A stretch of DNA of 64,000 nucleotides from the NCBI GenBank assembly GCA_002694745.1, contig NZMY01000016.1:1-64000 (forward strand), given 5' to 3'. Shown here one piece after another: positions 1-64,000 of the stretch (positions are counted from its first letter, which is position 1; each line of letters starts with the position of its first letter). Made by a program: the position numbers and the translations under genes. This stretch comes from Croceicoccus sp. (GTDB lineage: Bacteria; Pseudomonadota; Alphaproteobacteria; Sphingomonadales; Sphingomonadaceae). Under the pieces are notes generated by a model. That model worked only from the letters and a program-made list of their open reading frames with translations, had not been told where the DNA came from and did not search any database.

Positions 1-497
1 CGTGTGGTAACGACTGTGGGTACGGGCTAGGCGGCTGAAGGATAAGAAAAAGATTTCAATTCATTAGGTTGAGACCTAAGAAATCCTCCGTCTCCGCCAT
101 CGCGCCTTGATTTGATTGAAAGTTTTTCAAGATCGGCGCGGCGTTCCTCTAAACCTCCCCCGTAGTGCATGGCATAACGAGCGTTTCACCCGCCGCTTCC
201 TCTCTTCAAAACTGCTTCAAAGCGGCAGAAAAACGCTGGTCACACGAGAGAAGTGGTCGCTCATCCGGCACCGCTTCCGCCCCTTCACCGCTGGCGCTTG
301 GCATCTCGACCCATTGCGCGTTTTCGCTAGGCCGCGAGGCGCTTGGGCCAGCCGCAGCGCTTGCATGGGACTGTCCGCCGCCTTTATCGTTTCGGCGTCG
401 ATCGGCATCAAAGCGGAATTGACCCGCATGGAAATGGCCCTATGGCCCGTTGCAGCTACTCTCGCTCAGCGACACTAAAATGGCATGGGGTAATTTG
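1..497. other. Left-edge region without a supported gene
   Basis: I see no convincing coding region here. The first 120 bases are AT-rich compared with the rest of the window, as expected of an intergenic promoter region, and carry a small perfect inverted repeat (TTAGGT, loop TGAG, ACCTAA, 64-79). A 120-codon open frame at 116-478 has no ribosome-binding site, runs into the downstream glycosyltransferase frame and resembles no family. I treat it as chance. Confidence 0.5.
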
Positions 498-1913
498 ATG
501 GATTGCGCTGATCGGGCATTCCGCATGGCGGCATCCTTCATCATCGATGCCGACCCGGTTTTTGCATACACTGGCTGGAACCTTGTCCATTCGATCCTGA
601 AGCACACCGCGCTCGCGCCTTCGGATATTCACGTCCAGTGTACGCCTGAGGTCGCAGATCGAGTTTTGGAACGGTTCCAAAGCCTGGGTTGTCAAACCCA
701 TCGGCTCACCCGTTTCGGAGATGGCAGGTACTGCAACAAGCTGGCCGCATGGGAGAATCTGCGGGATCAGGACATAGATCATGTCGTATTCTTGGATACC
801 GACATGATTTGCATCTCTGACTTCACTGCTTTCCTCCCGAAAGATGCGATTGGCGGCAAGGTTGTGGATCATCCCAACCCTGAGCTGGACCTGCTTGATG
901 ATCTCTTCAATCGCGCGGGTTTCGCTGACCGGCCTCCCATCATTCAGGTGGAAGCGTCAGAAGGCACGACTTACCAGGGCAACTGCAATGGCGGCTTCTA
1001 TTCCGTCCCATCACGATTTGCCGACACGCTCTTCGATGTTTGGCGAAAGCGGGCTGAGCAACTGCTTGCAGACATCGAGCCGCTTCGCGCAGTCGGCAAG
1101 GAAAAGCATGTAGACCAGATCTCGTTCTGCATGGCCTTGCATGAAACCGCGCTGCCGTATGTGAGCCTGCCGTCGAACGTGAATTACTATCTGCATTTCC
1201 CTGGCCCGCATACCCAGTTCGACCCCGGTCGCCCCCTCGCGCTCATTCATTATCACAACCAATCGTTGAACGTCCTCGGCTTGCTTGAGCCTCTCGGCGC
1301 GGTCGAACCCCATGAGGTCGAAGGGACGCGGCTGGCAAACGCGCTGATCAGAGAGCATTTCGATACCCAGCTGTTCTGGGACCTCAGATATGATCTATTC
1401 CCTGAACGGGGTTCCGGCATAGGCTCTCGCGGCGACAATCTTGCTTACAAGCGAGATCTCCTGGTCGCGGAAGGCATTGAAAATGCTTCCTCGGTTCTGG
1501 ACGTCGGTTGTGGCGACCTCGAGGTGGTCGGCAGCCTGGATCTGCATGACTACCTGGGTCTCGACCAATCCCGGCAGAGCCTCGACGTCGCTCGGACGAA
1601 ACGCCCGGACTGGCAATTCATGCTGGCCCCTTGTGACGCGCCCGCTGCCGAGTTTGTGATTTGTTTCGAGGTCTTGATCCACCAGCGTTCACTGGACGAG
1701 TACCGGCAGCTGGTCGAGTACGTGGCCCAAAGGACCCTGAAGCGCCTGATAATCTCTGGGTACGATGCCCAGGACGATCATGTTGCAGCGAACCATATGA
1801 TCTACTTCCACGAGCCTTTGCGCCTGAGCCTTGAAGCGACCGGGCGCTTCTCCTCGATCCAGCAGATCGGCGGCCATTCCGATGTCGTCATATATCGCTG
1901 CGATGTAGGCTGA
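498..1913 (+). CDS. Glycosyltransferase-methyltransferase fusion protein
   Basis: About 471 residues in two modules. The N-terminal half looks like a nucleotide-sugar glycosyltransferase of the GT8-like fold: a DTD metal-binding motif inside VVFLDTDMI, then NGGFYSVPS and a late HYHNQS segment. The C-terminal part, from about residue 325, is a SAM-dependent methyltransferase with motif I VLDVGCGD. This suggests sugar transfer followed by methylation of a surface glycan. The substrate is unknown. I chose the ATG at 498 because GGGG lies 7 bases upstream; the frame stays open to 450, and an ATG at 525 is also possible. No signal peptide is seen. Base and codon use look less GC-rich than in the neighbours, which hints at horizontal acquisition. 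The gene stands alone. Confidence 0.72.
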   Translation: MDCADRAFRMAASFIIDADPVFAYTGWNLVHSILKHTALAPSDIHVQCTPEVADRVLERFQSLGCQTHRLTRFGDGRYCNKLAAWENLRDQDIDHVVFLDTDMICISDFTAFLPKDAIGGKVVDHPNPELDLLDDLFNRAGFADRPPIIQVEASEGTTYQGNCNGGFYSVPSRFADTLFDVWRKRAEQLLADIEPLRAVGKEKHVDQISFCMALHETALPYVSLPSNVNYYLHFPGPHTQFDPGRPLALIHYHNQSLNVLGLLEPLGAVEPHEVEGTRLANALIREHFDTQLFWDLRYDLFPERGSGIGSRGDNLAYKRDLLVAEGIENASSVLDVGCGDLEVVGSLDLHDYLGLDQSRQSLDVARTKRPDWQFMLAPCDAPAAEFVICFEVLIHQRSLDEYRQLVEYVAQRTLKRLIISGYDAQDDHVAANHMIYFHEPLRLSLEATGRFSSIQQIGGHSDVVIYRCDVG

Positions 1914-2094
1914 TCGCGAAGTTACCATCGGCATTGCTGGACGTGATTGCTCGTCCTTCCCGATCCAAAGGACAATCCCGAGCGGATTGCGCCGGCTCCT
2001 TGGCACTATGGCTCCCTGCGGGGCATCGAACTGGCCAGAGCCTTGGCCGGTTTGTCCGCCATTCCCTGAAACATTCCCGGCTCTTCCCGCACGC

Positions 2095-3315
2095 CTAGGC
2101 GAACAGGCGCGCCAGAAACAGCGCCGCGCAGATCAGGCAGCCCAGCGCGGGTATGACCGCGGGATAGGTGCGAACGCCCGGCGGCACAGGATCGCCCCGC
2201 GCCTTCATGGCCAGAAGTGCCCCGCAAGCGGCGGTGAAGATCAACAGCATCAGCAGGCTGGTGCCGGCGGCAAGCTGTTCGGTGGGAAACGCGGCGGCCA
2301 GCAGAGCGACGACCGTTCCGCCCAGCATGGTGGCGGCCACCGGCGTGGCGGTGCGCGGATGGACCCTGGCCAGCCACAGGGGCGCCGACCCGCGCCTGCT
2401 GCCCAGATCGTGGATCACCCGCGCCGCCATGACGATCTGCGCCAATGCGCCGTTCAGGATCGTGAGGAGCCCGATCATCGCGATTATGTCGGCGGGGCCG
2501 CCATGCCTTGCAAGAACATCGCTGAGCGGCGCGCCGCTTTGCGCCAGCCTTTCGGCGGGCATCGCCGATACCGCCACCGCCGCGACCAGAAGGTAGAGGA
2601 TCGATGCTCCCGTCAGCGAAGCGATGATCGCAAAGGGGATGGATCGCCTGGTGTCCCTCGCCTCTTCGGAAAGGGTGGCGAGGTCCTCGAAACCGACGAA
2701 AGCGTAGAACGATAGCACGGCGCCCGAAAGGACGCCTGCTGCCAGCGGCCATCCCGGCCCGCTCGACAAAGCGGCCGAGAAAGCGGGTGGGAAATGAATC
2801 AGCTGGGGGCCAAGATACACGATGACCAGCAACAGCCCGGCAATCTGAAGCGCAGTGGTCAGCATCATGAACCATGCCGCCTGCCGCACGCCAATCGCGG
2901 CCACCGCAGTCAAAAGCGCCGCCGCAAGCACGATAGCCACTGTCCTCGGCACCGGCAGGAACACGCCCAGATAGCCGACGAACCCGGTGGTGATCGTTGC
3001 CGCCGATACCAGGCCTGTCGCGATCAGGGCCCATCCGGCAATGCCGGTGAGCCAGCGCCGGTCGAAACCGCGCGCGATGAAGGCAGCAGAGCCGCCGCTT
3101 TCCGGAACCCGCGCGCTGAGTTCGGCATAGGAAAGGCCCGTCATGGCCGCTGCGATCGCCGCCGCCAGAAAGGACAGCGGCGTCAGCGCGCCGGCTTCGC
3201 CCGCGACCTTGCCGATGACGACATAGATGCCTGCGCCCACGATGGTCCCAAGGCCATAGGTGGCCAGTACCCAGCGGGAAAGGGCGGGCTGCAGACCGGT
3301 TTCGTGATCGTTCAT
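2095..3315 (-). CDS. APC-family amino-acid permease
   Basis: A 406-residue polytopic inner-membrane protein of the amino acid-polyamine-organocation superfamily. The opening LGTIVGAGIYVVIG matches the unwound helix-1 glycine motif that binds substrate in this family, and FVGFEDLATLSEEARDTRR matches the conserved mid-protein segment (F-x-G-F-E). About 12 hydrophobic segments are visible. It probably imports an amino acid by proton symport; the substrate cannot be read from sequence. The start at 3315 is preceded by GCAGGGGGA, a good ribosome-binding site; the longer open frame to 3414 is not needed. It is divergent from the fumarylacetoacetase-like gene 86 bases away. The two may share control and a catabolic role, but this is inference. 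Confidence 0.85.
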   Translation of the reverse strand: MNDHETGLQPALSRWVLATYGLGTIVGAGIYVVIGKVAGEAGALTPLSFLAAAIAAAMTGLSYAELSARVPESGGSAAFIARGFDRRWLTGIAGWALIATGLVSAATITTGFVGYLGVFLPVPRTVAIVLAAALLTAVAAIGVRQAAWFMMLTTALQIAGLLLVIVYLGPQLIHFPPAFSAALSSGPGWPLAAGVLSGAVLSFYAFVGFEDLATLSEEARDTRRSIPFAIIASLTGASILYLLVAAVAVSAMPAERLAQSGAPLSDVLARHGGPADIIAMIGLLTILNGALAQIVMAARVIHDLGSRRGSAPLWLARVHPRTATPVAATMLGGTVVALLAAAFPTEQLAAGTSLLMLLIFTAACGALLAMKARGDPVPPGVRTYPAVIPALGCLICAALFLARLFA

Positions 3316-3401
3316 GGCGTCCCCCTGCCTTTGCCCCTGTTCACCGATGGAGGAGTATGGCACCCACCCCGGTATAACAGAACAAACCAAAGGCCGATCG
3401 C

Positions 3402-4427
3402 ATGAAACTTGCATCCATCGACAATGGCAGCCGTGACGGACAGCTTGTCGTCGTCTCCAGCGATCTGACCCGCTATTGCGCGGCGGACAATATCGTACCG
3501 ACGCTTCAGGCGGCGCTCGACGACTGGGACCGCATCGCGCCGCGGCTGGAGCTGCTCTATACCGATGTGCAGCACGAGGCGGTGCCCTGCCTGCGCTTTC
3601 GCGAGCATGATGCGCTGCCCCCCCTGCCCCGCGCCTATCAATGGGCCGACGGATCGGCCTATCTGAACCATGTCGAACTGGTGCGAAAGGCGCGCGGGGC
3701 CGAAGTGCCGGACAGCTTCTACAGCGATCCGCTGATGTATCAGGGCGGGTCCGACGATTTTCTGCCCCCGCGCGCCGATATCCCCCTGGGCCATCCCGAT
3801 TGGGGCTGCGACATGGAGGGCGAGATTGCCTGCATTACGGACGACGTGCCGATGGGCACCACAGCGCAGCAGGCCGCCGGGCATATCAAGCTGCTGATGC
3901 TGGTGAACGACGTGTCGCTGCGCGGGCTGATCCCCGGCGAACTGGCCAAGGGGTTCGGATTCTACCAGTCCAAGCCCGCCACCGCCTTTTCCCCCGTCGC
4001 GGTAACGCCTGACGAGCTCGGCGACGCGTGGCAGGACAATGTGATCAGGCGTCCCCTGATGGTCGACTTCAATGGCGAGCCATTCGGCAGGGCCGATGTG
4101 GCGACCGATGCGACCTTTACGCTGGCAGATCTGGTTTCGCATGCCGCGCGGACGCGCAATCTGGGGGCCGGGGCGATCATCGGGTCGGGAACGATCAGCA
4201 ACAAGGACGAAGGCGGCGGTCCGGGGCGCCCCGTCGATCAGGGCGGCGTCGGCTATTCCTGCATCGCTGAACTGCGCACGATCGAAACGATCCGCGACGG
4301 CAACCCCTCGACCCCGTTCCTGAAACCGGGCGATGTCGTGCGGATCGAAATGCGTGACGAGGCAGGGCATTCGATCTTCGGCGCGATCGAACAGACGGTG
4401 ACCGCACCTGCCGAGGGGCTTCGATAA
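3402..4427 (+). CDS. Fumarylacetoacetate hydrolase family protein
   Basis: A 341-residue cytoplasmic enzyme of the FAH superfamily. The metal ligands are visible as E139 and E141 in DMEGEIA and D170 in LVNDVSLR, with family-like spacing. The C-terminal half carries the typical TISNKDEGG and PFLKPGDVVRIEM segments of the fold. Members cleave C-C bonds in acyl-pyruvates such as fumarylacetoacetate (tyrosine catabolism) or act as hydratases or decarboxylases in aromatic breakdown. The length matches bacterial fumarylacetoacetate hydrolase, but no hmgA or maiA homologue lies nearby, so the exact substrate is open. AAAGG sits about 9 bases before the ATG. It is divergent from an amino-acid permease, which fits amino-acid catabolism. 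Confidence 0.85.
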   Translation: MKLASIDNGSRDGQLVVVSSDLTRYCAADNIVPTLQAALDDWDRIAPRLELLYTDVQHEAVPCLRFREHDALPPLPRAYQWADGSAYLNHVELVRKARGAEVPDSFYSDPLMYQGGSDDFLPPRADIPLGHPDWGCDMEGEIACITDDVPMGTTAQQAAGHIKLLMLVNDVSLRGLIPGELAKGFGFYQSKPATAFSPVAVTPDELGDAWQDNVIRRPLMVDFNGEPFGRADVATDATFTLADLVSHAARTRNLGAGAIIGSGTISNKDEGGGPGRPVDQGGVGYSCIAELRTIETIRDGNPSTPFLKPGDVVRIEMRDEAGHSIFGAIEQTVTAPAEGLR

Positions 4428-4471
4428 GGCCCGGCGGATATAACGATACGTAATTGGGGGGAATGCTGACG

Positions 4472-4747
4472 ATGTCCGATGACGATGCCGAGGCCGCGGG
4501 CGGCCACGAAGGCGCCTATTGGAAGGCGAATATCCGGCTGCTGCTGACGCTGATGACGATCTGGTTCACCGTGTCTTTCGGCTTTGGCATTCTTCTGCGC
4601 GATTTTCTCGACCAATTCATGCTCGGCGGCTTCCCGCTGGGTTTCTGGTTTGCGCAGCAGGGATCGATCTATGTCTTCATCGCGCTGGTGTTCTTCTACG
4701 CCTGGCGGATGAAGAAGATCGAACAGCGCTACGACCTCGACGATTGA
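4472..4747 (+). CDS. DUF4212 small subunit of a sodium:solute symporter
   Basis: A 91-residue membrane protein with two hydrophobic helices (about residues 21-42 and 57-78) and the hallmark YWKANIRL opening and FAQQGSIYVFIALVFFYAW segment of DUF4212. Proteins of this family are encoded just before a large sodium:solute symporter and are taken to be its small partner. I chose the ATG at 4472 because the GGGGGGA tract ends about 9 bases upstream; ATG 4463 would sit on top of that tract. The large subunit begins a few bases downstream, so the two are almost certainly co-transcribed and translationally coupled. Confidence 0.9.
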   Translation: MSDDDAEAAGGHEGAYWKANIRLLLTLMTIWFTVSFGFGILLRDFLDQFMLGGFPLGFWFAQQGSIYVFIALVFFYAWRMKKIEQRYDLDD

Positions 4748-4760
4748 GCGGGTGGCGGAC

Positions 4761-6536
4761 ATGTCGACACAGACGCTGATCTATATCTTCGTCGCGGCCA
4801 GCTTCGCGCTCTATATCGGCATCGCCGTCTGGACGCGTGCAGGCTCGACCAAGGAATTCTATGTCGCGGGCGGCGGCGTGCACCCTGTCGTCAACGGAAT
4901 GGCCACCGCCGCCGACTGGATGAGCGCGGCCAGCTTCATCTCCATGGCGGGGCTGATCGCTTTCATGGGCTATGACGGATCGGTCTATCTGATGGGCTGG
5001 ACCGGCGGCTATGTGGTGCTGGCGCTGCTGCTGGCGCCCTATCTGCGCAAGTTCGGGCAGTTCACCGTGCCGGATTTCATCGGCACGCGTTACTATTCCA
5101 AAGTCGCGCGCACCGTCGCGGTGATCTGCCTGATCTTCATCTCGTTCACCTATATCGCCGGGCAGATGCGCGGGGTGGGGATCGTATTCAGCCGGTTCCT
5201 CGACGTGTCGGTCGAACTGGGGGTCATCATCGGCATGGGCATCGTGTTCTTCTACGCGGTGCTGGGGGGGATGAAGGGCATTACCTATACGCAGGTGGCG
5301 CAGTATTGCGTGCTGATCTTTGCCTATATGGTGCCGGCCTTCTTCATCTCGATGCTGGTCACCGGCAATCCGATCCCGCAGATCGGGCTGGGTTCGACGG
5401 TCAATGACGGGTCTGGGATGTATGTGCTCGAAAAGCTCGACCAGTCGCTGCAGATGATGGGTTTCGGCCCCTATACCGACGGCAGTAAGTCGATGATCGA
5501 CGTGTTCTGCATCACCGCCGCTCTGATGATCGGCACGGCGGGTCTGCCGCATGTCATCGTGCGATTTTTCACCGTGCCCAAGGCATCCGACGCGCGCAAA
5601 TCGGCGGGCTGGGCGTTGGTCTTCATCGCGCTGCTTTACACGACGGCCCCCGCGGTCGCGGCCTTTGCGCGTTTGAACTTCAACGAGACGGTAAACGGCA
5701 CCGCCTACGCCGAAGCTCCGGGCTGGTTCACCAACTGGGAGGCCAACAATCTCATCGCCTTTGACGACAAGAACGGCGACGGGGTGATGACCGTGGCGGC
5801 CGGCGATCCGTTCAAGGGCGCGCCCGAATACACGGGTGAGCGCGGGCCTGCAGGCAACCGGCTGGTCAGCAATGAAAGCGTTACGACCAATCCCAACGAG
5901 GTCTATCTCGACCGCGACATCATCGTGCTGGCCAATCCGGAAATCGCCAACCTGCCGGGCTGGGTCATCGCGCTGGTCGCGGCAGGCGGACTGGCGGCGG
6001 CGCTGTCGACGGCGGCGGGGCTGCTGCTGGTGATCTCGACCGCGGTCAGCCACGATCTGCTGAAATCGACCTTCCGGCCCGATATCTCGGAAAAGGGTGA
6101 GCTGCTGGCAGCGCGGCTGGCGGCCACGGCGGCCATCGTGGTGGCGGGCGTGCTGGGGATCTATCCGCCGGGATGGGTGGCGCAGGTCGTCGCGTTCGCC
6201 TTCGGCCTTGCGGCGGCATCGCTGTTTCCGGCGATTTTCATGGGCATCTTTACCAAGTCCATGAACAAGGAAGGCGCGATCTGCGGCATGGTGTCGGGGC
6301 TTGTCTTCACCTTCCTGTACATTGCCTATTTCAAGCTGTGGAATCCCGACGCCAATATGGCCGAGAACTGGCTGCTGGGCATTTCGCCCGAAGGGATCGG
6401 GGTGATCGGCATGGTGATCAATTTCGCCGTGGCGGTCGCGGTCATGAAGCTGACCGCAAGCCCCCCGGCGGAGATCGCCCGGCTCGTCGATTCGATCCGC
6501 GTGCCGCGCGGCGCGGCATCGGCGCAGGATCACTGA
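4761..6536 (+). CDS. Sodium:solute symporter (VC_2705-type, acetate/carboxylate uptake)
   Basis: A 591-residue inner-membrane transporter of the SSS family, with about 13 hydrophobic segments. Recognisable parts are FYVAGGGVHPVVNGMATAAD near the N-terminus, the GLPHVIVRFFTVP loop and the LAAALSTAAGLLLVISTAVS sodium-site region. A periplasmic insertion around residues 320-380 holds an Asp/Asn/Gly-rich stretch (DDKNGDGVMTV) seen in this DUF4212-paired subfamily. Relatives carry acetate, propionate or pyruvate. The neighbourhood of acs, aceA and glcB favours acetate or another short carboxylate (inference). The ATG at 4761 is preceded by GGTGGCGG; an upstream GTG at 4752 is an equally open alternative. 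Confidence 0.87.
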   Translation: MSTQTLIYIFVAASFALYIGIAVWTRAGSTKEFYVAGGGVHPVVNGMATAADWMSAASFISMAGLIAFMGYDGSVYLMGWTGGYVVLALLLAPYLRKFGQFTVPDFIGTRYYSKVARTVAVICLIFISFTYIAGQMRGVGIVFSRFLDVSVELGVIIGMGIVFFYAVLGGMKGITYTQVAQYCVLIFAYMVPAFFISMLVTGNPIPQIGLGSTVNDGSGMYVLEKLDQSLQMMGFGPYTDGSKSMIDVFCITAALMIGTAGLPHVIVRFFTVPKASDARKSAGWALVFIALLYTTAPAVAAFARLNFNETVNGTAYAEAPGWFTNWEANNLIAFDDKNGDGVMTVAAGDPFKGAPEYTGERGPAGNRLVSNESVTTNPNEVYLDRDIIVLANPEIANLPGWVIALVAAGGLAAALSTAAGLLLVISTAVSHDLLKSTFRPDISEKGELLAARLAATAAIVVAGVLGIYPPGWVAQVVAFAFGLAAASLFPAIFMGIFTKSMNKEGAICGMVSGLVFTFLYIAYFKLWNPDANMAENWLLGISPEGIGVIGMVINFAVAVAVMKLTASPPAEIARLVDSIRVPRGAASAQDH

Positions 6537-6620
6537 TCCAGCAGATCAAGATGGCGGATTGCCAGACGGCCCGCGTCGGCGCAGGATAAAGCGGGCCGCG
6601 AAAATTGGAGGGATGCTGGA

Positions 6621-7076
6621 ATGTCGGCAACACGATCCTTTTCGCTTGCAGCCGCGGCGATTGCCGCCTGCGGTCTATGGCCATCCGCCCATGCACTGGC
6701 GCAGGACGCGGCCGAAACGGCAATCATCCTGTCGGGCACGGCGCAGACCGGTGCGGCCCAGCGCTCGCTGGGCCGGGCGGTCGGCGGCAGCGTCGGCAAT
6801 GCCGCCAATGCCGTCGGCGGCGTGCGGTCCACCAGCCGGCAACCCAGCACCGCACCCGCGCGCCGTCACTCCGCGCAGCGCAGCCAGGGCGCGATCCCGG
6901 CGGGCGTCGATCCGCTCGCGAATACGGATGCGGCGACCTATGCACTGGACAATGGGGCGACCATCAAGGTCAGCGGGCGGTTCAATCCCGCGACATCCGC
7001 GCAGTGCGAGCGCAATTGCCCCGCCCCGCAGGGAAAACGTGCCCCTCAGGGAAAGCCCGCCCCGCCGCAGGATTGA
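6621..7076 (+). CDS. Small exported protein of unknown function
   Basis: A 151-residue protein with a clear Sec signal peptide (MSATRSFSLAAAAIAACGLW, cut probable after AHALAQ). The mature part is of low complexity, rich in Ala, Gly, Arg, Ser and Pro, with AVGGSVGNAANAVGG-like glycine patches and a Pro/Lys tail (PQGKRAPQGKPAPPQ) that contains a short repeat of APQGK. Two cysteines close together near the end (CERNC) could form a disulfide. The start has an excellent site, GGAGG at 6607-6611. I do not recognise a family. It sits between the symporter and the convergent acs gene, on the symporter strand. It could be translated with the transporter pair, but nothing links it to transport. Confidence 0.6.
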   Translation: MSATRSFSLAAAAIAACGLWPSAHALAQDAAETAIILSGTAQTGAAQRSLGRAVGGSVGNAANAVGGVRSTSRQPSTAPARRHSAQRSQGAIPAGVDPLANTDAATYALDNGATIKVSGRFNPATSAQCERNCPAPQGKRAPQGKPAPPQD

Positions 7077-7095
7077 TACGCCCGGCGGCGCGACG

Positions 7096-9063
7096 TCAGC
7101 GGTTCTGCCGCCCCTCGATCAGCCCGTCGACCAGTGACGGATCGGCCAGCGTGGAGGGATCGCCCAGCGAACCGAAATCGTTTTCGGCGATCTTGCGCAA
7201 TATGCGGCGCATGATCTTGCCCGAACGGGTCTTGGGTAGCGCGGGGGTGAACTGCAGATGGTTGGGGGTCGCGATGGGCCCGATCTCGGTCCGCACCCAT
7301 TGGCGCAATTCGGCCTTCAGCGCGTCGCTGTCCTCGACCCCTGCGTTCAGCGTGACATAGCAATAGATGCCCTGCCCCTTGATGTCGTGCGGATAGCCCA
7401 CGACCGCGGCCTCGGCGACCTTTTCGTGCAGCACCAACGCGCTCTCGACCTCGGCGGTGCCCATGCGGTGGCCCGAGACATTGATGACGTCGTCGACCCG
7501 GCCTGTGATCCAGTAATAGCCATCCTCGTCGCGGCGGCAGCCGTCGCCGGTGAAATACTTGCCGCGATAGGTGGTGAAATAGGTCTGGATGAAGCGGTCG
7601 TGATCGCCATAGACGGTGCGCGCCTGCCCCGGCCAGCTATGGGTGATGCACAAGTTCCCCTCTGCCGCGCCGCCGGTGTCTTCATCGGCCAGCACCGCGC
7701 CTTCATTGTCGACCAGCTGCGGCGCGATGCCGAAGAACGGGCGCCCCGCGCTGCCCGGCTTCATCGCATGCGCGCCCGGCAGGGTGGTGATCATCACGCC
7801 GCCGGTTTCGGTCTGCCACCATGTGTCGACGATCGGCGCGTCGCCGTGTCCGACATGATCGTGATACCAGCGCCACGCCTCGGGATTGATCGGCTCGCCC
7901 ACGCTGCCCAGCAGGCGCAGCGAGGACAGATCGTGGTCGTCGACATATTTGTCGCCCTCGCGCATCAGGGCACGGATCGCGGTGGGCGCGGTGTAGAAGA
8001 TATTGACCTTGTGCTTGTCGATGATCTGCCAGAACCGGCTGTGATCGGGATAGTTCGGCACGCCCTCGAACATCAGCGCCGTCGCTCCGGCCTGCAGCGG
8101 GCCATAGACGATGTAGGAATGGCCGGTGACCCAGCCGATATCGGCGGTGCACCAGTATATCTCGCCCTCGCGGTAATCGAAGACATAGCGGAAGGTCGTC
8201 TCGGTCCAGACCGCATAGCCGCCGACCGTGTGCACCACGCCCTTGGGCTTGCCGGTGGAGCCGGAGGTGTAGAGGATGAACAGCGGATCTTCCGCCTTCA
8301 TCACCTCACACGCGCATTCGTCGGACACGCCTTCGCTCAGCTCGTGATACCAGCGGTCGCGGCCTTCGGTCATGTCGACCTTGCCGCCGGTGTGGCGGAT
8401 GACGAGGACCTGCTTGACGGACAACTTCTTCAAGGCGGCATCGACATTGGCCTTCAGCGGAATGGTCTTAGACCCGCGCAGGCCTTCGTCGGCGCAGATC
8501 ACGAAGTCGGAGCGGCAATCCTCGATGCGTCCGGCGATAGCGTCGGGCGAGAAGCCGCCGAACACCACCGAATGCACCGCACCGATGCGCGCGCAGGCCA
8601 GCATGGCGAAGGCGCCTTCGGGGATCATCGGCATGTAGATCGTGACGCGGTCGCCCTTGGCCACGCCCATTTTCCTGAGCGTGTTCGCCATGCGCACGAC
8701 TTCGCGCTGCAATTCGGCATAGGTAAAGCGCCGGACCGGATCGTCGGGGCTGTCGGGCTCGAAGATCAGCGCGGTGCGATCGCCGCGCCCCGCCTCGACA
8801 TGACGGTCCACGGCATTGTGGCAGATATTGATCTCGCCATCCTCGAACCATTTTATGTCGACCGGGTCGAAGCTCCAGCCAGCGATCTTGGAGGGATTTG
8901 TGAACCAGTCGAGCCGCTTGGCCTGTTCAAGCCAGAAGCCGTCCGGATCGTCCATGCTGCGGGCGTAAAGATCGCGGTACTGGTCCAGCGTGCAGCGCGT
9001 TCCCTGCGCGGCCTGTTCGGGCACGGGGATCGTCGAATTCGCGGACTGGCTGGTCTGTGGCAT
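7096..9063 (-). CDS. acs: Acetyl-CoA synthetase
   Basis: A 655-residue cytoplasmic AMP-forming acetate:CoA ligase, the normal length for Acs. It activates acetate to acetyl-adenylate and then acetyl-CoA. The adenylate-forming core motif [16 protein letters not shown] is present, as is [29 protein letters not shown] (acyl-binding tryptophan) and the C-terminal [15 protein letters not shown] loop with the lysine that is reversibly acetylated in Acs enzymes. GGGAGA lies ahead of the ATG at 9063. With the symporter pair upstream and aceA-glcB downstream it completes a route from external acetate into the glyoxylate shunt. It runs convergent to the symporter genes. Confidence 0.97.
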
Positions 9064-9272
9064 GCTGTCTCCCGTATCGCCTTATCGGCCGCGCCCTGCC
9101 TGCCGGTGGGCAGGCGGCGCGCCGTCACGATGCGGGCATAGAAAGCCCGACGCGGCATGCCAAGCCCTTACGCTGTACGCGCATCGGACAGGCTGCGGCG
9201 GGGATGCATGCGGCTAGTGGCGGCCAGACAATCATCATGCCGGCCTGGCGGTATGTCGCGGTTTTTGGGGGG

Positions 9273-9295
9273 CCGGTGTTCGCCATGAACACCGG
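9273..9295 (-). terminator. Hairpin downstream of the coiled-coil gene
   Basis: A perfect 9-bp inverted repeat, CCGGTGTTC and GAACACCGG, with a 5-base loop lies about 10 bases beyond the stop of the minus-strand gene that ends at 9305. It could end that transcript. No T-run follows on the minus strand (it reads CCCCCCAAAAA), so it is at best an atypical terminator or an RNA 3' end stabiliser. Confidence 0.4.
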
Positions 9296-9304
9296 TGAAA
9301 GGCG

Positions 9305-9577
9305 TTACCGGCCTTCGTCGCCGGAAGACTGCATTTCCAGCTCGGCGGCTTCCGCCTCTGCCTCGGCTTCGGCTTCCGCCTCGGCCAGGCGGCGGTCGGC
9401 GCGTTGCTGTTCGGCCTTGTTGCGTTCGGCCACGACCCGGCGGGCCTGGTCGGCAAGGCCGCGCCATGTCTTGGCGGCGCGCAGATTGCGATCGCGGACG
9501 TTGTCGAGGGTGGCCTTTTCGGCTTCGGCTGCGGCCTCGCGGGCGCGCGCATCATAGAATTCGAAAGTCTGGCTCAC
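9305..9577 (-). CDS. Small Glu/Ala-rich coiled-coil protein, unknown function
   Basis: A 90-residue soluble protein. It opens with MSQTFEFYDARAREAAAEAE and continues as a charged helix that ends in an uninterrupted run of AE dipeptides (about residues 69-78) and a short acidic tail. The helix is long enough for a coiled coil, and there are no cysteines, signal peptide or membrane segment. The start is a GTG preceded by GGGAGG at good spacing. It is read in the same direction as the cold-shock gene upstream, about 75 bases away. I do not recognise a characterised family. The alternating AE codons are GCN/GAN repeats and may have arisen by slippage. Confidence 0.65.
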   Translation of the reverse strand: MSQTFEFYDARAREAAAEAEKATLDNVRDRNLRAAKTWRGLADQARRVVAERNKAEQQRADRRLAEAEAEAEAEAEAAELEMQSSGDEGR

Positions 9578-9652
9578 GAAGCCTCCCGTCCAGTGGGTGG
9601 GTAAAGTAATCGCCCCGCGCCAGCCATCGGGCGGCGCGGGGCAATTCGAAAA

Positions 9653-9865
9653 TCAGTCGGCAGCCGACAGATTGACGGCGCTGGCCTTGCCATTGCGGCC
9701 CATTTCGACTTCGTAGTTCAGGCGCTGTTCCTTATCGAGCGTCTGCATGCCAGCCGCCTGAACGGCCGAGATGTGAACGAAGCTGTCAGCCGAGCCATCG
9801 TCGGGCTGGATGAAACCATAACCCTTGTCGGAATTGAAGAATTTCACGGTGCCGGTCTTCGACAT
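9653..9865 (-). CDS. Cold-shock domain protein (CspA family)
   Basis: A 70-residue single cold-shock domain, the usual size. It has both RNA-binding motifs: KGYGFIQPDD (RNP1-like) and DSFVHIS (RNP2-like), after the invariant GTVKFFN opening. It binds single-stranded nucleic acid and acts as an RNA chaperone or antiterminator. AAGGAA precedes the ATG. More than 200 bases lie between it and the regulator gene upstream on the same strand, room for the long 5' leader typical of csp genes. Which of the several paralogues usual in alphaproteobacteria it is cannot be told. Confidence 0.95.
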   Translation of the reverse strand: MSKTGTVKFFNSDKGYGFIQPDDGSADSFVHISAVQAAGMQTLDKEQRLNYEVEMGRNGKASAVNLSAAD

Positions 9866-10099
9866 AAGATGTTCCTTTCAAGAACGTAGTAAGTGCTGCC
9901 GCGAAATGCAGCAGCGGTCGTGCGTAAAGTCGTCCAAGAAGAGGAAGTCGCCGTCTAATTTGCGCCAGGCTGCGATGGCAGTTTCTGGCGGTCGTCAAAT
10001 GCCGAAGTCCGTCGCAATTTTCGACGTCAGCGCAGCGGCAATAGCAGAGATTGCCGCGATGCCCTAATTTATAATGCCCCAATCATCGGCGTGCCCGGA

Positions 10100-11497
10100 T
10101 CATTCATCGGCAAAGGCGAACGGCACACCCGATTGGCGGTAATGGTCAAAGCGCAATTCGCGCCCCATCGGCGGGGCGGAGCGCGCGATGCATTGCGGGC
10201 GGTGGCAAAAGCGGCAGGCGATGCCGATGGGGGTCGCCTCCGCCGGATCGAACCGGTCCGCATAGGTAAGCTCGCCCGCGCGCGAATCGGCGCAGCACAG
10301 CGCCACCGCGCGGGTGATGCGCGGCGCGTCGAAGCTGCCCCCGCCCGAGATCACCGTGCGCGCAACCGAGACATAGCGTTCGCCGTCCGGCAGCTCGATG
10401 CGCTGGACCAGCACGTCGCCGGGGCGGTCGAACGCCTTGTGCACGTTCCACAGCGGACAGGCCCCGCCATGGCGGGCGAAGGGGAAACCCGCCCCGTCCA
10501 GCCGCTTCGACACATTGCCCGCGCGGTCGACACGGATGAAGAAGAAGGGCACGCCCTCCGCCCCCGGTTTCTGCAGCGTGGTCAGCCGGTGCGCGACCTG
10601 CTCATAGCTGACCTGAAATTCATAGGTCAGCGCATCGATGTCATAGCGCAGCCTTTTTGCGGCATCGAGGAACGGGCGATAGGGCATCAGCAGCGCGGCG
10701 GCCCAATACGATTCGAGCGCGCGGCGGGCCAGCACCTTGCCATTGTCGGTCTCGAACCGGCCCTCGGCAATGGCGGCCTCGATCTCCTTGCCGCATTCCA
10801 GCAGCGCGATCTGCAGCGCGAGCTGATAGCGCCGCGCCTTGTGGTCAAGCTGGCGCGAGAACAGCACGCGGCGGCGGTGATAATCGTACCAGCGGGTCGC
10901 GCCCATCAGCGTCTCGGGCGGCGCGAAGGATACCTCGATGCGGTGACGCTCGCGGATTCGCTCGATCATCGACGATACGTTGGGCAGATCCTGCGCGGCC
11001 AGCGCGGCGCTGTCGTCGAGCGCGGGGAAACAATTGCGCCGGGCGGCGAGGAAATTGCGGGCTTCCGCCACCGGGTCGGGCGCGGCGGCTCCGCCCTCAC
11101 CGCCGCCCTCCCTGCGAGCCGCCAGCGCCAGTTGCTCCTCGCCATAGGCGGTGTGCAGCCGCAGCAGCGCCTCGGCGAAACCGGGGAAGCTGGTGGCGAC
11201 ATCGGCGACGTCGAGCGCGGGCAGGTCGATGTCGGCAAAGATCGGATCGCGCAGCACCGCCTGTAACCGCGTCGTCGTCTCCTCGCTGTCGTCATTGGCA
11301 AGGTCGGCGATGTCGATACGGTAGGTGGTCGCGATATTGAGCAGCAACTCGGCCGTGACGGGACGCTGGTTGCGCTCCATCAGCGCGATATAGCTGGGCG
11401 AGATGTCAAGATCGGCGGCCATGTTGGCCTGCGTCAGCCCCAGTTCGCGCCGCATGCGCTTGAGCCTGGGGCCGAGATAGATCGCCTTGCGCGCCAT
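10100..11497 (-). CDS. ScfR/RamB-type short-chain fatty acyl-CoA regulator
   Basis: A 465-residue regulator with an N-terminal XRE helix-turn-helix (about residues 8-62; LGLTQANMAADLDISPSYIA), a middle IrrE-like part (YDYHRRRVLFS, LALQIALLE) and a C-terminal DUF2083 sensory domain containing a cysteine cluster (IACRFCHRPQC). Related proteins (RamB, PccR, MccR) sense acyl-CoA levels and control acetate, propionate and glyoxylate-cycle genes. It is divergent from isocitrate lyase, with three 8-bp-phased repeats in the gap, so direct control of aceA and itself is likely (inference). The start at 11497 fits the conserved MARKAIYLGPRLKR opening. The frame stays open 30 codons further upstream, into the aceA promoter, and I reject that extension. 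Confidence 0.88.
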   Translation of the reverse strand: MARKAIYLGPRLKRMRRELGLTQANMAADLDISPSYIALMERNQRPVTAELLLNIATTYRIDIADLANDDSEETTTRLQAVLRDPIFADIDLPALDVADVATSFPGFAEALLRLHTAYGEEQLALAARREGGGEGGAAAPDPVAEARNFLAARRNCFPALDDSAALAAQDLPNVSSMIERIRERHRIEVSFAPPETLMGATRWYDYHRRRVLFSRQLDHKARRYQLALQIALLECGKEIEAAIAEGRFETDNGKVLARRALESYWAAALLMPYRPFLDAAKRLRYDIDALTYEFQVSYEQVAHRLTTLQKPGAEGVPFFFIRVDRAGNVSKRLDGAGFPFARHGGACPLWNVHKAFDRPGDVLVQRIELPDGERYVSVARTVISGGGSFDAPRITRAVALCCADSRAGELTYADRFDPAEATPIGIACRFCHRPQCIARSAPPMGRELRFDHYRQSGVPFAFADE

Positions 11498-11513
11498 ATG
11501 TTCCGATCCGCGT

Positions 11514-11537
11514 GTGTACAGCTTTACAACTATACAA
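11514..11537. promoter_or_regulatory. Three 8-bp-phased repeats, probable operator between regulator and aceA
   Basis: The plus strand reads GTGTACAG, CTTTACAA, CTATACAA in direct succession. Each octamer matches the pattern (C/G)TnTACA(A/G), and the phase is exactly 8 bp. PccR/RamB-type regulators bind TTTGCAAA-like boxes, so these TTTACAA-type boxes are good candidates for the site of the divergent regulator. On the minus strand they overlap a weak -10-like TGTATA, 18 bases from TTGTCA. This would give autoregulation. A TTGACA at 11554-11559 faces aceA, but I see no good matching -10. Confidence 0.5.
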
Positions 11538-11667
11538 GCAAATCCAGTAAAGTTTGACAAGGGCACACCGTGCGCGGTGTCCGGCATGCGTTTGGCATTT
11601 CACAACACTGGTCATGCCCCCGGACGATTCGGGGCCGACGAACAAATTGCATGAGGGCCAAGAACGC

Positions 11668-13266
11668 ATGACCTACGCCGCCGAAATTCAGCGCCAGCGC
11701 GCCACCATCGCCAGCCTTGGCGAGAAATGGGCCGCGATCGATCCCGACATGGCCGCGCGCATGGCGGTGCAGAACCGCTTCCGCACCGGGCTCGACATCG
11801 CGCGTTACACTGCAAAGATCATGCGCGAGGACATGGCCGCCTATGACGCCGATCCCGCCAACTACACCCAGTCGCTGGGCTGCTGGCACGGGTTCATCGG
11901 GCAGCAGAAGATGATCTCGATCAAGAAGCATTTCGGCACCACCAAGGGGCGGTATCTGTACCTGTCCGGCTGGATGGTCGCGGCGCTTCGCAGCGAGTTC
12001 GGCCCCCTGCCCGACCAGTCGATGCACGAGAAGACCAGCGTTCCCGCGCTGATCGAGGAACTCTACACCTTCCTGCGGCAGGCCGATGCGCGCGAGCTGG
12101 GCATGATGTTCCGCGATCTGGACGCCGCCAAGGATGCGGGCGATGCGGTCACCACTCACCGCCTGCTGCGCGAGATCGACGAGCACCAGACCCATGTCGT
12201 GCCGATCATCGCCGACATCGACGCAGGCTTCGGCAATGCCGAAGCGACCTATCTGCTCGCCAAGAAGATGATCGAGGCCGGCGCCTGCGCCCTGCAGATC
12301 GAGAACCAGGTGTCGGACGAGAAGCAGTGCGGCCATCAGGACGGCAAGGTCACCGTTCCGCACGAGGACTTCTTGCAGAAGATCCGCGCGATCCGTTACG
12401 CGTTTCTTGAACTGGGGGTCGAGGACGGCATCATCGTCGCCCGCACCGACTCGCTGGGCGCGGGGCTGACCAAGCAGATCGCCTTCAGCAAGGAACCGGG
12501 CGATCTGGGCGACCAGTACAACGCGTTCCTCGATTGCGAGGAAGTCGATCCCTCGGACATCACCAACGGACAGGTCTTCATCAGCCGCGACGGCAAGCTG
12601 CTGGCGCCCAAGCGCCTGCCCTCGAACCTCTATCAGTTCCGCGCCGGGACCGGCGAGGATCGCTGCGTGCTCGACTGCATCACCGCGCTGGAGAACGGGG
12701 CGGACCTGCTGTGGATCGAGACCGAGAAGCCGCATATCGGCCAGATCGGCGGCATGGTGAACCGCATCCGCGAGGTCATTCCGAACGCCAAGCTGGTCTA
12801 TAACAACTCGCCCAGCTTCAACTGGACGCTGAACTTCCGCCAGCAGGTGTTCGATGCCTGGGAGGCCGAGGGACGCGACGTGTCCGCCTATGACAGGGCA
12901 AGGCTGATGAGCGTGGATTACGACGGCACCGATCTGGCGGACGAAGCCGACGAGCGCATCCGAACCTTCCAGAAGGACGCGGCGCGGGAAGCCGGGATCT
13001 TCCACCACCTCATCACCCTGCCGACCTATCACACGGCAGCCTTGTCGACCGACAATCTCGCCCGCGAATATTTCGGCGAGGCCGGGATGCTGGGCTACGT
13101 CAAAGGCGTCCAGCGCAAGGAAATCCGCGAAGGCATCGCCTGCGTGAAGCACCAGAACATGGCCGGATCCGACATCGGTGACGACCACAAGGAAGCCTTT
13201 GCCGGTGAGGCTGCTCTGAAAGCCGGCGGCAAGGACAACACGATGAACCAGTTCGCGGCGGCCTGA
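11668..13266 (+). CDS. aceA: Isocitrate lyase (long form)
   Basis: A 532-residue enzyme that splits isocitrate into glyoxylate and succinate, the first step of the glyoxylate shunt. It is the longer AceA class found in Pseudomonas and many alphaproteobacteria. The catalytic loop reads KQCGH (219-223) in place of the KKCGH of the E. coli enzyme, as is normal in this class. IIADIDAGFGN supplies the metal-binding aspartates, and NNSPSFNWTLNF is the substrate-binding segment. The start at 11668 is supported by GAGGG upstream and by the conserved MTYAAEIQ opening; the open frame to 11554 overlaps the operator. It is followed by a 50-residue protein and malate synthase, surely one operon. Confidence 0.96.
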   Translation: MTYAAEIQRQRATIASLGEKWAAIDPDMAARMAVQNRFRTGLDIARYTAKIMREDMAAYDADPANYTQSLGCWHGFIGQQKMISIKKHFGTTKGRYLYLSGWMVAALRSEFGPLPDQSMHEKTSVPALIEELYTFLRQADARELGMMFRDLDAAKDAGDAVTTHRLLREIDEHQTHVVPIIADIDAGFGNAEATYLLAKKMIEAGACALQIENQVSDEKQCGHQDGKVTVPHEDFLQKIRAIRYAFLELGVEDGIIVARTDSLGAGLTKQIAFSKEPGDLGDQYNAFLDCEEVDPSDITNGQVFISRDGKLLAPKRLPSNLYQFRAGTGEDRCVLDCITALENGADLLWIETEKPHIGQIGGMVNRIREVIPNAKLVYNNSPSFNWTLNFRQQVFDAWEAEGRDVSAYDRARLMSVDYDGTDLADEADERIRTFQKDAAREAGIFHHLITLPTYHTAALSTDNLAREYFGEAGMLGYVKGVQRKEIREGIACVKHQNMAGSDIGDDHKEAFAGEAALKAGGKDNTMNQFAAA

Positions 13267-13300
13267 ACCCGCCACGCGTTACGAAGAAAGGAGACTACCA

Positions 13301-13453
13301 ATGCCCGCACCCGCACTTGCCCGTCCGGTCTTCTCGACCGAGGATTCGCGCCTGATCCGCCGCGCCGTGGTGGAGTTCATCAAGAACAACCAGGACGATA
13401 TCGAAACGCCCAAGTTCGTGAATCTGCACCACCGCCTTGGCCGGATGGGCTGA
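13301..13453 (+). CDS. Conserved-looking 50-residue protein between aceA and malate synthase
   Basis: A 50-codon frame, MPAPALARPVFSTEDSRLIR followed by a helical charged stretch and ending HHRLGRMG. It has the best ribosome-binding site of the region, AAAGGAGA at 13287-13294, 6 bases before the ATG. It lies 34 bases after aceA and 73 before glcB on the same strand. The predicted content is one amphipathic helix (about 14-31) and a basic His/Arg tail. There is no signal peptide or membrane segment. I do not recognise its function. Its place inside the glyoxylate operon suggests a small regulator or partner of one of the two enzymes (inference). Confidence 0.75.
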   Translation: MPAPALARPVFSTEDSRLIRRAVVEFIKNNQDDIETPKFVNLHHRLGRMG

Positions 13454-13526
13454 ACCACGACATAAATAGAAGACGTACCGCGCCCCGGTGCCGACGCACC
13501 GGGGCCGCGCACAGGAAGGACGAATT

Positions 13527-15662
13527 ATGCTGACCGATTTGCACCACGACGACGCGACGTCCGGCGGGGAGGCCGGGACCGTTACGCGAGCCGGGCTGCA
13601 AGTCGACCGGTCCCTGGCGAGCTTCGTGGAAAATGAAGCCATGCCGGGGACCGGCATTACCGCCGACGCCTTCTGGAAAGGTCTGGCGGACATCGCCGCC
13701 CGGTTCGAGCCGCGCAATCGCGACCTGCTGGTCACGCGCGACCGGTTGCAGGCCGAAATCGACGGGTGGCACCGCGAGAACCCCGGCGCCGCCAGCGGCG
13801 CGCCCGAGGCGTTCCTGCGCGAAATCGGCTATCTGGTGCCAGAGCCCGCGCCCTTCACCATCGGCACGACAGGCGTCGATCCCGAGATCGCCGAGGTCGC
13901 GGGCGCGCAGCTGGTCGTGCCGGTGCTGAACGCGCGGTTCCTGCTCAACGCCGCCAATGCGCGCTGGGGCAGCCTGTACGATGCGCTCTATGGCACCGAT
14001 GCGCTGGATGGCACGCTGCCGCAGGGCAAGGCCTATGACGAGGCGCGCGGCGCGCAGGTCATCGCATGGGCCAAGGCTTTTCTGGACGAGGCGGTTCCGC
14101 TGGCCGAAGGGTCGTGGGACGCGTGGACCGGCGGCACACCGCAACTGGCCGATCCCGCACAATATGTCGGCATGTGCGGCGACAACATCCTGCTGCGCCA
14201 CAACGGCCTGCATATCGAGCTGGTGATCGACCCCGGCCATTCGATCGGCCGGAACGACCCCGCCGGCATCGCGGATATCGAGCTGGAATCGGCACTGACC
14301 ACAATCGTCGATCTGGAAGATTCGGTCGCCGCCGTCGATGCGTCCGACAAGACCGCGGCCTATCGCAACTGGCTGGGGATCGTCCGGTCCGACCTGACCG
14401 CCGAGTTCAGCAAGAACGGCGAGACGATGATCCGCCGCGCCAGCCCAGACCGGACCTATACCACCGACACAGGCGAGCTGACGCTGCCCGGGCGCAGCCT
14501 GCTGCTGGTCCGCAATGTCGGCCACCTGATGCGCAATCCCGCGATCCGCCTGCCGAACGGCAGCGAGATTCCCGAGGGCATCATGGACGCGGCGATCACC
14601 AGCCTGATCGCCCTGCATGATCTGAAGGGTCTGGGCCAGAACACCAACAGCCGCGCCGGATCGGTGTATATCGTGAAGCCCAAGATGCACGGGCCCGAGG
14701 AATGCGCGTTCACCAACGACCTGTTCAACGCGGTGGAGGACATGCTGGGCCTGACTCGCCACACCATCAAGGTCGGCGTCATGGACGAGGAGCGCCGCAC
14801 CAGCGCCAATCTGGCGGCCTGCATCCATGCGGTGAAGGACCGCGTGTTCTTCATCAACACCGGCTTCCTCGACCGGACGGGGGACGAGATCCACACCTCG
14901 ATGCTGGCAGGGCCGATGCTGCGCAAGGGCGCGATCAAGCAGGCGGAATGGATCAGGGCGTATGAGGATCGCAACGTCCAGATCGGGCTTGCCTGCGGCT
15001 TTTCGGGCCGCGCGCAGATCGGCAAGGGCATGTGGGCCGCGCCCGACCGGATGCAGGCGATGCTGGCCGAGAAGATCGGCCATCCGCAAAGCGGCGCGAC
15101 GACCGCCTGGGTGCCCTCGCCCACGGCGGCCACGCTGCATGCCACCCATTACCACCGCTGCGACGTCGCCGCGCGGCAGGCCGAGCGCGCGAAGGAAAGC
15201 ATCGCGCCGCTGTCCGCCCTGCTGACCGTGCCGCTGGCGGGCGGCGCAAACTGGTCGGAGGATGAGATTCGCGAGGAAGTCGACAACAACAGCCAGGGCA
15301 TATTGGGTTATGTCGTGCGCTGGATCGATCAGGGCGTCGGCTGTTCCAAGGTGCCCGACATCCACGACGTCGGGCTTATGGAAGACCGCGCCACGCTACG
15401 CATTTCCAGCCAGCACCTTGCCAACTGGCTGGAGCATGGCGTGATCGACCGCGACATGGTCGAGGCCGCGCTGTGGCGCATGGCCGAGGTGGTGGACCGC
15501 CAGAACGCGGGCGATCCGTCCTATCAGCCGATGACGGCGCGCGGGCGCGACTGCCTGCCGATCAGGGCCTCGCGCGCGCTGATCCTCGAAGGGCGCGAGC
15601 AGCCCAGCGGCTATACCGAACCGGTTCTGCACCGCCTGCGCGCAGAGGCCAAGCACGGCTGA
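13527..15662 (+). CDS. glcB: Malate synthase G
   Basis: A 711-residue cytoplasmic enzyme that condenses glyoxylate with acetyl-CoA to malate, completing the glyoxylate shunt. The length and the extra N-terminal clasp domain mark the G isoform rather than the short A form. Visible landmarks are [19 protein letters not shown] (metal-binding Glu/Asp region), the [15 protein letters not shown] segment, [30 protein letters not shown] and the late [21 protein letters not shown] region. AGGAAGGA at 13512-13519 supports the ATG at 13527. It is the last gene of the aceA operon and is followed by a strong hairpin. Confidence 0.97.
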
Positions 15663-15693
15663 GATTTGCTTCGGAAGGAGAGCCCGAAGCATC

Positions 15694-15744
15694 CCGCCCG
15701 CGCTGGACCCGGACATCATCCGGCGACCGGCGCGGGCGGATTTT
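15694..15744 (+). terminator. Rho-independent terminator after glcB
   Basis: A perfect 10-bp stem, CCGCCCGCGC (15694-15703) and GCGCGGGCGG (15730-15739), followed by ATTTT. The 26-base loop has its own short CCGG/CCGG pairing. It lies 31 bases after the glcB stop and fits the end of the aceA-glcB operon. Confidence 0.75.
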
Positions 15745-15788
15745 CATGATCGTTCGAAGGCGGCGGGGCAAAAGCCTGTCCGCCGCCC

Positions 15789-17267
15789 TTGGGCCTTCGC
15801 CCGCCAGCCGCTAACCCGCTGTCAGTGGATTCGCATATTGTCATAGGTCAGGACGCGCACGGGGCAGATGTGCGCGTCGATATGGAGGAGCTGCTCGCCA
15901 CGCGCCTGCTGGTGCAAGGCAATTCCGGCTCGGGCAAGTCGCACCTGCTGCGCCGCCTGCTGGAAGAGAGCGCGGGCATGGTGCAGCAGATCATCATCGA
16001 CCCTGAGGGCGACTTCGCCTCGCTGTCCGATCATTTCGGCCATGTGGTGATCGATGCCAGCGCGCATTCGGCGGCGGAGATCGTGGCGCTGGCCGCCCGG
16101 GTGCGCGAGCACCGGGCCTCGGTCGTGCTGGGGCTGGACGGGCTGGACGTCGAATTGCAGATCCGCTGTTCGGCGCAGTTCCTGAATGCCTTGTTCGATG
16201 CTCCGCGCGAACACTGGTTTCCCGCGCTGGTCGTGGTGGACGAGGCGCAGATGTTCGCCCCCTCCGCCAGCGGCGAGATGGCCGAGGATACGCGCCGCCT
16301 GTCGCTGGGCGCGATGACGAATCTGATGTGCCGGGGCCGCAAGCGCGGCCTTGCGGGCATCGTCGCGACGCAGCGGCTGGCCAAGCTGGCCAAGAACGTC
16401 GCGGCGGAGGCGTCGAACTTTCTGATGGGGCGCACATTCCTCGACATCGACATGCAGCGCGCCGCCGATTTGCTGGGCATGGAACGCAGGCAGGCCGAGC
16501 AGATCCGCGATCTTGAGCGCGGGCGATTCCTGGGCCTTGGTCCCGCGATCACCCGCCGCCCGGTGGCGATCAGGATCGGGCCGGTGAAATCGGGATCGCG
16601 GGTCAATGCCAGCGCGCTGGTCCCGCTGCCCTCCGCCGCGCCCGAGGAGATGGAAGCGCTGCTGCACAAGGAGCTGGACAAGGCTCTTCCCCCGCCGCCC
16701 CCTCCCCCGCCGCCGCGGCAGGATCCGGAGGAACTGGCTCGCCGCATGCAGCCTGCCGCCGCCCAGCCGCGCGCCGTTTCGGGCGGGCCTGCCGCGCCAG
16801 CCGCACCTGCCGCGAACGACGAGATGCTGGAAGAGATCCTGGCCGATCTGGCGAGCGATGCGACCATCACCTTCCAGCCCGCCGCCAGCCAGTTCCAGAG
16901 CTTCATGATGGCCTGCCGCCGCAGGGGCGCGACCGCCGCGCTGCTGGACATGGCGGCGTTCCGGCGGCGCTTCGCCATCGCGGTCGCAGGGCTGGACGGG
17001 CTGGACGAGGACATGCGCGAGCGTGTGCTGGAACTGGGCACGCAGGTCGACGACGATCTGCTCGCGCCCTTCCTGCTGATCGCGCGATCGGCGGCGCAGG
17101 GCATGGAATCGCCTGACGAAGAGGAATTGTCGCGCGCCTATGGCACCAGCTCTCCGGGCCGCATCCGGCGGCTGCTGGAGCATCTGGAACGCAAGGGCCT
17201 TATCGTCACGCGCGAGGATTACGGCGGCGGGCGCACGATCAACGTGCCCGGCTTAGAGCTGGCCTAG
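15789..17267 (+). CDS. HerA/DUF87-type ATPase
   Basis: A 492-residue P-loop ATPase. The Walker A motif is VQGNSGSGKSHLLRR (about 42-56), Walker B is LVVVDEAQMFAP (about 147-158), and a later GIVATQRLAKL matches the sensor region of HerA/FtsK-like ATPases of the DUF87 group. A proline run (about 297-308) and an Ala/Pro linker separate the ATPase from a C-terminal part that ends in a winged-helix-like GRIRRLLEHLERKGLIVTRE. Relatives are DNA translocases or helicases, but no NurA-like nuclease is nearby, so the role is open. The start is uncertain: TTG at 15789 or GTG at 15825, neither with a clear ribosome-binding site. Confidence 0.75.
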   Translation: MGLRPPAANPLSVDSHIVIGQDAHGADVRVDMEELLATRLLVQGNSGSGKSHLLRRLLEESAGMVQQIIIDPEGDFASLSDHFGHVVIDASAHSAAEIVALAARVREHRASVVLGLDGLDVELQIRCSAQFLNALFDAPREHWFPALVVVDEAQMFAPSASGEMAEDTRRLSLGAMTNLMCRGRKRGLAGIVATQRLAKLAKNVAAEASNFLMGRTFLDIDMQRAADLLGMERRQAEQIRDLERGRFLGLGPAITRRPVAIRIGPVKSGSRVNASALVPLPSAAPEEMEALLHKELDKALPPPPPPPPPRQDPEELARRMQPAAAQPRAVSGGPAAPAAPAANDEMLEEILADLASDATITFQPAASQFQSFMMACRRRGATAALLDMAAFRRRFAIAVAGLDGLDEDMRERVLELGTQVDDDLLAPFLLIARSAAQGMESPDEEELSRAYGTSSPGRIRRLLEHLERKGLIVTREDYGGGRTINVPGLELA

Positions 17268-18553
17268 GCCTCTTCGACCCAGCCCTTGCGCAGGCCCGGC
17301 CCCGCAAGTAGCATCAGCACGCCCGCCAGCAGGTAGAGCGACAGGCCGAACAGCATCGAATAGCGCAGCGCCTCGTCCCCATAGACCGGCACCAGCAGGG
17401 TCGAGACCTGACCCAGCGCATAGATGCCTCCGCCGAGGCCAATGAGATTGTTGATCAGCAGGAACAGCGCCGAAGCGGTCGCCCGCGCGGGCGGAGGGAC
17501 GAGGTGCTGCACCGCCGACAGCACCGGCCCCAGCCACACATAGACCAGCGCCTGCGGCACGATGAACAGCGCAAAGGCGAGCAGCACGCTGCCGCTCATG
17601 ATGCCGAGCGCGAACAAGGGTGCGCCGATCAGGAACGCGCCCGCCGGCACCCATGCGAACCACGCCCGGTCGCGTCCGCCCAGCCGGTCGCTGATCCAGC
17701 CGCCCAGCAACATGCCCGCCACGCCGCCGATCAGCAGGACGAGGCCGAAGAACCACGCCGATTGCATCAGGTCGAGCCCGAAGCTTCTCTGCAGCAGGCT
17801 GGGCAGCCAGAAGGCGAGGCCATAGCCGCACATCGAGCTGGATGCCGCGCCAAAGGACAGGAACCAGAACGCGGGCTTCCTGGCCAGCAGGCGGGCGGTG
17901 TCGGCAAGGCGGGGCTTGGCCATCACCGGCTCGCCCGGTGCGACCTGCGGGCGGTTGTCGCGTACCAGCAGGCGGAAGACGGGGGCAATGATGATGCCAA
18001 GCACGCCGACCACCAGAAACGCCATGCGCCAGTCGACCCGCGCCGCGATATAGCCGCCCGCCAGCACGCCCGCCGCCGATCCCAGCGGGATGCCCAGCGA
18101 ATAGACCGACAGCGCGAAGGCCCGCCGGTTCGACGGGAAGTAATCCCCAATCAGCGCATAGGAAGGCGCGACGCCCCCCGCCTCTCCGATGCCGACGCCC
18201 AGCCGCGCGAGGAAGATGTGCCAGAACCCCTGCGCCAGCGCGCAGGCCGCGGTAAAGCCGCTCCACAGCACCAGCGACACGGTGATGACCCAGCTGCGGC
18301 TGGTTCGGTCGGCCAGCGCGGCCAGCGGCACCGCCAGCGTGGAATAGAGCAGCGCGAAGGCCAGCCCGCCGAGGATGCCCATCTGCGCATCCGACAGGTC
18401 GAGATCCGCCTGAATCGGTGCGGCGAGGATCGCCAGGATCTGCCGGTCGATGAAGTTGAAGATATAGACGACCAGCAGCATCGCCAGCACCACGTTCGGG
18501 CGCGACTTGCGGGCGGCGCTCGTGGGTGCAGTCATGGGGGCGGCTGCGGTCAT
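17264..18553 (-). CDS. MFS transporter (spinster-like)
   Basis: A 429-residue inner-membrane transporter of the major facilitator superfamily with 12 hydrophobic segments. The loop 2-3 signature is LADRTSRSWVI, and YIFNFIDRQILAILAAPIQ in helix 1 is typical of the spinster-like subgroup common in sphingomonads. GVGIGEAGGVAPSYALIGDYFP is the conserved helix 4-5 region. It is the third gene of the TonB receptor-hydrolase-MFS operon, 13 bases after the hydrolase. It probably carries the receptor's cargo or its hydrolysis product across the inner membrane (inference). Its stop overlaps that of the convergent ATPase: both use the palindrome CTAG at 17264-17267. Confidence 0.87.
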   Translation of the reverse strand: MTAAAPMTAPTSAARKSRPNVVLAMLLVVYIFNFIDRQILAILAAPIQADLDLSDAQMGILGGLAFALLYSTLAVPLAALADRTSRSWVITVSLVLWSGFTAACALAQGFWHIFLARLGVGIGEAGGVAPSYALIGDYFPSNRRAFALSVYSLGIPLGSAAGVLAGGYIAARVDWRMAFLVVGVLGIIIAPVFRLLVRDNRPQVAPGEPVMAKPRLADTARLLARKPAFWFLSFGAASSSMCGYGLAFWLPSLLQRSFGLDLMQSAWFFGLVLLIGGVAGMLLGGWISDRLGGRDRAWFAWVPAGAFLIGAPLFALGIMSGSVLLAFALFIVPQALVYVWLGPVLSAVQHLVPPPARATASALFLLINNLIGLGGGIYALGQVSTLLVPVYGDEALRYSMLFGLSLYLLAGVLMLLAGPGLRKGWVEEA

Positions 18554-18566
18554 GCGCGGAAACCCA

Positions 18567-19472
18567 TTATGCGTAATGCTCCGTGAGGAAGGCCTGAATT
18601 GCCGTGCGCGCCGCCGGTTCGTCCAGCAAGGGGGTGTGACCGCGCTCGGGCACTTCGGCCGAGGCGTAGGGACCTTCGTGGCGTTCGCCCATCTTTGACA
18701 CCGTCTCGCCGGTGATCAGATCGCTGGTCGCCCCGCGCACCACCAGCACCGGCAGCCCGTCCATCGCCTGCCATAAAGGCCACAGATCGACCTGTTCGCT
18801 CTCACCCTGAAGCGGGACCGCGATGGCGGGGTCATAGTCGAATTCGACCCCCGCGGCGCTCTCGCGGCAGGTGCGCCTGGCGAATGCCATCCAGTCCTCA
18901 TCGGTGAAGCCGGGAAACACCCGCCCGTTCACCGCGCGGCAGGCCGCCGCCGCCTCGTCCCAGTCGGCGAAGGGGCCGGACTTGCCGACATAGCTTCCGA
19001 TCCGGTCCAGCGCATCAGGCTCAAGATGCGCGCCGACATCGTTGAGGATGACGGGGCCGATGCGGCTGGGCAATTCGCGCGATCGTCCGCGGTTCATCGC
19101 CGCCATCGCCATCGCCACCAGCCCGCCCATCGACGTGCCGATCAGGCCCGCGCTCTCGATACCCAGCCCGTCCATCAGCGCGAACATGTCCTGCGCATAG
19201 ACGGCGGGGCTGTAATGCGCGGGTTCGGGATCGCGGTCCGACAGGCCGCGCCCCCGCACGTCGGGCACGATCAGCCGGTATCCGCCCCCCTTCCGGCTGG
19301 CCGCCCAGGGCAGCAGCCATTCGATCAGCGGTTCGAAATCCGCGCTGTTGCGGGTCAGCGCATGCATCAGCAGCAGGGGGCGGGCGTCGGGGCTGCCGCC
19401 GGGATAGTCCCGCGCAAACAGCTCCAGCCGCCCGTCCGCGCTGCGGAAGCGGTGGGAACGATAGGCCGTCAT
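18567..19472 (-). CDS. Alpha/beta hydrolase
   Basis: A 301-residue alpha/beta-hydrolase fold enzyme. The nucleophile elbow is GTSMGG (Ser about 120), the acid is probably the Asp in GATSDLI, and the base is the His in ERGHTP. The oxyanion region is LMHALTRNSADF and the strand 4 turn is VPDVRGRGLSDRD. There is no signal peptide, so it is cytoplasmic. It lies 21 bases after the TonB receptor and 13 before the MFS gene, so it is likely to hydrolyse an ester, lactone or amide bond in the imported compound (inference). Candidate substrates cannot be ranked from sequence. Confidence 0.85.
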   Translation of the reverse strand: MTAYRSHRFRSADGRLELFARDYPGGSPDARPLLLMHALTRNSADFEPLIEWLLPWAASRKGGGYRLIVPDVRGRGLSDRDPEPAHYSPAVYAQDMFALMDGLGIESAGLIGTSMGGLVAMAMAAMNRGRSRELPSRIGPVILNDVGAHLEPDALDRIGSYVGKSGPFADWDEAAAACRAVNGRVFPGFTDEDWMAFARRTCRESAAGVEFDYDPAIAVPLQGESEQVDLWPLWQAMDGLPVLVVRGATSDLITGETVSKMGERHEGPYASAEVPERGHTPLLDEPAARTAIQAFLTEHYA

Positions 19473-19493
19473 CCGATCCTCGCCGTCAGAGGA

Positions 19494-21845
19494 TCAGAAG
19501 CGCACTTCGCCGGTGACGAACACGCGGCGCGGATCGCCGTAAAAGCCCGTCACATTTCGCTCGAACCCAAGCTGGGTGTTGTAGACGAAGTCATAGCCCG
19601 CCACGACATAGCGCTTGTCGAACAGGTTCTTGCCGTGCAGCCCGATCGAGAACCGGTCGGAATCGTCGGTATAGACGATGCTGGCATTGGCCAGGGCAAA
19701 GCCGTCCTGGTCGAGGAAGGGCGTCGGCAGTTCGAACTGCTGCGCGTCGCTGCGCATCGAGACCGAGCCGATCAGATCGAGCATGCCCGAGGCCACCGGC
19801 AGGCCAAGGTCAAAGCCCCAGTTGGCAGTGAATTCGGGCGTGTTCTGGATCTCCGCCGTGTCGGAGAAATCGATGCCCGACACGATGAATTCATTGTACT
19901 TGCCGTCGATGTAACCCAGCGCCCAGTTGATGTTCAGGCGGCTGCCCAACCCTGCGAAATCGCGGCCCAGCAGGGCATTGCCCTCGAACTCGATACCGTT
20001 GATATCGGCCCCGCCCGCATTGGTGGTGATGCCCGCGAACGTATCGGCGATGCCGTCGCCATTGGTGTCGACGCCGGCCGATCCCGGCACCTGCACGTCC
20101 TTGTAGTTCGAGATGAACCCGGCAAGGCTGACGTTCAGGCGGTTGTCCAGCAGCGATGCCTTCCAGCCCAGTTCGAAGCTGTCGACCGTTTCCGGATCGA
20201 ATAGCATGTACTGGTAGATCTCGTCATAGCTGACGGTGCCATTGCCATCGAGGTCGGTGGCATTGCTGGTCTGGCCGCGCGGGTCGAAGCCGCCGCCCTT
20301 GAAGCCGCGCGAATAGGTGAAGTAGAAATTCTGGTCGGGCGTCGGCTGAAAGCTGATCGACGCGCGCGGCGTGAATTCCTTGAATGTCGCGCTGTCGTCG
20401 AAATCCGACGTGACCGCGATGGGGATGGAGCCGTCGGCGAACAGGTCGGAATAGCCGCCGATGAAGGTCGTGCGCAGCACGCGCGAGGACCGCTTGTCAT
20501 AGGTATAGCGACCGCCCAGCGACAGGCTGAGCCGGTCGGTCAGCTCGTAGGTGAAGTCGCCGAAGATCGACCATGTCTCGGTATTCACATCGCCAAAGGT
20601 CTGCGCCGTCAGGCCCGGCAGACCGATCGCCTGCCCGGTCTGCCAGACCGCCGCGTCAAATGCGGTGAGCGCATTGGCGTTGAGGTAATAGGCCCCCAGC
20701 ACGCCCGACAGACGGTCGCTTTCGTACAGGAATTGCAATTCCTGGCTGAACTGGTCGTTCTCGTAGATCGCGGGCACGTCGAGATCGACGACCGGCAGGC
20801 TGTCGAAGTCGATCGGCGTGGTCGACTTGTCTTCGCGGTAGCCGGTGATCGACTTCAGCGTAATGGTGTCCGACAGTTCGAACGCCATGTTGAGCGCGCC
20901 GCCATAGGCCTCGACCTCCTGCTCCACGACATTCAGCCCGGCGCGGGTGTCATAGACATCGTCCAGCACCGGCGCATTGCTGAAGGCCGGGTTGCCGGGC
21001 AGGAAGCGGTGGCCCTGCCGGGGGTCGGAATTGTCCTTCACATAGTCGCCCGACAGGCGCGCGAAAAAGGCGCCGCTTTCGAACTCCATCGTGCCGCGCG
21101 CGGCCCAGACGTCCTTGTTGTAGTTCTCCACCCCGTCGAGCACGAGATTGTCGCCGTAACCGCCGCGCGACAGGCGCGCCCCGCTGGCGCCGATGCGCAG
21201 ATTGTCGCCGATCGGCGTGGAGGCGGTGACGATCACGTCGGCCTGGTCGTAATTGCCATAGGTGCCGCGGACCTTGACCTGGGTCTGGTCGGGCAGGCGC
21301 GCGGTCACATATTTGATCGCGCCGCCGATGGTGTTGCGGCCATAGAGCGTGCCCTGCGGACCGCGCAGCACCTCGATCCGTTCGACGTCATAGACATCGA
21401 GCACGGCAGCCTGCGGACGGTTGAGATAGACATCGTCGACATAGAGGCCGACGCCCGCCTCGAACCCGGCGACCGGATCCTGCTGACCCACGCCGCGGAT
21501 AAAGGCGCTGAGCGTGGTGTTGGTGCCGCGCGATACTTCCAGCGTCAGGTTGGGGACCTGCTCGCCGAGCTGCTCGATGGTCTGCGTGCCCTGCTTGGCC
21601 AGCGCCTCTCCGCTGATCGCGGTGACCGAGATCGGAACGTCGATCAGACGCTCCTCGCGCCGGCGGGCGGTGACGACGATCATGCCGTTGTCATCGGCCG
21701 GTCCCTCTACCACGCTGGGTTCCGCGACGGCGTCGGCATCCATGTCCTGCGCATGGGCGGCAGGCGCGGCAAGCGTGGCGGCGATGATGAAAGCGCAAGC
21801 GGTCGTGTGGCGCAGAGTCGTGCGGCGCGGATTGGCCCTAAGCAT
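19494..21845 (-). CDS. TonB-dependent outer-membrane receptor
   Basis: A 783-residue receptor. The N-terminal signal peptide ends near AAPAAHAQ. A TonB-box-like MIVVTARRREERL and the plug (VPISVTAISGEAL to GGAIKYVTARL, with RGPQGTLYGRNT) follow, then a 22-strand barrel ending in VTGEVRF with the terminal Phe needed for BAM insertion. It imports a ligand using TonB energy. The barrel contains an EF-hand-like loop DLDGNGTVSYDE (531-542) and a second Ca-loop-like DTNGDGIAD (593-601). GGGAGA precedes the ATG at 21845; the frame is open 56 codons further, but conservation of the signal peptide decides the start. First gene of an operon with hydrolase and MFS genes, divergent from a TetR regulator. 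Confidence 0.92.
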   Translation of the reverse strand: MLRANPRRTTLRHTTACAFIIAATLAAPAAHAQDMDADAVAEPSVVEGPADDNGMIVVTARRREERLIDVPISVTAISGEALAKQGTQTIEQLGEQVPNLTLEVSRGTNTTLSAFIRGVGQQDPVAGFEAGVGLYVDDVYLNRPQAAVLDVYDVERIEVLRGPQGTLYGRNTIGGAIKYVTARLPDQTQVKVRGTYGNYDQADVIVTASTPIGDNLRIGASGARLSRGGYGDNLVLDGVENYNKDVWAARGTMEFESGAFFARLSGDYVKDNSDPRQGHRFLPGNPAFSNAPVLDDVYDTRAGLNVVEQEVEAYGGALNMAFELSDTITLKSITGYREDKSTTPIDFDSLPVVDLDVPAIYENDQFSQELQFLYESDRLSGVLGAYYLNANALTAFDAAVWQTGQAIGLPGLTAQTFGDVNTETWSIFGDFTYELTDRLSLSLGGRYTYDKRSSRVLRTTFIGGYSDLFADGSIPIAVTSDFDDSATFKEFTPRASISFQPTPDQNFYFTYSRGFKGGGFDPRGQTSNATDLDGNGTVSYDEIYQYMLFDPETVDSFELGWKASLLDNRLNVSLAGFISNYKDVQVPGSAGVDTNGDGIADTFAGITTNAGGADINGIEFEGNALLGRDFAGLGSRLNINWALGYIDGKYNEFIVSGIDFSDTAEIQNTPEFTANWGFDLGLPVASGMLDLIGSVSMRSDAQQFELPTPFLDQDGFALANASIVYTDDSDRFSIGLHGKNLFDKRYVVAGYDFVYNTQLGFERNVTGFYGDPRRVFVTGEVRF

Positions 21846-21881
21846 CCGGTAATCTCCCAAGAAACCTTTGTTATTGACGCC

Positions 21882-21911
21882 TTCAATATTGAAACTTGAA
21901 CCACCTTTCAA
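21882..21911. promoter_or_regulatory. Palindromic operator candidate between TonB receptor and tetR genes
   Basis: A perfect 12-bp palindrome TTCAATATTGAA (21882-21893) is followed by TTGAA-6-TTCAA (21896-21911), so a TTGAA/TTCAA half-site recurs four times in 30 bases. It lies 36 bases upstream of the receptor start, in the gap shared with the divergent TetR-family gene. TetR regulators commonly bind such palindromes in the intergenic region. The assignment is inference. Confidence 0.5.
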
Positions 21912-21952
21912 CTTAATATTTTTGCCAAGCGCGTTTTTGCGCGTTAGCCACG

Positions 21953-22585
21953 GTGTCGATGGACATCGAAAGCCCTTCCGATCCGGACGCCCTGCCCGGC
22001 GGCAAACAGCCACGGACCGAACGCGGACGAAAGACGCTGCGCAAGCTGCTCGACGCCGCCGCGCTGGAGTTCGGAGAGAAGGGTTTTCACGAAGCCTCGA
22101 TCAGCGGCATCACCAGCCGCGCAGGGATGGCGCTGGGCAGTTTCTACACCTATTTCGACAGCAAGGATTCGCTGTTCCGCGCGCTTGTGAACGATCTGTC
22201 GGGCCGCGTCGGGATAGAGGCGGGCAAGGCATTGGCCGAGAGCCGGGACGCGCTGGGATCGGAACGCGCGGCCTTCAGCGCATTCTTCGATTTCGCGCGC
22301 GAGCATCAGGAAATCTACCGCATCATCGACGAGGCGGAGTTCGTCGATCCGGCCAGCTTTCGCCAGCATTACGAATCGGCCGCGCAGCGCATCCACGAAC
22401 GGCTGCGGCGGGGCATGGCATCGGGGGAACTGCGCGACGATCTGGATGAGGCGAGCGCGTGGGCGATCATGGGGATGAACGTGTTCCTGGGCCTGAAATA
22501 CGCGATCTGGTCGGGCGACCGGTCCACCGCCGACATCGCCGCCGTGGCGAACGCGCTGCTGGAAAAGGGCATCGTGAAGCGCTGA
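21953..22585 (+). CDS. TetR/AcrR-family transcriptional regulator
   Basis: A 210-residue regulator. The N-terminal helix-turn-helix (about residues 24-70) contains AALEFGEKGFHEASISGITSR and GMALGSFYTYFDSKDSLFRAL, a clear TetR signature. The C-terminal ligand domain has YRIIDEAEF and an ANALLEKG end, as in fatty-acid or efflux regulators of this family. It is divergent from the TonB receptor operon across a 107-base gap holding a palindrome, so it probably represses that operon until a ligand binds. The start is GTG at 21953 or ATG at 21959; no strong ribosome-binding site discriminates. Confidence 0.88.
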   Translation: MSMDIESPSDPDALPGGKQPRTERGRKTLRKLLDAAALEFGEKGFHEASISGITSRAGMALGSFYTYFDSKDSLFRALVNDLSGRVGIEAGKALAESRDALGSERAAFSAFFDFAREHQEIYRIIDEAEFVDPASFRQHYESAAQRIHERLRRGMASGELRDDLDEASAWAIMGMNVFLGLKYAIWSGDRSTADIAAVANALLEKGIVKR

Positions 22586-22640
22586 GGCGCGGGATCCGCG
22601 GCTTCACGATATATTCGCATTCAGGCGCGATTTATATTCG

Positions 22641-22676
22641 CCTTGGCAGCCTTGGCAGCCTTGGCAGCCTTGGCAA
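22641..22676. repeat. Four tandem copies of a 9-bp repeat
   Basis: The unit CCTTGGCAG is repeated three times and followed by CCTTGGCAA. It lies in the 140-base gap between the TetR gene and the first DUF4139 gene, 49 bases before the latter. A short ATATTCGC direct repeat (one copy at about 22612, one at about 22633) flanks it. It may be a slippage-prone microsatellite or a spaced binding array. Confidence 0.8.
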
Positions 22677-22725
22677 TCGGAAGCGCTGCGCATGATCCGG
22701 CGGGGCGGGCCGAAGGGGGGAATCG

Positions 22726-24267
22726 ATGAAGCACTGGGGCGTTTTCGCAAGTCTGGTCGCGCTGTCCGCAGGTCTGGCCGCCGCACCCCCAATCGAAACC
22801 GCCCGCGCGCAGGATGCCAGCGATCCGACGGGCGAGAGCCAGCAGGGCGATGTCGCGGTCACCATCTACAACGGCGATATCGCTCTGGTGCAGGACGTGC
22901 GCGATCTGTCGTTTCCCCGCGGCCGCACCCGCATCGAATTTCCCGACGTCTCCAGCCGCATCCGTCCCGAAACGCTGAGTTTTTCGGCCGAAAACACCGG
23001 CATCGTGGAGCAGAACTTCGATTTCGACCTGCTGACCCCGTCCAAGCTGATGGAAAAGGCGGTGGGCGAGACGATCACGCTGATCCGCACCAATCCCGCC
23101 ACCGGCGCCGAAACGCGCGAGCGGGCCAAGGTGCTGTCGGTCGCGGGCGGCGTGGTGGTGCAGATCGGCGACCGGATCGAGGTGCTGCGCGACGACGGCC
23201 TGCCGGTGCGCGCCGTGTTCGACCGCGTGCCCGACGGGCTGCGCGCGCGGCCCACCCTGTCGGTGTCGGTCGATTCGGGCGCGTCGGGCCGCCGCCCGGC
23301 CTCGATCCGCTATCTGACCACCGGGCTCGGCTGGAACGCCGATTACGTGTCGCTCTATGACGAAGCATCGGGCGCGCTCGACATGCAGGGCTGGGTCACG
23401 CTGACCAACAACACCGGCACGACTTTCGAGGATGCGAAGACCGTGCTGGTCGCGGGCGATCCGTCGACCGGGCGGAACAACAACATACGCGGCGGCTATG
23501 CGCCCCCGCCTCCGCCGCGTCCGCCGCAGGGCACGGTGCGCTCCATCGGCACCGAGACCGCCGACCGCGAGCGGCTGGCCGATTACTACCTCTATCCGCT
23601 GGATGCGCGCACCACGATTGCCAATGCGCAGACCAAGCAGGTCAGCTTCATGGACGTGCAGGGCGTGCCCGCGCGCAAGATCTATGCCCGCACGCTGGAC
23701 TGGCTGGCGAGCGACAGCGACCCGGTGCAGGTGGAAAGCCGGCTGGCGTTCTCCTCCTCGCGCGAAGGCGGTCTCGGCGATGCGCTGCCCGCCGGGACCG
23801 TGCGCTTTTATCAGCGCGACGCGCAGGGCACGCCGCAATTCATCGGCGAGGACCGCATCGGCCACACCCCGATGGGCAGCGAGATGAGCCTGAAGCTGGG
23901 CGATGCGTTCGACATCGCGGTGCAGGCGGCGGTCACGGAGCGCACCCGCATCGCTTCGGACGAATATGCCCGCTCCGCCCGGTACCGCGTGATTACGGAC
24001 GGCGAGATACGCGAGATCGAGGTCCAGCGCGCGCAGACCTTCTATCGCACCGCGATGCAATACCGCGTCACCAACGCCAAGCCGCAGCCCGTCACGGTCG
24101 AGGTCGCGCAGGCAGGGCTGGATCGCGGCTGGTGGAGCCACGACTTCCGCGTGGTGAGCGAGAGCATCGAGGGCGAGCAGGTCAATCTCGACAAGAGGCA
24201 ATGGTCGGTGCCCGTCCCCGCCAATGGCGAGACGGTGCTGACCGTGGTGTACGAGACGCGCTACTAG
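22726..24267 (+). CDS. DUF4139 domain protein, exported (copy 1)
   Basis: A 513-residue protein with a signal peptide (MKHWGVFASLVALSAGLAAA, cut near ARAQ). The rest is the DUF4139 fold seen in bacterial mucoidy-related and eukaryotic DUF4139/DUF4140 proteins: VAVTIYNGDIALVQDVRDL at the start, SIRYLTTGLGWNADYVSLYD in the middle and a C-terminal beta-rich region with RVTNAKPQPVTVEV. A proline linker (YAPPPPPRPPQGTV, about 259-272) splits the domain. There is no enzyme motif. Function in the envelope is unknown. A G-rich ribosome-binding site (GGGGGG) lies 6 bases before the ATG. It is followed 9 bases later by a divergent paralogue, most likely one operon. Confidence 0.85.
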   Translation: MKHWGVFASLVALSAGLAAAPPIETARAQDASDPTGESQQGDVAVTIYNGDIALVQDVRDLSFPRGRTRIEFPDVSSRIRPETLSFSAENTGIVEQNFDFDLLTPSKLMEKAVGETITLIRTNPATGAETRERAKVLSVAGGVVVQIGDRIEVLRDDGLPVRAVFDRVPDGLRARPTLSVSVDSGASGRRPASIRYLTTGLGWNADYVSLYDEASGALDMQGWVTLTNNTGTTFEDAKTVLVAGDPSTGRNNNIRGGYAPPPPPRPPQGTVRSIGTETADRERLADYYLYPLDARTTIANAQTKQVSFMDVQGVPARKIYARTLDWLASDSDPVQVESRLAFSSSREGGLGDALPAGTVRFYQRDAQGTPQFIGEDRIGHTPMGSEMSLKLGDAFDIAVQAAVTERTRIASDEYARSARYRVITDGEIREIEVQRAQTFYRTAMQYRVTNAKPQPVTVEVAQAGLDRGWWSHDFRVVSESIEGEQVNLDKRQWSVPVPANGETVLTVVYETRY

Positions 24268-24276
24268 GCGGCGCGG

Positions 24277-25938
24277 GTGCTGCGCTTTCTCCCCCTTGCG
24301 GCGCTGCTGCTGCCGGCCGCCGCTTCGGCGCAAGCCACTGCGCGCGCCGATGTCAGCGGGCGCACCGCGGTCGACGCCTCGCAGCCTTCCGACATCGCCG
24401 TCACCATCTACCGCGACGAGGACCGCGGCGGCGCTCCGATCGATCCGAAATGGGCAGGCGGCTTCGCGATGATCTCCGAAGTGCGGCAGGTTACGCTGCC
24501 CCCCGGCCATTCGCGCATCCGCTTTACCGGCGTGTCCGAGAGCATGGTCGCAGTCAGCGCCATCGTCACCGGCCTGCCCGGCGGCACCATCGAGAAGAAC
24601 CGCAACGCCGACCTTCTCTCGCCCGCCGCGCTGGTCGATGGGACACTGGGTAACCGCGTCCGCATCACCCGCACCAATCCAGCGACCGGCAACGCCGAAA
24701 CCGAGACCGCGATCATCCGCACCCGCGCCGACGGCGGGCTCGTGCTGCAGACCCGGGAGGGGTTCGAGGCGGTGCGCTGCTCGGGCCTGCCCGAAAGGCT
24801 CAGCTTCGACCGCGTGCCTGCGGGTTTGTCGCCGCAGCCGGTGTTTACCATCGACACATTCAGCGCCGAGGGCGGCACCCACACTGTCACGCTGACCTAT
24901 CTGGCGACGGGCTTCGACTGGCAGGCCAATTATGTCGCGAGTTTCGCGGAGGCCAGCCGCGACAAGGACCGGACGCTCGAGCTGATGGCATGGCTGACAG
25001 TGGCGAACGCCAACGGGCAAAGCTTTCCCGATGCCGAACTGATGACGGTCGCGGGCCGGATCAACGTCACCAGCGATTACGAGGAACTGACCGACCCTCC
25101 GCGCGCGCGGCGTCTGCGGCTGACCTGTTTTCCGCTGGGCAGCACGTCTAGCGGTATCTCCTCGCCGCCGCCGCCTGCTCCGCCGCCGCCGCCACCGCCG
25201 CCTGCCATGATGGCAGACCAGATCGTGGTGACAGGCCTGAGCGTGGCGAGGGTGCAGATGGAATCGGCGATGAAGGTGGCCGATGTCGAGGCGGGCGAGG
25301 AGGCGCTGGGCGATCTGAAGCTCTACCGTGTGCCGGTGCCGGTCACCGTCGCAGCCCGGTCGCAGAAGCAGGTGAAGTTTCTCGGCCTGAGCTCGGTGAA
25401 GGGCCAGCTGGTGCACACCGGCCTGTGCTCTGCGGCGATGGAACCGGCCGCCGCCGATGTCGAACTCCGCAGCCGGAACACCGAACGCAATGGCCTCGGC
25501 CGCTCGCTCCCACAGGGTAATATCGCGCTGTTCGAGCCCAGCGGCCATGGGCCGCTGCTCGTTGCCGAAGACGAAATGCGCGACCGCGCGGTCGGAGAGG
25601 ACATCGACATCACTCTTTCGCGTGGGCACGGCGCGATATTCACATGCCGCCCGGCGGGGTGGGCCGATGCGAAGGATCGGGATGGCGCGTTGGAGTCGTT
25701 CGAAGCAGCCATGGCGGCAGGTCGATGGGCCGCGATGGAAGCGGAAATCACCAATCCCGGCAGCGAGCCGATCCGGTTCGAACTGGCCATCGGTCCCGCG
25801 ACCAACATCGCTCTGCGCCAAGCGTCGGTCAAACCGGCCATTCACCGCGGGGATCAGGTGCTGCTGATCGATCTTGCTCCCGGTGAGACGCGGCGCCTGC
25901 GATGGCAGATGCGCGATCCGAATGCTGTTCTTCCATAA
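24277..25938 (+). CDS. DUF4139-like exported protein (copy 2) with IVVTG insertion
   Basis: A 553-residue paralogue of the preceding protein. It has a signal peptide (VLRFLPLAALLLPAAASAQA, GTG start) and matching segments SDIAVTIYRDED, TRTNPATGNAETE and LTYLATGFDWQANYVASF. The linker is longer: PPPPAPPPPPPPPAMMADQ followed by IVVTGLSV (about 314-321), a motif otherwise typical of the start of TonB-receptor plugs, then a short helix. The C-terminal half ends in PGETRRLRWQMRD. Four cysteines are visible, unlike in copy 1. It lies 9 bases after copy 1, and the paralogues are clearly diverged, so the duplication is old. Function unknown. Confidence 0.83.
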   Translation: MLRFLPLAALLLPAAASAQATARADVSGRTAVDASQPSDIAVTIYRDEDRGGAPIDPKWAGGFAMISEVRQVTLPPGHSRIRFTGVSESMVAVSAIVTGLPGGTIEKNRNADLLSPAALVDGTLGNRVRITRTNPATGNAETETAIIRTRADGGLVLQTREGFEAVRCSGLPERLSFDRVPAGLSPQPVFTIDTFSAEGGTHTVTLTYLATGFDWQANYVASFAEASRDKDRTLELMAWLTVANANGQSFPDAELMTVAGRINVTSDYEELTDPPRARRLRLTCFPLGSTSSGISSPPPPAPPPPPPPPAMMADQIVVTGLSVARVQMESAMKVADVEAGEEALGDLKLYRVPVPVTVAARSQKQVKFLGLSSVKGQLVHTGLCSAAMEPAAADVELRSRNTERNGLGRSLPQGNIALFEPSGHGPLLVAEDEMRDRAVGEDIDITLSRGHGAIFTCRPAGWADAKDRDGALESFEAAMAAGRWAAMEAEITNPGSEPIRFELAIGPATNIALRQASVKPAIHRGDQVLLIDLAPGETRRLRWQMRDPNAVLP

Positions 25939-26022
25939 GAACCTATAAGGTTATTTTATTTTCCTACTTATCTCCATTCAGGCACGCCGCCCCTGCTCTC
26001 TCACCGGAACAGGACGAACCGC

Positions 26023-26436
26023 ATGGCAATCCTCGAATCGCTTATCGGACCGCTGTCGAAGATTATCGACCGCGTCATTCCCGACAAGGAAGCGCGCGAA
26101 CGCGCAAAGCTGGAACTGCTGCAGCTTGAAAACAGCCAGGAACTGAAGATGGTCGAAGCGCGCCTGTCCGCCATCGTGGCCGAGGCGCAATCCGCCGATC
26201 CGTGGACCAGCCGGGCACGGCCGGGCTTTCTCTATGTGATGTACACGCTGATCCTGTTCGCCATTCCCATGGGGCTGATCGCCGCGTTCCGGCCCGAGGC
26301 GGCGGATGCGATCGGGCGCGGCATGACCGGCTATCTCGGCGCACTGCCCGAACCGCTCTACGCGCTCTTCGGCACGGGATATCTGGGCTATACCGCCGCG
26401 CGCCAGTGGGGAAAAATCAAGGGTACCGACCGCTAA
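26023..26436 (+). CDS. GTA-type 3-TM holin family protein
   Basis: A 137-residue protein matching the holin family found in gene-transfer-agent and phage lysis contexts: an N-terminal charged helix (RVIPDKEARERAKLELLQLE), then PWTSRARPGFLYVMYTLILFA and two further hydrophobic stretches near the C-terminus, ending YLGYTAARQWGKIKG. Holins form membrane holes that release endolysin. No endolysin, capsid, portal or tail gene lies nearby, so this is an isolated copy, a phage remnant or a GTA gene located away from the main cluster. AGGACG precedes the ATG. The last 14 bases of the gene region are duplicated immediately downstream. Confidence 0.75.
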   Translation: MAILESLIGPLSKIIDRVIPDKEARERAKLELLQLENSQELKMVEARLSAIVAEAQSADPWTSRARPGFLYVMYTLILFAIPMGLIAAFRPEAADAIGRGMTGYLGALPEPLYALFGTGYLGYTAARQWGKIKGTDR

Positions 26437-26455
26437 GGGACACCGACCGCTAAGG
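26425..26455. repeat. 17-bp-spaced duplication of the holin 3' end
   Basis: ACCGACCGCTAAGG occurs at 26425-26438, where it encodes the last residues and stop of the holin gene, and again at 26442-26455. The second copy would encode the same Thr-Asp-Arg-stop in another frame. A short tandem duplication explains it. Confidence 0.85.
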
Positions 26456-26787
26456 ACATGGCGCCAGAATCATGATCCTTTACTTGTGAACCGCGATGGC
26501 CCAGATTTCACCGCGGTTCGGGGGAGCCGGTCCGCTGGCCCAATGGCCGCGGATCGCTCCAGGGAGGGGCCGCCACACCGGATGCCCGCGTCGGCGACGA
26601 CGACGGCATCCGGTGTGGATCGGCTTCCCCGCCCACCCCAAACTTACTGGCGGGCATGCCGACGGCTCGCAGATATCACGCCCAATTTCGCGCAGCTTTC
26701 CGGGCAAAGGCCCCGCTGCCCCTTGCCCTTGGCCGAGAGCAAGCGCATAGGCCCCTCCCATTGTGCAACGTCAAAGTGAGCATATGG
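26437..26787. other. Intergenic region before accB with strong inverted repeats
   Basis: I see no gene in these 351 bases. They hold a perfect 14-bp inverted repeat, CCACACCGGATGCC (26573-26586) and GGCATCCGGTGTGG (26605-26618), with an 18-base loop, and a 7-bp one, AACCGCG (26489-26495) and CGCGGTT (26512-26518). Neither is followed by a T-run. The region may carry the accB promoter, a leader structure or a small RNA. A plus-strand frame from 26656 runs into accB and is not a better start. Confidence 0.55.
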
Positions 26788-27288
26788 ATGAGCGACGGAA
26801 AATCCGCTCCCGGCCATAAGAATTCGGGAATGAATGTTGATGGCGCCCTCGTGCGCGAACTGGCCGAGCTGCTCGGCGAAACCGGCCTGACCGAGATCGA
26901 GGTCGAGGACGGCGACCGCAAGATCCGCGTTTCGCGCGCAGGCGGCGTGGCGCAATATGCCGCCGCCCCCGCGCCCATGATGGCCGCCCCTGCCGCCCCG
27001 GCCCCCGCCGCCGCCCCGGCCGAGGCCGGCGCATCCGCTCCTGCCGCCGCCAATGGCGATGCGGTAAAGAGCCCGATGGTCGGCACCGCCTATCTCGCCC
27101 CCGAACCGGGCGCGGCCGATTTCATCAAGGTCGGCCAGCAGGTAAAGGCCGGCGACACGCTGGTCATCGTCGAGGCGATGAAGGTGATGAACGCCATCCC
27201 CGCCCCGCGCGCAGGCACGGTCACGGCCATTCTGATCAGCAATGCGGACCCGGTCGAGTTCGACCAGCCGCTTGTCGTGATCGAGTGA
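26788..27288 (+). CDS. accB: Biotin carboxyl carrier protein of acetyl-CoA carboxylase
   Basis: A 166-residue BCCP, the mobile carrier of acetyl-CoA carboxylase. The C-terminal biotinyl domain has EAMKVMNAI with the biotinylated Lys132, and the characteristic thumb lies around residues 94-114 ([15 protein letters not shown]). An Ala/Pro-rich flexible linker (about 57-88) precedes it, and an N-terminal dimerisation helix ([20 protein letters not shown]) comes first. The ATG at 26788 was chosen because the upstream part of the frame has no family similarity; the ribosome-binding site is weak (AGTGAG). accC follows after 16 bases, the usual accBC operon that starts fatty-acid synthesis. Confidence 0.95.
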
Positions 27289-27304
27289 CGGCGAGCCGCT
27301 GATT

Positions 27305-28654
<1,350 letters not shown>

Positions 28655-28675
28655 TCGATAAGGGTCGGCTAGTCC

Positions 28676-29107
28676 CTACCAGGCCCAGCTGACCCTGATA
28701 TGCGCGAGACGGCCAGCTTTCTTCTTTCCGCCGCCCAGCGCCGCAACTTCCAGCGCCGGACCATCCGCAACCGGCTGGATCGACCATTCGCGCTTCAGCC
28801 CGTCATCAACCCACGGCTGGCGCGGGTTCGCCGGGGCACCCAGCGCGCCTTTTTCCTCGTCAAGCTCGATTGTGCCGGAACCGGCAAGATCGGCTTCCCG
28901 GTCGAGCCGCTTTACCGAGAGATCGAAATTCACGGGAAGCAACTGGGCGGCGGCCGGTACGACGGGTGCAATCGAATCGCGCGCGCAGGCCGGGAAGGCG
29001 GCGACCGCAAGCCCCATGCAACAGCCGGACCCGATCAGGACCCGTGCCTGCCGCCGCGACAAGGCGGGCATTTTCCGTTGGGCGATCCGCTTGGCCAAGA
29101 TGTGCAT
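28676..29107 (-). CDS. Exported protein of unknown function
   Basis: About 143 residues from the ATG at 29107. After a basic stretch (LAKRIAQRKMPALSRRQAR) a hydrophobic segment VLIGSGCCMGLAVAAFPAC forms a signal peptide; the cysteine after FPA could make it a lipoprotein, but the lipobox is poor. The mature part is a beta-rich domain with VNFDLSVKRLDREADLAGSG and a C-terminal IRVSWAW. No family is recognised. The frame is open 62 codons further upstream without a supporting site. It is convergent with accC and divergent from argJ. The reverse strand here also has open frames, so I hold moderate confidence. Confidence 0.5.
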   Translation of the reverse strand: MHILAKRIAQRKMPALSRRQARVLIGSGCCMGLAVAAFPACARDSIAPVVPAAAQLLPVNFDLSVKRLDREADLAGSGTIELDEEKGALGAPANPRQPWVDDGLKREWSIQPVADGPALEVAALGGGKKKAGRLAHIRVSWAW

Positions 29108-29307
29108 GGAGTGTCTCAAAGCTCCGCAACGCGCATATTGTTTACGCCATATCGCATGCAATTGCGAAGATGGCATGACACCAACTCCGACGAAGCGAGA
29201 TGGTTGCACGCGGGATTGAGCGCAGCCTGTGGGAAACATACGCATTCGCCGGAAGGCGACGCTTCCTGATTGCGCACGCGGCCCGCTCGCCATAAGCAGC
29301 GGGGCCT

Positions 29308-30528
29308 ATGGACAGATCGCCGCTCGCCCGCCCGTTTCCCGCTCTCCCCGCCATCGCAGGGGCCGTGCCGCGCATCGCGCGCGCCGGTTACAAGAATTGG
29401 GGCCGCTGCGACCTCACCTTCGTGACATTGGATGAGGGAACCTCGGTCGCGGGCGTGTTCACGAAGAACGTGTGCTGTTCGTCCGAGGTCGAACTGGGCC
29501 GCGATCAGGTGACCTTGGGCCGCGCGCGGGCGCTGGTGGTAAACGCCGGCAATTCCAACGCTTTCACCGGCTATCGCGGGCGCGAGGCGGTGGAGACGAT
29601 CATGGCCGAAGTCGCCGCCCATCTGGACTGCGAGCCGAGCGACGTGTTCGTCTCCTCCACCGGCGTGATCGGCGTGCCGCTGCCCCAAGACAAGGCGCGC
29701 GAAGGTCTGGCACGCGTGTTCGCGGCAGAGCCCTGCGGCTGGGAGCAGGCCGCCGAGACCATCGGCACCACCGACACCTTTACCAAGGGCGCGCATGCCA
29801 GCGCGATGGTGGGCGGCAAAAGGGTGGAGTTCAGCGCGATCATCAAGGGCAGCGGCATGATCGCGCCCGACATGGCGACGATGCTGGGCTATATCTTCAC
29901 CGACGCAAATGTCTCGCCCGCCTTCCTGCAGCAATGCCTGTCCGCCGCGAACGAGGCGACGTTTTCGTGCATCACGGTCGATGGCGACACCTCGACCAGC
30001 GACACGGTGCTGGCCTTCGCCACCGGCAAGGCGGGGAACGAGGAGATCACCGGCCCCGACAGCCCCGGCGCGGACGCCTTTGCCGCGGCTCTGCACGACG
30101 TCTGCCGGCAGCTGGCACATCTGGTGGTGCGCGACGGCGAAGGCGCGCAGAAATTCATCGAGATCGCGGTGACGGGCGCCAAGTCGGACGACAGCGCGCG
30201 GCGCGTGGGCCTTGCCATCGCCAATTCGCCCCTGGTCAAGACCGCCATCGCCGGCGAGGATGCGAACTGGGGCCGCGTCGTCATGGCGGTGGGCAAGGCA
30301 GGCGAACCGGCGAACCGCGACCGCCTCTCGATCGGCTTCGGCGGGGTATGGACTGCGCGCGACGGCCAGCCGCTCGCCGATTATGACGAAGCGCCCGTGG
30401 CCGCGCATCTGAAGGGTCAGGACATTCGCATCGATGTCGATCTGGGCATTGGCGAAGGGCGCGCGACCGTCTGGACCTGCGACCTCACCCACGGATATAT
30501 CACCATCAACGCGGATTACCGGACATGA
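29308..30528 (+). CDS. argJ: Bifunctional ornithine acetyltransferase / N-acetylglutamate synthase
   Basis: A 406-residue ArgJ. It moves the acetyl group from N-acetylornithine to glutamate, which recycles acetyl in arginine biosynthesis. The precursor is self-cleaved at the Ala-Thr bond of KGSGMIAPDMATMLGY, making Thr191 the catalytic N-terminus of the beta chain. Other landmarks are VVNAGNSNAFTG, the oxyanion pair SSTGVIG and the ending DLTHGYITINADYRT. Whether it also uses acetyl-CoA cannot be read from sequence. Its TGA overlaps the ATG of the next gene by 4 bases (ATGA), so the two are translationally coupled. Confidence 0.97.
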   Translation: MDRSPLARPFPALPAIAGAVPRIARAGYKNWGRCDLTFVTLDEGTSVAGVFTKNVCCSSEVELGRDQVTLGRARALVVNAGNSNAFTGYRGREAVETIMAEVAAHLDCEPSDVFVSSTGVIGVPLPQDKAREGLARVFAAEPCGWEQAAETIGTTDTFTKGAHASAMVGGKRVEFSAIIKGSGMIAPDMATMLGYIFTDANVSPAFLQQCLSAANEATFSCITVDGDTSTSDTVLAFATGKAGNEEITGPDSPGADAFAAALHDVCRQLAHLVVRDGEGAQKFIEIAVTGAKSDDSARRVGLAIANSPLVKTAIAGEDANWGRVVMAVGKAGEPANRDRLSIGFGGVWTARDGQPLADYDEAPVAAHLKGQDIRIDVDLGIGEGRATVWTCDLTHGYITINADYRT

Positions 30529-31316
30529 ACGCTCCCATCGATGCCGTCGCCGCGCTGATGCGCGAAGTCGCGGAAAAGACCATCCTGCCGCGCTACCAGT
30601 CGCTGGCCGACAGCGAGATCGTCGAAAAGGCGCATGACGATGTCGTCACCATCGCCGACCGCGAGAGCGAGGCCATGCTGGCCGAGGGGCTGGCGAAGAT
30701 CCTGCCCGAGGCCGCCATCGTGGGCGAGGAAGCCGCCCATGCCGACGACGCGGTGATGGACCGGCGCGGCGCGGATCTGTGCTGGATCATCGATCCGCTC
30801 GACGGCACCAATAATTTCGCGCGCGGCAAGCCGCCCTTTGGCATGATCATCGCGCTGGCCGCGAACGGCGAGACGCAGGCGGGCTGGCTATGGGATCCGC
30901 TGAACGAGCGGCTGTGCCATGCCGAGATCGGCAAGGGCGCCTTCATCGATGGCACACGCATCACCGCGCGCCCGACCGGCGAGGACAAGCCCGTCGCCGC
31001 GATCAGCACCGTCTTCCTGAACGAGGAGCAGCGCCATCAGGTGCAGCGCAATGTCGCGCCGCATTTCCGGCTGGTCGACATCCCGCGCTGCGCGGCGGAG
31101 CAATATCCGCGGCTGGCGCTGGGGGTGAACGATGTGTCGGTGTTCAATCGCACGCTGGCATGGGACCATGCGGCGGGCGTGTTGTGGCTGAACGAGGCGG
31201 GCGGCAGGGCCGCGCGGCTGGACGGTTCGCCCTATCGGCCGGACCAGGACGGCACCGGCCTGCTGGCAGCGGCGAGCCCGGCCCTGTGGGACAGGCTCGC
31301 CGACTGCATTCCCTGA
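30525..31316 (+). CDS. Inositol-monophosphatase family phosphatase (HisN-like)
   Basis: A 263-residue Mg-dependent phosphatase. Metal ligands are seen in VGEEAAHADD (Glu about 67), WIIDPLDGTNNFARG and the late WDHAAGVLWLNEAGG. The family includes inositol monophosphatase, 3'(2')-bisphosphate nucleotidase and the histidinol-phosphatase HisN of alphaproteobacteria and actinobacteria. Coupling to argJ by a 4-base overlap favours an amino-acid biosynthesis role, HisN being the best guess, but the substrate is inferred. It is convergent with trxA: the stops are only about one base apart. Confidence 0.82.
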   Translation: MNAPIDAVAALMREVAEKTILPRYQSLADSEIVEKAHDDVVTIADRESEAMLAEGLAKILPEAAIVGEEAAHADDAVMDRRGADLCWIIDPLDGTNNFARGKPPFGMIIALAANGETQAGWLWDPLNERLCHAEIGKGAFIDGTRITARPTGEDKPVAAISTVFLNEEQRHQVQRNVAPHFRLVDIPRCAAEQYPRLALGVNDVSVFNRTLAWDHAAGVLWLNEAGGRAARLDGSPYRPDQDGTGLLAAASPALWDRLADCIP

Positions 31317-31637
31317 TTACAGTTCGGATTCCAGCCAGCCCTTGAGCTGGCTCTTCGGCGCGGCGCCCAGCTTCTGCGCGACCGCTTCGCCGTTCTTGAA
31401 CAGGACCATCAGCGGGATCGACTGCACGCCGATCTGGCCGGGCACGCCGGTGTTTTCCATGATGTCCATCTTGGCGATGGTCACCTTCTCGCCCAGTTCC
31501 TCGCTGATTTCCTCGAGCGCGGGGGCGATCATTTTACAGGGGCCGCACCAGTCGGCCCAGAAATCGACCAGAACGGGCTTGTCGGACTTGAGGACGTCAT
31601 CTTCGAAGCTGGCGTCGGTGACGGCGATGGTCGGCAT
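31317..31637 (-). CDS. trxA: Thioredoxin
   Basis: A 106-residue classical thioredoxin 1 with the active-site WCGPCK (Cys31, Cys34), the cis-proline loop SIPLMVLF and the usual VDFWADWCGPC strand. It reduces protein disulfides in the cytoplasm, using electrons from thioredoxin reductase. AAGGAGA stands 7 bases before the ATG. It is the last gene of the minus-strand series that begins at divL, 88 bases beyond addA, and probably also has its own promoter. It is convergent with the phosphatase gene. Confidence 0.97.
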   Translation of the reverse strand: MPTIAVTDASFEDDVLKSDKPVLVDFWADWCGPCKMIAPALEEISEELGEKVTIAKMDIMENTGVPGQIGVQSIPLMVLFKNGEAVAQKLGAAPKSQLKGWLESEL

Positions 31638-31725
31638 GGAAATCTCCTTGAAAGTCGCAGGTCTGTCTTGATCGTATAGATAGGACGGCGGCGGCCGGAC
31701 GCAAACCGCGCGGCGGCAATGGATT

Positions 31726-34700
31726 CTACCCCCCCCTTAACGCGGCCTTCTCGCGCGCCATGATGTCGGCGGGAATGGCGAAGATGCGCGGGGCATGGGT
31801 ATAGAGCAGCAGCGCCTCGACCTCGCGGCCCGGATGGATCGCCTCCAGCGCGCAGGCATAGGCGGCCATCTGGCGCAGATAGGCGGGCGGAATGTCCGCG
31901 AAATCCTCGGGCGGGCGGCGCGCGGTCTTGAAATCGACGATGCGGATCGGGTCGCCCGCCGCCGCATCGCCCAGATGCAGCCGGTCGACCGTGCCCGCCA
32001 CCACGCGCGCGCCGACCGTGGCGGAGAACGACACCTCGGCCAGCGCGTCGGGCGCGAACAGATCGGCGCATTCCGGGTCCATCAGCACGCGGATCGCGGC
32101 CTGCGCCATTTCGGCGCGGGTTTCTTCCGACAGATCCGCCGCCTGCCGTTCCAGCCAGCGCATCGCGGCGTCGATGCGGCGTTCGGGCGGCAGTTCGGGC
32201 AGGCGTTCCAGCAGCCGGTGGATCAGCACGCCGCGCCGCGCGGCGTCGACGCCGATCCCGCCCATCGGCGCATGCGGCGGCTCGGCGGCTTCGTGCGGAT
32301 CGCCCAAGGACGATGGCGCGAGCGGGCGCGGCGGCGCGGGCTCGGCGCCCGCGGGGGCCAGCGCCCAGCCGGGCAGCAGCGCGAAACCGGTCTGCCGCGC
32401 GCCCGCGGGCATGCCGGGCGTGCGTTCCGCGCCCTGCCCCAGTTGCTTCATCCCGCCCCAGATCGGATCGGCCAGCCAGTCGCCGGCTTCTCCGAACAGG
32501 GGTGAGAGCCGCGCATACCAGCTGTTCGCCGGAGGCTCGGTCTTCTTGGCCCGAAGCGCCCCTGCCAGGAACAGCGCTTCCTCCGCCCGCGTCATCGCGA
32601 CGTAAAGCAGCCGCCAGTGCTCCTCGCGCTCTTCCTTCGCGGCGATCTCTTCGGCGTCGGCGATGGGCCCCAGCTTCTCCGCCTTTTTCAGCGACGGCAG
32701 CGGCAGGGTGCGCGGCGCGAAACCCGGTGCATCGGGCAGCGGTTCGGTCAGTTCCAGCGTGCGCGGCGGCGACAGATCGGGATCGTCCGCCGCATCGGCC
32801 AGGATCACGATGGGCGCCTGCAAGCCTTTCGATCCGTGCACCGTCATCACCCGCACCAGCCCGCCCTGCTGGTCCGCCTCGCGCTTCAGCTCGCCGTCGC
32901 CAGCCTCGAACCAGCGGATGAAGCCCGTCAGGCTGGGGGTCTGGCTGGCGCTGAAGGCCATGGCGGCGATCAGCATTTCGTCGATGGGGTCGTTGACCTC
33001 GCCCCCCAGCCGCGCCGCCAGCCTGCGGCGCGCCTGCCAGGGGCCGACCAGCATCCAGTGCAGCAGCGCCTGCGGCGTGTCGTAATCGGCAAGGCGCAGC
33101 AGATCGTTGAGCATGGCCAGCGCCTCGCGCGGGCGGCTGGCGGTGCTTTCGCGCAGCCGGTTGTAGAGCCGCACGCCCTTCTCGCGCCAGCCATGTTCCA
33201 GCAGCTCTTCCTGCGTCCATCCGAAGATGGGCGAGACCAGCAGGCAGGCGAGCGACAGATCGTCCTCGGGCTGGGCGGCGAAGCGCATCGCCGCCATCAG
33301 GTCGCGTACGCCCAAAGGCGCGCCCAGCCGCAGCCGGTCCACGCCCGCGACCGGCACGCCCTTGGCATGCAGCCGCGCGACGATCAGCCCCGCCAGCTCC
33401 TTGCGCTTGCGGACCAGGACCATCACGTCGCCGGGGCCCGCCAGCCTCTCGCCGCCCTTGACCAGCGGAAAGCCCGCGTCGATCCAGTGGCGGATCTGGG
33501 TCGCGATATTCTCCGCCACGCGGCGGTCGGGGCGCGAGAGCCAGCCCTCGGTCCCCTCGTCGGCGTCCTCGTCCTCGCCGCCGGGATCGCCCACCGTGCG
33601 CCACAGCACGACCTGTCCGGGTCGCTTCTCGCCCAGATGCACGCCGGGATCGTCGGCAAGGCCCAGCTGCTCCGGCCCGATCTCGGCAATCGCGGCATCG
33701 ACGAAATCCAGCACGGGCTGTGCGGTGCGATAGCTGCGGGCAAGGCCGTATTCGCGGAACGGGCGCTGCTCTTTCGCGCCGCGCGTGAAGGACAGGTTCT
33801 CGATCGCGCCGGCCATGCGGGCCTTCACACGGTCGCGGGCGCGCTGGAAATTTTCCGGACTGGTGCCCTGAAAGCGGAAGATCGCCTGCTTGTAGTCGCC
33901 CACCACGAACAATGTGCGCATCCGGTCGCCGCGCGCGCCTTCGCCGGTGAAGAACTCCTCGGTCAGCGCGTCGATCACGTCCCATTGCGCGCTGTTCGTA
34001 TCCTGCGCCTCGTCGACAAGGATGTGGTCGAACTGGCGGTCAAGCTTGTAGCGGATCCACGCCGACATGTCGGAGCGTTTGAGCAGCCGCGCGGCCTCGG
34101 CGATCTGGTCGTCGAAATCGATCAGCCCCGCGCGCGCCTTGGCCTCGCCCCATTTCAGCGCGAAGGCGCGGCCCAGGGTGAGCGCGGGGGCGAGCCACTG
34201 GGCGAGCGCGCCCAGGTTCTTCACCTCCTCCACCTTGTCGAGGCAAGTGATCGCCCGATACGCGTATTCACCGTAGTCGGGTTCGATCTTGGACAGGTTT
34301 GCCAGATATTTCGGCTCACCCTTGTCGTTCATGAGCGCCTTGCGGAGATCGGTACTGGCAGCCAGTCGCGCTGTCCCATCGCTTGCCAGCCACGCTCCGA
34401 TCGGACCCGCCATCTTGCCTGCGGTCGCCGTGCCCCATGCCAGCAAGGCGTCATGGCATCGACGCAGCGATTGGGTGTCGAACGCTGAATCTTCGCATAA
34501 GGACGCGACCGCTGCCGGATCGTGATCGGGCTTCAGCCCCAACAGCCGATAGACACGCGGCAATAGCGGGGGCTTCCAGCTTCCGGTGCCTTCCCATGCG
34601 GCGCGCGCTTCGGCGCAGGCCATCAGGAAACGCTCGATCGCACCCTGGTCGGCGCGCAGCGACATGGTGGCCAGCGCGTCGGTCAGCGAAGTGTCGCCCT

Positions 34701-35220
34701 GCTCCTCCGCCGCGATCAGCAATTCGGCCAGCGTGTCGCGCAGCAGCAATTCGCGGTCGCGGTCCTCCATCGGGCGAGTGCCGGGGACCAGCCCCGCCTC
34801 GAGCGGAAAGGCCGACAGCAGCCACTGCGAGAAGGCGTGGATCGTCTCGATCCGAAGGCCGCCGCCGGGGCAATCGAGCACGGCGGCAAAGCGCGTGCGG
34901 GCGCGGGCGATGTCGTCGGGGCCGAACTCCGCGCCGATGGCCTGAAGGTCGCGGGCCAGCGCAATCTCGTCCGCGCGCACCCAGCTGGCGAGCACGTCGT
35001 TGACGCGGTTCGCCATTTCCGCCGCGCCCGCCTTGGTAAAGGTCAGGCACAATATCTGCGAGGGTTCGACATCAGCCTGCAGCAAGAGGCGCAGCACGCG
35101 GGCGGACAGCACCTGCGTCTTGCCGGTGCCCGCGCTGGCCGAGAGCCATACGGTGTCGGCGGGGTTCACCGCCTCGCGCTGGCTGCCGGCAAGCGGATAG
35201 ACCTTGGCGGGGCCGCTCAC
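31726..35220 (-). CDS. addA: AddA, helicase-nuclease subunit for double-strand-break repair
   Basis: A 1164-residue UvrD-family helicase with a C-terminal nuclease, the alphaproteobacterial AddA. Walker A is SASAGTGKTQVLSAR (28-41); ILVDEAQDTN is Walker B; VMTVHGSKGLQAPIVILAD is motif V/VI; the nuclease is the PD-(D/E)XK type with IRIVDFKTARRP. With AddB it unwinds and resects broken ends up to Chi-like sites and then loads RecA. The start codon is GTG and overlaps the addB stop by 4 bases (GTGA), so the two are coupled. GC content matches the neighbours. Confidence 0.95.
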   Translation of the reverse strand: MSGPAKVYPLAGSQREAVNPADTVWLSASAGTGKTQVLSARVLRLLLQADVEPSQILCLTFTKAGAAEMANRVNDVLASWVRADEIALARDLQAIGAEFGPDDIARARTRFAAVLDCPGGGLRIETIHAFSQWLLSAFPLEAGLVPGTRPMEDRDRELLLRDTLAELLIAAEEQGDTSLTDALATMSLRADQGAIERFLMACAEARAAWEGTGSWKPPLLPRVYRLLGLKPDHDPAAVASLCEDSAFDTQSLRRCHDALLAWGTATAGKMAGPIGAWLASDGTARLAASTDLRKALMNDKGEPKYLANLSKIEPDYGEYAYRAITCLDKVEEVKNLGALAQWLAPALTLGRAFALKWGEAKARAGLIDFDDQIAEAARLLKRSDMSAWIRYKLDRQFDHILVDEAQDTNSAQWDVIDALTEEFFTGEGARGDRMRTLFVVGDYKQAIFRFQGTSPENFQRARDRVKARMAGAIENLSFTRGAKEQRPFREYGLARSYRTAQPVLDFVDAAIAEIGPEQLGLADDPGVHLGEKRPGQVVLWRTVGDPGGEDEDADEGTEGWLSRPDRRVAENIATQIRHWIDAGFPLVKGGERLAGPGDVMVLVRKRKELAGLIVARLHAKGVPVAGVDRLRLGAPLGVRDLMAAMRFAAQPEDDLSLACLLVSPIFGWTQEELLEHGWREKGVRLYNRLRESTASRPREALAMLNDLLRLADYDTPQALLHWMLVGPWQARRRLAARLGGEVNDPIDEMLIAAMAFSASQTPSLTGFIRWFEAGDGELKREADQQGGLVRVMTVHGSKGLQAPIVILADAADDPDLSPPRTLELTEPLPDAPGFAPRTLPLPSLKKAEKLGPIADAEEIAAKEEREEHWRLLYVAMTRAEEALFLAGALRAKKTEPPANSWYARLSPLFGEAGDWLADPIWGGMKQLGQGAERTPGMPAGARQTGFALLPGWALAPAGAEPAPPRPLAPSSLGDPHEAAEPPHAPMGGIGVDAARRGVLIHRLLERLPELPPERRIDAAMRWLERQAADLSEETRAEMAQAAIRVLMDPECADLFAPDALAEVSFSATVGARVVAGTVDRLHLGDAAAGDPIRIVDFKTARRPPEDFADIPPAYLRQMAAYACALEAIHPGREVEALLLYTHAPRIFAIPADIMAREKAALRGG

Positions 35221-38200
35221 TGGTCGCCCCCTTCAGGCCCGCGTCCCTGCCATTCGTCCAGCCGCATCAGCTGATCGTAATCGTTATAGCCGGGCAGATC
35301 GGGATTGAGCCGCGCGGTGAACGGCTCCTCGCCCACGATCCAGCGGTCGAGCGCATCGTGGAGCAGGTGTTCGCTTGTCGTGAGGAAATCCTCGCGCGGG
35401 ATTCCGCTTTTCTTGCGGCCTTCCAGTATGGGTTCGTCGCGGTAGCCGAACTCGCCCGACTTGCGGTCGCGGGCGAGCGACCAGTATTCGAAATGCGTCG
35501 GTTCGCCGCGCAGCTCCGCAAACCCCTCATGCGCCGCGATCACCCCGGTTGTGCCCAACTGCAGCGCGAAGCCCGCCGCGACTTCGGAGGCGCGGGGCGG
35601 GTGGCCGGTCTTGTAATCGACAATCGCCAGTTCGCCATTCGGCAGCCGGTCGATGCGGTCGGCGCGGGCGCTGATCTCGACGCCCTTGACCGTGATGCGG
35701 CCCTTTTCCTCGACCGCCGCGATTGCACGCCCCTCGGCGCGCAGGGCCTGCGTTTCCGCATCCAGCCATTCGAGCGCGGCCAGCAGGCGCGGCTGCCACA
35801 GCCCGCGCATGAATGGATGGCCGGAGAGTTCGCGCAGCCGCTCCTCCGCCAGCGGGATCAGCGCGCCGGGGGCGGCATCGTGCTTTTTGTACCAGTCTTC
35901 CAGAATCTTGTGCACCGCGCTGCCGCGCCAGGCGGGCGTCGGCTCCTCGTCGATGCTTTCAAGCCGCTTCAGCCGCAAGATGTGTGAGGCATAGAACTGG
36001 TACGGGTCCGAACGCAGCCGGTCCAATGCGGTCGCGCTGATGTCGACCTTGCGCTGCGCCGCGCCGGGCATGGGCGCGGGCTGCGGGTGCGGATCGACCG
36101 GCTGCGCGAAATCGAGCTGTTCGGCCAGCGCCGGGATCTCGGTCTCCATGTGCCGGTCCAGCAATTCGCCAAGCATGGCGCGCACGCGCAGCACGAAGCG
36201 GCTGGCGATGGCGGGGCCGCTGGCATCCTTGCGCGCATAGGACAGCACCACCTCGGGCGCGCCTAGCGCGGCGGCAAGGTCGTGCGCCGACAGCCCGATG
36301 CGGAAATCGCCGCCCAGCACGCCCAGTGCGCGCATCACGGCGGGCGCGACCAGCGGATCGCGGGCGGGCGGCTGGGGCCAGCTGTTCTCGGTCAATCCGC
36401 CGCAGATGACGAGGTCGGCACGGCTCATCCGCGCCTCGATCAGGCCGTAGATCGCGATGCGCGGGTGCCCGCCATATGGGGGCCGGACCGAGATCGTGTC
36501 GATCGCATCGCGCAGCACCAGCGGCACTTCGGCAGGAGCCAGCGCAGTCGGCACCTCGCGCGCGCCTTCGCGCAATGTCTCCATCGCGGCGGACAGCGCG
36601 CGCCCGTCCGCCTCGGCCCAGATGCGGGTCGCGCACAGCGCCTCGCCCGCAGTCTCGATGGCGGAGAGCGCCTCGGCCATGTCCACGGTTTCGTGTTCGC
36701 CCAGCGCCACCAGCGGTTCGACGATGGGTTCGACCTGCGTTTCCCACCAGTCGAGCAGGGTGCTGCTGCCCCGCTCCTTCGCATGGCTCTTCAGCATCGC
36801 GCGGATCGGTTCTAGGCCGACATCGATGCGCGGGCCGCGCAGCCGCTTTTCGAACCGGCGCAGGCGGCGCAGCCATGCGGCGCGCTCGTCGCCCGTGCCG
36901 CCCGCCAGCGGATGCGACAGCGCGGAGACCAGCGGCACCGGCGCAGCGCGGGTGGCCAGAATTTCCGCCAGCAGCAGCGCCATGCGCCCCGCCGTGGTGT
37001 GCGGCATCGGGCGGCCCGCCGAATCGTCGGCCTGAATGTTCCAGCGCTTGAGATGCGCGATAACGCGTCCTGCCAACCCGCGATCGGGCGTGACCAAAGC
37101 GACGCGGCGTTCGGGCACTTCCAGCGCCTCGCGGATCAGCAGGGCGATGGACTGCGCCTCGTGCTCCGGCCTTGCGGTTTCCATCAGGCGCACGCCCGAC
37201 AGGCGGCGGCGTTCGGGCGGCAGGTCGACCCAGCTGGCGCTTTCCTTCGGCGGCAGGAACAGGCTGGAGAGCGCCCGGCTGCGCTCGGGCGGCGCGGCGG
37301 AGGCGCCCCGGCGGTGCCACGCCCGCACTTCGCCACGCGCCACGCCCATGCGGTTCAGCAGCAGCTTCAGGTGATATTGCGGATGCGTCACCGCATCGTT
37401 CGGCCCCAGCGGCGCATCGCCCGGTTCCGCGCCAATGCCTGCGCGGCCCAGCGAATCCCAAACCTCGTCTTCCAGCGAGAGGTCGAGGTCGGGCAGAACC
37501 ACCGCGCCTTTGGGCAGTCCCGCGATCGCGCGCAGCAGGCCGGCGATGGCGGGGCTGGCGCTGGTGATACCCGCGGCGACGATGGGCATTTGCGGCGGGC
37601 TTTCGCACCAACGCTGTGCCGCGTGATCGAACAGCGCGTTGCGCCGCGCAGGCACGTCGGTCTCGCCGCGCTGCTGCAATTCGGCCAGCCACATGGCCTG
37701 CACCGTCGCGAACAGGTGGAGGTTCTGCTTCCAGTGCTCCGACAGCTCGCCCACGATGTCCAGCACCCGCTCGCCCAGCAATTCCTCCGGCCCGATGCCC
37801 TCGACCAGCAGTCGGTCCATCGCGCGTCCGATCTCGCGTGCCTGCCGCAGCAGGGCAGAGGCGACGGGGATCTGCATGCCCGCGCGCTCCATCGCCTGTT
37901 TAAGCAATTGCGCCAGCCGCAGCCAGCGCCGCGTGGGGTCGGCGGCAGGCGGTATATCCGCGCCTTCTCCAATAGGATCGAGCAGCGGCCCCAAGGTCTC
38001 GTCCAGCTCGATATCGCCGATCACCGCCATGCGCGGCAGCAGCAGGCCGGTTCGGTCCTCCTCACCCATCAGCCGGGTGAACGCCTCGGTCATGGTGCGG
38101 ATCGCGCGGCGACCGGGCAGCAGCAATGTCAGCCGCGCGAGCCCATAGCCATCCTCGTGGTAACGGGGCACCAGCCCCGCCGCCAGCGCATCGGCAAAAC

Positions 38201-38246
38201 CGCGATGGGCCGCGATGGAATAGATCGAGAGCTGCTGCGAGGCCAC
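35217..38246 (-). CDS. addB: AddB, second subunit of the AddAB helicase-nuclease
   Basis: A 1009-residue protein. Like other alphaproteobacterial AddB, it lacks a clear Walker A at its N-terminus (LPGRRAIRTMTEAF where Bacillus AddB has a P-loop), so it contributes nuclease and Chi recognition rather than helicase activity. The C-terminal nuclease is visible as ELAIVDYKTGHPPRASEVAAG. No iron-sulfur cysteine cluster is obvious, unlike the Bacillus type. The start is GTG at 38246, 2 bases after the nucleotidyltransferase stop, and its stop overlaps addA by 4 bases. Thus four genes around here are almost without spacing. Confidence 0.93.
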   Translation of the reverse strand: MASQQLSIYSIAAHRGFADALAAGLVPRYHEDGYGLARLTLLLPGRRAIRTMTEAFTRLMGEEDRTGLLLPRMAVIGDIELDETLGPLLDPIGEGADIPPAADPTRRWLRLAQLLKQAMERAGMQIPVASALLRQAREIGRAMDRLLVEGIGPEELLGERVLDIVGELSEHWKQNLHLFATVQAMWLAELQQRGETDVPARRNALFDHAAQRWCESPPQMPIVAAGITSASPAIAGLLRAIAGLPKGAVVLPDLDLSLEDEVWDSLGRAGIGAEPGDAPLGPNDAVTHPQYHLKLLLNRMGVARGEVRAWHRRGASAAPPERSRALSSLFLPPKESASWVDLPPERRRLSGVRLMETARPEHEAQSIALLIREALEVPERRVALVTPDRGLAGRVIAHLKRWNIQADDSAGRPMPHTTAGRMALLLAEILATRAAPVPLVSALSHPLAGGTGDERAAWLRRLRRFEKRLRGPRIDVGLEPIRAMLKSHAKERGSSTLLDWWETQVEPIVEPLVALGEHETVDMAEALSAIETAGEALCATRIWAEADGRALSAAMETLREGAREVPTALAPAEVPLVLRDAIDTISVRPPYGGHPRIAIYGLIEARMSRADLVICGGLTENSWPQPPARDPLVAPAVMRALGVLGGDFRIGLSAHDLAAALGAPEVVLSYARKDASGPAIASRFVLRVRAMLGELLDRHMETEIPALAEQLDFAQPVDPHPQPAPMPGAAQRKVDISATALDRLRSDPYQFYASHILRLKRLESIDEEPTPAWRGSAVHKILEDWYKKHDAAPGALIPLAEERLRELSGHPFMRGLWQPRLLAALEWLDAETQALRAEGRAIAAVEEKGRITVKGVEISARADRIDRLPNGELAIVDYKTGHPPRASEVAAGFALQLGTTGVIAAHEGFAELRGEPTHFEYWSLARDRKSGEFGYRDEPILEGRKKSGIPREDFLTTSEHLLHDALDRWIVGEEPFTARLNPDLPGYNDYDQLMRLDEWQGRGPEGGDQ

Positions 38247-38248
38247 GC

Positions 38249-38986
38249 TTACAGCACGTCGGCGAACAGGGCCTCTGCAGGCGCGATATGCTGCGGTTCG
38301 CCGATCTCGATCCAGTCGCCCTGATGGACCACGCCGTAAAGCCGCCCTTCCTCTATCGCGCGGCTCCAGAACACATTGGTCGAAAACTTGGCCTCGTCCG
38401 GCGGATCGCGCAGCAATGCCTTGGAAACCAGCTGGATGCCGGTGAACACATAGGGCGCGACCCGGCCCGACTTGCGCCGCGAGATCCGGCCATAAGGGTC
38501 GAGGTGAAAGTCGCCCTTGCCGCGGTAGTTATGCGCCCGCTTGTGCGGCACCAGCAGCAGCAGCGCGTCCATCTTCGCCGCGTCCCATGCGCCCGACAGC
38601 TCGTGAAACACGTCGACCGGCCCGTCGAGCCACATCGCATCGGAATTGAGGCAGAAGAACGGGTCCGCGTCGATCAGCGGCCATGCCCGCACCAGCCCGC
38701 CGCCGGTTTCCAGCAATTGCTCGCGCTCGTCCGAGATGGCGATCTGCGGACTCGTGCGCAGCTTCATATGCCCTTCGATATGGTCGGGCAGGTAATGCAC
38801 ATTGACCACCGCGCGCGCGATTCCCGCCTCGGCAATCTTGTCGAGCGCATGGTCGAGCAGCGGCTTGCCCGCGACCTTGACCATGGGTTTGGGGCGGCTG
38901 GTGGTGAGCGGGCGCATGCGCTTGCCCAGCCCCGCGGCCATGACCATCGCGACATCGCTGGCAAGCGGGGGGACGGTGCGCAGCAT
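38249..38986 (-). CDS. Sugar-1-phosphate nucleotidyltransferase (MurU-like)
   Basis: A 245-residue nucleotidyltransferase with the signature VMAAGLGKRMRPLTTSRPKPMVKVAGKP at its start and the sugar-binding/metal motifs LNSDAMWLDGPVD and WIEIGEPQHI. In Pseudomonas and many alphaproteobacteria, MurU makes UDP-MurNAc from MurNAc-1-phosphate in a peptidoglycan recycling route that bypasses de novo synthesis. The gene follows the AmgK-like kinase by 4 bases, and this pairing is the reason for the MurU assignment. The ATG at 38986 was chosen over the longer frame because it starts right before the conserved fold and has AGGG upstream. Confidence 0.82.
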   Translation of the reverse strand: MLRTVPPLASDVAMVMAAGLGKRMRPLTTSRPKPMVKVAGKPLLDHALDKIAEAGIARAVVNVHYLPDHIEGHMKLRTSPQIAISDEREQLLETGGGLVRAWPLIDADPFFCLNSDAMWLDGPVDVFHELSGAWDAAKMDALLLLVPHKRAHNYRGKGDFHLDPYGRISRRKSGRVAPYVFTGIQLVSKALLRDPPDEAKFSTNVFWSRAIEEGRLYGVVHQGDWIEIGEPQHIAPAEALFADVL

Positions 38987-38990
38987 GGGT

Positions 38991-40004
38991 TCAGCCCTCT
39001 TCCGTCGCGCCGCCGGACGCGCGAAGCTCGCCGGGGATATTGGCATCCATCCAGCGCGCCACCGGTTCCAGCGCGGGATGCGCCAGATCGCGCTCCATCA
39101 GGTCCCAGACGCGCGGGATCAGCGACAGATAATGATGCTTGCCATCGCGCCGCGACAGGCGGACGAAGATGCCCACGATCTTCGCATTCCGCTGCGCCCC
39201 CAGAATGGCGTAATGCGACAGGAAATCCTCCCCCGCGCCGGTGTGCGCGCGGTAATGATCCAGCATCGCGGCCTCCAGTTCGGGCGCAACATCGCGCCGC
39301 GCATCCTGAAGCAGCGAGACGAGATCATAGGCCGGATGCCCGACCAGCGCGTCCTGAAAATCCAGCAACCCCTGCTCGGTGATATCATCCAGCAGCATCA
39401 CGTTCTCGGCATGATAGTCGCGCAGCACCGTGACGCCGCCTTCGGGCAGGGCGGCCTGCGCGTCCAGAACCGGCTGCATGACTTCGCGCCACGCCGCTTC
39501 GAACCCGTCGTCGTCGACCGCCAGCCCGTGCGCGACGCAGAACCATTCGGTGAATAGCTTCGCCTCGCGCAGATAGGTGTTGAGGTCGTAGGGATCGAAC
39601 GGACCCGCGGGCGCCTCGGCCAGCTTTGCCAGCACCTCGACCGCGGCGGCATAGACGGGATGTTCGTCGTCCGCCGCCCGGTCCAGGTGATCGCGCATGC
39701 GGCGATGACCGAAATCCTCCAGCAGGACGAGGCCCTGCGCCGCATCCTCGGCAAGGATTTTAGGCGCACGAAAACCGTGATCGGCCAGATAATGCGCCGC
39801 CTTCAGGAACGGGCGCGGATCCTCGTGCGGCGGCGGCGCGTCCATCAGCATAGCGCTTTCATCGCCCCTCACGATCCGGAAATAGCGGCGGAAGGAGGCG
39901 TCGCCCGGCAGCGGCTGGATCTCCGCCCCGCCCCAACCCGCCGCGTCCAGAAAGGCGCGTGCGTGGGGCGGGAACGGGCGGGATGCGGATGCGGGCGTGT
40001 TCAT
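38991..40004 (-). CDS. Aminoglycoside-phosphotransferase-fold kinase (AmgK-like)
   Basis: A 337-residue kinase of the aminoglycoside phosphotransferase fold. The catalytic VLRDYHAENVML (Brenner-type HxDxxxxN variant, here DYHAEN) and the metal-binding LLDFQDALVGHPAYDLVSLLQDAR match the family. AmgK phosphorylates MurNAc/GlcNAc at the anomeric position in peptidoglycan recycling, and its partner MurU is the next gene. Its ATG overlaps the tsaE stop by 4 bases (ATGA). This tsaE-amgK-murU order is typical of alphaproteobacteria. A phosphotransferase of other substrate cannot be fully excluded. Confidence 0.83.
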   Translation of the reverse strand: MNTPASASRPFPPHARAFLDAAGWGGAEIQPLPGDASFRRYFRIVRGDESAMLMDAPPPHEDPRPFLKAAHYLADHGFRAPKILAEDAAQGLVLLEDFGHRRMRDHLDRAADDEHPVYAAAVEVLAKLAEAPAGPFDPYDLNTYLREAKLFTEWFCVAHGLAVDDDGFEAAWREVMQPVLDAQAALPEGGVTVLRDYHAENVMLLDDITEQGLLDFQDALVGHPAYDLVSLLQDARRDVAPELEAAMLDHYRAHTGAGEDFLSHYAILGAQRNAKIVGIFVRLSRRDGKHHYLSLIPRVWDLMERDLAHPALEPVARWMDANIPGELRASGGATEEG

Positions 40005-40456
40005 CCCCACCGCTCTAGCCAATCCGCCCCCGCGCGGGCAATGGCGATCCGTTCGCTGCCACCTGTTTCGATGTGGATTTCAAGACAGGCCGGATCATGC
40101 GCGAACCCGCCCGCCATCTCGGGCCATTCGGCGATCAGCGCGGCATCCTCGAGATAATCGTCCAGCCCCAGCTCCTCGACCTCCATCGGGTCTTCCAGCC
40201 GGTAGAAATCGGCATGGACCAGCGGCAGGCTGACATCGGGGGGGCCATAGGTCTGGATGATCGCAAAGGTTGGGCTGGGCACCTCCCCCACATGGCCCAG
40301 CGCGGCGATGATCGCGCGGGCCAGCGTGGTCTTGCCCGCCCCCAGCCCGCCGCGCAGCGCCACGATGTCGCCGGGGCGCAGCAGCGCGGCGATGCGCCGG
40401 CCCAGCGCCTCGGTCGCGGACAGATCGGCAAGCGGGTGGCGGGTCTCGTCCGTCAT
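40001..40456 (-). CDS. tsaE: TsaE, ATPase for tRNA t6A37 modification
   Basis: A 151-residue P-loop protein with Walker A GGLGAGKTTLARA (36-48) and the HADFYRLEDPMEVEELGLDDYL segment typical of TsaE/YjeE. It acts with TsaB and TsaD to place threonylcarbamoyl on A37 of ANN-decoding tRNAs, regulating complex cycling by ATP hydrolysis. Its start is 4 bases from the divL stop, and its stop overlaps the amgK start. The three-gene order divL-tsaE-amgK recurs in alphaproteobacteria (from memory of the group). Confidence 0.94.
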   Translation of the reverse strand: MTDETRHPLADLSATEALGRRIAALLRPGDIVALRGGLGAGKTTLARAIIAALGHVGEVPSPTFAIIQTYGPPDVSLPLVHADFYRLEDPMEVEELGLDDYLEDAALIAEWPEMAGGFAHDPACLEIHIETGGSERIAIARAGADWLERWG

Positions 40457-40460
40457 CGTA

Positions 40461-42785
40461 CTAGGGAAGCGTCACCGTCACGACCACGCGCCCGCGCGGG
40501 TCCTGCGCATAGTCCAGCGTTCCCTTGTGCGCCGCGATCAGCTCGCGCGCCAATGACAGGTTCAGGCCCGCGGCGGTGTCCGCGCTGCCCGACACGCCTT
40601 CCTGCGCATTGTCATGGGTGATCAGCACCGCCACGCCCTCGCGGCGGCGGCGCAGGTCCATGTTGATCCGCCCGCCCCGCGGCGATCCGGCGATCGCATT
40701 ATCGACCAGATTGCCGATGGCCCGGCCCAATTGCCGCTCATCGCCCCTGACCATGCCCGAAGCCCGGTCGCCGCGCAGGTTGAAGGTGATGTTCGCCGCC
40801 TCGATCGCCTGCGCGCGGTCCTGCACCAGCCGGGTGACCAGCGGCATCAGCTCGACATCCTCCTCGGCCAGCGGCATCAGCCCCGCCTCGCTCTGCGTCA
40901 GGTCCAGCACCGCCTCGATCTGCTGCGACAGGCGCGCGGTGGAATCGAGGATCGCGGTGACATATTCACGCCCGGTCTCGGTCATCTCGCCCGCCACGCC
41001 TTCCTTCAGCATCTCGGCGAAACCGGCGATCGAGGTCAGCGGCGTGCGGAACTCGTAACTCATATTGGCAAGGAAGCGGGTCTTGACCGCGTCCGCCTCG
41101 ACCAGCGCCTCGTTGCGTTCGATCAGCGCGGCCTCGGCCTTTTGCGAATCGGTGATGTCGAGGCTGGTCAGCATGCCGTTCCCGTCGGGCAGCGGCACGC
41201 CCATCAGCGACAGCACCCGCCCGTCGGCCAATGTCACGCGGCCCGTCGACTGCTCGCGCTGCAACGTCGCCGCCTCGACCAGCAGGCGGATGCGGCGCGT
41301 GTCTGCCCGGTCCTGCAGCAGGGGAGCCATGCCTTCCAACAAGGCGTCGATATGCGGATGATCCGCCAGCATTTCCTCGTGTAGGCTCCATTCGGCGGCA
41401 AAGCGCCGGTTCCAGATCTGCAGCCGCCCGTCGGGGGCCAGCACCACCAGCCCCTCGAACAGATTGTCGAACGTGGCGGTGCGCGTGCGCAGCAGCGTGT
41501 CGCGCGCGCTGGCCAGCTTCAATTGCTCGGTCCGGTCCTCGAAGATCATGACCAGCCCGCCATCGGGCATCGGCTGCGCCACGACGCGCAGATGGGTGCC
41601 GTCGGCAAGCACCCATTCCTCGTCCTTGACGTCATTGGCGGTGAACCAGCCCTCGCGCTCGGCACGCCACGCGGGGAAATCGCGCACTTCGGGCAGGCGT
41701 CCGGCATTGCGCATCATGTCGAAGATGCGGCCCACCGGCAGCGCCTCCTGCCCGATATTGGGCGGCAGGCGAAAGATGCGCTGCATCGGCAGGTTGGTGA
41801 AGACCAGCTGGCGCAGATGGTCGAACTGCGCGACCCCGCTGCTCATCTGGTCGAGCAGAGCGCGTTGCGCATTGCGGAACGCGCGATATTCGCGTTCCAG
41901 CAATTGCAGGTCCTCGACATCGACCGCATAGCCCGCGACGCCTTCGTCCCCAACCGGCAGGTCGGAGATGCGAAAGGCGCGGCGTTCGCCGTCGATGGTG
42001 ATCATCGCCTGCCGCTCGACCGCCTGCTGAGAGGTCTTGGCGCGCTCGGCCACTTCGTTCGCGGTCAGCCCGTCGACCGTCTCGACCAGCTCGATCCCGC
42101 CCGACACCACATCCTCGGCGCTTTCCGCCCCGACCGCGGCGACATAGGCCGAATTGACCAGCCGCAGCCGCCCGTCGGTGTCGCGGAACCACATCGGCAC
42201 CGGCGCCGCCTCGATCAGCCCGACCAGCGCGTGGAAATCGTGGCGCGATCGATCGAGTTCGGCGGTCAGCCGGGCGATTTCCTCGGCGCTGTCGCTGGCG
42301 TCGAACACCCACAGCATCACCGATCCGCCGCCCGCCACCTGCGGGTCGGCCAGATGGCCGATGACCGACAGCGCATGGTTGTTGCCGCCGGGATGCAGCA
42401 TCATGCGCAAGGGCGCGGCAGAGGACCGGGTCTTCTCGACCGCATCCCACAATGCCTCCGCCTCCTCGACCGGCAGGCCCGATTCGGGTCCGGCCAGCCC
42501 GTGCAGATGCTGCGGCAGGGTCCGGCAGCCGAACCATGCGGCCAGCCGTTCCGACGCCTCGATCCTGCCATTGGCCCGCACCAGCAGAGGCAGCGCGGGC
42601 GATTCGTCGATCATGCGCGACAGGCGCAGATTGGTCTTGCGGTCGCGGTGCGCGCGGCGCAGCTTGCGGCGCGCCACCACCAGCGCCCAGCCCTCCGCCG
42701 CCGTCCACGCGGCCAGCAGCAGGCCGATCAGCAGCAGGGCGGGAAGCCCCAGCGTAAACCCCTGTGCAGCGGTCGATCCGTTCAT
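40461..42785 (-). CDS. divL: DivL-type sensor pseudokinase with Tyr in place of the phosphoacceptor His
   Basis: A 774-residue membrane-anchored sensor kinase. One N-terminal TM helix (about 13-32) is followed by several PAS-like domains (about 55-160, 190-290, 300-420, 430-550), a dimerisation helix and a HATPase domain. The phosphoacceptor motif reads ANMSYEFRTPL, so Tyr577 replaces His, the hallmark of Caulobacter DivL, which is almost the same length. The ATP lid is degenerate: DNAQEGVSG stands where DxGxG is expected, although the N-box VDNA is kept. DivL acts with DivK and CckA to control CtrA phosphorylation and thus the cell cycle. It heads the tsaE-amgK-murU-addBA operon. Confidence 0.9.
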   Translation of the reverse strand: MNGSTAAQGFTLGLPALLLIGLLLAAWTAAEGWALVVARRKLRRAHRDRKTNLRLSRMIDESPALPLLVRANGRIEASERLAAWFGCRTLPQHLHGLAGPESGLPVEEAEALWDAVEKTRSSAAPLRMMLHPGGNNHALSVIGHLADPQVAGGGSVMLWVFDASDSAEEIARLTAELDRSRHDFHALVGLIEAAPVPMWFRDTDGRLRLVNSAYVAAVGAESAEDVVSGGIELVETVDGLTANEVAERAKTSQQAVERQAMITIDGERRAFRISDLPVGDEGVAGYAVDVEDLQLLEREYRAFRNAQRALLDQMSSGVAQFDHLRQLVFTNLPMQRIFRLPPNIGQEALPVGRIFDMMRNAGRLPEVRDFPAWRAEREGWFTANDVKDEEWVLADGTHLRVVAQPMPDGGLVMIFEDRTEQLKLASARDTLLRTRTATFDNLFEGLVVLAPDGRLQIWNRRFAAEWSLHEEMLADHPHIDALLEGMAPLLQDRADTRRIRLLVEAATLQREQSTGRVTLADGRVLSLMGVPLPDGNGMLTSLDITDSQKAEAALIERNEALVEADAVKTRFLANMSYEFRTPLTSIAGFAEMLKEGVAGEMTETGREYVTAILDSTARLSQQIEAVLDLTQSEAGLMPLAEEDVELMPLVTRLVQDRAQAIEAANITFNLRGDRASGMVRGDERQLGRAIGNLVDNAIAGSPRGGRINMDLRRRREGVAVLITHDNAQEGVSGSADTAAGLNLSLARELIAAHKGTLDYAQDPRGRVVVTVTLP

Positions 42786-42998
42786 GCTGACGGGCTAGGC
42801 GACCCGGCGCGCAAGGGCAATCGCGTTAAGCGCGCTTATGCGCCGCCGCGCCGATTATGCAGCTTGCGATCATGCCTCCGGCGAATTTGCCAGATCCCCA
42901 AATAAGCTTGCCAACCCGCCGGGCATTCCCGAAAAGGTTAACGGCCCGAACGATCGGGGCGTGGCGCCAAGGATCTTGCAACCGCAAGGGGGCAAATA

Positions 42999-44069
42999 AT
43001 GATCGCGAATATTCAGGCGCTTCGTGCGCTGGCCGCGCTTCTGGTCGTGGTGGTTCATCTCGAACAATTGCTGGCGCCGCTTGGGGTTACCCCCAGCAAC
43101 GTGTTTTTCGGCGGCGGCGGGGTCGACCTGTTCTTCGTGATCAGCGGCTTCATCATGGTCTATACCACGGCGCAAAGCTGGCCGGGGACGGGCAATTTCC
43201 TGCTGAACCGCGTGATCCGCATCGTGCCGCTCTACTGGCTAATGACGCTGGCGGTGTTCGCCCTTGCCATGATCGCCCCCTCGCTGCTGGGCAGCACCGA
43301 GGCCCGGCCCGAATATCTGGCGAAATCGCTGGCCTTCATCCCCTTCGAAAAGTCGAACGGCAGGATGGAGCCGATCCTGTTCCTCGGCTGGACGCTCAAT
43401 TACGAGATGTTCTTCTACCTGATCCTCGGCCTCGGGCTGGCGTGGAAGGCGCGCGGGCTGGCCGCGGTCGCGCTGTTCTTCGTCGCGCTGGTCGCGGCGG
43501 GGCTGATCGCGGCAGGGTCGGCGGGAGAATTTTCCGATCCGCTGCTGCGCTTCTACACCCATCCGATCCTGCTGGAATTCGTGATCGGCATGGCCATCGG
43601 GGCGGCCTATCTCCATCCGGGCTGGGACGCATTATGGTCGCGCTCCTCGCCGTGGATCGGCGCGGCGATGGTCGCGGGCGGGCTGGCGGCGCTCGTGTTC
43701 CTGCCGCTGGTGGAATTGCCGACCGACCGCATCGTCCAGATCGGTCTGGCATCGGCCTGCATCGTGTTCGGCGCGCTCTGGCTGGAACGGCTGGGCCATG
43801 TGGTCCGGTCGAACACCGTGCTGCTGCTCGGCAATGCCAGCTATGCGATCTATCTGACGCATCCCTTCGTGACGCAGGCGGTCAGCAAGGTCGCGGACAT
43901 GCTTTCGCTCGATTCGGTGTTGGTGCGCTGCCTGCTGGTGCCGGTGACCTATGCGCTGGTGATGCTGGCCGGGGTGATCGTGCACCTGATGTTGGAAAAG
44001 CCGATGACCCGCGCGATCCGCGCCGCGATGGGCGTCCGCCGCAAGAGCGCGCCGGCAGGCGGAATGTAA
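42999..44069 (+). CDS. Acyltransferase family 3 membrane protein (OafA-like)
   Basis: A 356-residue inner-membrane acyltransferase with about 10 hydrophobic segments. The opening NIQALRALAALLVVVVHLEQ with the catalytic-type His and GVDLFFVISGFIM are the signature of acyltransferase-3 proteins; NRVIRIVPLYW follows in the usual place, and GNASYAIYLTHPFV is near the end. Such proteins add acetyl or other acyl groups to O-antigen, exopolysaccharide or peptidoglycan. GGGGGC precedes the ATG. It is followed by a pyruvyl-transferase gene, which supports surface polysaccharide decoration, but a gap of 332 bases separates them. Confidence 0.9.
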   Translation: MIANIQALRALAALLVVVVHLEQLLAPLGVTPSNVFFGGGGVDLFFVISGFIMVYTTAQSWPGTGNFLLNRVIRIVPLYWLMTLAVFALAMIAPSLLGSTEARPEYLAKSLAFIPFEKSNGRMEPILFLGWTLNYEMFFYLILGLGLAWKARGLAAVALFFVALVAAGLIAAGSAGEFSDPLLRFYTHPILLEFVIGMAIGAAYLHPGWDALWSRSSPWIGAAMVAGGLAALVFLPLVELPTDRIVQIGLASACIVFGALWLERLGHVVRSNTVLLLGNASYAIYLTHPFVTQAVSKVADMLSLDSVLVRCLLVPVTYALVMLAGVIVHLMLEKPMTRAIRAAMGVRRKSAPAGGM

Positions 44070-44401
44070 GGCCCAAAAAGCAAAACGACCGTCTTCGGGT
44101 GTAGGCGGCCCCGCGCCTGAACTGCCGGGCCAGCGTCCTGCTGGTCGCAGAAGCGCTGGCCTGACAGCGCTCGTCGCCGACGGTTCCCGGCTAGCCGAGC
44201 GAATCGCGGGAGCATCCGGGGTAGCCGCCGTCTCTTGTCTGGCAAATCGGGCTAAGTCCTTGTTTTGCGCTGGTTGTGTCACCGCAAGACACTAGCATCC
44301 ATGTGGCTCGCCTTTGCATGGGCACGCTGCGCCCATGCCATGCGGGTTTGACAATTCGATCGTGACAGCGCCGCCGGCGCGCGAATTCGGGGCCAGACCG
44401 C
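44070..44401. other. Intergenic region between acyltransferase and pyruvyl transferase
   Basis: I see no gene in this 332-base region. It holds an 8-bp inverted repeat GCATGGGC / GCCCATGC near 44324-44346 with a 7-base loop, a 5-bp one GTGTC / GACAC near 44276-44292 and a TTGACA near 44348 without a fitting -10 box. Together these suggest a promoter and leader for the downstream gene, but nothing specific. Confidence 0.4.
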
Positions 44402-45574
44402 ATGGACATGATAAGCAGGAAGACGCCCCTTCGCCGCCGCCGGAAAGCCCGCGTGGCGCGGCCGCTGCGGGTCGGCATTCTTACCCTGCCGCTGCACATC
44501 AATTACGGCGGCATCATCCAGGCCGCCGCGCTCTATCGCATGATCGAGGACATGGGACACCACCCGGTCTTCCTTGACAAGAAGCCCAAGCGGTCGCTGC
44601 CGCACCGGCTGAGCAAGCGGCTGCTGGCTTCGATCCCCGGCCAGAACATCGGCAATGTGCGCGAGGCGGTGCGCAACATGAACGTGCACAAGCCCTTCGT
44701 TCGGCGTTTCCTGCCCGATGTCACCCGTCCGCTGATGACGGGCAACGATTTGGCTGCCGCGGTCAGGCGGCGCAGGCTGGATGCGGTGGTGGTGGGCAGC
44801 GACCAGGTGTGGCGCCCGCATTACCACCAGGACGAGCAGGCGCTGGTCTATTTCCTGGACTTCGTGGAACCTGAGGTGACCGCGCGCATCGCCTATGCCG
44901 CCTCGTTCGGCAAGCCGCAGTGGGAACATGCGGACATCGCCGAGCCCGCCAGCGAGCTGCTAAGCGATTTCGCCCATGTCTCGGTGCGCGAGAATACCGC
45001 CGCCGACATCTGCGCTGAGACGTTCGGCGTGGAGAATGCCGAGGTCGTGCTGGATCCGACACTGGCGGTCGACCCCCGGTTTTACGAGGAAGTCGCCTCC
45101 GACGCCGCCGACCTCGACTGCGAGGACGGCGAGTTCGTGTTCGAATATGTGCTCGACCGCGAAAGGATCGAGCCGGGCATCGCCGAGAGGCTGGCCGACG
45201 ATCTGCCCGATCTGTCACATGCCCGCGCGATCCATCCCGAACTGCCGGGCGACGCCGATACGCTGCCCGACTGGATGGCGCATTTCCGCCATGCCGGCTG
45301 CGTGCTGACCGACAGCTTCCACGGCACGGTGTTCTGCATCCTGAACCGCCGCAATTTCATCACCATCGTCAACCCCAAGCGCGGCGCCGACCGGTTCCAC
45401 ACGCTGCTGGGCGCGCTGGGGCTGGAAGGGCGGACTGTGAAGCGACTGGACGATGCGACCGCGCGGCGACTGCTGTCGCAGCCGATCGACTATGATGCGG
45501 TCCATGAAAAGCTGGACGCGCTGCGCCGCAGCTCTCGCGATTTTCTGAAAGGCGCGCTGGACGCCGCCCGCTAG
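44402..45574 (+). CDS. Polysaccharide pyruvyl transferase family protein
   Basis: A 390-residue GT-B-like enzyme of the polysaccharide pyruvyl transferase family. Landmarks are LRVGILTLPLHINYGGIIQAAALYRMI, VVVGSDQVWRP, RIAYAASFGKPQW, HVSVRENTAADIC, EVVLDPTLAVDP and the C-terminal HAGCVLTDSFHGTVFCILNRR, all conserved in CsaB/WcaK-like proteins. These enzymes transfer a ketal pyruvate from PEP to a sugar in exopolysaccharide or cell-wall polymer. The N-terminal 20 residues are very basic (RKTPLRRRRKARVARP), without a signal peptide. It stands near an acyltransferase gene. A hairpin terminator follows. Confidence 0.87.
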   Translation: MDMISRKTPLRRRRKARVARPLRVGILTLPLHINYGGIIQAAALYRMIEDMGHHPVFLDKKPKRSLPHRLSKRLLASIPGQNIGNVREAVRNMNVHKPFVRRFLPDVTRPLMTGNDLAAAVRRRRLDAVVVGSDQVWRPHYHQDEQALVYFLDFVEPEVTARIAYAASFGKPQWEHADIAEPASELLSDFAHVSVRENTAADICAETFGVENAEVVLDPTLAVDPRFYEEVASDAADLDCEDGEFVFEYVLDRERIEPGIAERLADDLPDLSHARAIHPELPGDADTLPDWMAHFRHAGCVLTDSFHGTVFCILNRRNFITIVNPKRGADRFHTLLGALGLEGRTVKRLDDATARRLLSQPIDYDAVHEKLDALRRSSRDFLKGALDAAR

Positions 45575-45590
45575 AACGGCCTAGCACGTC

Positions 45591-45621
45591 GCGCCCGGCT
45601 GCCGAAAGGGCAACCGGGCGC
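45591..45621. terminator. Hairpin between two convergent genes
   Basis: GCGCCCGG (45591-45598) pairs with CCGGGCGC (45614-45621), and the inner TGCC/GGCA extends it over a GAAAG loop, with one C/A mismatch. It lies between the stops of the polysaccharide pyruvyl transferase and ahcY, 17 and 8 bases away. It can serve both directions, but there is no T-run, so it is probably an intrinsic or stabilising structure of moderate strength. Confidence 0.6.
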
Positions 45622-45628
45622 TCTGCGA

Positions 45629-47038
45629 TCAATAGCGGTAATGCTCGGGCTTGAACGGGCCTTCGACCGGCACGCCGATGTAATCGGCCTGGCGCTTCGA
45701 CAGCGTGGTCAGCTTCACGCCCAGCTTGTCGAGGTGCAGCGCGGCGACCTTTTCGTCGAGGTGCTTGGGCAGGATGTGGACCGCGTTGTCGTACTGGTCG
45801 GCCTTGGTGAACAGCTCGATCTGCGCCAGCGTCTGGTTGGTGAAGCTGGACGACATGACGAAGCTGGGGTGCCCCGTGGCGCAGCCCAGGTTCACCAGAC
45901 GGCCCTTGGCGAGCACGATGATCTGCTTGCCGTCGGGGAAGGTGACGAGATCGGTACCCGGCTTCACTTCCTTCCACTCGTAATTGTCGAGCGCCGAAAT
46001 CTGGATCTCGCTGTCGAAGTGGCCGATGTTGCACACGATCGCCATGTTCTTCATGGCTTCCATGTGCGCGCCGGTGATCACGCCTTCGTTGCCGGTGGCG
46101 GTCACGAAGATGTCGCAGCGCTTCACCGCCTCGTCCATGGTGACGACTTCATAGCCTTCCATCGCGGCCTGCAGCGCGCAGATCGGATCGATCTCGGTCA
46201 CCAGCACGCGCGCGCCGCCGTTGCGCAGCGAATCCGCGCTGCCCTTGCCGACATCGCCGAAACCGGCGACGCAGGCGACCTTGCCGGCCAGCATCACGTC
46301 GGTCGCGCGGCGGATCGCGTCGACCAGCGATTCCTTGCAGCCATACAGGTTGTCGAACTTCGACTTGGTCACGCTGTCGTTCACATTGATCGCGGGAAAC
46401 GGCAGCTTGCCGGCCTTGGCGATGTGATACAGGCGGTGGACGCCGGTGGTCGTCTCTTCCGACACGCCCTTGATGGCCTTGACCGTCTCGGTCAGATAGC
46501 CGGGCTTCTTCGCGATGAACGCCTTCAGCGCGCGCTGCATCTCGATCTCTTCGGCGTTTTCGGGATCGGGCATGGTCTCGCCCGCTTCCATACGCGCGCC
46601 CCACAGCGCGAACATGGTGGCATCGCCGCCATCGTCGAGGATCATGTTGCAGGTCTCACCGCTTCCGGCGTCCCAGTCGAAGATGCGGCCCACGTAATCC
46701 CAGTATTCGGCCAGGCTCTCGCCCTTCACCGCGAACACGGGGATGCCCTGCGCCGCGATGGCGGCGGCGGCGTGGTCCTGCGTCGAATAGATGTTGCAGG
46801 TCGCCCAGCGAACCTCTGCGCCCAGCGCGGTCAGCGTCTCGATCAGCACGGCGGTCTGGATCGTCATGTGCAGCGATCCGGTGATGCGCGCGCCCTTCAG
46901 CGGCTGCGATGCGCCATATTCCTCGCGCAGGGCCATCAGGCCCGGCATTTCGGTTTCGGCGATGGCGATCTCGTCCCGGCCATAATCGGCCAGCGAGAGA
47001 TCGGCGATAACATAATCCTTTTCAGCGACACTGGCCAC
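45629..47038 (-). CDS. ahcY: Adenosylhomocysteinase
   Basis: A 469-residue NAD-dependent SAH hydrolase, the standard bacterial length with the extra 40-residue insertion. It splits S-adenosylhomocysteine to adenosine and homocysteine and so keeps methyl transfer going. Motifs seen: [28 protein letters not shown]-like [25 protein letters not shown] for NAD, and the C-terminal KPEHYRY. The tyrosine end is canonical. A perfect ATATAAAGA/TCTTTATAT palindrome lies about 95 bases upstream, and a hairpin lies between it and the start. Regulation by SAH through a SahR-type repressor is therefore likely. Confidence 0.97.
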
Positions 47039-47068
47039 GGCGGGTACTCCTGAGTCTGTCTATCCATC

Positions 47069-47089
47069 GGGGCACCGATCGGGCGCCCC
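47069..47089 (-). promoter_or_regulatory. Leader hairpin of ahcY
   Basis: GGGGCACC (47069-47076) and GGCGCCCC (47082-47089) on the plus strand form an 8-bp stem with one G-T wobble and a 5-base loop. On the minus strand it lies 31-51 bases upstream of the ahcY ATG. I could not match it to a SAH or SAM riboswitch consensus. Confidence 0.45.
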
Positions 47090-47131
47090 TCACATGGACG
47101 CCGCTCTACAGAACGAGCGCGCCGAGGGCAA

Positions 47132-47151
47132 ATATAAAGACTTCTTTATAT
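47132..47151. promoter_or_regulatory. Perfect SahR-like palindrome upstream of ahcY
   Basis: ATATAAAGA (47132-47140), CT, TCTTTATAT (47143-47151) is a perfect 9-2-9 inverted repeat located 94 bases ahead of the ahcY start. Palindromes of this kind are recognised by ArsR-family SahR regulators that control SAH and methionine genes in Proteobacteria. It is AT-rich in a very GC-rich neighbourhood, which makes chance unlikely. No sahR gene is in the window. Confidence 0.7.
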
Positions 47152-47181
47152 GACGCGGCCACCGGGCGATGCGGCGCCCAG

Positions 47182-47219
47182 CAGAAAGGGGCCGAAGCCC
47201 GCGGCCCCGACCCCTTCTG
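47182..47219. terminator. Large hairpin beyond the exported protein gene
   Basis: CAGAAAGGGG (47182-47191) pairs with CCCCTTCTG (47211-47219) with one bulged A, and inner GGCCCC/GGGGCC can form an alternative stem. It lies about 60 bases downstream of the stop of the minus-strand gene that ends at 47279. A second, shorter AGGGGC / GCCCCT pair lies between. No T-run is present. Confidence 0.45.
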
Positions 47220-47278
47220 TCAGGGGCGATCCATCAGCCCCTGTCGCCCCCGCGGCGAAGCGGGAAAAGGCGTATCGT

Positions 47279-47752
47279 TCAATCGACCATGGCGAACTGC
47301 GCAGGCCGCGCGGGCGACAGCAGATGCTCCGCCGCCAGCACCAGCTCCGCCTGTCCGCCATTGCTGGCCAGATCGCGCGTCACCTGCTTGAGCTGGTCGC
47401 ATTGCAGCCACGGATGTCCCAGCCCGTACTGGTTCGCCATGCCCACGCTGATCTTGTCCATCTCGCGCTTGGCCCCGCGCTCGCCCAGCCGCTTCACATG
47501 GCCGTTCTTCAGCGTGGCATAGGCGCCCTTCATGATGGTCAGCCGCTTGGCCGAGAAATCGTTGTAATCCGCCTGGAAATCATGCGCGCCCTTGCGGCAG
47601 CGCAGCGAGGTCACCATCAGCATGATGTCCAGCTTGCGCAGGTTTTCCGCCTGCGCGGCGTCGGCAGGCGTCTCTGCCAGTGCGGCCTGCGGCGCGCCCG
47701 CCAGCATGGCAAAGGCCGATGCGGCCGCGGCAATTGTCCTGAAAGTCCCCAT
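47279..47752 (-). CDS. Exported protein of unknown function near ahcY
   Basis: A 157-residue protein with a good signal peptide (MGTFRTIAAAASAFAMLAGA, cut near ALAETP). The mature part is helical with LDIMLMVTSLRCRKGAHDFQADYNDF, two cysteines (52 and 118) that could bond, and a YGLGHPWLQCDQLKQV segment. It is read in the same direction as ahcY but is separated from it by hairpins and the SahR-like site. It has no similarity to SAH hydrolase itself, so that name should not be transferred to it by position. Function unknown. Confidence 0.7.
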   Translation of the reverse strand: MGTFRTIAAAASAFAMLAGAPQAALAETPADAAQAENLRKLDIMLMVTSLRCRKGAHDFQADYNDFSAKRLTIMKGAYATLKNGHVKRLGERGAKREMDKISVGMANQYGLGHPWLQCDQLKQVTRDLASNGGQAELVLAAEHLLSPARPAQFAMVD

Positions 47753-47980
47753 TTCGCATATCCCCGGTCTGCCCGGACCGCCCCTCGGTCCATGGTCAGC
47801 AGGATCGCGCGATTCCTTTACTCAATCTTCAAGCTGCGCGGTAAACCGATCTTAACCATGGCGCGCACAGTTCCGCCGCCCTTCTCGCACGGCGCCTCCT
47901 TGCACCGGGCCGCGCAGCCCCTATGTCTCGCCCTGACGCGCGTTAAGGCGCGGATGCACGGGAAAGAAGGACACAACACC

Positions 47981-48460
47981 ATGACCATCAAGCAAGGCGA
48001 AAAACTGCCCGACGTGACGCTGACCAAGACCACCCCCGACGGCCCGGAAAAGGTCCAGTCCGCCGATTATTTCGCCGGCAAGAAGGTGGCCCTGTTCTCG
48101 GTCCCCGGCGCCTTCACCCCGACCTGCTCGGCCAAGCACCTGCCGGGTTTCGTCGAAAAGGCGGACGAGCTTAAGTCCAAGGGCGTCGATGAAATCGCCT
48201 GCACCGCCGTGAACGATCCCTTCGTGATGCAGGCATGGTGCGACCGCGACGGCAGCGAGGCGATCACCATGCTCGCCGATGGCAATGGCGACTTCGCCGA
48301 AGCGCTGGGCCTGACCATGGACGGCAGCGGCTTTGGCCTGGGCAAGCGCGGCCAGCGCTGGTCGATGGTGGTCGACGACGGCACCGTCACGGAACTGAAT
48401 GTCGAGGATCCGGGCGCGTTCGAGAAATCGACCGCCGAATACATGCTCGACCAGCTCTGA
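47981..48460 (+). CDS. Peroxiredoxin (Prx5-type)
   Basis: A 159-residue thiol peroxidase with the peroxidatic Cys49 in VPGAFTPTCSAKHLPGF, the signature of the Prx5/AhpE-like class. It reduces hydrogen and organic peroxides in the cytoplasm. A second cysteine (IACTA, about 76) and a third (AWCDRD, about 87) may act as resolving residues. AGAAGGA stands 9 bases before the ATG at 47981; the much longer upstream frame has no support. A T-run hairpin follows the stop. No regulator is adjacent. Confidence 0.93.
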   Translation: MTIKQGEKLPDVTLTKTTPDGPEKVQSADYFAGKKVALFSVPGAFTPTCSAKHLPGFVEKADELKSKGVDEIACTAVNDPFVMQAWCDRDGSEAITMLADGNGDFAEALGLTMDGSGFGLGKRGQRWSMVVDDGTVTELNVEDPGAFEKSTAEYMLDQL

Positions 48461-48481
48461 TTCCAGGCCGAGATTAAAGAG

Positions 48482-48512
48482 GGGCGCTTCCGTTCGCGGA
48501 GGCGCCCTTTTT
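48482..48512 (+). terminator. Rho-independent terminator after peroxiredoxin
   Basis: GGGCGCTTCC (48482-48491) and GGAGGCGCCC (48498-48507) form a 10-bp stem with one G-T pair and a 6-base loop, directly followed by TTTTT. It begins 21 bases after the stop codon. Confidence 0.9.
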
Positions 48513-48602
48513 CGTTGCGCTTTTCCATGGCGCCCCCTTCCCCTCGGGTTTCGCCGTGTTACGGTGCCTTTCGGTCGAACTCGGGTCGCTTGGGGAAAGA
48601 CC

Positions 48603-49973
48603 ATGATCGCCAGACTGCTCGCCATGGCCGCCGCCTTGCTGGCCGCCCTGTCCGTCACCGCACGCGCCCAAGACCTGCTGATCCAGAACGTCCGGCTGAT
48701 CGACCTTTCCGCCGAAAGCCCGCAATTGAGCGCGCCGCAATCCGTGCTGATACGCGGCGACCGGATCGCCGCCATCGCGCCGGTCGGTGCCATCCCCGTG
48801 CCCGAAGGCGTCACCCCGATCGACGGAAACGGCGGCTATCTCCTCCCCGGCCTTACCGACATGCATGTGCACGTGTGGGATCAGGCCTCGCTCGGCTCCT
48901 ATCTGGCGCATGGGGTAACGGCGATCCGCAATGCCTCGGGCATGCCGTTCCATCTGGACCTCGCGCAGCGGATCGAGGCGGGCGAGCTGGCTGGCCCGCG
49001 CCTCCTCACCACCGGCCCGATCCTAAACAGCCACGGGGCGAACGAACAACTCAACCACCAGTTCGTCACCACCAGTGCCGAAGCGCGCGCCGCCGTCCGC
49101 TGGCAGCACGAGGCGGGCTTTCGCCACCTCAAGGTCTATTCCAATCTCACGCGCGAGGCATGGGCGGGCGTCAAGGCAGAGGCCGAGGCGCTGGACATGA
49201 CGATCATGGGCCACACACCCGAAGGCATCCGCGCCCAAGGCACACCCCGCGACCGTCCCTTCGACATGGCGTTCACCGATCTGCTCGATGCGGGCTTCGT
49301 CACGATCGAGCATGTCGAGAGCATCGTCTGGCACGGATTGCGGAACCGCCACGATCCGGCTGCCGCCCACGCGCTGGCGCAGCGCATCGCCGCATCAGGC
49401 ACGCCTGTCGATCCCACGCTGGTCGCCTTTCGCAACCTGCTCCACGTCGCCGAGACGAAGGGGGCCTATCTGCGGCGACCCGGCACCGAATGGATGAACC
49501 CGATGCTGGTCGCGCAGTCACAGGGCGAATACGACCGCTGGACGAACGAAGCGGTCGAACCCAACCGCGAGGCCTTTGCCTTCTACAAGCAGATGACGAA
49601 GATGCTGTCCGACGCGGGCGTCACGCTGGTCGACGAGCTGGAATTGCTGGTCGAAGCGGGCCTCTCCCCCGCTCAGGCGCTGCGCACCGCCACGCTGAAC
49701 CCCGCGCAGGTGCTGGGCGAGGACGCGACACGCGGCCGCATCGCGCCGGGCATGATCGCGGACATGGTGCTGGTGAACGCCGACCCGCTAGAGGATTTTA
49801 CCGCGCTGCGAAGCCCCGTGCTGGTCATCGCACAGGGCCGCCCTCACGACCGCGCCGCACTGGACGCCTTGCTGGACGAAGCCGCCAGACCCGACCTCGC
49901 CCGCACGCAGGCAAACGTGATCGCCGGGCTGCAGGCGCAGGGCACCGATGTCAGCGACCTGACGGGGGGCTGA
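48603..49973 (+). CDS. Amidohydrolase family protein lacking the catalytic Asp segment
   Basis: A 456-residue exported metal-dependent hydrolase (signal peptide MIARLLAMAAALLAALSVTA, cut near ARAQ). The N-terminal metal HxH is DMHVHV (H88, H90), Lys177 lies in HLKVYS, and H204 and H237 lie in GHTPEG and IEHVES, as in imidazolonepropionase-like enzymes. Where the family has GTDAG plus about 20 more residues before the HDELELLVEAG helix, this protein goes straight from SDAGVTL to VDELELLVEAGL. The essential Asp ligand is thus absent, apparently by in-frame deletion near 49620-49634. It may be inactive or use another residue. No stop or frameshift is present. Confidence 0.82.
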   Translation: MIARLLAMAAALLAALSVTARAQDLLIQNVRLIDLSAESPQLSAPQSVLIRGDRIAAIAPVGAIPVPEGVTPIDGNGGYLLPGLTDMHVHVWDQASLGSYLAHGVTAIRNASGMPFHLDLAQRIEAGELAGPRLLTTGPILNSHGANEQLNHQFVTTSAEARAAVRWQHEAGFRHLKVYSNLTREAWAGVKAEAEALDMTIMGHTPEGIRAQGTPRDRPFDMAFTDLLDAGFVTIEHVESIVWHGLRNRHDPAAAHALAQRIAASGTPVDPTLVAFRNLLHVAETKGAYLRRPGTEWMNPMLVAQSQGEYDRWTNEAVEPNREAFAFYKQMTKMLSDAGVTLVDELELLVEAGLSPAQALRTATLNPAQVLGEDATRGRIAPGMIADMVLVNADPLEDFTALRSPVLVIAQGRPHDRAALDALLDEAARPDLARTQANVIAGLQAQGTDVSDLTGG

Positions 49974-50061
49974 AGTTGCCCGCGAGAGGAATGTTCGCCG
50001 GCAATTCAATCGAACAATCGTCCGGCCCATGCGGCCTTGCAGCCTGATCGCACGGAAAAGC

Positions 50062-51525
50062 TCAATCCTCCGCCGCGTGTGCCTTGAACTTCTCGATCAG
50101 CTTCGCGAAATCGCCCGACATTGCTTCCTGCCGTGGCGGGAACTCCTTGAAGGTCATCACGTGCTGGGTCATGAAATCGATGATCGGCAGCAGCACCCAG
50201 CCCTTGTGCTCGGCCAGCTTGCGATTGACGTCGCCCCATTGCCGTTCATACGGGTCCATCAGGATGTTGGTGATCATCGGTCGTCCCAGATGGACCAGCG
50301 GGTTGTCCCATTTTCCTTCCATCTTCGCCGCGATGGTCACCTTCCACGGTCCGTATCGGACAGCCGTCAGATTGACCTCGTCGTAGTAGAAGTAATGCTT
50401 GCGCGCCGACGGTCCCTTGCCGGTAAACAGCGCGGTCTGGTCATAGCCGTCGAGGTGGACCTTGTATGTCTTGCCCTCGTGCTCGACGCCTTCCCTCAGC
50501 TTCTTGTCGATGTCGGACATGCCGACCAGCGCCGCGAAGGTCATGAAGAAATCCTCCATGGCAACGATATCCGAACTGACCTGCCTGGGCGGGATCTTTC
50601 CGGGATAGCGGATGACGCAGGGGACGCGGACGCCGCCTTCCCATGTGGTCCCCTTGTCCCCTCGAAACGGCGATGTGCCGCCTTCCGGCCACATGTACTG
50701 ATAGGCGCCGTTGTCGGTGGTATAGACGACGATGGTATCCTCGGCGATGCCCAGCTCGTCCAGCTTGTCCAGCAACTGGCCGACATGGCCGTCATGCTCT
50801 GCAAGACCGTCCCCATAGATGTCCGCTTCCGAAGCGCGCGACACGCCCTTTCGCTCGTCGAGCAAATGGGTGAACACATGCATGCGGCTGGCGCAATGCC
50901 AGACGAAGAAGGGCGTATCCTCCTTCACCTTGCGCTCCATGAAATCGGATGTCTTGGCGACGATCTCGTCGTCGAAGGTCTTCATGCGCTCGGTATCCAG
51001 CACGCCTTCGTCCTTGGTCTCGCCATCGGCGGAGCCGGAAATGACGCCGCGCACGCTCCATTTCTTCTCGAACTCCGACGTCTGGGGCCGGTCGGGGTCT
51101 TCCGGATCCTCGTTCGCGTTGAGGTGATAGAGATTGCCGAAGAACTCGTCGAAACCGTGACGATGGGGCAGATGCTCCTCCCGGTCGCCAAGGTGGTTCT
51201 TGCCGAACTGGGCGGTGGCATAGCCATGCATCTTCAGGATCTGCGCGATGGTCGGGTCCTCGGACGACATGCCTTGCGGCGCACCGGCGCAGCCCACGGT
51301 GGTCAGCCCCGTGCGAGCAGGCATCTGGCCGGTGATGAAGGCAGCCCGCCCGGCCGTGCACGACGGCTGGGCGTAAAAGGACGTCAGCTTGATGCCCTCA
51401 TCGGCTATCCTGTCGATATTGGGCGTGGGCACGCCCATGATGTCGCCGCCAAAGCAGCTGACATTCGAATAGCCGATATCGTCTCCGAAAATGACGAGGA
51501 TGTTGGGCTTTTTCTTGTCGGGCAT
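50062..51525 (-). CDS. Sulfatase (formylglycine-type arylsulfatase family)
   Basis: A 487-residue sulfatase. The active-site motif is CTAGR (Cys about 56 in PSCTAGRAAFITG), the C-x-A-x-R form that must be converted to formylglycine by a sulfatase-maturing enzyme. FGDDIG provides metal-binding aspartates, and later YTTDNGAYQ and WEGGVRVPCVIRYPGKI are standard. There is no signal peptide, so it is predicted cytoplasmic, which is unusual for arylsulfatases of this type. The ATG at 51525 was chosen with AAAGG 8 bases upstream; GTG at 51531 is an alternative. It is convergent with the amidohydrolase. Substrate unknown. Confidence 0.87.
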   Translation of the reverse strand: MPDKKKPNILVIFGDDIGYSNVSCFGGDIMGVPTPNIDRIADEGIKLTSFYAQPSCTAGRAAFITGQMPARTGLTTVGCAGAPQGMSSEDPTIAQILKMHGYATAQFGKNHLGDREEHLPHRHGFDEFFGNLYHLNANEDPEDPDRPQTSEFEKKWSVRGVISGSADGETKDEGVLDTERMKTFDDEIVAKTSDFMERKVKEDTPFFVWHCASRMHVFTHLLDERKGVSRASEADIYGDGLAEHDGHVGQLLDKLDELGIAEDTIVVYTTDNGAYQYMWPEGGTSPFRGDKGTTWEGGVRVPCVIRYPGKIPPRQVSSDIVAMEDFFMTFAALVGMSDIDKKLREGVEHEGKTYKVHLDGYDQTALFTGKGPSARKHYFYYDEVNLTAVRYGPWKVTIAAKMEGKWDNPLVHLGRPMITNILMDPYERQWGDVNRKLAEHKGWVLLPIIDFMTQHVMTFKEFPPRQEAMSGDFAKLIEKFKAHAAED

Positions 51526-51837
51526 GATCACGACCTTTCTAAGTAATCTTGAAAGACATGATCCGGGTTTAGGGCGCGAGTCTGAACCTTAGTATCGGGG
51601 TAAGGCACGAGTTCTGTCGCGGTTTCCACTGTCCTACAGCCCGGCCGTATCGTAACACCGCCGCTCGCCCGAAACGGCGATGCGGTTCTTTCCCAATGTC
51701 GATTTTCTCCGGATGTTTTCCCCGGCCCCGCGCGGTGTCACCTTTGGCCCGCAAGGCCAGCATTTCCGCGCCTTACGGCCGGGTGACAGCCCTTGTAGGA
51801 CGTGTCGCCTTTGTCACTTTTCGCCGGGCTTTACGCC
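51526..51837. other. Intergenic region between sulfatase and parC
   Basis: I see no gene in these 312 bases. They hold the sulfatase upstream region and the tail of the parC transcript. A weak inverted pair CGCC/GGCG occurs around 51660-51680, and the stretch near 51540-51600 is less GC-rich, as expected for a promoter. Short open frames are chance. Confidence 0.4.
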
Positions 51838-54165
51838 TCAGGCCGCATCGCCGCCCTGAAAGGTGTTGTCGCGCGGAAAGCCGTTGGGCGGCAGGCGGCC
51901 TGCCGCGCCGCGCGCGACCTTCCATTGCCACATGTCGCTCTCGGTCCGGGTCCGCCCGCTGTCGCCGCCCATCTTCCACGACAGGCCCTCGTCCAGCTTC
52001 AGCGTGATCGCATCGGACAGCCCGCCATCGCGGTAACGCTGCAGCTGCACCCCCTGCCCGCGCGCCATCACCGGCAGTTCCTCAAGGCTGAAGATCACCA
52101 GCTTGCGGTTGTCGCCCACCACCGCGACATGATCGTCCTGCGGCGCGATCTCGCGCACGATCTTCAGCGTGACCTTGTCCTTCAGGTTCACGACCTGGCG
52201 GCCCTTGCGCGTCTCGGCCAGCAGCTCGTCCATCTCGGCGGCAAAGCCCCGGCCCGCGCTGTTCGCCAGCAGGATCTGCCCGCCCTTGCGATAGACCAGC
52301 ACCGCGACGATCGGCTGACCCGAATCGATGTCGAGCGTGGTGCGAAGCGGCTCGCCAAAGCCCCGCCCGCCCGGCAGCTTGTCGCAGCCCAGCGTGTAAA
52401 AGCGCCCGTCGCCGCTGGCGATCAGCAGCTTGTCGGTGGTCTGCGCATGCAGCGCGAATGCCGGCCCGTCGCCTTCCTTGAACTTGAAGTCCGCGCCCTT
52501 GCCGTCGGGGCCAAGGTCGACGTGCCCCTTCATCCCCCGCACCCAGCCGCGCGCCGAGATGATGACCGTGACCGGCTCCTTCTCGATCATGGCGTCCATG
52601 CTGAACTCGACCGCGGGCTCGGCCTCGGCCACGGTGGTGCGGCGCTTGCCCAGCGCGGTATCCACTGCATATTCCTTGCGCAGCGCAGTCAGGTCGCGCT
52701 TCAACCGCGTGCGCTGGCGCGCGGGGCTGTCGATCAGCTTCTGCAAGTCCTCGCGCTCGGCCAGCAGCGCGTCGTGCTCCCCCCGAAGCTCCATCTCCTC
52801 CAGCTTGCGCAGGGACCGCAGCCGCATGTTCAGGATCGCCTCGGCCTGCCTGTCGGTCAGCGCGAACTCGGCCATCATGACCTGCTTGGGTTCGTCCTCG
52901 GTCCGGATGATCTCGATCACGCGGTCGAGGTTGAGGAAGGCGATGATATAGCCTTCGACCAGTTCCAGCCGCCGGGAGATCTGTTCGAGCCGGTGGTTGG
53001 CGCGGCGCAGCAATATGTCGATCTGCGAGGCGATCCAGTGCTGCAGAACCTCGCCCAGCCCCATCACCTGCGGCGTACGTGTCGCATCCAGCACGTTGAG
53101 ATTGAGGCTGAAGCGGCTTTCCAGATCGGTCAGCCTGTAGAGGCTTTCTTTCAGCAATTCCGGATCGACGTTGCGGCTGCGCGGGACGAGGACGATGCGG
53201 ATCTGTTCGTCGCTCTCGTCGCGAACGTCTTCCAGGATGGGCAGCTTGCGGTCGCCGATCAGCTGCGCGATCTGCTCGATCAGCCGGCCCTTCTGCACCT
53301 GGTAGGGTATCTCGCTGATCACCAGCTGCCACTGCCCGCCGCCCAGCCGCTCGATCCCGGCGTCGCGGTCGGCCTCGCTCGCGGCCTCGGCGGCGTGGAA
53401 GCGGCCGCGCATGCGGAACGCGCCGCGACCGGTCTCATAGGCGTGCGAGATCGCCTCGGCGCTGTCGACCACCAGCCCGCCGGTGGCGAAGTCGGGGCCA
53501 TGGAACACTTCCATCAGCTCGGCATGTTCGGCGCGCGGATTGTCGATCAGCTTCAGAGCGGCATCGACGATCTCGGCCACGTTGTGGCTGGGGATGTTGG
53601 TCGCCATGCCCACCGCGATCCCGCTGGCGCCATTGGCCAGCAGGTTGGGGAAGATGCCGGGGAAGATGTCGGGCTCGGATTCCTCGCCATTATAGGTCGG
53701 GATGAAGTCGACCGTGCCCTCGTCCAGCCCCTGCATCAGCAGCATGGCGGTGCGCGTCAGCCGCGCCTCGGTATAGCGGTAGGCCGCGGCATTATCGCCG
53801 TCGATATTGCCGAAATTGCCCTGTCCCTCGACCAGCGGATAGCGCAGCGCGAAATCCTGCGCGAGGCGGACCATGGCGTCATAGACCGATGCATCGCCAT
53901 GCGGGTGATATTTGCCGATGACGTCGCCGACCACGCGGGCCGATTTCTTGAACGCATCGGTGGGGTTCAGCTTCAGCTGCCGCATCGCCCACAGCAGGCG
54001 GCGATGCACTGGCTTCAGCCCGTCGCGCAGATCCGGCAGCGAGCGCGCGGTGATCGTGGACAACGCATAGACGAGATAGCGTTCGGACAGCGCGGCATCG
54101 AAGGGCGCGTCGACCAGACGGTCGAACGGATCGGGTTCAAGCGTATCGGGAATCTCGTCGGCCAT
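51838..54165 (-). CDS. parC: DNA topoisomerase IV subunit A
   Basis: A 775-residue type IIA topoisomerase subunit. The catalytic Tyr131 lies in AAAYRYTEARLTRTA, and the DNA-gate helix reads KYHPHGDASVYDAMVRLAQ. The breakage-reunion domain is followed by a coiled coil (about 420-490) and a short six-blade-like C-terminal domain, which fits ParC rather than GyrA, as do the length and the MADEIP start. It decatenates chromosomes with ParE. In the quinolone region the residue equivalent to GyrA Ser83 is Ala92, followed by Ser93. The gene stands alone and is convergent with none of its direct neighbours. Confidence 0.93.
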   Translation of the reverse strand: MADEIPDTLEPDPFDRLVDAPFDAALSERYLVYALSTITARSLPDLRDGLKPVHRRLLWAMRQLKLNPTDAFKKSARVVGDVIGKYHPHGDASVYDAMVRLAQDFALRYPLVEGQGNFGNIDGDNAAAYRYTEARLTRTAMLLMQGLDEGTVDFIPTYNGEESEPDIFPGIFPNLLANGASGIAVGMATNIPSHNVAEIVDAALKLIDNPRAEHAELMEVFHGPDFATGGLVVDSAEAISHAYETGRGAFRMRGRFHAAEAASEADRDAGIERLGGGQWQLVISEIPYQVQKGRLIEQIAQLIGDRKLPILEDVRDESDEQIRIVLVPRSRNVDPELLKESLYRLTDLESRFSLNLNVLDATRTPQVMGLGEVLQHWIASQIDILLRRANHRLEQISRRLELVEGYIIAFLNLDRVIEIIRTEDEPKQVMMAEFALTDRQAEAILNMRLRSLRKLEEMELRGEHDALLAEREDLQKLIDSPARQRTRLKRDLTALRKEYAVDTALGKRRTTVAEAEPAVEFSMDAMIEKEPVTVIISARGWVRGMKGHVDLGPDGKGADFKFKEGDGPAFALHAQTTDKLLIASGDGRFYTLGCDKLPGGRGFGEPLRTTLDIDSGQPIVAVLVYRKGGQILLANSAGRGFAAEMDELLAETRKGRQVVNLKDKVTLKIVREIAPQDDHVAVVGDNRKLVIFSLEELPVMARGQGVQLQRYRDGGLSDAITLKLDEGLSWKMGGDSGRTRTESDMWQWKVARGAAGRLPPNGFPRDNTFQGGDAA

Positions 54166-54368
54166 TCCTGCGGATTAGCAAGCGGGCGCGGCAGCGCAAA
54201 GCGCGGGCGCAAGGCAATCCCCCGCCGCGGCATATTCGGCCGCGCTGCACGGGCTGCGCTCCGCATGCGACGAGCCGTTGAACAGACCGGAACGGGCCAT
54301 TCGCGCAGCCGTTAATTATACAAAGGCCCATAGATCATAGGCCCCACATAAAATTCAGGAGAACGAGC

Positions 54369-54914
54369 ATGACCCAACGCGTCCTCATAATCGCCACCAA
54401 TGGCTTTGAACAAAGCGAACTCACCGGCCCGCGCGACCGGCTGCGCAAGGATGGCTATGAAGTCATCGTCGCCAGTCCGGAAAGCGGCAAGATCAAGGGC
54501 TGGGACCAGGACGACTGGGGCGACGAAGTCGACGTCGACCTGACGCTGGATGAAGTCAGCACCGGCGATTACCACGCACTCGTCCTGCCGGGCGGGCAGA
54601 TCAATCCCGATATATTGCGCATCAACGATACGGCCGTTGGCCTCATCCGCGAATTCGCCAATGCAGGCAAGCCGGTCGCCGCTATCTGCCATGCTCCGTG
54701 GCTGCTGACCGAAGCGGATCTGGTACGCGGCAAGACCGTGACGAGCTGGCCGTCGGTGCGGCGCGACCTTGCCAATGCGGGCGCCAATGTCGTCGACCGC
54801 GAAGTGGTGGTCGATGGCAATATCATCACCAGCCGCAATCCGGACGATATTCCGGCCTTTGCCAGCGCAGTGAACGAAGCCCTGCAGAAAGCGGCCGAGC
54901 CCGCCGACGCCTGA
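54369..54914 (+). CDS. DJ-1/PfpI family protein (deglycase-like)
   Basis: A 181-residue class I glutamine amidotransferase-like protein of the DJ-1/PfpI family. The nucleophile is Cys107 in the elbow AAICHAPWLL; NGFEQSEL near the start supplies the conserved Glu. The PfpI/YhbO subgroup has been described as protease or as protein/nucleotide deglycase repairing glyoxal damage; which activity applies is not settled by sequence. Start with a GGAGA ahead (CAGGAGAACGAGC). A strong terminator follows. It stands alone between parC and the adhesin promoter region. Confidence 0.92.
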   Translation: MTQRVLIIATNGFEQSELTGPRDRLRKDGYEVIVASPESGKIKGWDQDDWGDEVDVDLTLDEVSTGDYHALVLPGGQINPDILRINDTAVGLIREFANAGKPVAAICHAPWLLTEADLVRGKTVTSWPSVRRDLANAGANVVDREVVVDGNIITSRNPDDIPAFASAVNEALQKAAEPADA

Positions 54915-54936
54915 TCGACCGATCCGGATGACGAAA

Positions 54937-54967
54937 GCCCCCACCCGCCGGCGGGGGTCTTTTTTTT
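54937..54967 (+). terminator. Rho-independent terminator after the DJ-1/PfpI gene
   Basis: GCCCCC (54937-54942) pairs with GGGGGT (54953-54958), with a GC-rich inner loop ACCCGCCGGC that can pair further, followed by CT and eight T residues. It is one of the clearest terminators of the window. Confidence 0.92.
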
Positions 54968-55454
54968 ATGCGCAATTTTGGCCCGCAAATCGATTCCCGG
55001 CGTGCATCGATCGGGAACAAGTTCAACGGCTTGATTGTTAACCTGCCTTGTTAACCGCGTTTGTCACCCGAGCGCCGCTTGCTCGGTCTTTCAGTCCCGC
55101 GTAAATCCGTTGGGAATCAGGGGAATTTCCGTTTTGTCTGGATGTTGGCCAACCGGCGCTATCCCATTTTGGCTCAGGTACAAGGGGGCGCTTGCTCCTA
55201 AGCTGTTAAGGTTCAACATTAATGTATCGGACAAGGGTCTTTCGGCCCGCGCGATGCACCTCGTGACCGCTGCCGAAGGGCGGTTCGTGACAGGTGCGGC
55301 GTACCGGGCATGACCGGTTGCCGGGCAAGGGGTCGATGCTCGCTGCCATGAAGGCGGCTGCATCGAAGAAAGCAATAAGCGGACATCGGCCGACGGGCCG
55401 TTCCGCGGGGGGCCAGGCCGAAAGGACGACGCCCCGATCAATGGGGCGTAGTCG
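54968..55454. other. Long regulatory region upstream of the adhesin gene
   Basis: This 487-base gap has no gene. It contains a 13-bp-spaced direct repeat TTGTTAACC (55035-55043, 55048-55056), so that TTAA-N9-TTAA is formed, and a second TTAA-N9-TTAA at 55206-55222. Further on, TCGTGAC occurs twice around a small hairpin (near 55260-55292). I could not match it to a known riboswitch such as the c-di-GMP classes. It probably carries the adhesin promoter and a long leader. Confidence 0.45.
55425..55453 (+). promoter_or_regulatory. Hairpin covering the adhesin ribosome-binding site
   Basis: ACGCCCC (55429-55435) and GGGGCGT (55443-55449) pair perfectly over a 7-base loop; one mismatch later, GAC and GTC (55425-55427, 55451-55453) extend the stem. 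The 3' arm contains GGGGCG, the only ribosome-binding-site-like stretch, 6 bases before the ATG at 55455. Folding would hide the site and could give translational control. Confidence 0.5.
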
Positions 55455-58400
55455 ATGAAAACAGGGGCAGACACCACGGGCGCGAACGGACTGAGCGGCA
55501 ACGCCGCCGGGACGAATGCGGCGGGGGCACGGCTGGCACAGGATGCAGCGGCCAATGTGATCGCCGGCACCGGCCGTCGCGCGCTGGCCGATCCCGACCA
55601 GACGACCACGGTGGTCCTGCCCGAAGGCGCCACGCTCGACGATCTGCGCGTCGATGGCGACAATCTGATCGTTGCCCTGCCCGACGGCACGCAGATGGTG
55701 ATCGTCGACGGCGCGATTTATGACGTCGACCTGGTGATCCAGGGAACGCGCATTCCCGACGAGAACTGGAAGGATTATCTTGGGATCGAGGACCAGATCG
55801 ATCCCGAAGCAGGCGGCACCCGCAGCTCCGGCGGCAATTTCGCGGACCCGGTCATGCCGATCGACCCGGCCTACGACATCGGCAATCTGCTGCCCTATAC
55901 CGAACTGCAGTTCCCGGTGCAGGAAGATGTCGAAATCGGCCAATATGTCCTTCGCACCGATGACGAAGGCCCGGTCCCGCCCGGCATCCTTCCCATTATC
56001 GAGAGCATCGCGGGCACCACCGTAGACGAGGACGGGCTGCCCGCGCGCAACGGTGATGAGGGTCCCGAGCCTGCCGGCACGATGGACGAGACCGACGCCG
56101 AAAGCGCGACCGGCACGATCCGCTTCAACTCGCCCGGCGGGGTGGACGAGATCCTGATCGACGGCATCCCGGCCATCGATATCGTCGACGGAGAGGCCGT
56201 GATCGTCTTTCCGCCGACGGCCATCGGCCCGGGCCTGCTCACCATCGTGGACGTTGACCTCGCCACCGGCACGATCACCTATGATTACACGCTGACCGAC
56301 AACACCGACGGCACCGGAACCAGCGTCGATTTCGACGTCACCATCGTCGCGCCCGGCGGACCCAGCGCCACCGGCAATGTCGTGGTCACCATCATCGACG
56401 ACGTGCCGGTCGCAGTCGACGACGGCAATCTCGCGACCCTGCCCGACGAGGCCAGCGGCGCGGTCATCGGCACCGTCGCCCAGATCGTCTCGAACGACGA
56501 TTACGGCGCCGACGGGGTCGGAAATCCGGCCATCACCATCGGCAATGGCGATCAGGGCGGCACGATTGCCGTCGTCAATGGCGAGCTGGTCTATACCCCC
56601 GCGGTCGATGTCGCGCCCGGACAGACCGTCGTCGAACGCTTCACCTATACGATCACCGACGGCGACGGCAGCGTCTCGAACGAAGCGGTGTTCACCGTCA
56701 CCCTGACCGAGGGCGGACCCGCGCTCAATGTCGATGCCGCGCGCATCACCGTGGACGAGGACGGCCTTCCGGGCGGGCTCGCCGGCGGACCGGGCGACGT
56801 CGCGGGCACGGCGACCAGTGCCAGCGGACAGCTTGCCGGGCTGGACTTCGGTCCCGACGGCGTGGGCGATATCGCGCTTGCCGCTTCTGCCGATACGGGT
56901 CTGGTCACGCTGGCCGGGAACGCCGTCGAAACGGTGTGGGACGCGGCCAGCCATACGCTGACCGGACAGGATGCGGTGACGGGTGAAACCGTCTTCACGC
57001 TGGTCATCACCGATGTCGCCAACGGCAGCTATATCTTCACGCTGCTGTCCCCCGTCGCCCATCCCGGCGCGGCAGAGGATAATGCGACGCTGTCGATCCC
57101 GGTCACGGTCACCGACGGCGACGGCGACAGCACCGGCGGCACTATCGCGCTCGTCATCAACGACGACAGCCCGGTGGTCAGGCTGACCGGCACGCAGGCA
57201 GGCGTCGCGCTGCTGGACGAATCGCCGCTGTCGGCAGACGGCATCGCCAGCGCCACCATCGATTTTTCGGGCAATTTCGCGGTCGGCTATGGCGCCGACG
57301 GCATGGGCGCGACCAGCTACGCGCTCGGCCTGTCGGGTGAGACTGTCGGATCGGGCCTGTTCACGCTGGACGGGACGCAGATCGTTCTTACCATCAGCGG
57401 CGGCGTCATCACCGGTTCGGCCGACGGCACCGATTATTTCACCATCAGCGTCGATGCGGCCGGCAAGGTCACTTTCGCCTTCACCGAAGATTACGCGAAT
57501 GTCAGCCATGGCGACCCGGCCAATCCGGACGATGTCGTCGCCATCATCGCAGAGGCCGGCGCGATCACGCTGACCGCGACGGCCAGCGATGCGGACGGCG
57601 ACACCGCCAGCGCCGTGATCGACCTGGGCACGGGCATTTTCGTGATCGGCGACGATGGGCCGGTCGCGGTGGACGACGGCGGCTTCGTTGTGGACAACGG
57701 CCCCCTCGCGATCGACGTTTTCACCAATGATAGCCCGGGCACCGACGGCGTCGATCCCGCCACCGGCATCGCGCTGGCGGACGGCCCCGCCAAGGGCACG
57801 GTCAGCTATAACGGCGACGGCACCTTCACCTACACGCCCAACGCGGGCGCAAGCGGAAGCGACAACTTCACCTACACGATCACCGATGCGGATGGCGATA
57901 CCTCGACCGCGCAGGTGACCCTGACGATCACGCCCGACACGGCTCCGGTCATCGTGCGCACCGGCAATGTCCGCGTGGATGAAGACGGGCTTGCGGGCGC
58001 CAACGCCGACAGCGGCCAGACCGATCCGCGAGAGAATGCCTCGACCGGCATGGCGTCGGGGGCGGGCACGATCCGGGTCGATTTCGGATCCGACCTGCCG
58101 ACCGATCCGCGCGGAGCGTTTGCGTTCTCCAATGCCGATGCGCTGGACGGTTCGATCCGTTCAGGCGGGCAGCCGGTCGATTTCTCGGTCGATGCGGCGG
58201 GCAATCTGGTCGGCACCGTGGACGGCGGAGTGACGACGGTCATCACCATCGCGCTGGGCACGGTCTCCGCACCCTCGAACGGTGTGGTCAATTACAGCTA
58301 TACGGTGACGCTGCTGCAGCCGGTCGACCATCCGGTCGGCGGTGTCGAGGACACGGTGAGGCTCGGCGGAATCACCTTCACGGTCACCGACAGCGACGGC

Positions 58401-61400
58401 ACGGCCACGTCGGGCCAGTTCTCTGTCAGGATCAGCGACGACGTCCCGACGGCAGAGGCGCAGGCAGAAGGCGCCCCCATGCTGGTGGTGGACGACAGCA
58501 CGCTGGGCATTGACGCCAGCGCCGATTTCTCGGCCGTATTCGACCTGTCGGCTGGCGCGGACGGCACCGATGCGACGCGCTATGCGCTGGGCATCGCGGC
58601 GGCTGGCGCGGACAGCGGTCTGACCGACACGGCAAGCGGCGACGCGATCCTGCTCTATCTGGAAGGCAGCACGGTCGTGGGCCGCGTCGGCGGCGAGACA
58701 GGCGATATTGCCTTCACGCTGGATGTCGATGCGAACGGCACGGTCACGCTCGACCAGCGGCGCGCCATTGCGCATGACGATCCGTCAGACCCGGTCGAGG
58801 CTGCGCCCGATGCGGCCGAAACGCTGGCCTCGGCAGGCCTGATCACGCTCACCGCGTCGGTCACCGATGGCGACGGCGACACCGCCAGCGCCACGGTGAA
58901 CATCGGTCAGACCTTGCGGTTCGAGGATGACGGCCCGGCGATCGACGCAATGATCGCCGATGACGATGCCTATGCTCAGACCAGCGACGCCGCCCTTCCC
59001 GGCAGCGACAGCGCCGTGCTGAACCTTGGCGCGCTGTTCGGCTATTCCGGCGCGGACGACGGCGCCGACGGCGAGGGCAGCATTTCCGAAAGCTTCGCCC
59101 TCACCCTCCTCGTCGCGGAAGGCAGCGCAAGCGGCCTTTCCAGCGGCGGTCAGGCCATCAACCTGTTCATCAGCGCCGACGGAACGGTCGTGACCGGGTC
59201 CACCGCTGGCAGCGGAGGCGGCGTCGGCGTTGCGAATACCGTGTTCACGGTGTCGCTTGCCCCCGACGGCACGCTGACGCTCAGCCAGATGCAGCCCATC
59301 GACCATGCGCCGGGCAGCGACAGCGTCATGCTGCCGAATGGGCTGATCGGTGCGGATTACGGCGTGACCATCACCGATGGCGACGGCGACAGCGTGACCG
59401 ATACGACCAGCAACGATCTGGGCGGCAATCTGGTCTTTGGCGACGATGCACCGTCGGTCGAAGTCAGCGGCGAACTGCCCGCGGCGGTGCTTGACGAATC
59501 GCCGCTCGCGCCTGACGGCGACGGCATCTATTCGGTGACGAAGGATTTTTCGGCAGGGTTCAGCTTCGACCCCAGCGCCGACGGTCCGAACACCGCGACC
59601 TATGCGCTGCAACTGTCGGCCAATGGTACCCCCAGCGGGTTGTTCGCGCTCGACGACAGCGATGTGACGGCTGCCGACGGCGACGGTATCGGCCAGGGCG
59701 ACCCGATCCTGCTGACCATGGACGGCGGCGATGTCGTCGGCATGGCGAATGGCACCGAATATTTCCGCATCTCGCTGGACCAGGCGACGGGCGAAGTGAC
59801 CTTCACTCGGTCCGAGAATGTCTGGCATGCGGTGACCGGTTTCTATGCGGGCGACGATGCGCAGACCATCACCCTGCCCGCCGACATCCTCAAGCTGACG
59901 GCTACCATCACCGACCGCGACGGCGACAGCGACACCGCCTCGATCGATATCGGCCAGAACAGCTTCACGATCGAGGATGACGGCCCCAGCGTCGGCATGG
60001 TGACCAAGTACACCGGCTTCCAGCTTTCGGGCACGACCGATTACGCGATGGTCGCCAACGACATTCTCGATTTCGAATTCGGAACCGACGGACCGCTCGG
60101 CGGGTCGCTGGGCACCGGCGTCGAGTTCGTCATCCGCCCGACCAGCAGTGTGGCTGGCATGGCCCTGACCAATATCGACCAGCCGGTCTACGACCCGGTT
60201 GACGGCGTCTGGAAATTCGCGTTCGACTATGTCGACAGTGAGGGGCAGGCCGGATCGAACAGCGGTTCGATAAGCTATGACGGCACCAATTATCAGCTGG
60301 TTCTGAACGACAGCTTCGAATTCACCTCGGTCACCTCGCTGTCGGACCCGGTGAACAGCACCGCTTATGAAGTGGACGGCGTCTCGAACGATCGCAGCGA
60401 GATCCTCGTCAACGAACTCGCCAACGGCACCGAAGCTCCGATCTTCGTGCAGATCACCGGCGTGAAAGGCGGCATCACTGCGGGCGGCGACAACGCGCTG
60501 TCTGCCGGCGAACAGGTCGGCGGCGACCAGAGCTGGATAACCACCGACAACAATGCCTATGGCGTGGCGGGAGAAGCGCTCGACAGCGGCGAGGTCCTCG
60601 ACCTCAAGTTCCATGCGTGGGATCCGAAGCAATATGACGTCGACACCTCGGCCTTCGTTTCGGGCCTGACCTTCACCCTCGACGGCGTGGGTGCGGATCA
60701 GGATTTCGTCGTGATCCTCAAGCTCGCCGATCCGAACGATCCCGGCAATATCCTGACGACCCGCGCCGTCGTGGTCGGATCGGACGATATCTACCGCCAG
60801 GCCGATGCGATCCCCGACGGCTTTGCGGCGCCGGCGCTGGATAATGACGACGGCTTCGTCATCATCGAGGCGAACGACTATCTGCAGAGCGGCGAAAGCT
60901 ATGTCATCGTCGGCGCGCAGGTCATGTCCTCGACCGGCGGATTGACCGGCAGCGGCATCGACCTCAACGGCGCAACCGGCGATGCAGGTGCCAGCAGCGG
61001 CACGGCGGGCTTCGGCGCGGAGACCAACGACAGCGATGTCGTGACCATAAGCGACATCGGCCTGATCCGCACGGTTATCAGCCAGCAGACCGTGTCGCTC
61101 GACATCGACATCACCGTGACCGATGCCGACGGCGACACCGAATACACCACATTCCACATCAACCCGTTCGGCGATCCGGTCGTGCTCGACATGGACGGCG
61201 ACGGGTTCCACTTCCAGTCGCTCGACAGCGGGGTGATGTACGACATCAACGGCGACGGCGTGCTGGACCAGACCGCGTGGATCGGGGCCGGCGACGCCAT
61301 CCTCATTCGCGATGCGAACGGCAACGGCATCGTCGACGACGCCAGCGAGTTCATCTTCCACCAGGACAGGATGACCGACCTGCAGACCCTGCATGCGCAA

Positions 61401-62459
61401 TATGGCGATATGCTGGACGGCAATGATGGCGATTTCGGCAAGTTCGGCATCTGGCTGGACAATGGCGACGGCGTGTTCCAGTCGGGCGAATTCAAGACGC
61501 TGGCCGAAGCGGGCATCACCGATATCGCGCTGACCAGCGATGGCACGCCCGGCACCGCGATCGGCGGCGAGGTGCAGATCATGGGCACGGGCAGCTTCAA
61601 CGGCGGGACCGGTGCGCTGGTCGATGCGGCGTTCCGCTATCAGCTCGGCACGAAGGCTGCGGCAGGACAGCGCACGCAGGAGATGGCCGCGATCGCCGCA
61701 ACGGCGACCGCCGTGCTGGCTTCGACTGCCGCCCACGCGGAGCCGTCTTTTGACGGCCAGCAGATGGTTAATTTCGAGGAAACGGGCCAGGGACAATCGT
61801 TCGCCCCCACGGTGGCACAGCTGCAATCGGGTCACGAACTGCCGTCGCTGTCGTGGAACGCGCAGATCGCGGCAGACCCTGCCGCACGGCCAGAGGCGGC
61901 GCGCGACCACCATGACATCGACCACCAGTTCGCCGCGGAACGCCCGCTGGCGGGGCAGAACGAAGATGTCACGCCGCTCGGCCGCGGCGATGGGCTGGAC
62001 GATGCGGGCGCGTCGTCGCAGCACGAGGCGGCATTCGATGCAGGCCACGCCGCTCCGTCGGCGGGCGCGGTGTCGGCGCAGATGATGGAAGCGCTGCTCC
62101 AGCTGTCGGCTGAACAGCCCGCGGCAGGCGACGCCGCCCAGCCCGCGAGTGACGCGGTGCGCGAGGCTCTGGCAGAAGTGACCGGAGAGGATGCGATCTC
62201 TCAGCTCGTCGATCAGGTGATTGACAGCGCATCGGCGGACGCACAGGGCGCGGCTGCGAATACGCATGGATGGTGGGCCGGACAGGGGGCGGCCGTGCAT
62301 GGTGCCGGGCATTCCGGTGGTGACGGCGTTGGGCACGACGGGGGTGCCAGCGATCTAGCGGCCTTGCTGAACGGGCTTGTCGCCGGAACGGGCCATGGCG
62401 GCGCCATGCCTGCGGATAATGGCGACGAAGCCGCGCTGATGGCCGCCGCAAGCCAGTAG
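55455..62459 (+). CDS. Giant Asp/Gly-rich repeat adhesin, probable type I secretion substrate
   Basis: 2334 residues. The N-terminus has no Sec signal peptide, consistent with a type I substrate; VVLPEGATLDDLRVDGDNLIVALPDGTQMV (about 52-82) resembles the prefix domain of sphingomonad and BapA-type surface proteins. The body is made of Ig-like repeats with recurring VDEDGL (about 190, 435, 840), LDESPL, TDGDGDS and DDGP motifs of the VCBS/T1SS-143/DUF5801 kind, about 10 copies. Near 1910-2020 is a Ca-loop domain (VVLDMDGDGFHFQS, YDINGDGVLDQ, DANGNGIVDD). The tail is Ala/His-rich without RTX nonapeptides. I see no cysteine. It is followed by OmpA and TolC genes. Likely biofilm adhesin. Confidence 0.87.
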   Translation: MKTGADTTGANGLSGNAAGTNAAGARLAQDAAANVIAGTGRRALADPDQTTTVVLPEGATLDDLRVDGDNLIVALPDGTQMVIVDGAIYDVDLVIQGTRIPDENWKDYLGIEDQIDPEAGGTRSSGGNFADPVMPIDPAYDIGNLLPYTELQFPVQEDVEIGQYVLRTDDEGPVPPGILPIIESIAGTTVDEDGLPARNGDEGPEPAGTMDETDAESATGTIRFNSPGGVDEILIDGIPAIDIVDGEAVIVFPPTAIGPGLLTIVDVDLATGTITYDYTLTDNTDGTGTSVDFDVTIVAPGGPSATGNVVVTIIDDVPVAVDDGNLATLPDEASGAVIGTVAQIVSNDDYGADGVGNPAITIGNGDQGGTIAVVNGELVYTPAVDVAPGQTVVERFTYTITDGDGSVSNEAVFTVTLTEGGPALNVDAARITVDEDGLPGGLAGGPGDVAGTATSASGQLAGLDFGPDGVGDIALAASADTGLVTLAGNAVETVWDAASHTLTGQDAVTGETVFTLVITDVANGSYIFTLLSPVAHPGAAEDNATLSIPVTVTDGDGDSTGGTIALVINDDSPVVRLTGTQAGVALLDESPLSADGIASATIDFSGNFAVGYGADGMGATSYALGLSGETVGSGLFTLDGTQIVLTISGGVITGSADGTDYFTISVDAAGKVTFAFTEDYANVSHGDPANPDDVVAIIAEAGAITLTATASDADGDTASAVIDLGTGIFVIGDDGPVAVDDGGFVVDNGPLAIDVFTNDSPGTDGVDPATGIALADGPAKGTVSYNGDGTFTYTPNAGASGSDNFTYTITDADGDTSTAQVTLTITPDTAPVIVRTGNVRVDEDGLAGANADSGQTDPRENASTGMASGAGTIRVDFGSDLPTDPRGAFAFSNADALDGSIRSGGQPVDFSVDAAGNLVGTVDGGVTTVITIALGTVSAPSNGVVNYSYTVTLLQPVDHPVGGVEDTVRLGGITFTVTDSDGTATSGQFSVRISDDVPTAEAQAEGAPMLVVDDSTLGIDASADFSAVFDLSAGADGTDATRYALGIAAAGADSGLTDTASGDAILLYLEGSTVVGRVGGETGDIAFTLDVDANGTVTLDQRRAIAHDDPSDPVEAAPDAAETLASAGLITLTASVTDGDGDTASATVNIGQTLRFEDDGPAIDAMIADDDAYAQTSDAALPGSDSAVLNLGALFGYSGADDGADGEGSISESFALTLLVAEGSASGLSSGGQAINLFISADGTVVTGSTAGSGGGVGVANTVFTVSLAPDGTLTLSQMQPIDHAPGSDSVMLPNGLIGADYGVTITDGDGDSVTDTTSNDLGGNLVFGDDAPSVEVSGELPAAVLDESPLAPDGDGIYSVTKDFSAGFSFDPSADGPNTATYALQLSANGTPSGLFALDDSDVTAADGDGIGQGDPILLTMDGGDVVGMANGTEYFRISLDQATGEVTFTRSENVWHAVTGFYAGDDAQTITLPADILKLTATITDRDGDSDTASIDIGQNSFTIEDDGPSVGMVTKYTGFQLSGTTDYAMVANDILDFEFGTDGPLGGSLGTGVEFVIRPTSSVAGMALTNIDQPVYDPVDGVWKFAFDYVDSEGQAGSNSGSISYDGTNYQLVLNDSFEFTSVTSLSDPVNSTAYEVDGVSNDRSEILVNELANGTEAPIFVQITGVKGGITAGGDNALSAGEQVGGDQSWITTDNNAYGVAGEALDSGEVLDLKFHAWDPKQYDVDTSAFVSGLTFTLDGVGADQDFVVILKLADPNDPGNILTTRAVVVGSDDIYRQADAIPDGFAAPALDNDDGFVIIEANDYLQSGESYVIVGAQVMSSTGGLTGSGIDLNGATGDAGASSGTAGFGAETNDSDVVTISDIGLIRTVISQQTVSLDIDITVTDADGDTEYTTFHINPFGDPVVLDMDGDGFHFQSLDSGVMYDINGDGVLDQTAWIGAGDAILIRDANGNGIVDDASEFIFHQDRMTDLQTLHAQYGDMLDGNDGDFGKFGIWLDNGDGVFQSGEFKTLAEAGITDIALTSDGTPGTAIGGEVQIMGTGSFNGGTGALVDAAFRYQLGTKAAAGQRTQEMAAIAATATAVLASTAAHAEPSFDGQQMVNFEETGQGQSFAPTVAQLQSGHELPSLSWNAQIAADPAARPEAARDHHDIDHQFAAERPLAGQNEDVTPLGRGDGLDDAGASSQHEAAFDAGHAAPSAGAVSAQMMEALLQLSAEQPAAGDAAQPASDAVREALAEVTGEDAISQLVDQVIDSASADAQGAAANTHGWWAGQGAAVHGAGHSGGDGVGHDGGASDLAALLNGLVAGTGHGGAMPADNGDEAALMAAASQ

Positions 62460-62528
62460 GCGGCAACAGGGTAATCACAGGGGGCGGATCGGCGAAAGCG
62501 ATCCGGCCGCATAATGGGGGCATTGGAA

Positions 62529-63263
62529 ATGGAAGTTCGTACCGTCCGCAAGCTGGCGGCAGGCGTGGCCTCGGCCTCGCTCGCCATGCTGCTGGCCTGC
62601 CCGGCAAATGCGCAGACAGCTCCGCAAGCGGATCAGGACCTGATGGGCCTGAACGATGGCGAGCTGCGCGACGCGCTGGACATGCGGTACGATGCTGCGC
62701 TGGCCGCCACGCTGGACCCTGCGATCATCAACGCGACCGATGCCCGCTTTCACTGGGCGTCCGAAGCCAAAGTGCAATGCGCGATCGCCATCGGCTTTAC
62801 AAAGAACGATCTGCGGGACGAGGATTCGATCCGCAAATGCGATGCCGCCTATCGCCGCCTGATGGCGCCGCCCCCGGCACCGCCGCCGCCCCCGCCCCCC
62901 CCGCCGATTCCAGTTCGCCCGGCGATCTGCGACCAGGCGGTCAATACGGTGTTCTTCGACTTCGACAGCCGCGCCGCGCCGCAATCGACTGCAGCGACCG
63001 CGCAATTCCTGCGTTCGAACACGCAGACCTGCGGCTGGACCGGCTTCGACGTGGTCGGCCACACCGACCGCGCGGGCAGCGACGCGTATAACGACACGCT
63101 GTCGATGGCCCGCGCGCGGTCGGTCGCCGACATCATGGTCGCACAAGGCATTCCCGAAACAATGATCACCGTCGCCGGACGGGGAGAGCACGATCTCGCC
63201 GTCCAGACGGTCGATGGTGAGCGCAATCCCCAGAACCGCCGCGTGGTCATCACGGTCCGCTAA
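62529..63263 (+). CDS. OmpA-family protein with proline linker
   Basis: A 244-residue envelope protein. A signal peptide (MEVRTVRKLAAGVASASLAM, cut near PANAQ) precedes a short helical domain with two cysteines, a run of about 15 prolines broken by Ala and Ile (about 114-128), and a C-terminal OmpA domain: VFFDFDSRAAP, FDVVGHTDRAGSDAYNDTLSMARA and RGEHDLAV with NRRVVITV. The conserved Asp and Arg of NALSxxRA/RNRRV that bind peptidoglycan are present. It sits between a giant adhesin and TolC; in BapA/LapA-like loci such a protein anchors the apparatus to the wall. I used ATG 62529, since GGGGG lies 9 bases upstream; 62514 is the alternative. Confidence 0.85.
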   Translation: MEVRTVRKLAAGVASASLAMLLACPANAQTAPQADQDLMGLNDGELRDALDMRYDAALAATLDPAIINATDARFHWASEAKVQCAIAIGFTKNDLRDEDSIRKCDAAYRRLMAPPPAPPPPPPPPPIPVRPAICDQAVNTVFFDFDSRAAPQSTAATAQFLRSNTQTCGWTGFDVVGHTDRAGSDAYNDTLSMARARSVADIMVAQGIPETMITVAGRGEHDLAVQTVDGERNPQNRRVVITVR

Positions 63264-63275
63264 GGGACGAAACAC

Positions 63276-64000
63276 ATGAAGAAGCTTCGCAAACTCACCC
63301 TGATCGCCAGCGTCATGGTCGCCGGCGTTTCGACGCTGGCCATCGGCCAATCCGCTGCCGCACAGGAAGCCATCGGCGCACAGGAGACATCCGGCGCGAT
63401 CTCGATGGCCGAGGCGGTGGCCGTGGGCGTCGATTCGCACCCGCAGATCAGCCAGGCGCAGATGAACAAGGAAGCCATCCAGTTCGAGCGCAAGCAGGCG
63501 CAGGGGCTCTATGGCCCGCGTGTCGAGGTGGAGGCCGGCGTGGGCGTGCGGCGGCTCGACAATCCGACGCGCAGTTCGCTCGGTATTTCGAACGACTGGC
63601 TCAACCCGCTCGACGCGCAGGTTCGCGCCGACTGGACCGTGTTCGATTTCGGACGCCGCCGCGGCGAATTGCTGCGCCAGGCCGCACGCGTCGATGGCGC
63701 GTCGCTGCGCGTTCTTGAACGCAGCGAGTTCATCGGCCTGCAGATCGCGCGCCAGTATCTCGACGTTCTGCTGCAGGAACGCGTCGTCGCGGCCAGCATG
63801 GACAACACCGCCTTCCACCGCACGCTGGTCGGCAACCTCAGCGAAGGCGTGCAGCAGGGTTCGATCTCCATCGCCGACCGCCAGCAGGCGGAGGAACGTC
63901 TGCAGGCCGCGCTGGTGCGCGAGGCCGAGGCCAGCGAAACGCTGCAGAACGCGCGCATCCGGCTGCAGAGCCTGACCGGCCTGCCGATCCAGAGTGTGAT
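63276..64000 (+). CDS. TolC-family outer-membrane protein, 3' end beyond the window
   Basis: The frame is open from the ATG at 63276 to the right edge (241 residues). A signal peptide (MKKLRKLTLIASVMVAGVST, cut near AAAQE) is followed by ISMAEAVAVGVDSHPQISQA, the typical start of a TolC repeat, then ADWTVFDFGRRRGELLRQAAR and the coiled-coil entry LQIARQYLDVLLQERVV. It forms the outer-membrane channel of a type I exporter (AggA/LapE/BapB-type by context). AGGGA precedes the start 12 bases after the OmpA gene stop. The missing part should contain the second coiled coil; ABC and fusion genes may follow. Confidence 0.9.
   Translation, partial: MKKLRKLTLIASVMVAGVSTLAIGQSAAAQEAIGAQETSGAISMAEAVAVGVDSHPQISQAQMNKEAIQFERKQAQGLYGPRVEVEAGVGVRRLDNPTRSSLGISNDWLNPLDAQVRADWTVFDFGRRRGELLRQAARVDGASLRVLERSEFIGLQIARQYLDVLLQERVVAASMDNTAFHRTLVGNLSEGVQQGSISIADRQQAEERLQAALVREAEASETLQNARIRLQSLTGLPIQSV

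Follow-up and report, generated by a model that had tools for sequence, protein, structure and literature searches.

A 51-bp in-frame deletion of the catalytic-aspartate segment in an otherwise intact amidohydrolase gene of Croceicoccus sp.

Introduction

What is a protein that keeps the profile match, the open reading frame and all but one of the metal ligands of an amidohydrolase, and has lost the segment carrying the catalytic aspartate? The question is raised by a gene at positions 48603-49973 (+ strand) of a 64,000-nucleotide stretch of Croceicoccus sp. DNA (hereafter the window: positions 1 to 64,000 of contig NZMY01000016.1, assembly GCA_002694745.1). Its frame runs from an ATG at 48603 to a stop codon ending at 49973 and encodes 456 amino acids plus the stop. 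In subtype I amidohydrolases, an HxH pair and an Asp bind the M-alpha metal, two further His bind M-beta and a carboxylated Lys bridges them (PMC11342369); the Asp coordinates, or hydrogen-bonds the hydrolytic water (PMC4407906). A preliminary description of the window, made from the letters alone, had called this Asp an essential metal or catalytic ligand, in agreement with these sources, and had proposed that either the enzyme is dead but retained, for instance as a binding protein, or the deletion is recent. In the limited body of literature searched, we found no paper on an inactive amidohydrolase of this kind, nor one on an amidohydrolase from a Croceicoccus genome.

Results

Pfam assigned Amidohydro_1 (PF01979) to the product of 48603-49973 over residues 79-412 (55.8 bits against a curated cut-off of 25). 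The top NCBIfam match was the Xaa-Pro dipeptidase model NF051886, far under its cut-off (105 vs. 500 bits). The N-terminus, MIARLLAMAAALLAALSVTARA, resembles a Sec signal peptide when judged by eye, and the gene belongs to a conserved group of amidohydrolases that are probably exported. The solved structures nearest by sequence were 2P9B, 4WHB and 3MTW, to which a profile search added the bottromycin amidohydrolase 6I5S. The Cc2672 L-Arg/Lys carboxypeptidase (PDB 3MTW) and the prolidase-like 2P9B, 3FEQ and 2QS8 were among the top sequence and fold matches, and the fold alignments put their identity to the window protein at about 20-24%. Unlike the window protein, 2P9B carries the Asp of strand 8, aligned as GTDTG.

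Exactly 17 residues are missing from the window protein, an in-frame loss of 51 bp that takes away the GSDAG motif and with it the metal-ligand Asp. Its frame reads ...KMLSDAGVTLVDELELLVEAGL... across the junction, and the Croceicoccus mobilis protein (L112, identical to L001) has KILSESGVTLVAGSDAGIFTNIPGASLIDELDLLAEAGL in the same region. The junction lies at CGCTGGTCG (49624-49632, + strand), the point at which the homologues carry a further 51 bp (17 codons). In an alignment of 45 sequences (matches above 300 bits; the window's own copy L081, locus L027 and contained duplicates omitted), 20 well-filled columns were gapped in the window sequence. Seventeen of these are contiguous and were gapped in none of the 44 other near homologues; the remaining three lie in the signal-peptide region, where 4-6 other sequences were gapped as well. 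The open frame and this alignment bear out the in-frame loss described initially, the size of which had been put at about 20 residues. One further locus was set aside: at L027 1326-2807, on a draft Sphingomonadaceae contig, the frame of the homologue is interrupted a little way past the GSDAG segment and two overlapping frames match, possibly because of a frameshift in the draft. The same stretch stayed in the 45-sequence alignment as L124.

The remaining ligands were examined in a 106-row alignment, from which frames shorter than 300 amino acids, matches weaker than E 1e-30 and rows similar to one another over a single 80-residue stretch had been omitted. The H88-x-H90 pair after strand 1 (codons 48864-48872, + strand), the predicted bridging lysine K177 (49131-49133, +), H204 (49212-49214, +) and H237 (49311-49313, +) are all present in the window protein, as the preliminary description had stated, and were invariant in 106 of 106 rows. 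Thus, of the features of a subtype I binuclear site, the HxH, the Lys and the two further His were found and the Asp at the end of strand 8 was not. The Asp column was D in all 105 other rows (88/88 in an earlier count), and in 103/103 once rows at least 99% identical, including two near-duplicates left in the alignment, were collapsed; none of these homologues had the Asp at another position. The motif around it was GSDAG in 42, GSDSG in 6 and GTDAG in 4 of 52 other close homologues (above 300 bits). The GTDAG form expected at the outset is therefore not typical of the close homologues, but it was the most frequent form in more distant ones.

Two acidic residues, D344 and E345 (codons 49632-49637, + strand), now directly follow strand 8 and are the nearest conceivable candidates to replace the Asp. 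In 88 rows, column 344 was variable (D 25, E 25, Q 19, K 13, R 4, T 2) and column 345 was E throughout (88/88). We also considered the SDAG at residues 336-339 as a displaced catalytic motif and rejected it: it aligns with the helix end that precedes strand 8, relatives carry SESG or ADAG at this place, the flanking DNA can be aligned codon by codon to the pre-strand-8 region of L112 and L087, and residues 318-337 are a helix in the structure model of the window protein.

AlphaFold predicted a confident barrel for the window protein (mean pLDDT 93.3, pTM 0.90), as it did for L001 (mean pLDDT 93.4). Helix 8 spans residues 357-368 in the L001 model and contains D361-E362, the equivalents of D344-E345; in the window model it is predicted at 346-351 only, leaving D344-E345 between strand 8 and the helix, and residues 341-350 have a mean pLDDT of 94. 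The alignment drives both models, which held the window protein and 45 of the 80 homologue loci from genome contigs, so this confidence and the helix shift are weak evidence, and the models, alike for this reason, are no test of activity. The Foldseek match to 3MTW was slightly weaker with the deletion (TMt 0.70 for the window model vs. 0.75 for the L001 model).

Homologues were collected from a genus sample of 14 genomes, a family sample of 298, of which 15 matched at E 1e-60 or better, and an order sample of 396, of which 18 matched at E 1e-80 or better, the window's own genome being included in each; a further source was genome contigs, from which the best 80 of 141 confirmed loci were taken. 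Six strong same-genus orthologues (E 1.8e-127 or better; L087 in G011, L112 in G005, L103, L101, L113 and L104) were aligned with the window sequence, using best matches above 90 bits only. All six have the GSDAG segment and none has the deletion, which is the outcome, for these six, of the comparison with close orthologues that the preliminary description had suggested. The nearest, L087, is 79% identical to the window protein, and the L112 protein, from the same genus, is that of C. mobilis L001 (70-73% identical to the window protein); both have the same ligands and, except for the gap, the same layout, with the GSDAG segment in place. Seven of the 13 other genus genomes gave weaker matches only (best 6.9e-29, in G003) and are for this reason uninformative on the window gene.

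The possibility that the segment, or an intact copy of the gene, lies elsewhere in the host genome was rejected on a protein search, one degenerate DNA pattern and a motif scan of the window. The protein search of this genome gave five other matches; each was short and weak, the best reaching 37% over 97 residues, and no second copy was found. A degenerate DNA pattern for a G-x-D-A-G-I-like motif, covering some of the codons only, had one match, which fell on a different contig in a frame of 74 codons; this frame does not resemble an amidohydrolase. A six-frame motif scan of the window gave no match.

In the intact L001 gene, the segment lost in the window is flanked by CGCTGGTCG and CGCTGATCG, which are identical at 8 of 9 positions and lie exactly 51 bp apart. 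The window retains a single copy, CGCTGGTCG, at 49624-49632. Pairs at least 8/9 alike at separations of 9-150 bp are rare: L001 has 65 among 188,505 position pairs, and 1,413 bases of L087 have 111 among 188,079. Other pairs in the gene nonetheless equal this one or surpass it, some being identical at 9/9 (2 in L001 and 3 in L087). In L087, the nearest relative, the left copy has diverged, so the repeat of the true ancestor is only inferred.

The amidohydrolase is surrounded by genes for an adenosylhomocysteinase, a sulfatase and ParC, by a 157-amino-acid frame that matched no family and by a gene whose product was judged by eye to be peroxiredoxin-like (NCBIfam gave no match for it at 1e-10); these neighbours suggest no partner or new role for the window protein. 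In G011, parC also lies beside the intact gene, in the same relative orientation as in the window. No other window gene was found around the homologues in L001, L126 (G009) and L127 (G007), and shared surroundings are thus shown for G011 only. In the window, the sulfatase gene (50062-51531, - strand) separates the amidohydrolase from parC. G011 has a different frame of 248 amino acids at the corresponding position (L125 6025-6771), and no sulfatase match was present in the 15-kb G011 stretch, indicating that the interval between the amidohydrolase and parC varies within the genus. A 449-amino-acid frame that looks by eye like an insertion-sequence transposase lies just upstream of the intact amidohydrolase in G011 (L125 8809-10158).

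Selection was estimated with a codon model on 8 taxa and 420 codons (F3x4, FastTree topology); every column containing a gap had been removed, and then the first 20 of those left. The window's branch had an omega of 0.124, compared with 0.110 for the rest of the tree (LRT 0.2). An omega of 1 on the window's branch was rejected (2dlnL 34.4), and values of 0.06 and 0.22 were both already beyond the 3.84 limit; a first run with a slightly different topology agreed. The pairing of the window with L087 in the DNA tree has a support of just 0.662, and the length of the window's branch is rough since the branch is long (approximately 1.5 neutral changes per codon). None of the 57 positions invariant in the other 44 sequences was changed in the window; 33 of the 44 intact sequences, treated in the same way as controls, likewise had no departures at their own invariant positions, so in this respect the window gene behaves like a working gene. 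Departures were 2/94 at the 95% level, one of them at the junction, and 3/109 at the 90% level. Assuming neutrality from the deletion onwards, the time since then has a 95% upper bound of 0.061 neutral changes per codon, roughly 4% of the branch length of 1.52; this bound is conditional on neutrality after the deletion and cannot separate a recent event from an older one followed by selection. An old dead gene is disfavoured by it, an old gene retained in a different role is not.

Discussion

The best reading of this locus, to which we give a probability of about 0.78, is that a deletion inactivated an otherwise intact gene recently and, as far as sampled, in this lineage alone. The loss of the 51-bp in-frame segment likely took place between two short direct repeats, CGCTG[G/A]TCG, through slippage during replication or a comparable repeat-mediated process, as the arrangement in the intact relative suggests; the reading frame survives because the repeats lie 51 bp apart. 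With the segment went the last part of barrel strand 8 and the loop that bears the metal-binding catalytic Asp (D347 of L001). The deleted product is probably still translated and may fold, and a metal site without one ligand and the water-activating residue would most likely leave it catalytically dead: losing the Asp together with its loop should abolish hydrolysis. The deletion is probably recent, if the gene has been neutral since, because no other decay is seen in it.

The alternative that the protein is dead but retained under selection, as a binding or structural partner, is unlikely in our judgement. The frame is open, the window's branch is under purifying selection and the conserved positions have not decayed, all of which is compatible with a retained binding protein because selection on such a protein would also preserve residues. 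The superfamily offers precedents. CRMPs have the amidohydrolase fold without catalytic activity, and CRMP-4 keeps two of the six metal-binding residues (PMC4051505); an inactive Pseudomonas pseudo-dihydroorotase is required for transcarbamoylase activity, and a fungal pseudo-dihydroorotase domain lacks the zinc ligands (PMC7053772). These cases differ from the window protein. It keeps five of six ligands and lost the sixth by one deletion and, in contrast to the Pseudomonas protein, it has no known role. Moreover, the loss is seen in 0/6 strong same-genus orthologues, and the neighbouring adenosylhomocysteinase, sulfatase and parC genes hint at no partner. Between the two outcomes proposed at the outset, the evidence therefore leans towards the recent deletion, given that it is not shared within the genus, that purifying selection is like that in the rest of the tree and that invariant residues have not decayed; for retention as a binding protein there is no positive evidence.

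A real gene that contains the segment, collapsed in the assembly, is a still less probable explanation. The host genome (4.02 Mb) is a draft of 59 contigs with a contamination estimate of 4.77, and the lost segment is bordered by a near-repeat. However, the event is exactly in frame, which has a one-in-three chance, and a 9-bp near-repeat should be too short to mislead the usual assembly word lengths. Least credible is that the enzyme remains active, with D344 or E345 in place of the Asp or with a reduced metal site that suffices. All the other ligands are intact, the two acidic residues now follow strand 8 and, in the model, are predicted to lie outside the helix that holds their equivalents in L001; moreover, molinate hydrolase is active with one metal and one M-alpha His replaced (PMC4407906). 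But that enzyme retains its Asp373, the canonical Asp is present in 103/103 other homologues with no aligned sequence using a substitute, and the window protein has also lost the entire 17-residue loop around the site. It would be a considerable surprise if D344, or the otherwise invariant E345, drawn to the end of strand 8, served as a new metal ligand and so left the enzyme active, or re-purposed, with its canonical catalytic loop gone.

Under the preferred reading of a recent inactivating deletion, the change is confined to the window's genome among those compared and appears to be a young loss of function of the ordinary sort rather than a novel type of protein. It also carries a warning for annotation: the Pfam score barely changed (55.8 bits vs. 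57.9 bits for the intact L001) despite the lost catalytic Asp. The gene is a clean case of an in-frame, repeat-bounded deletion in which the function is probably gone while the frame and the profile match are kept.
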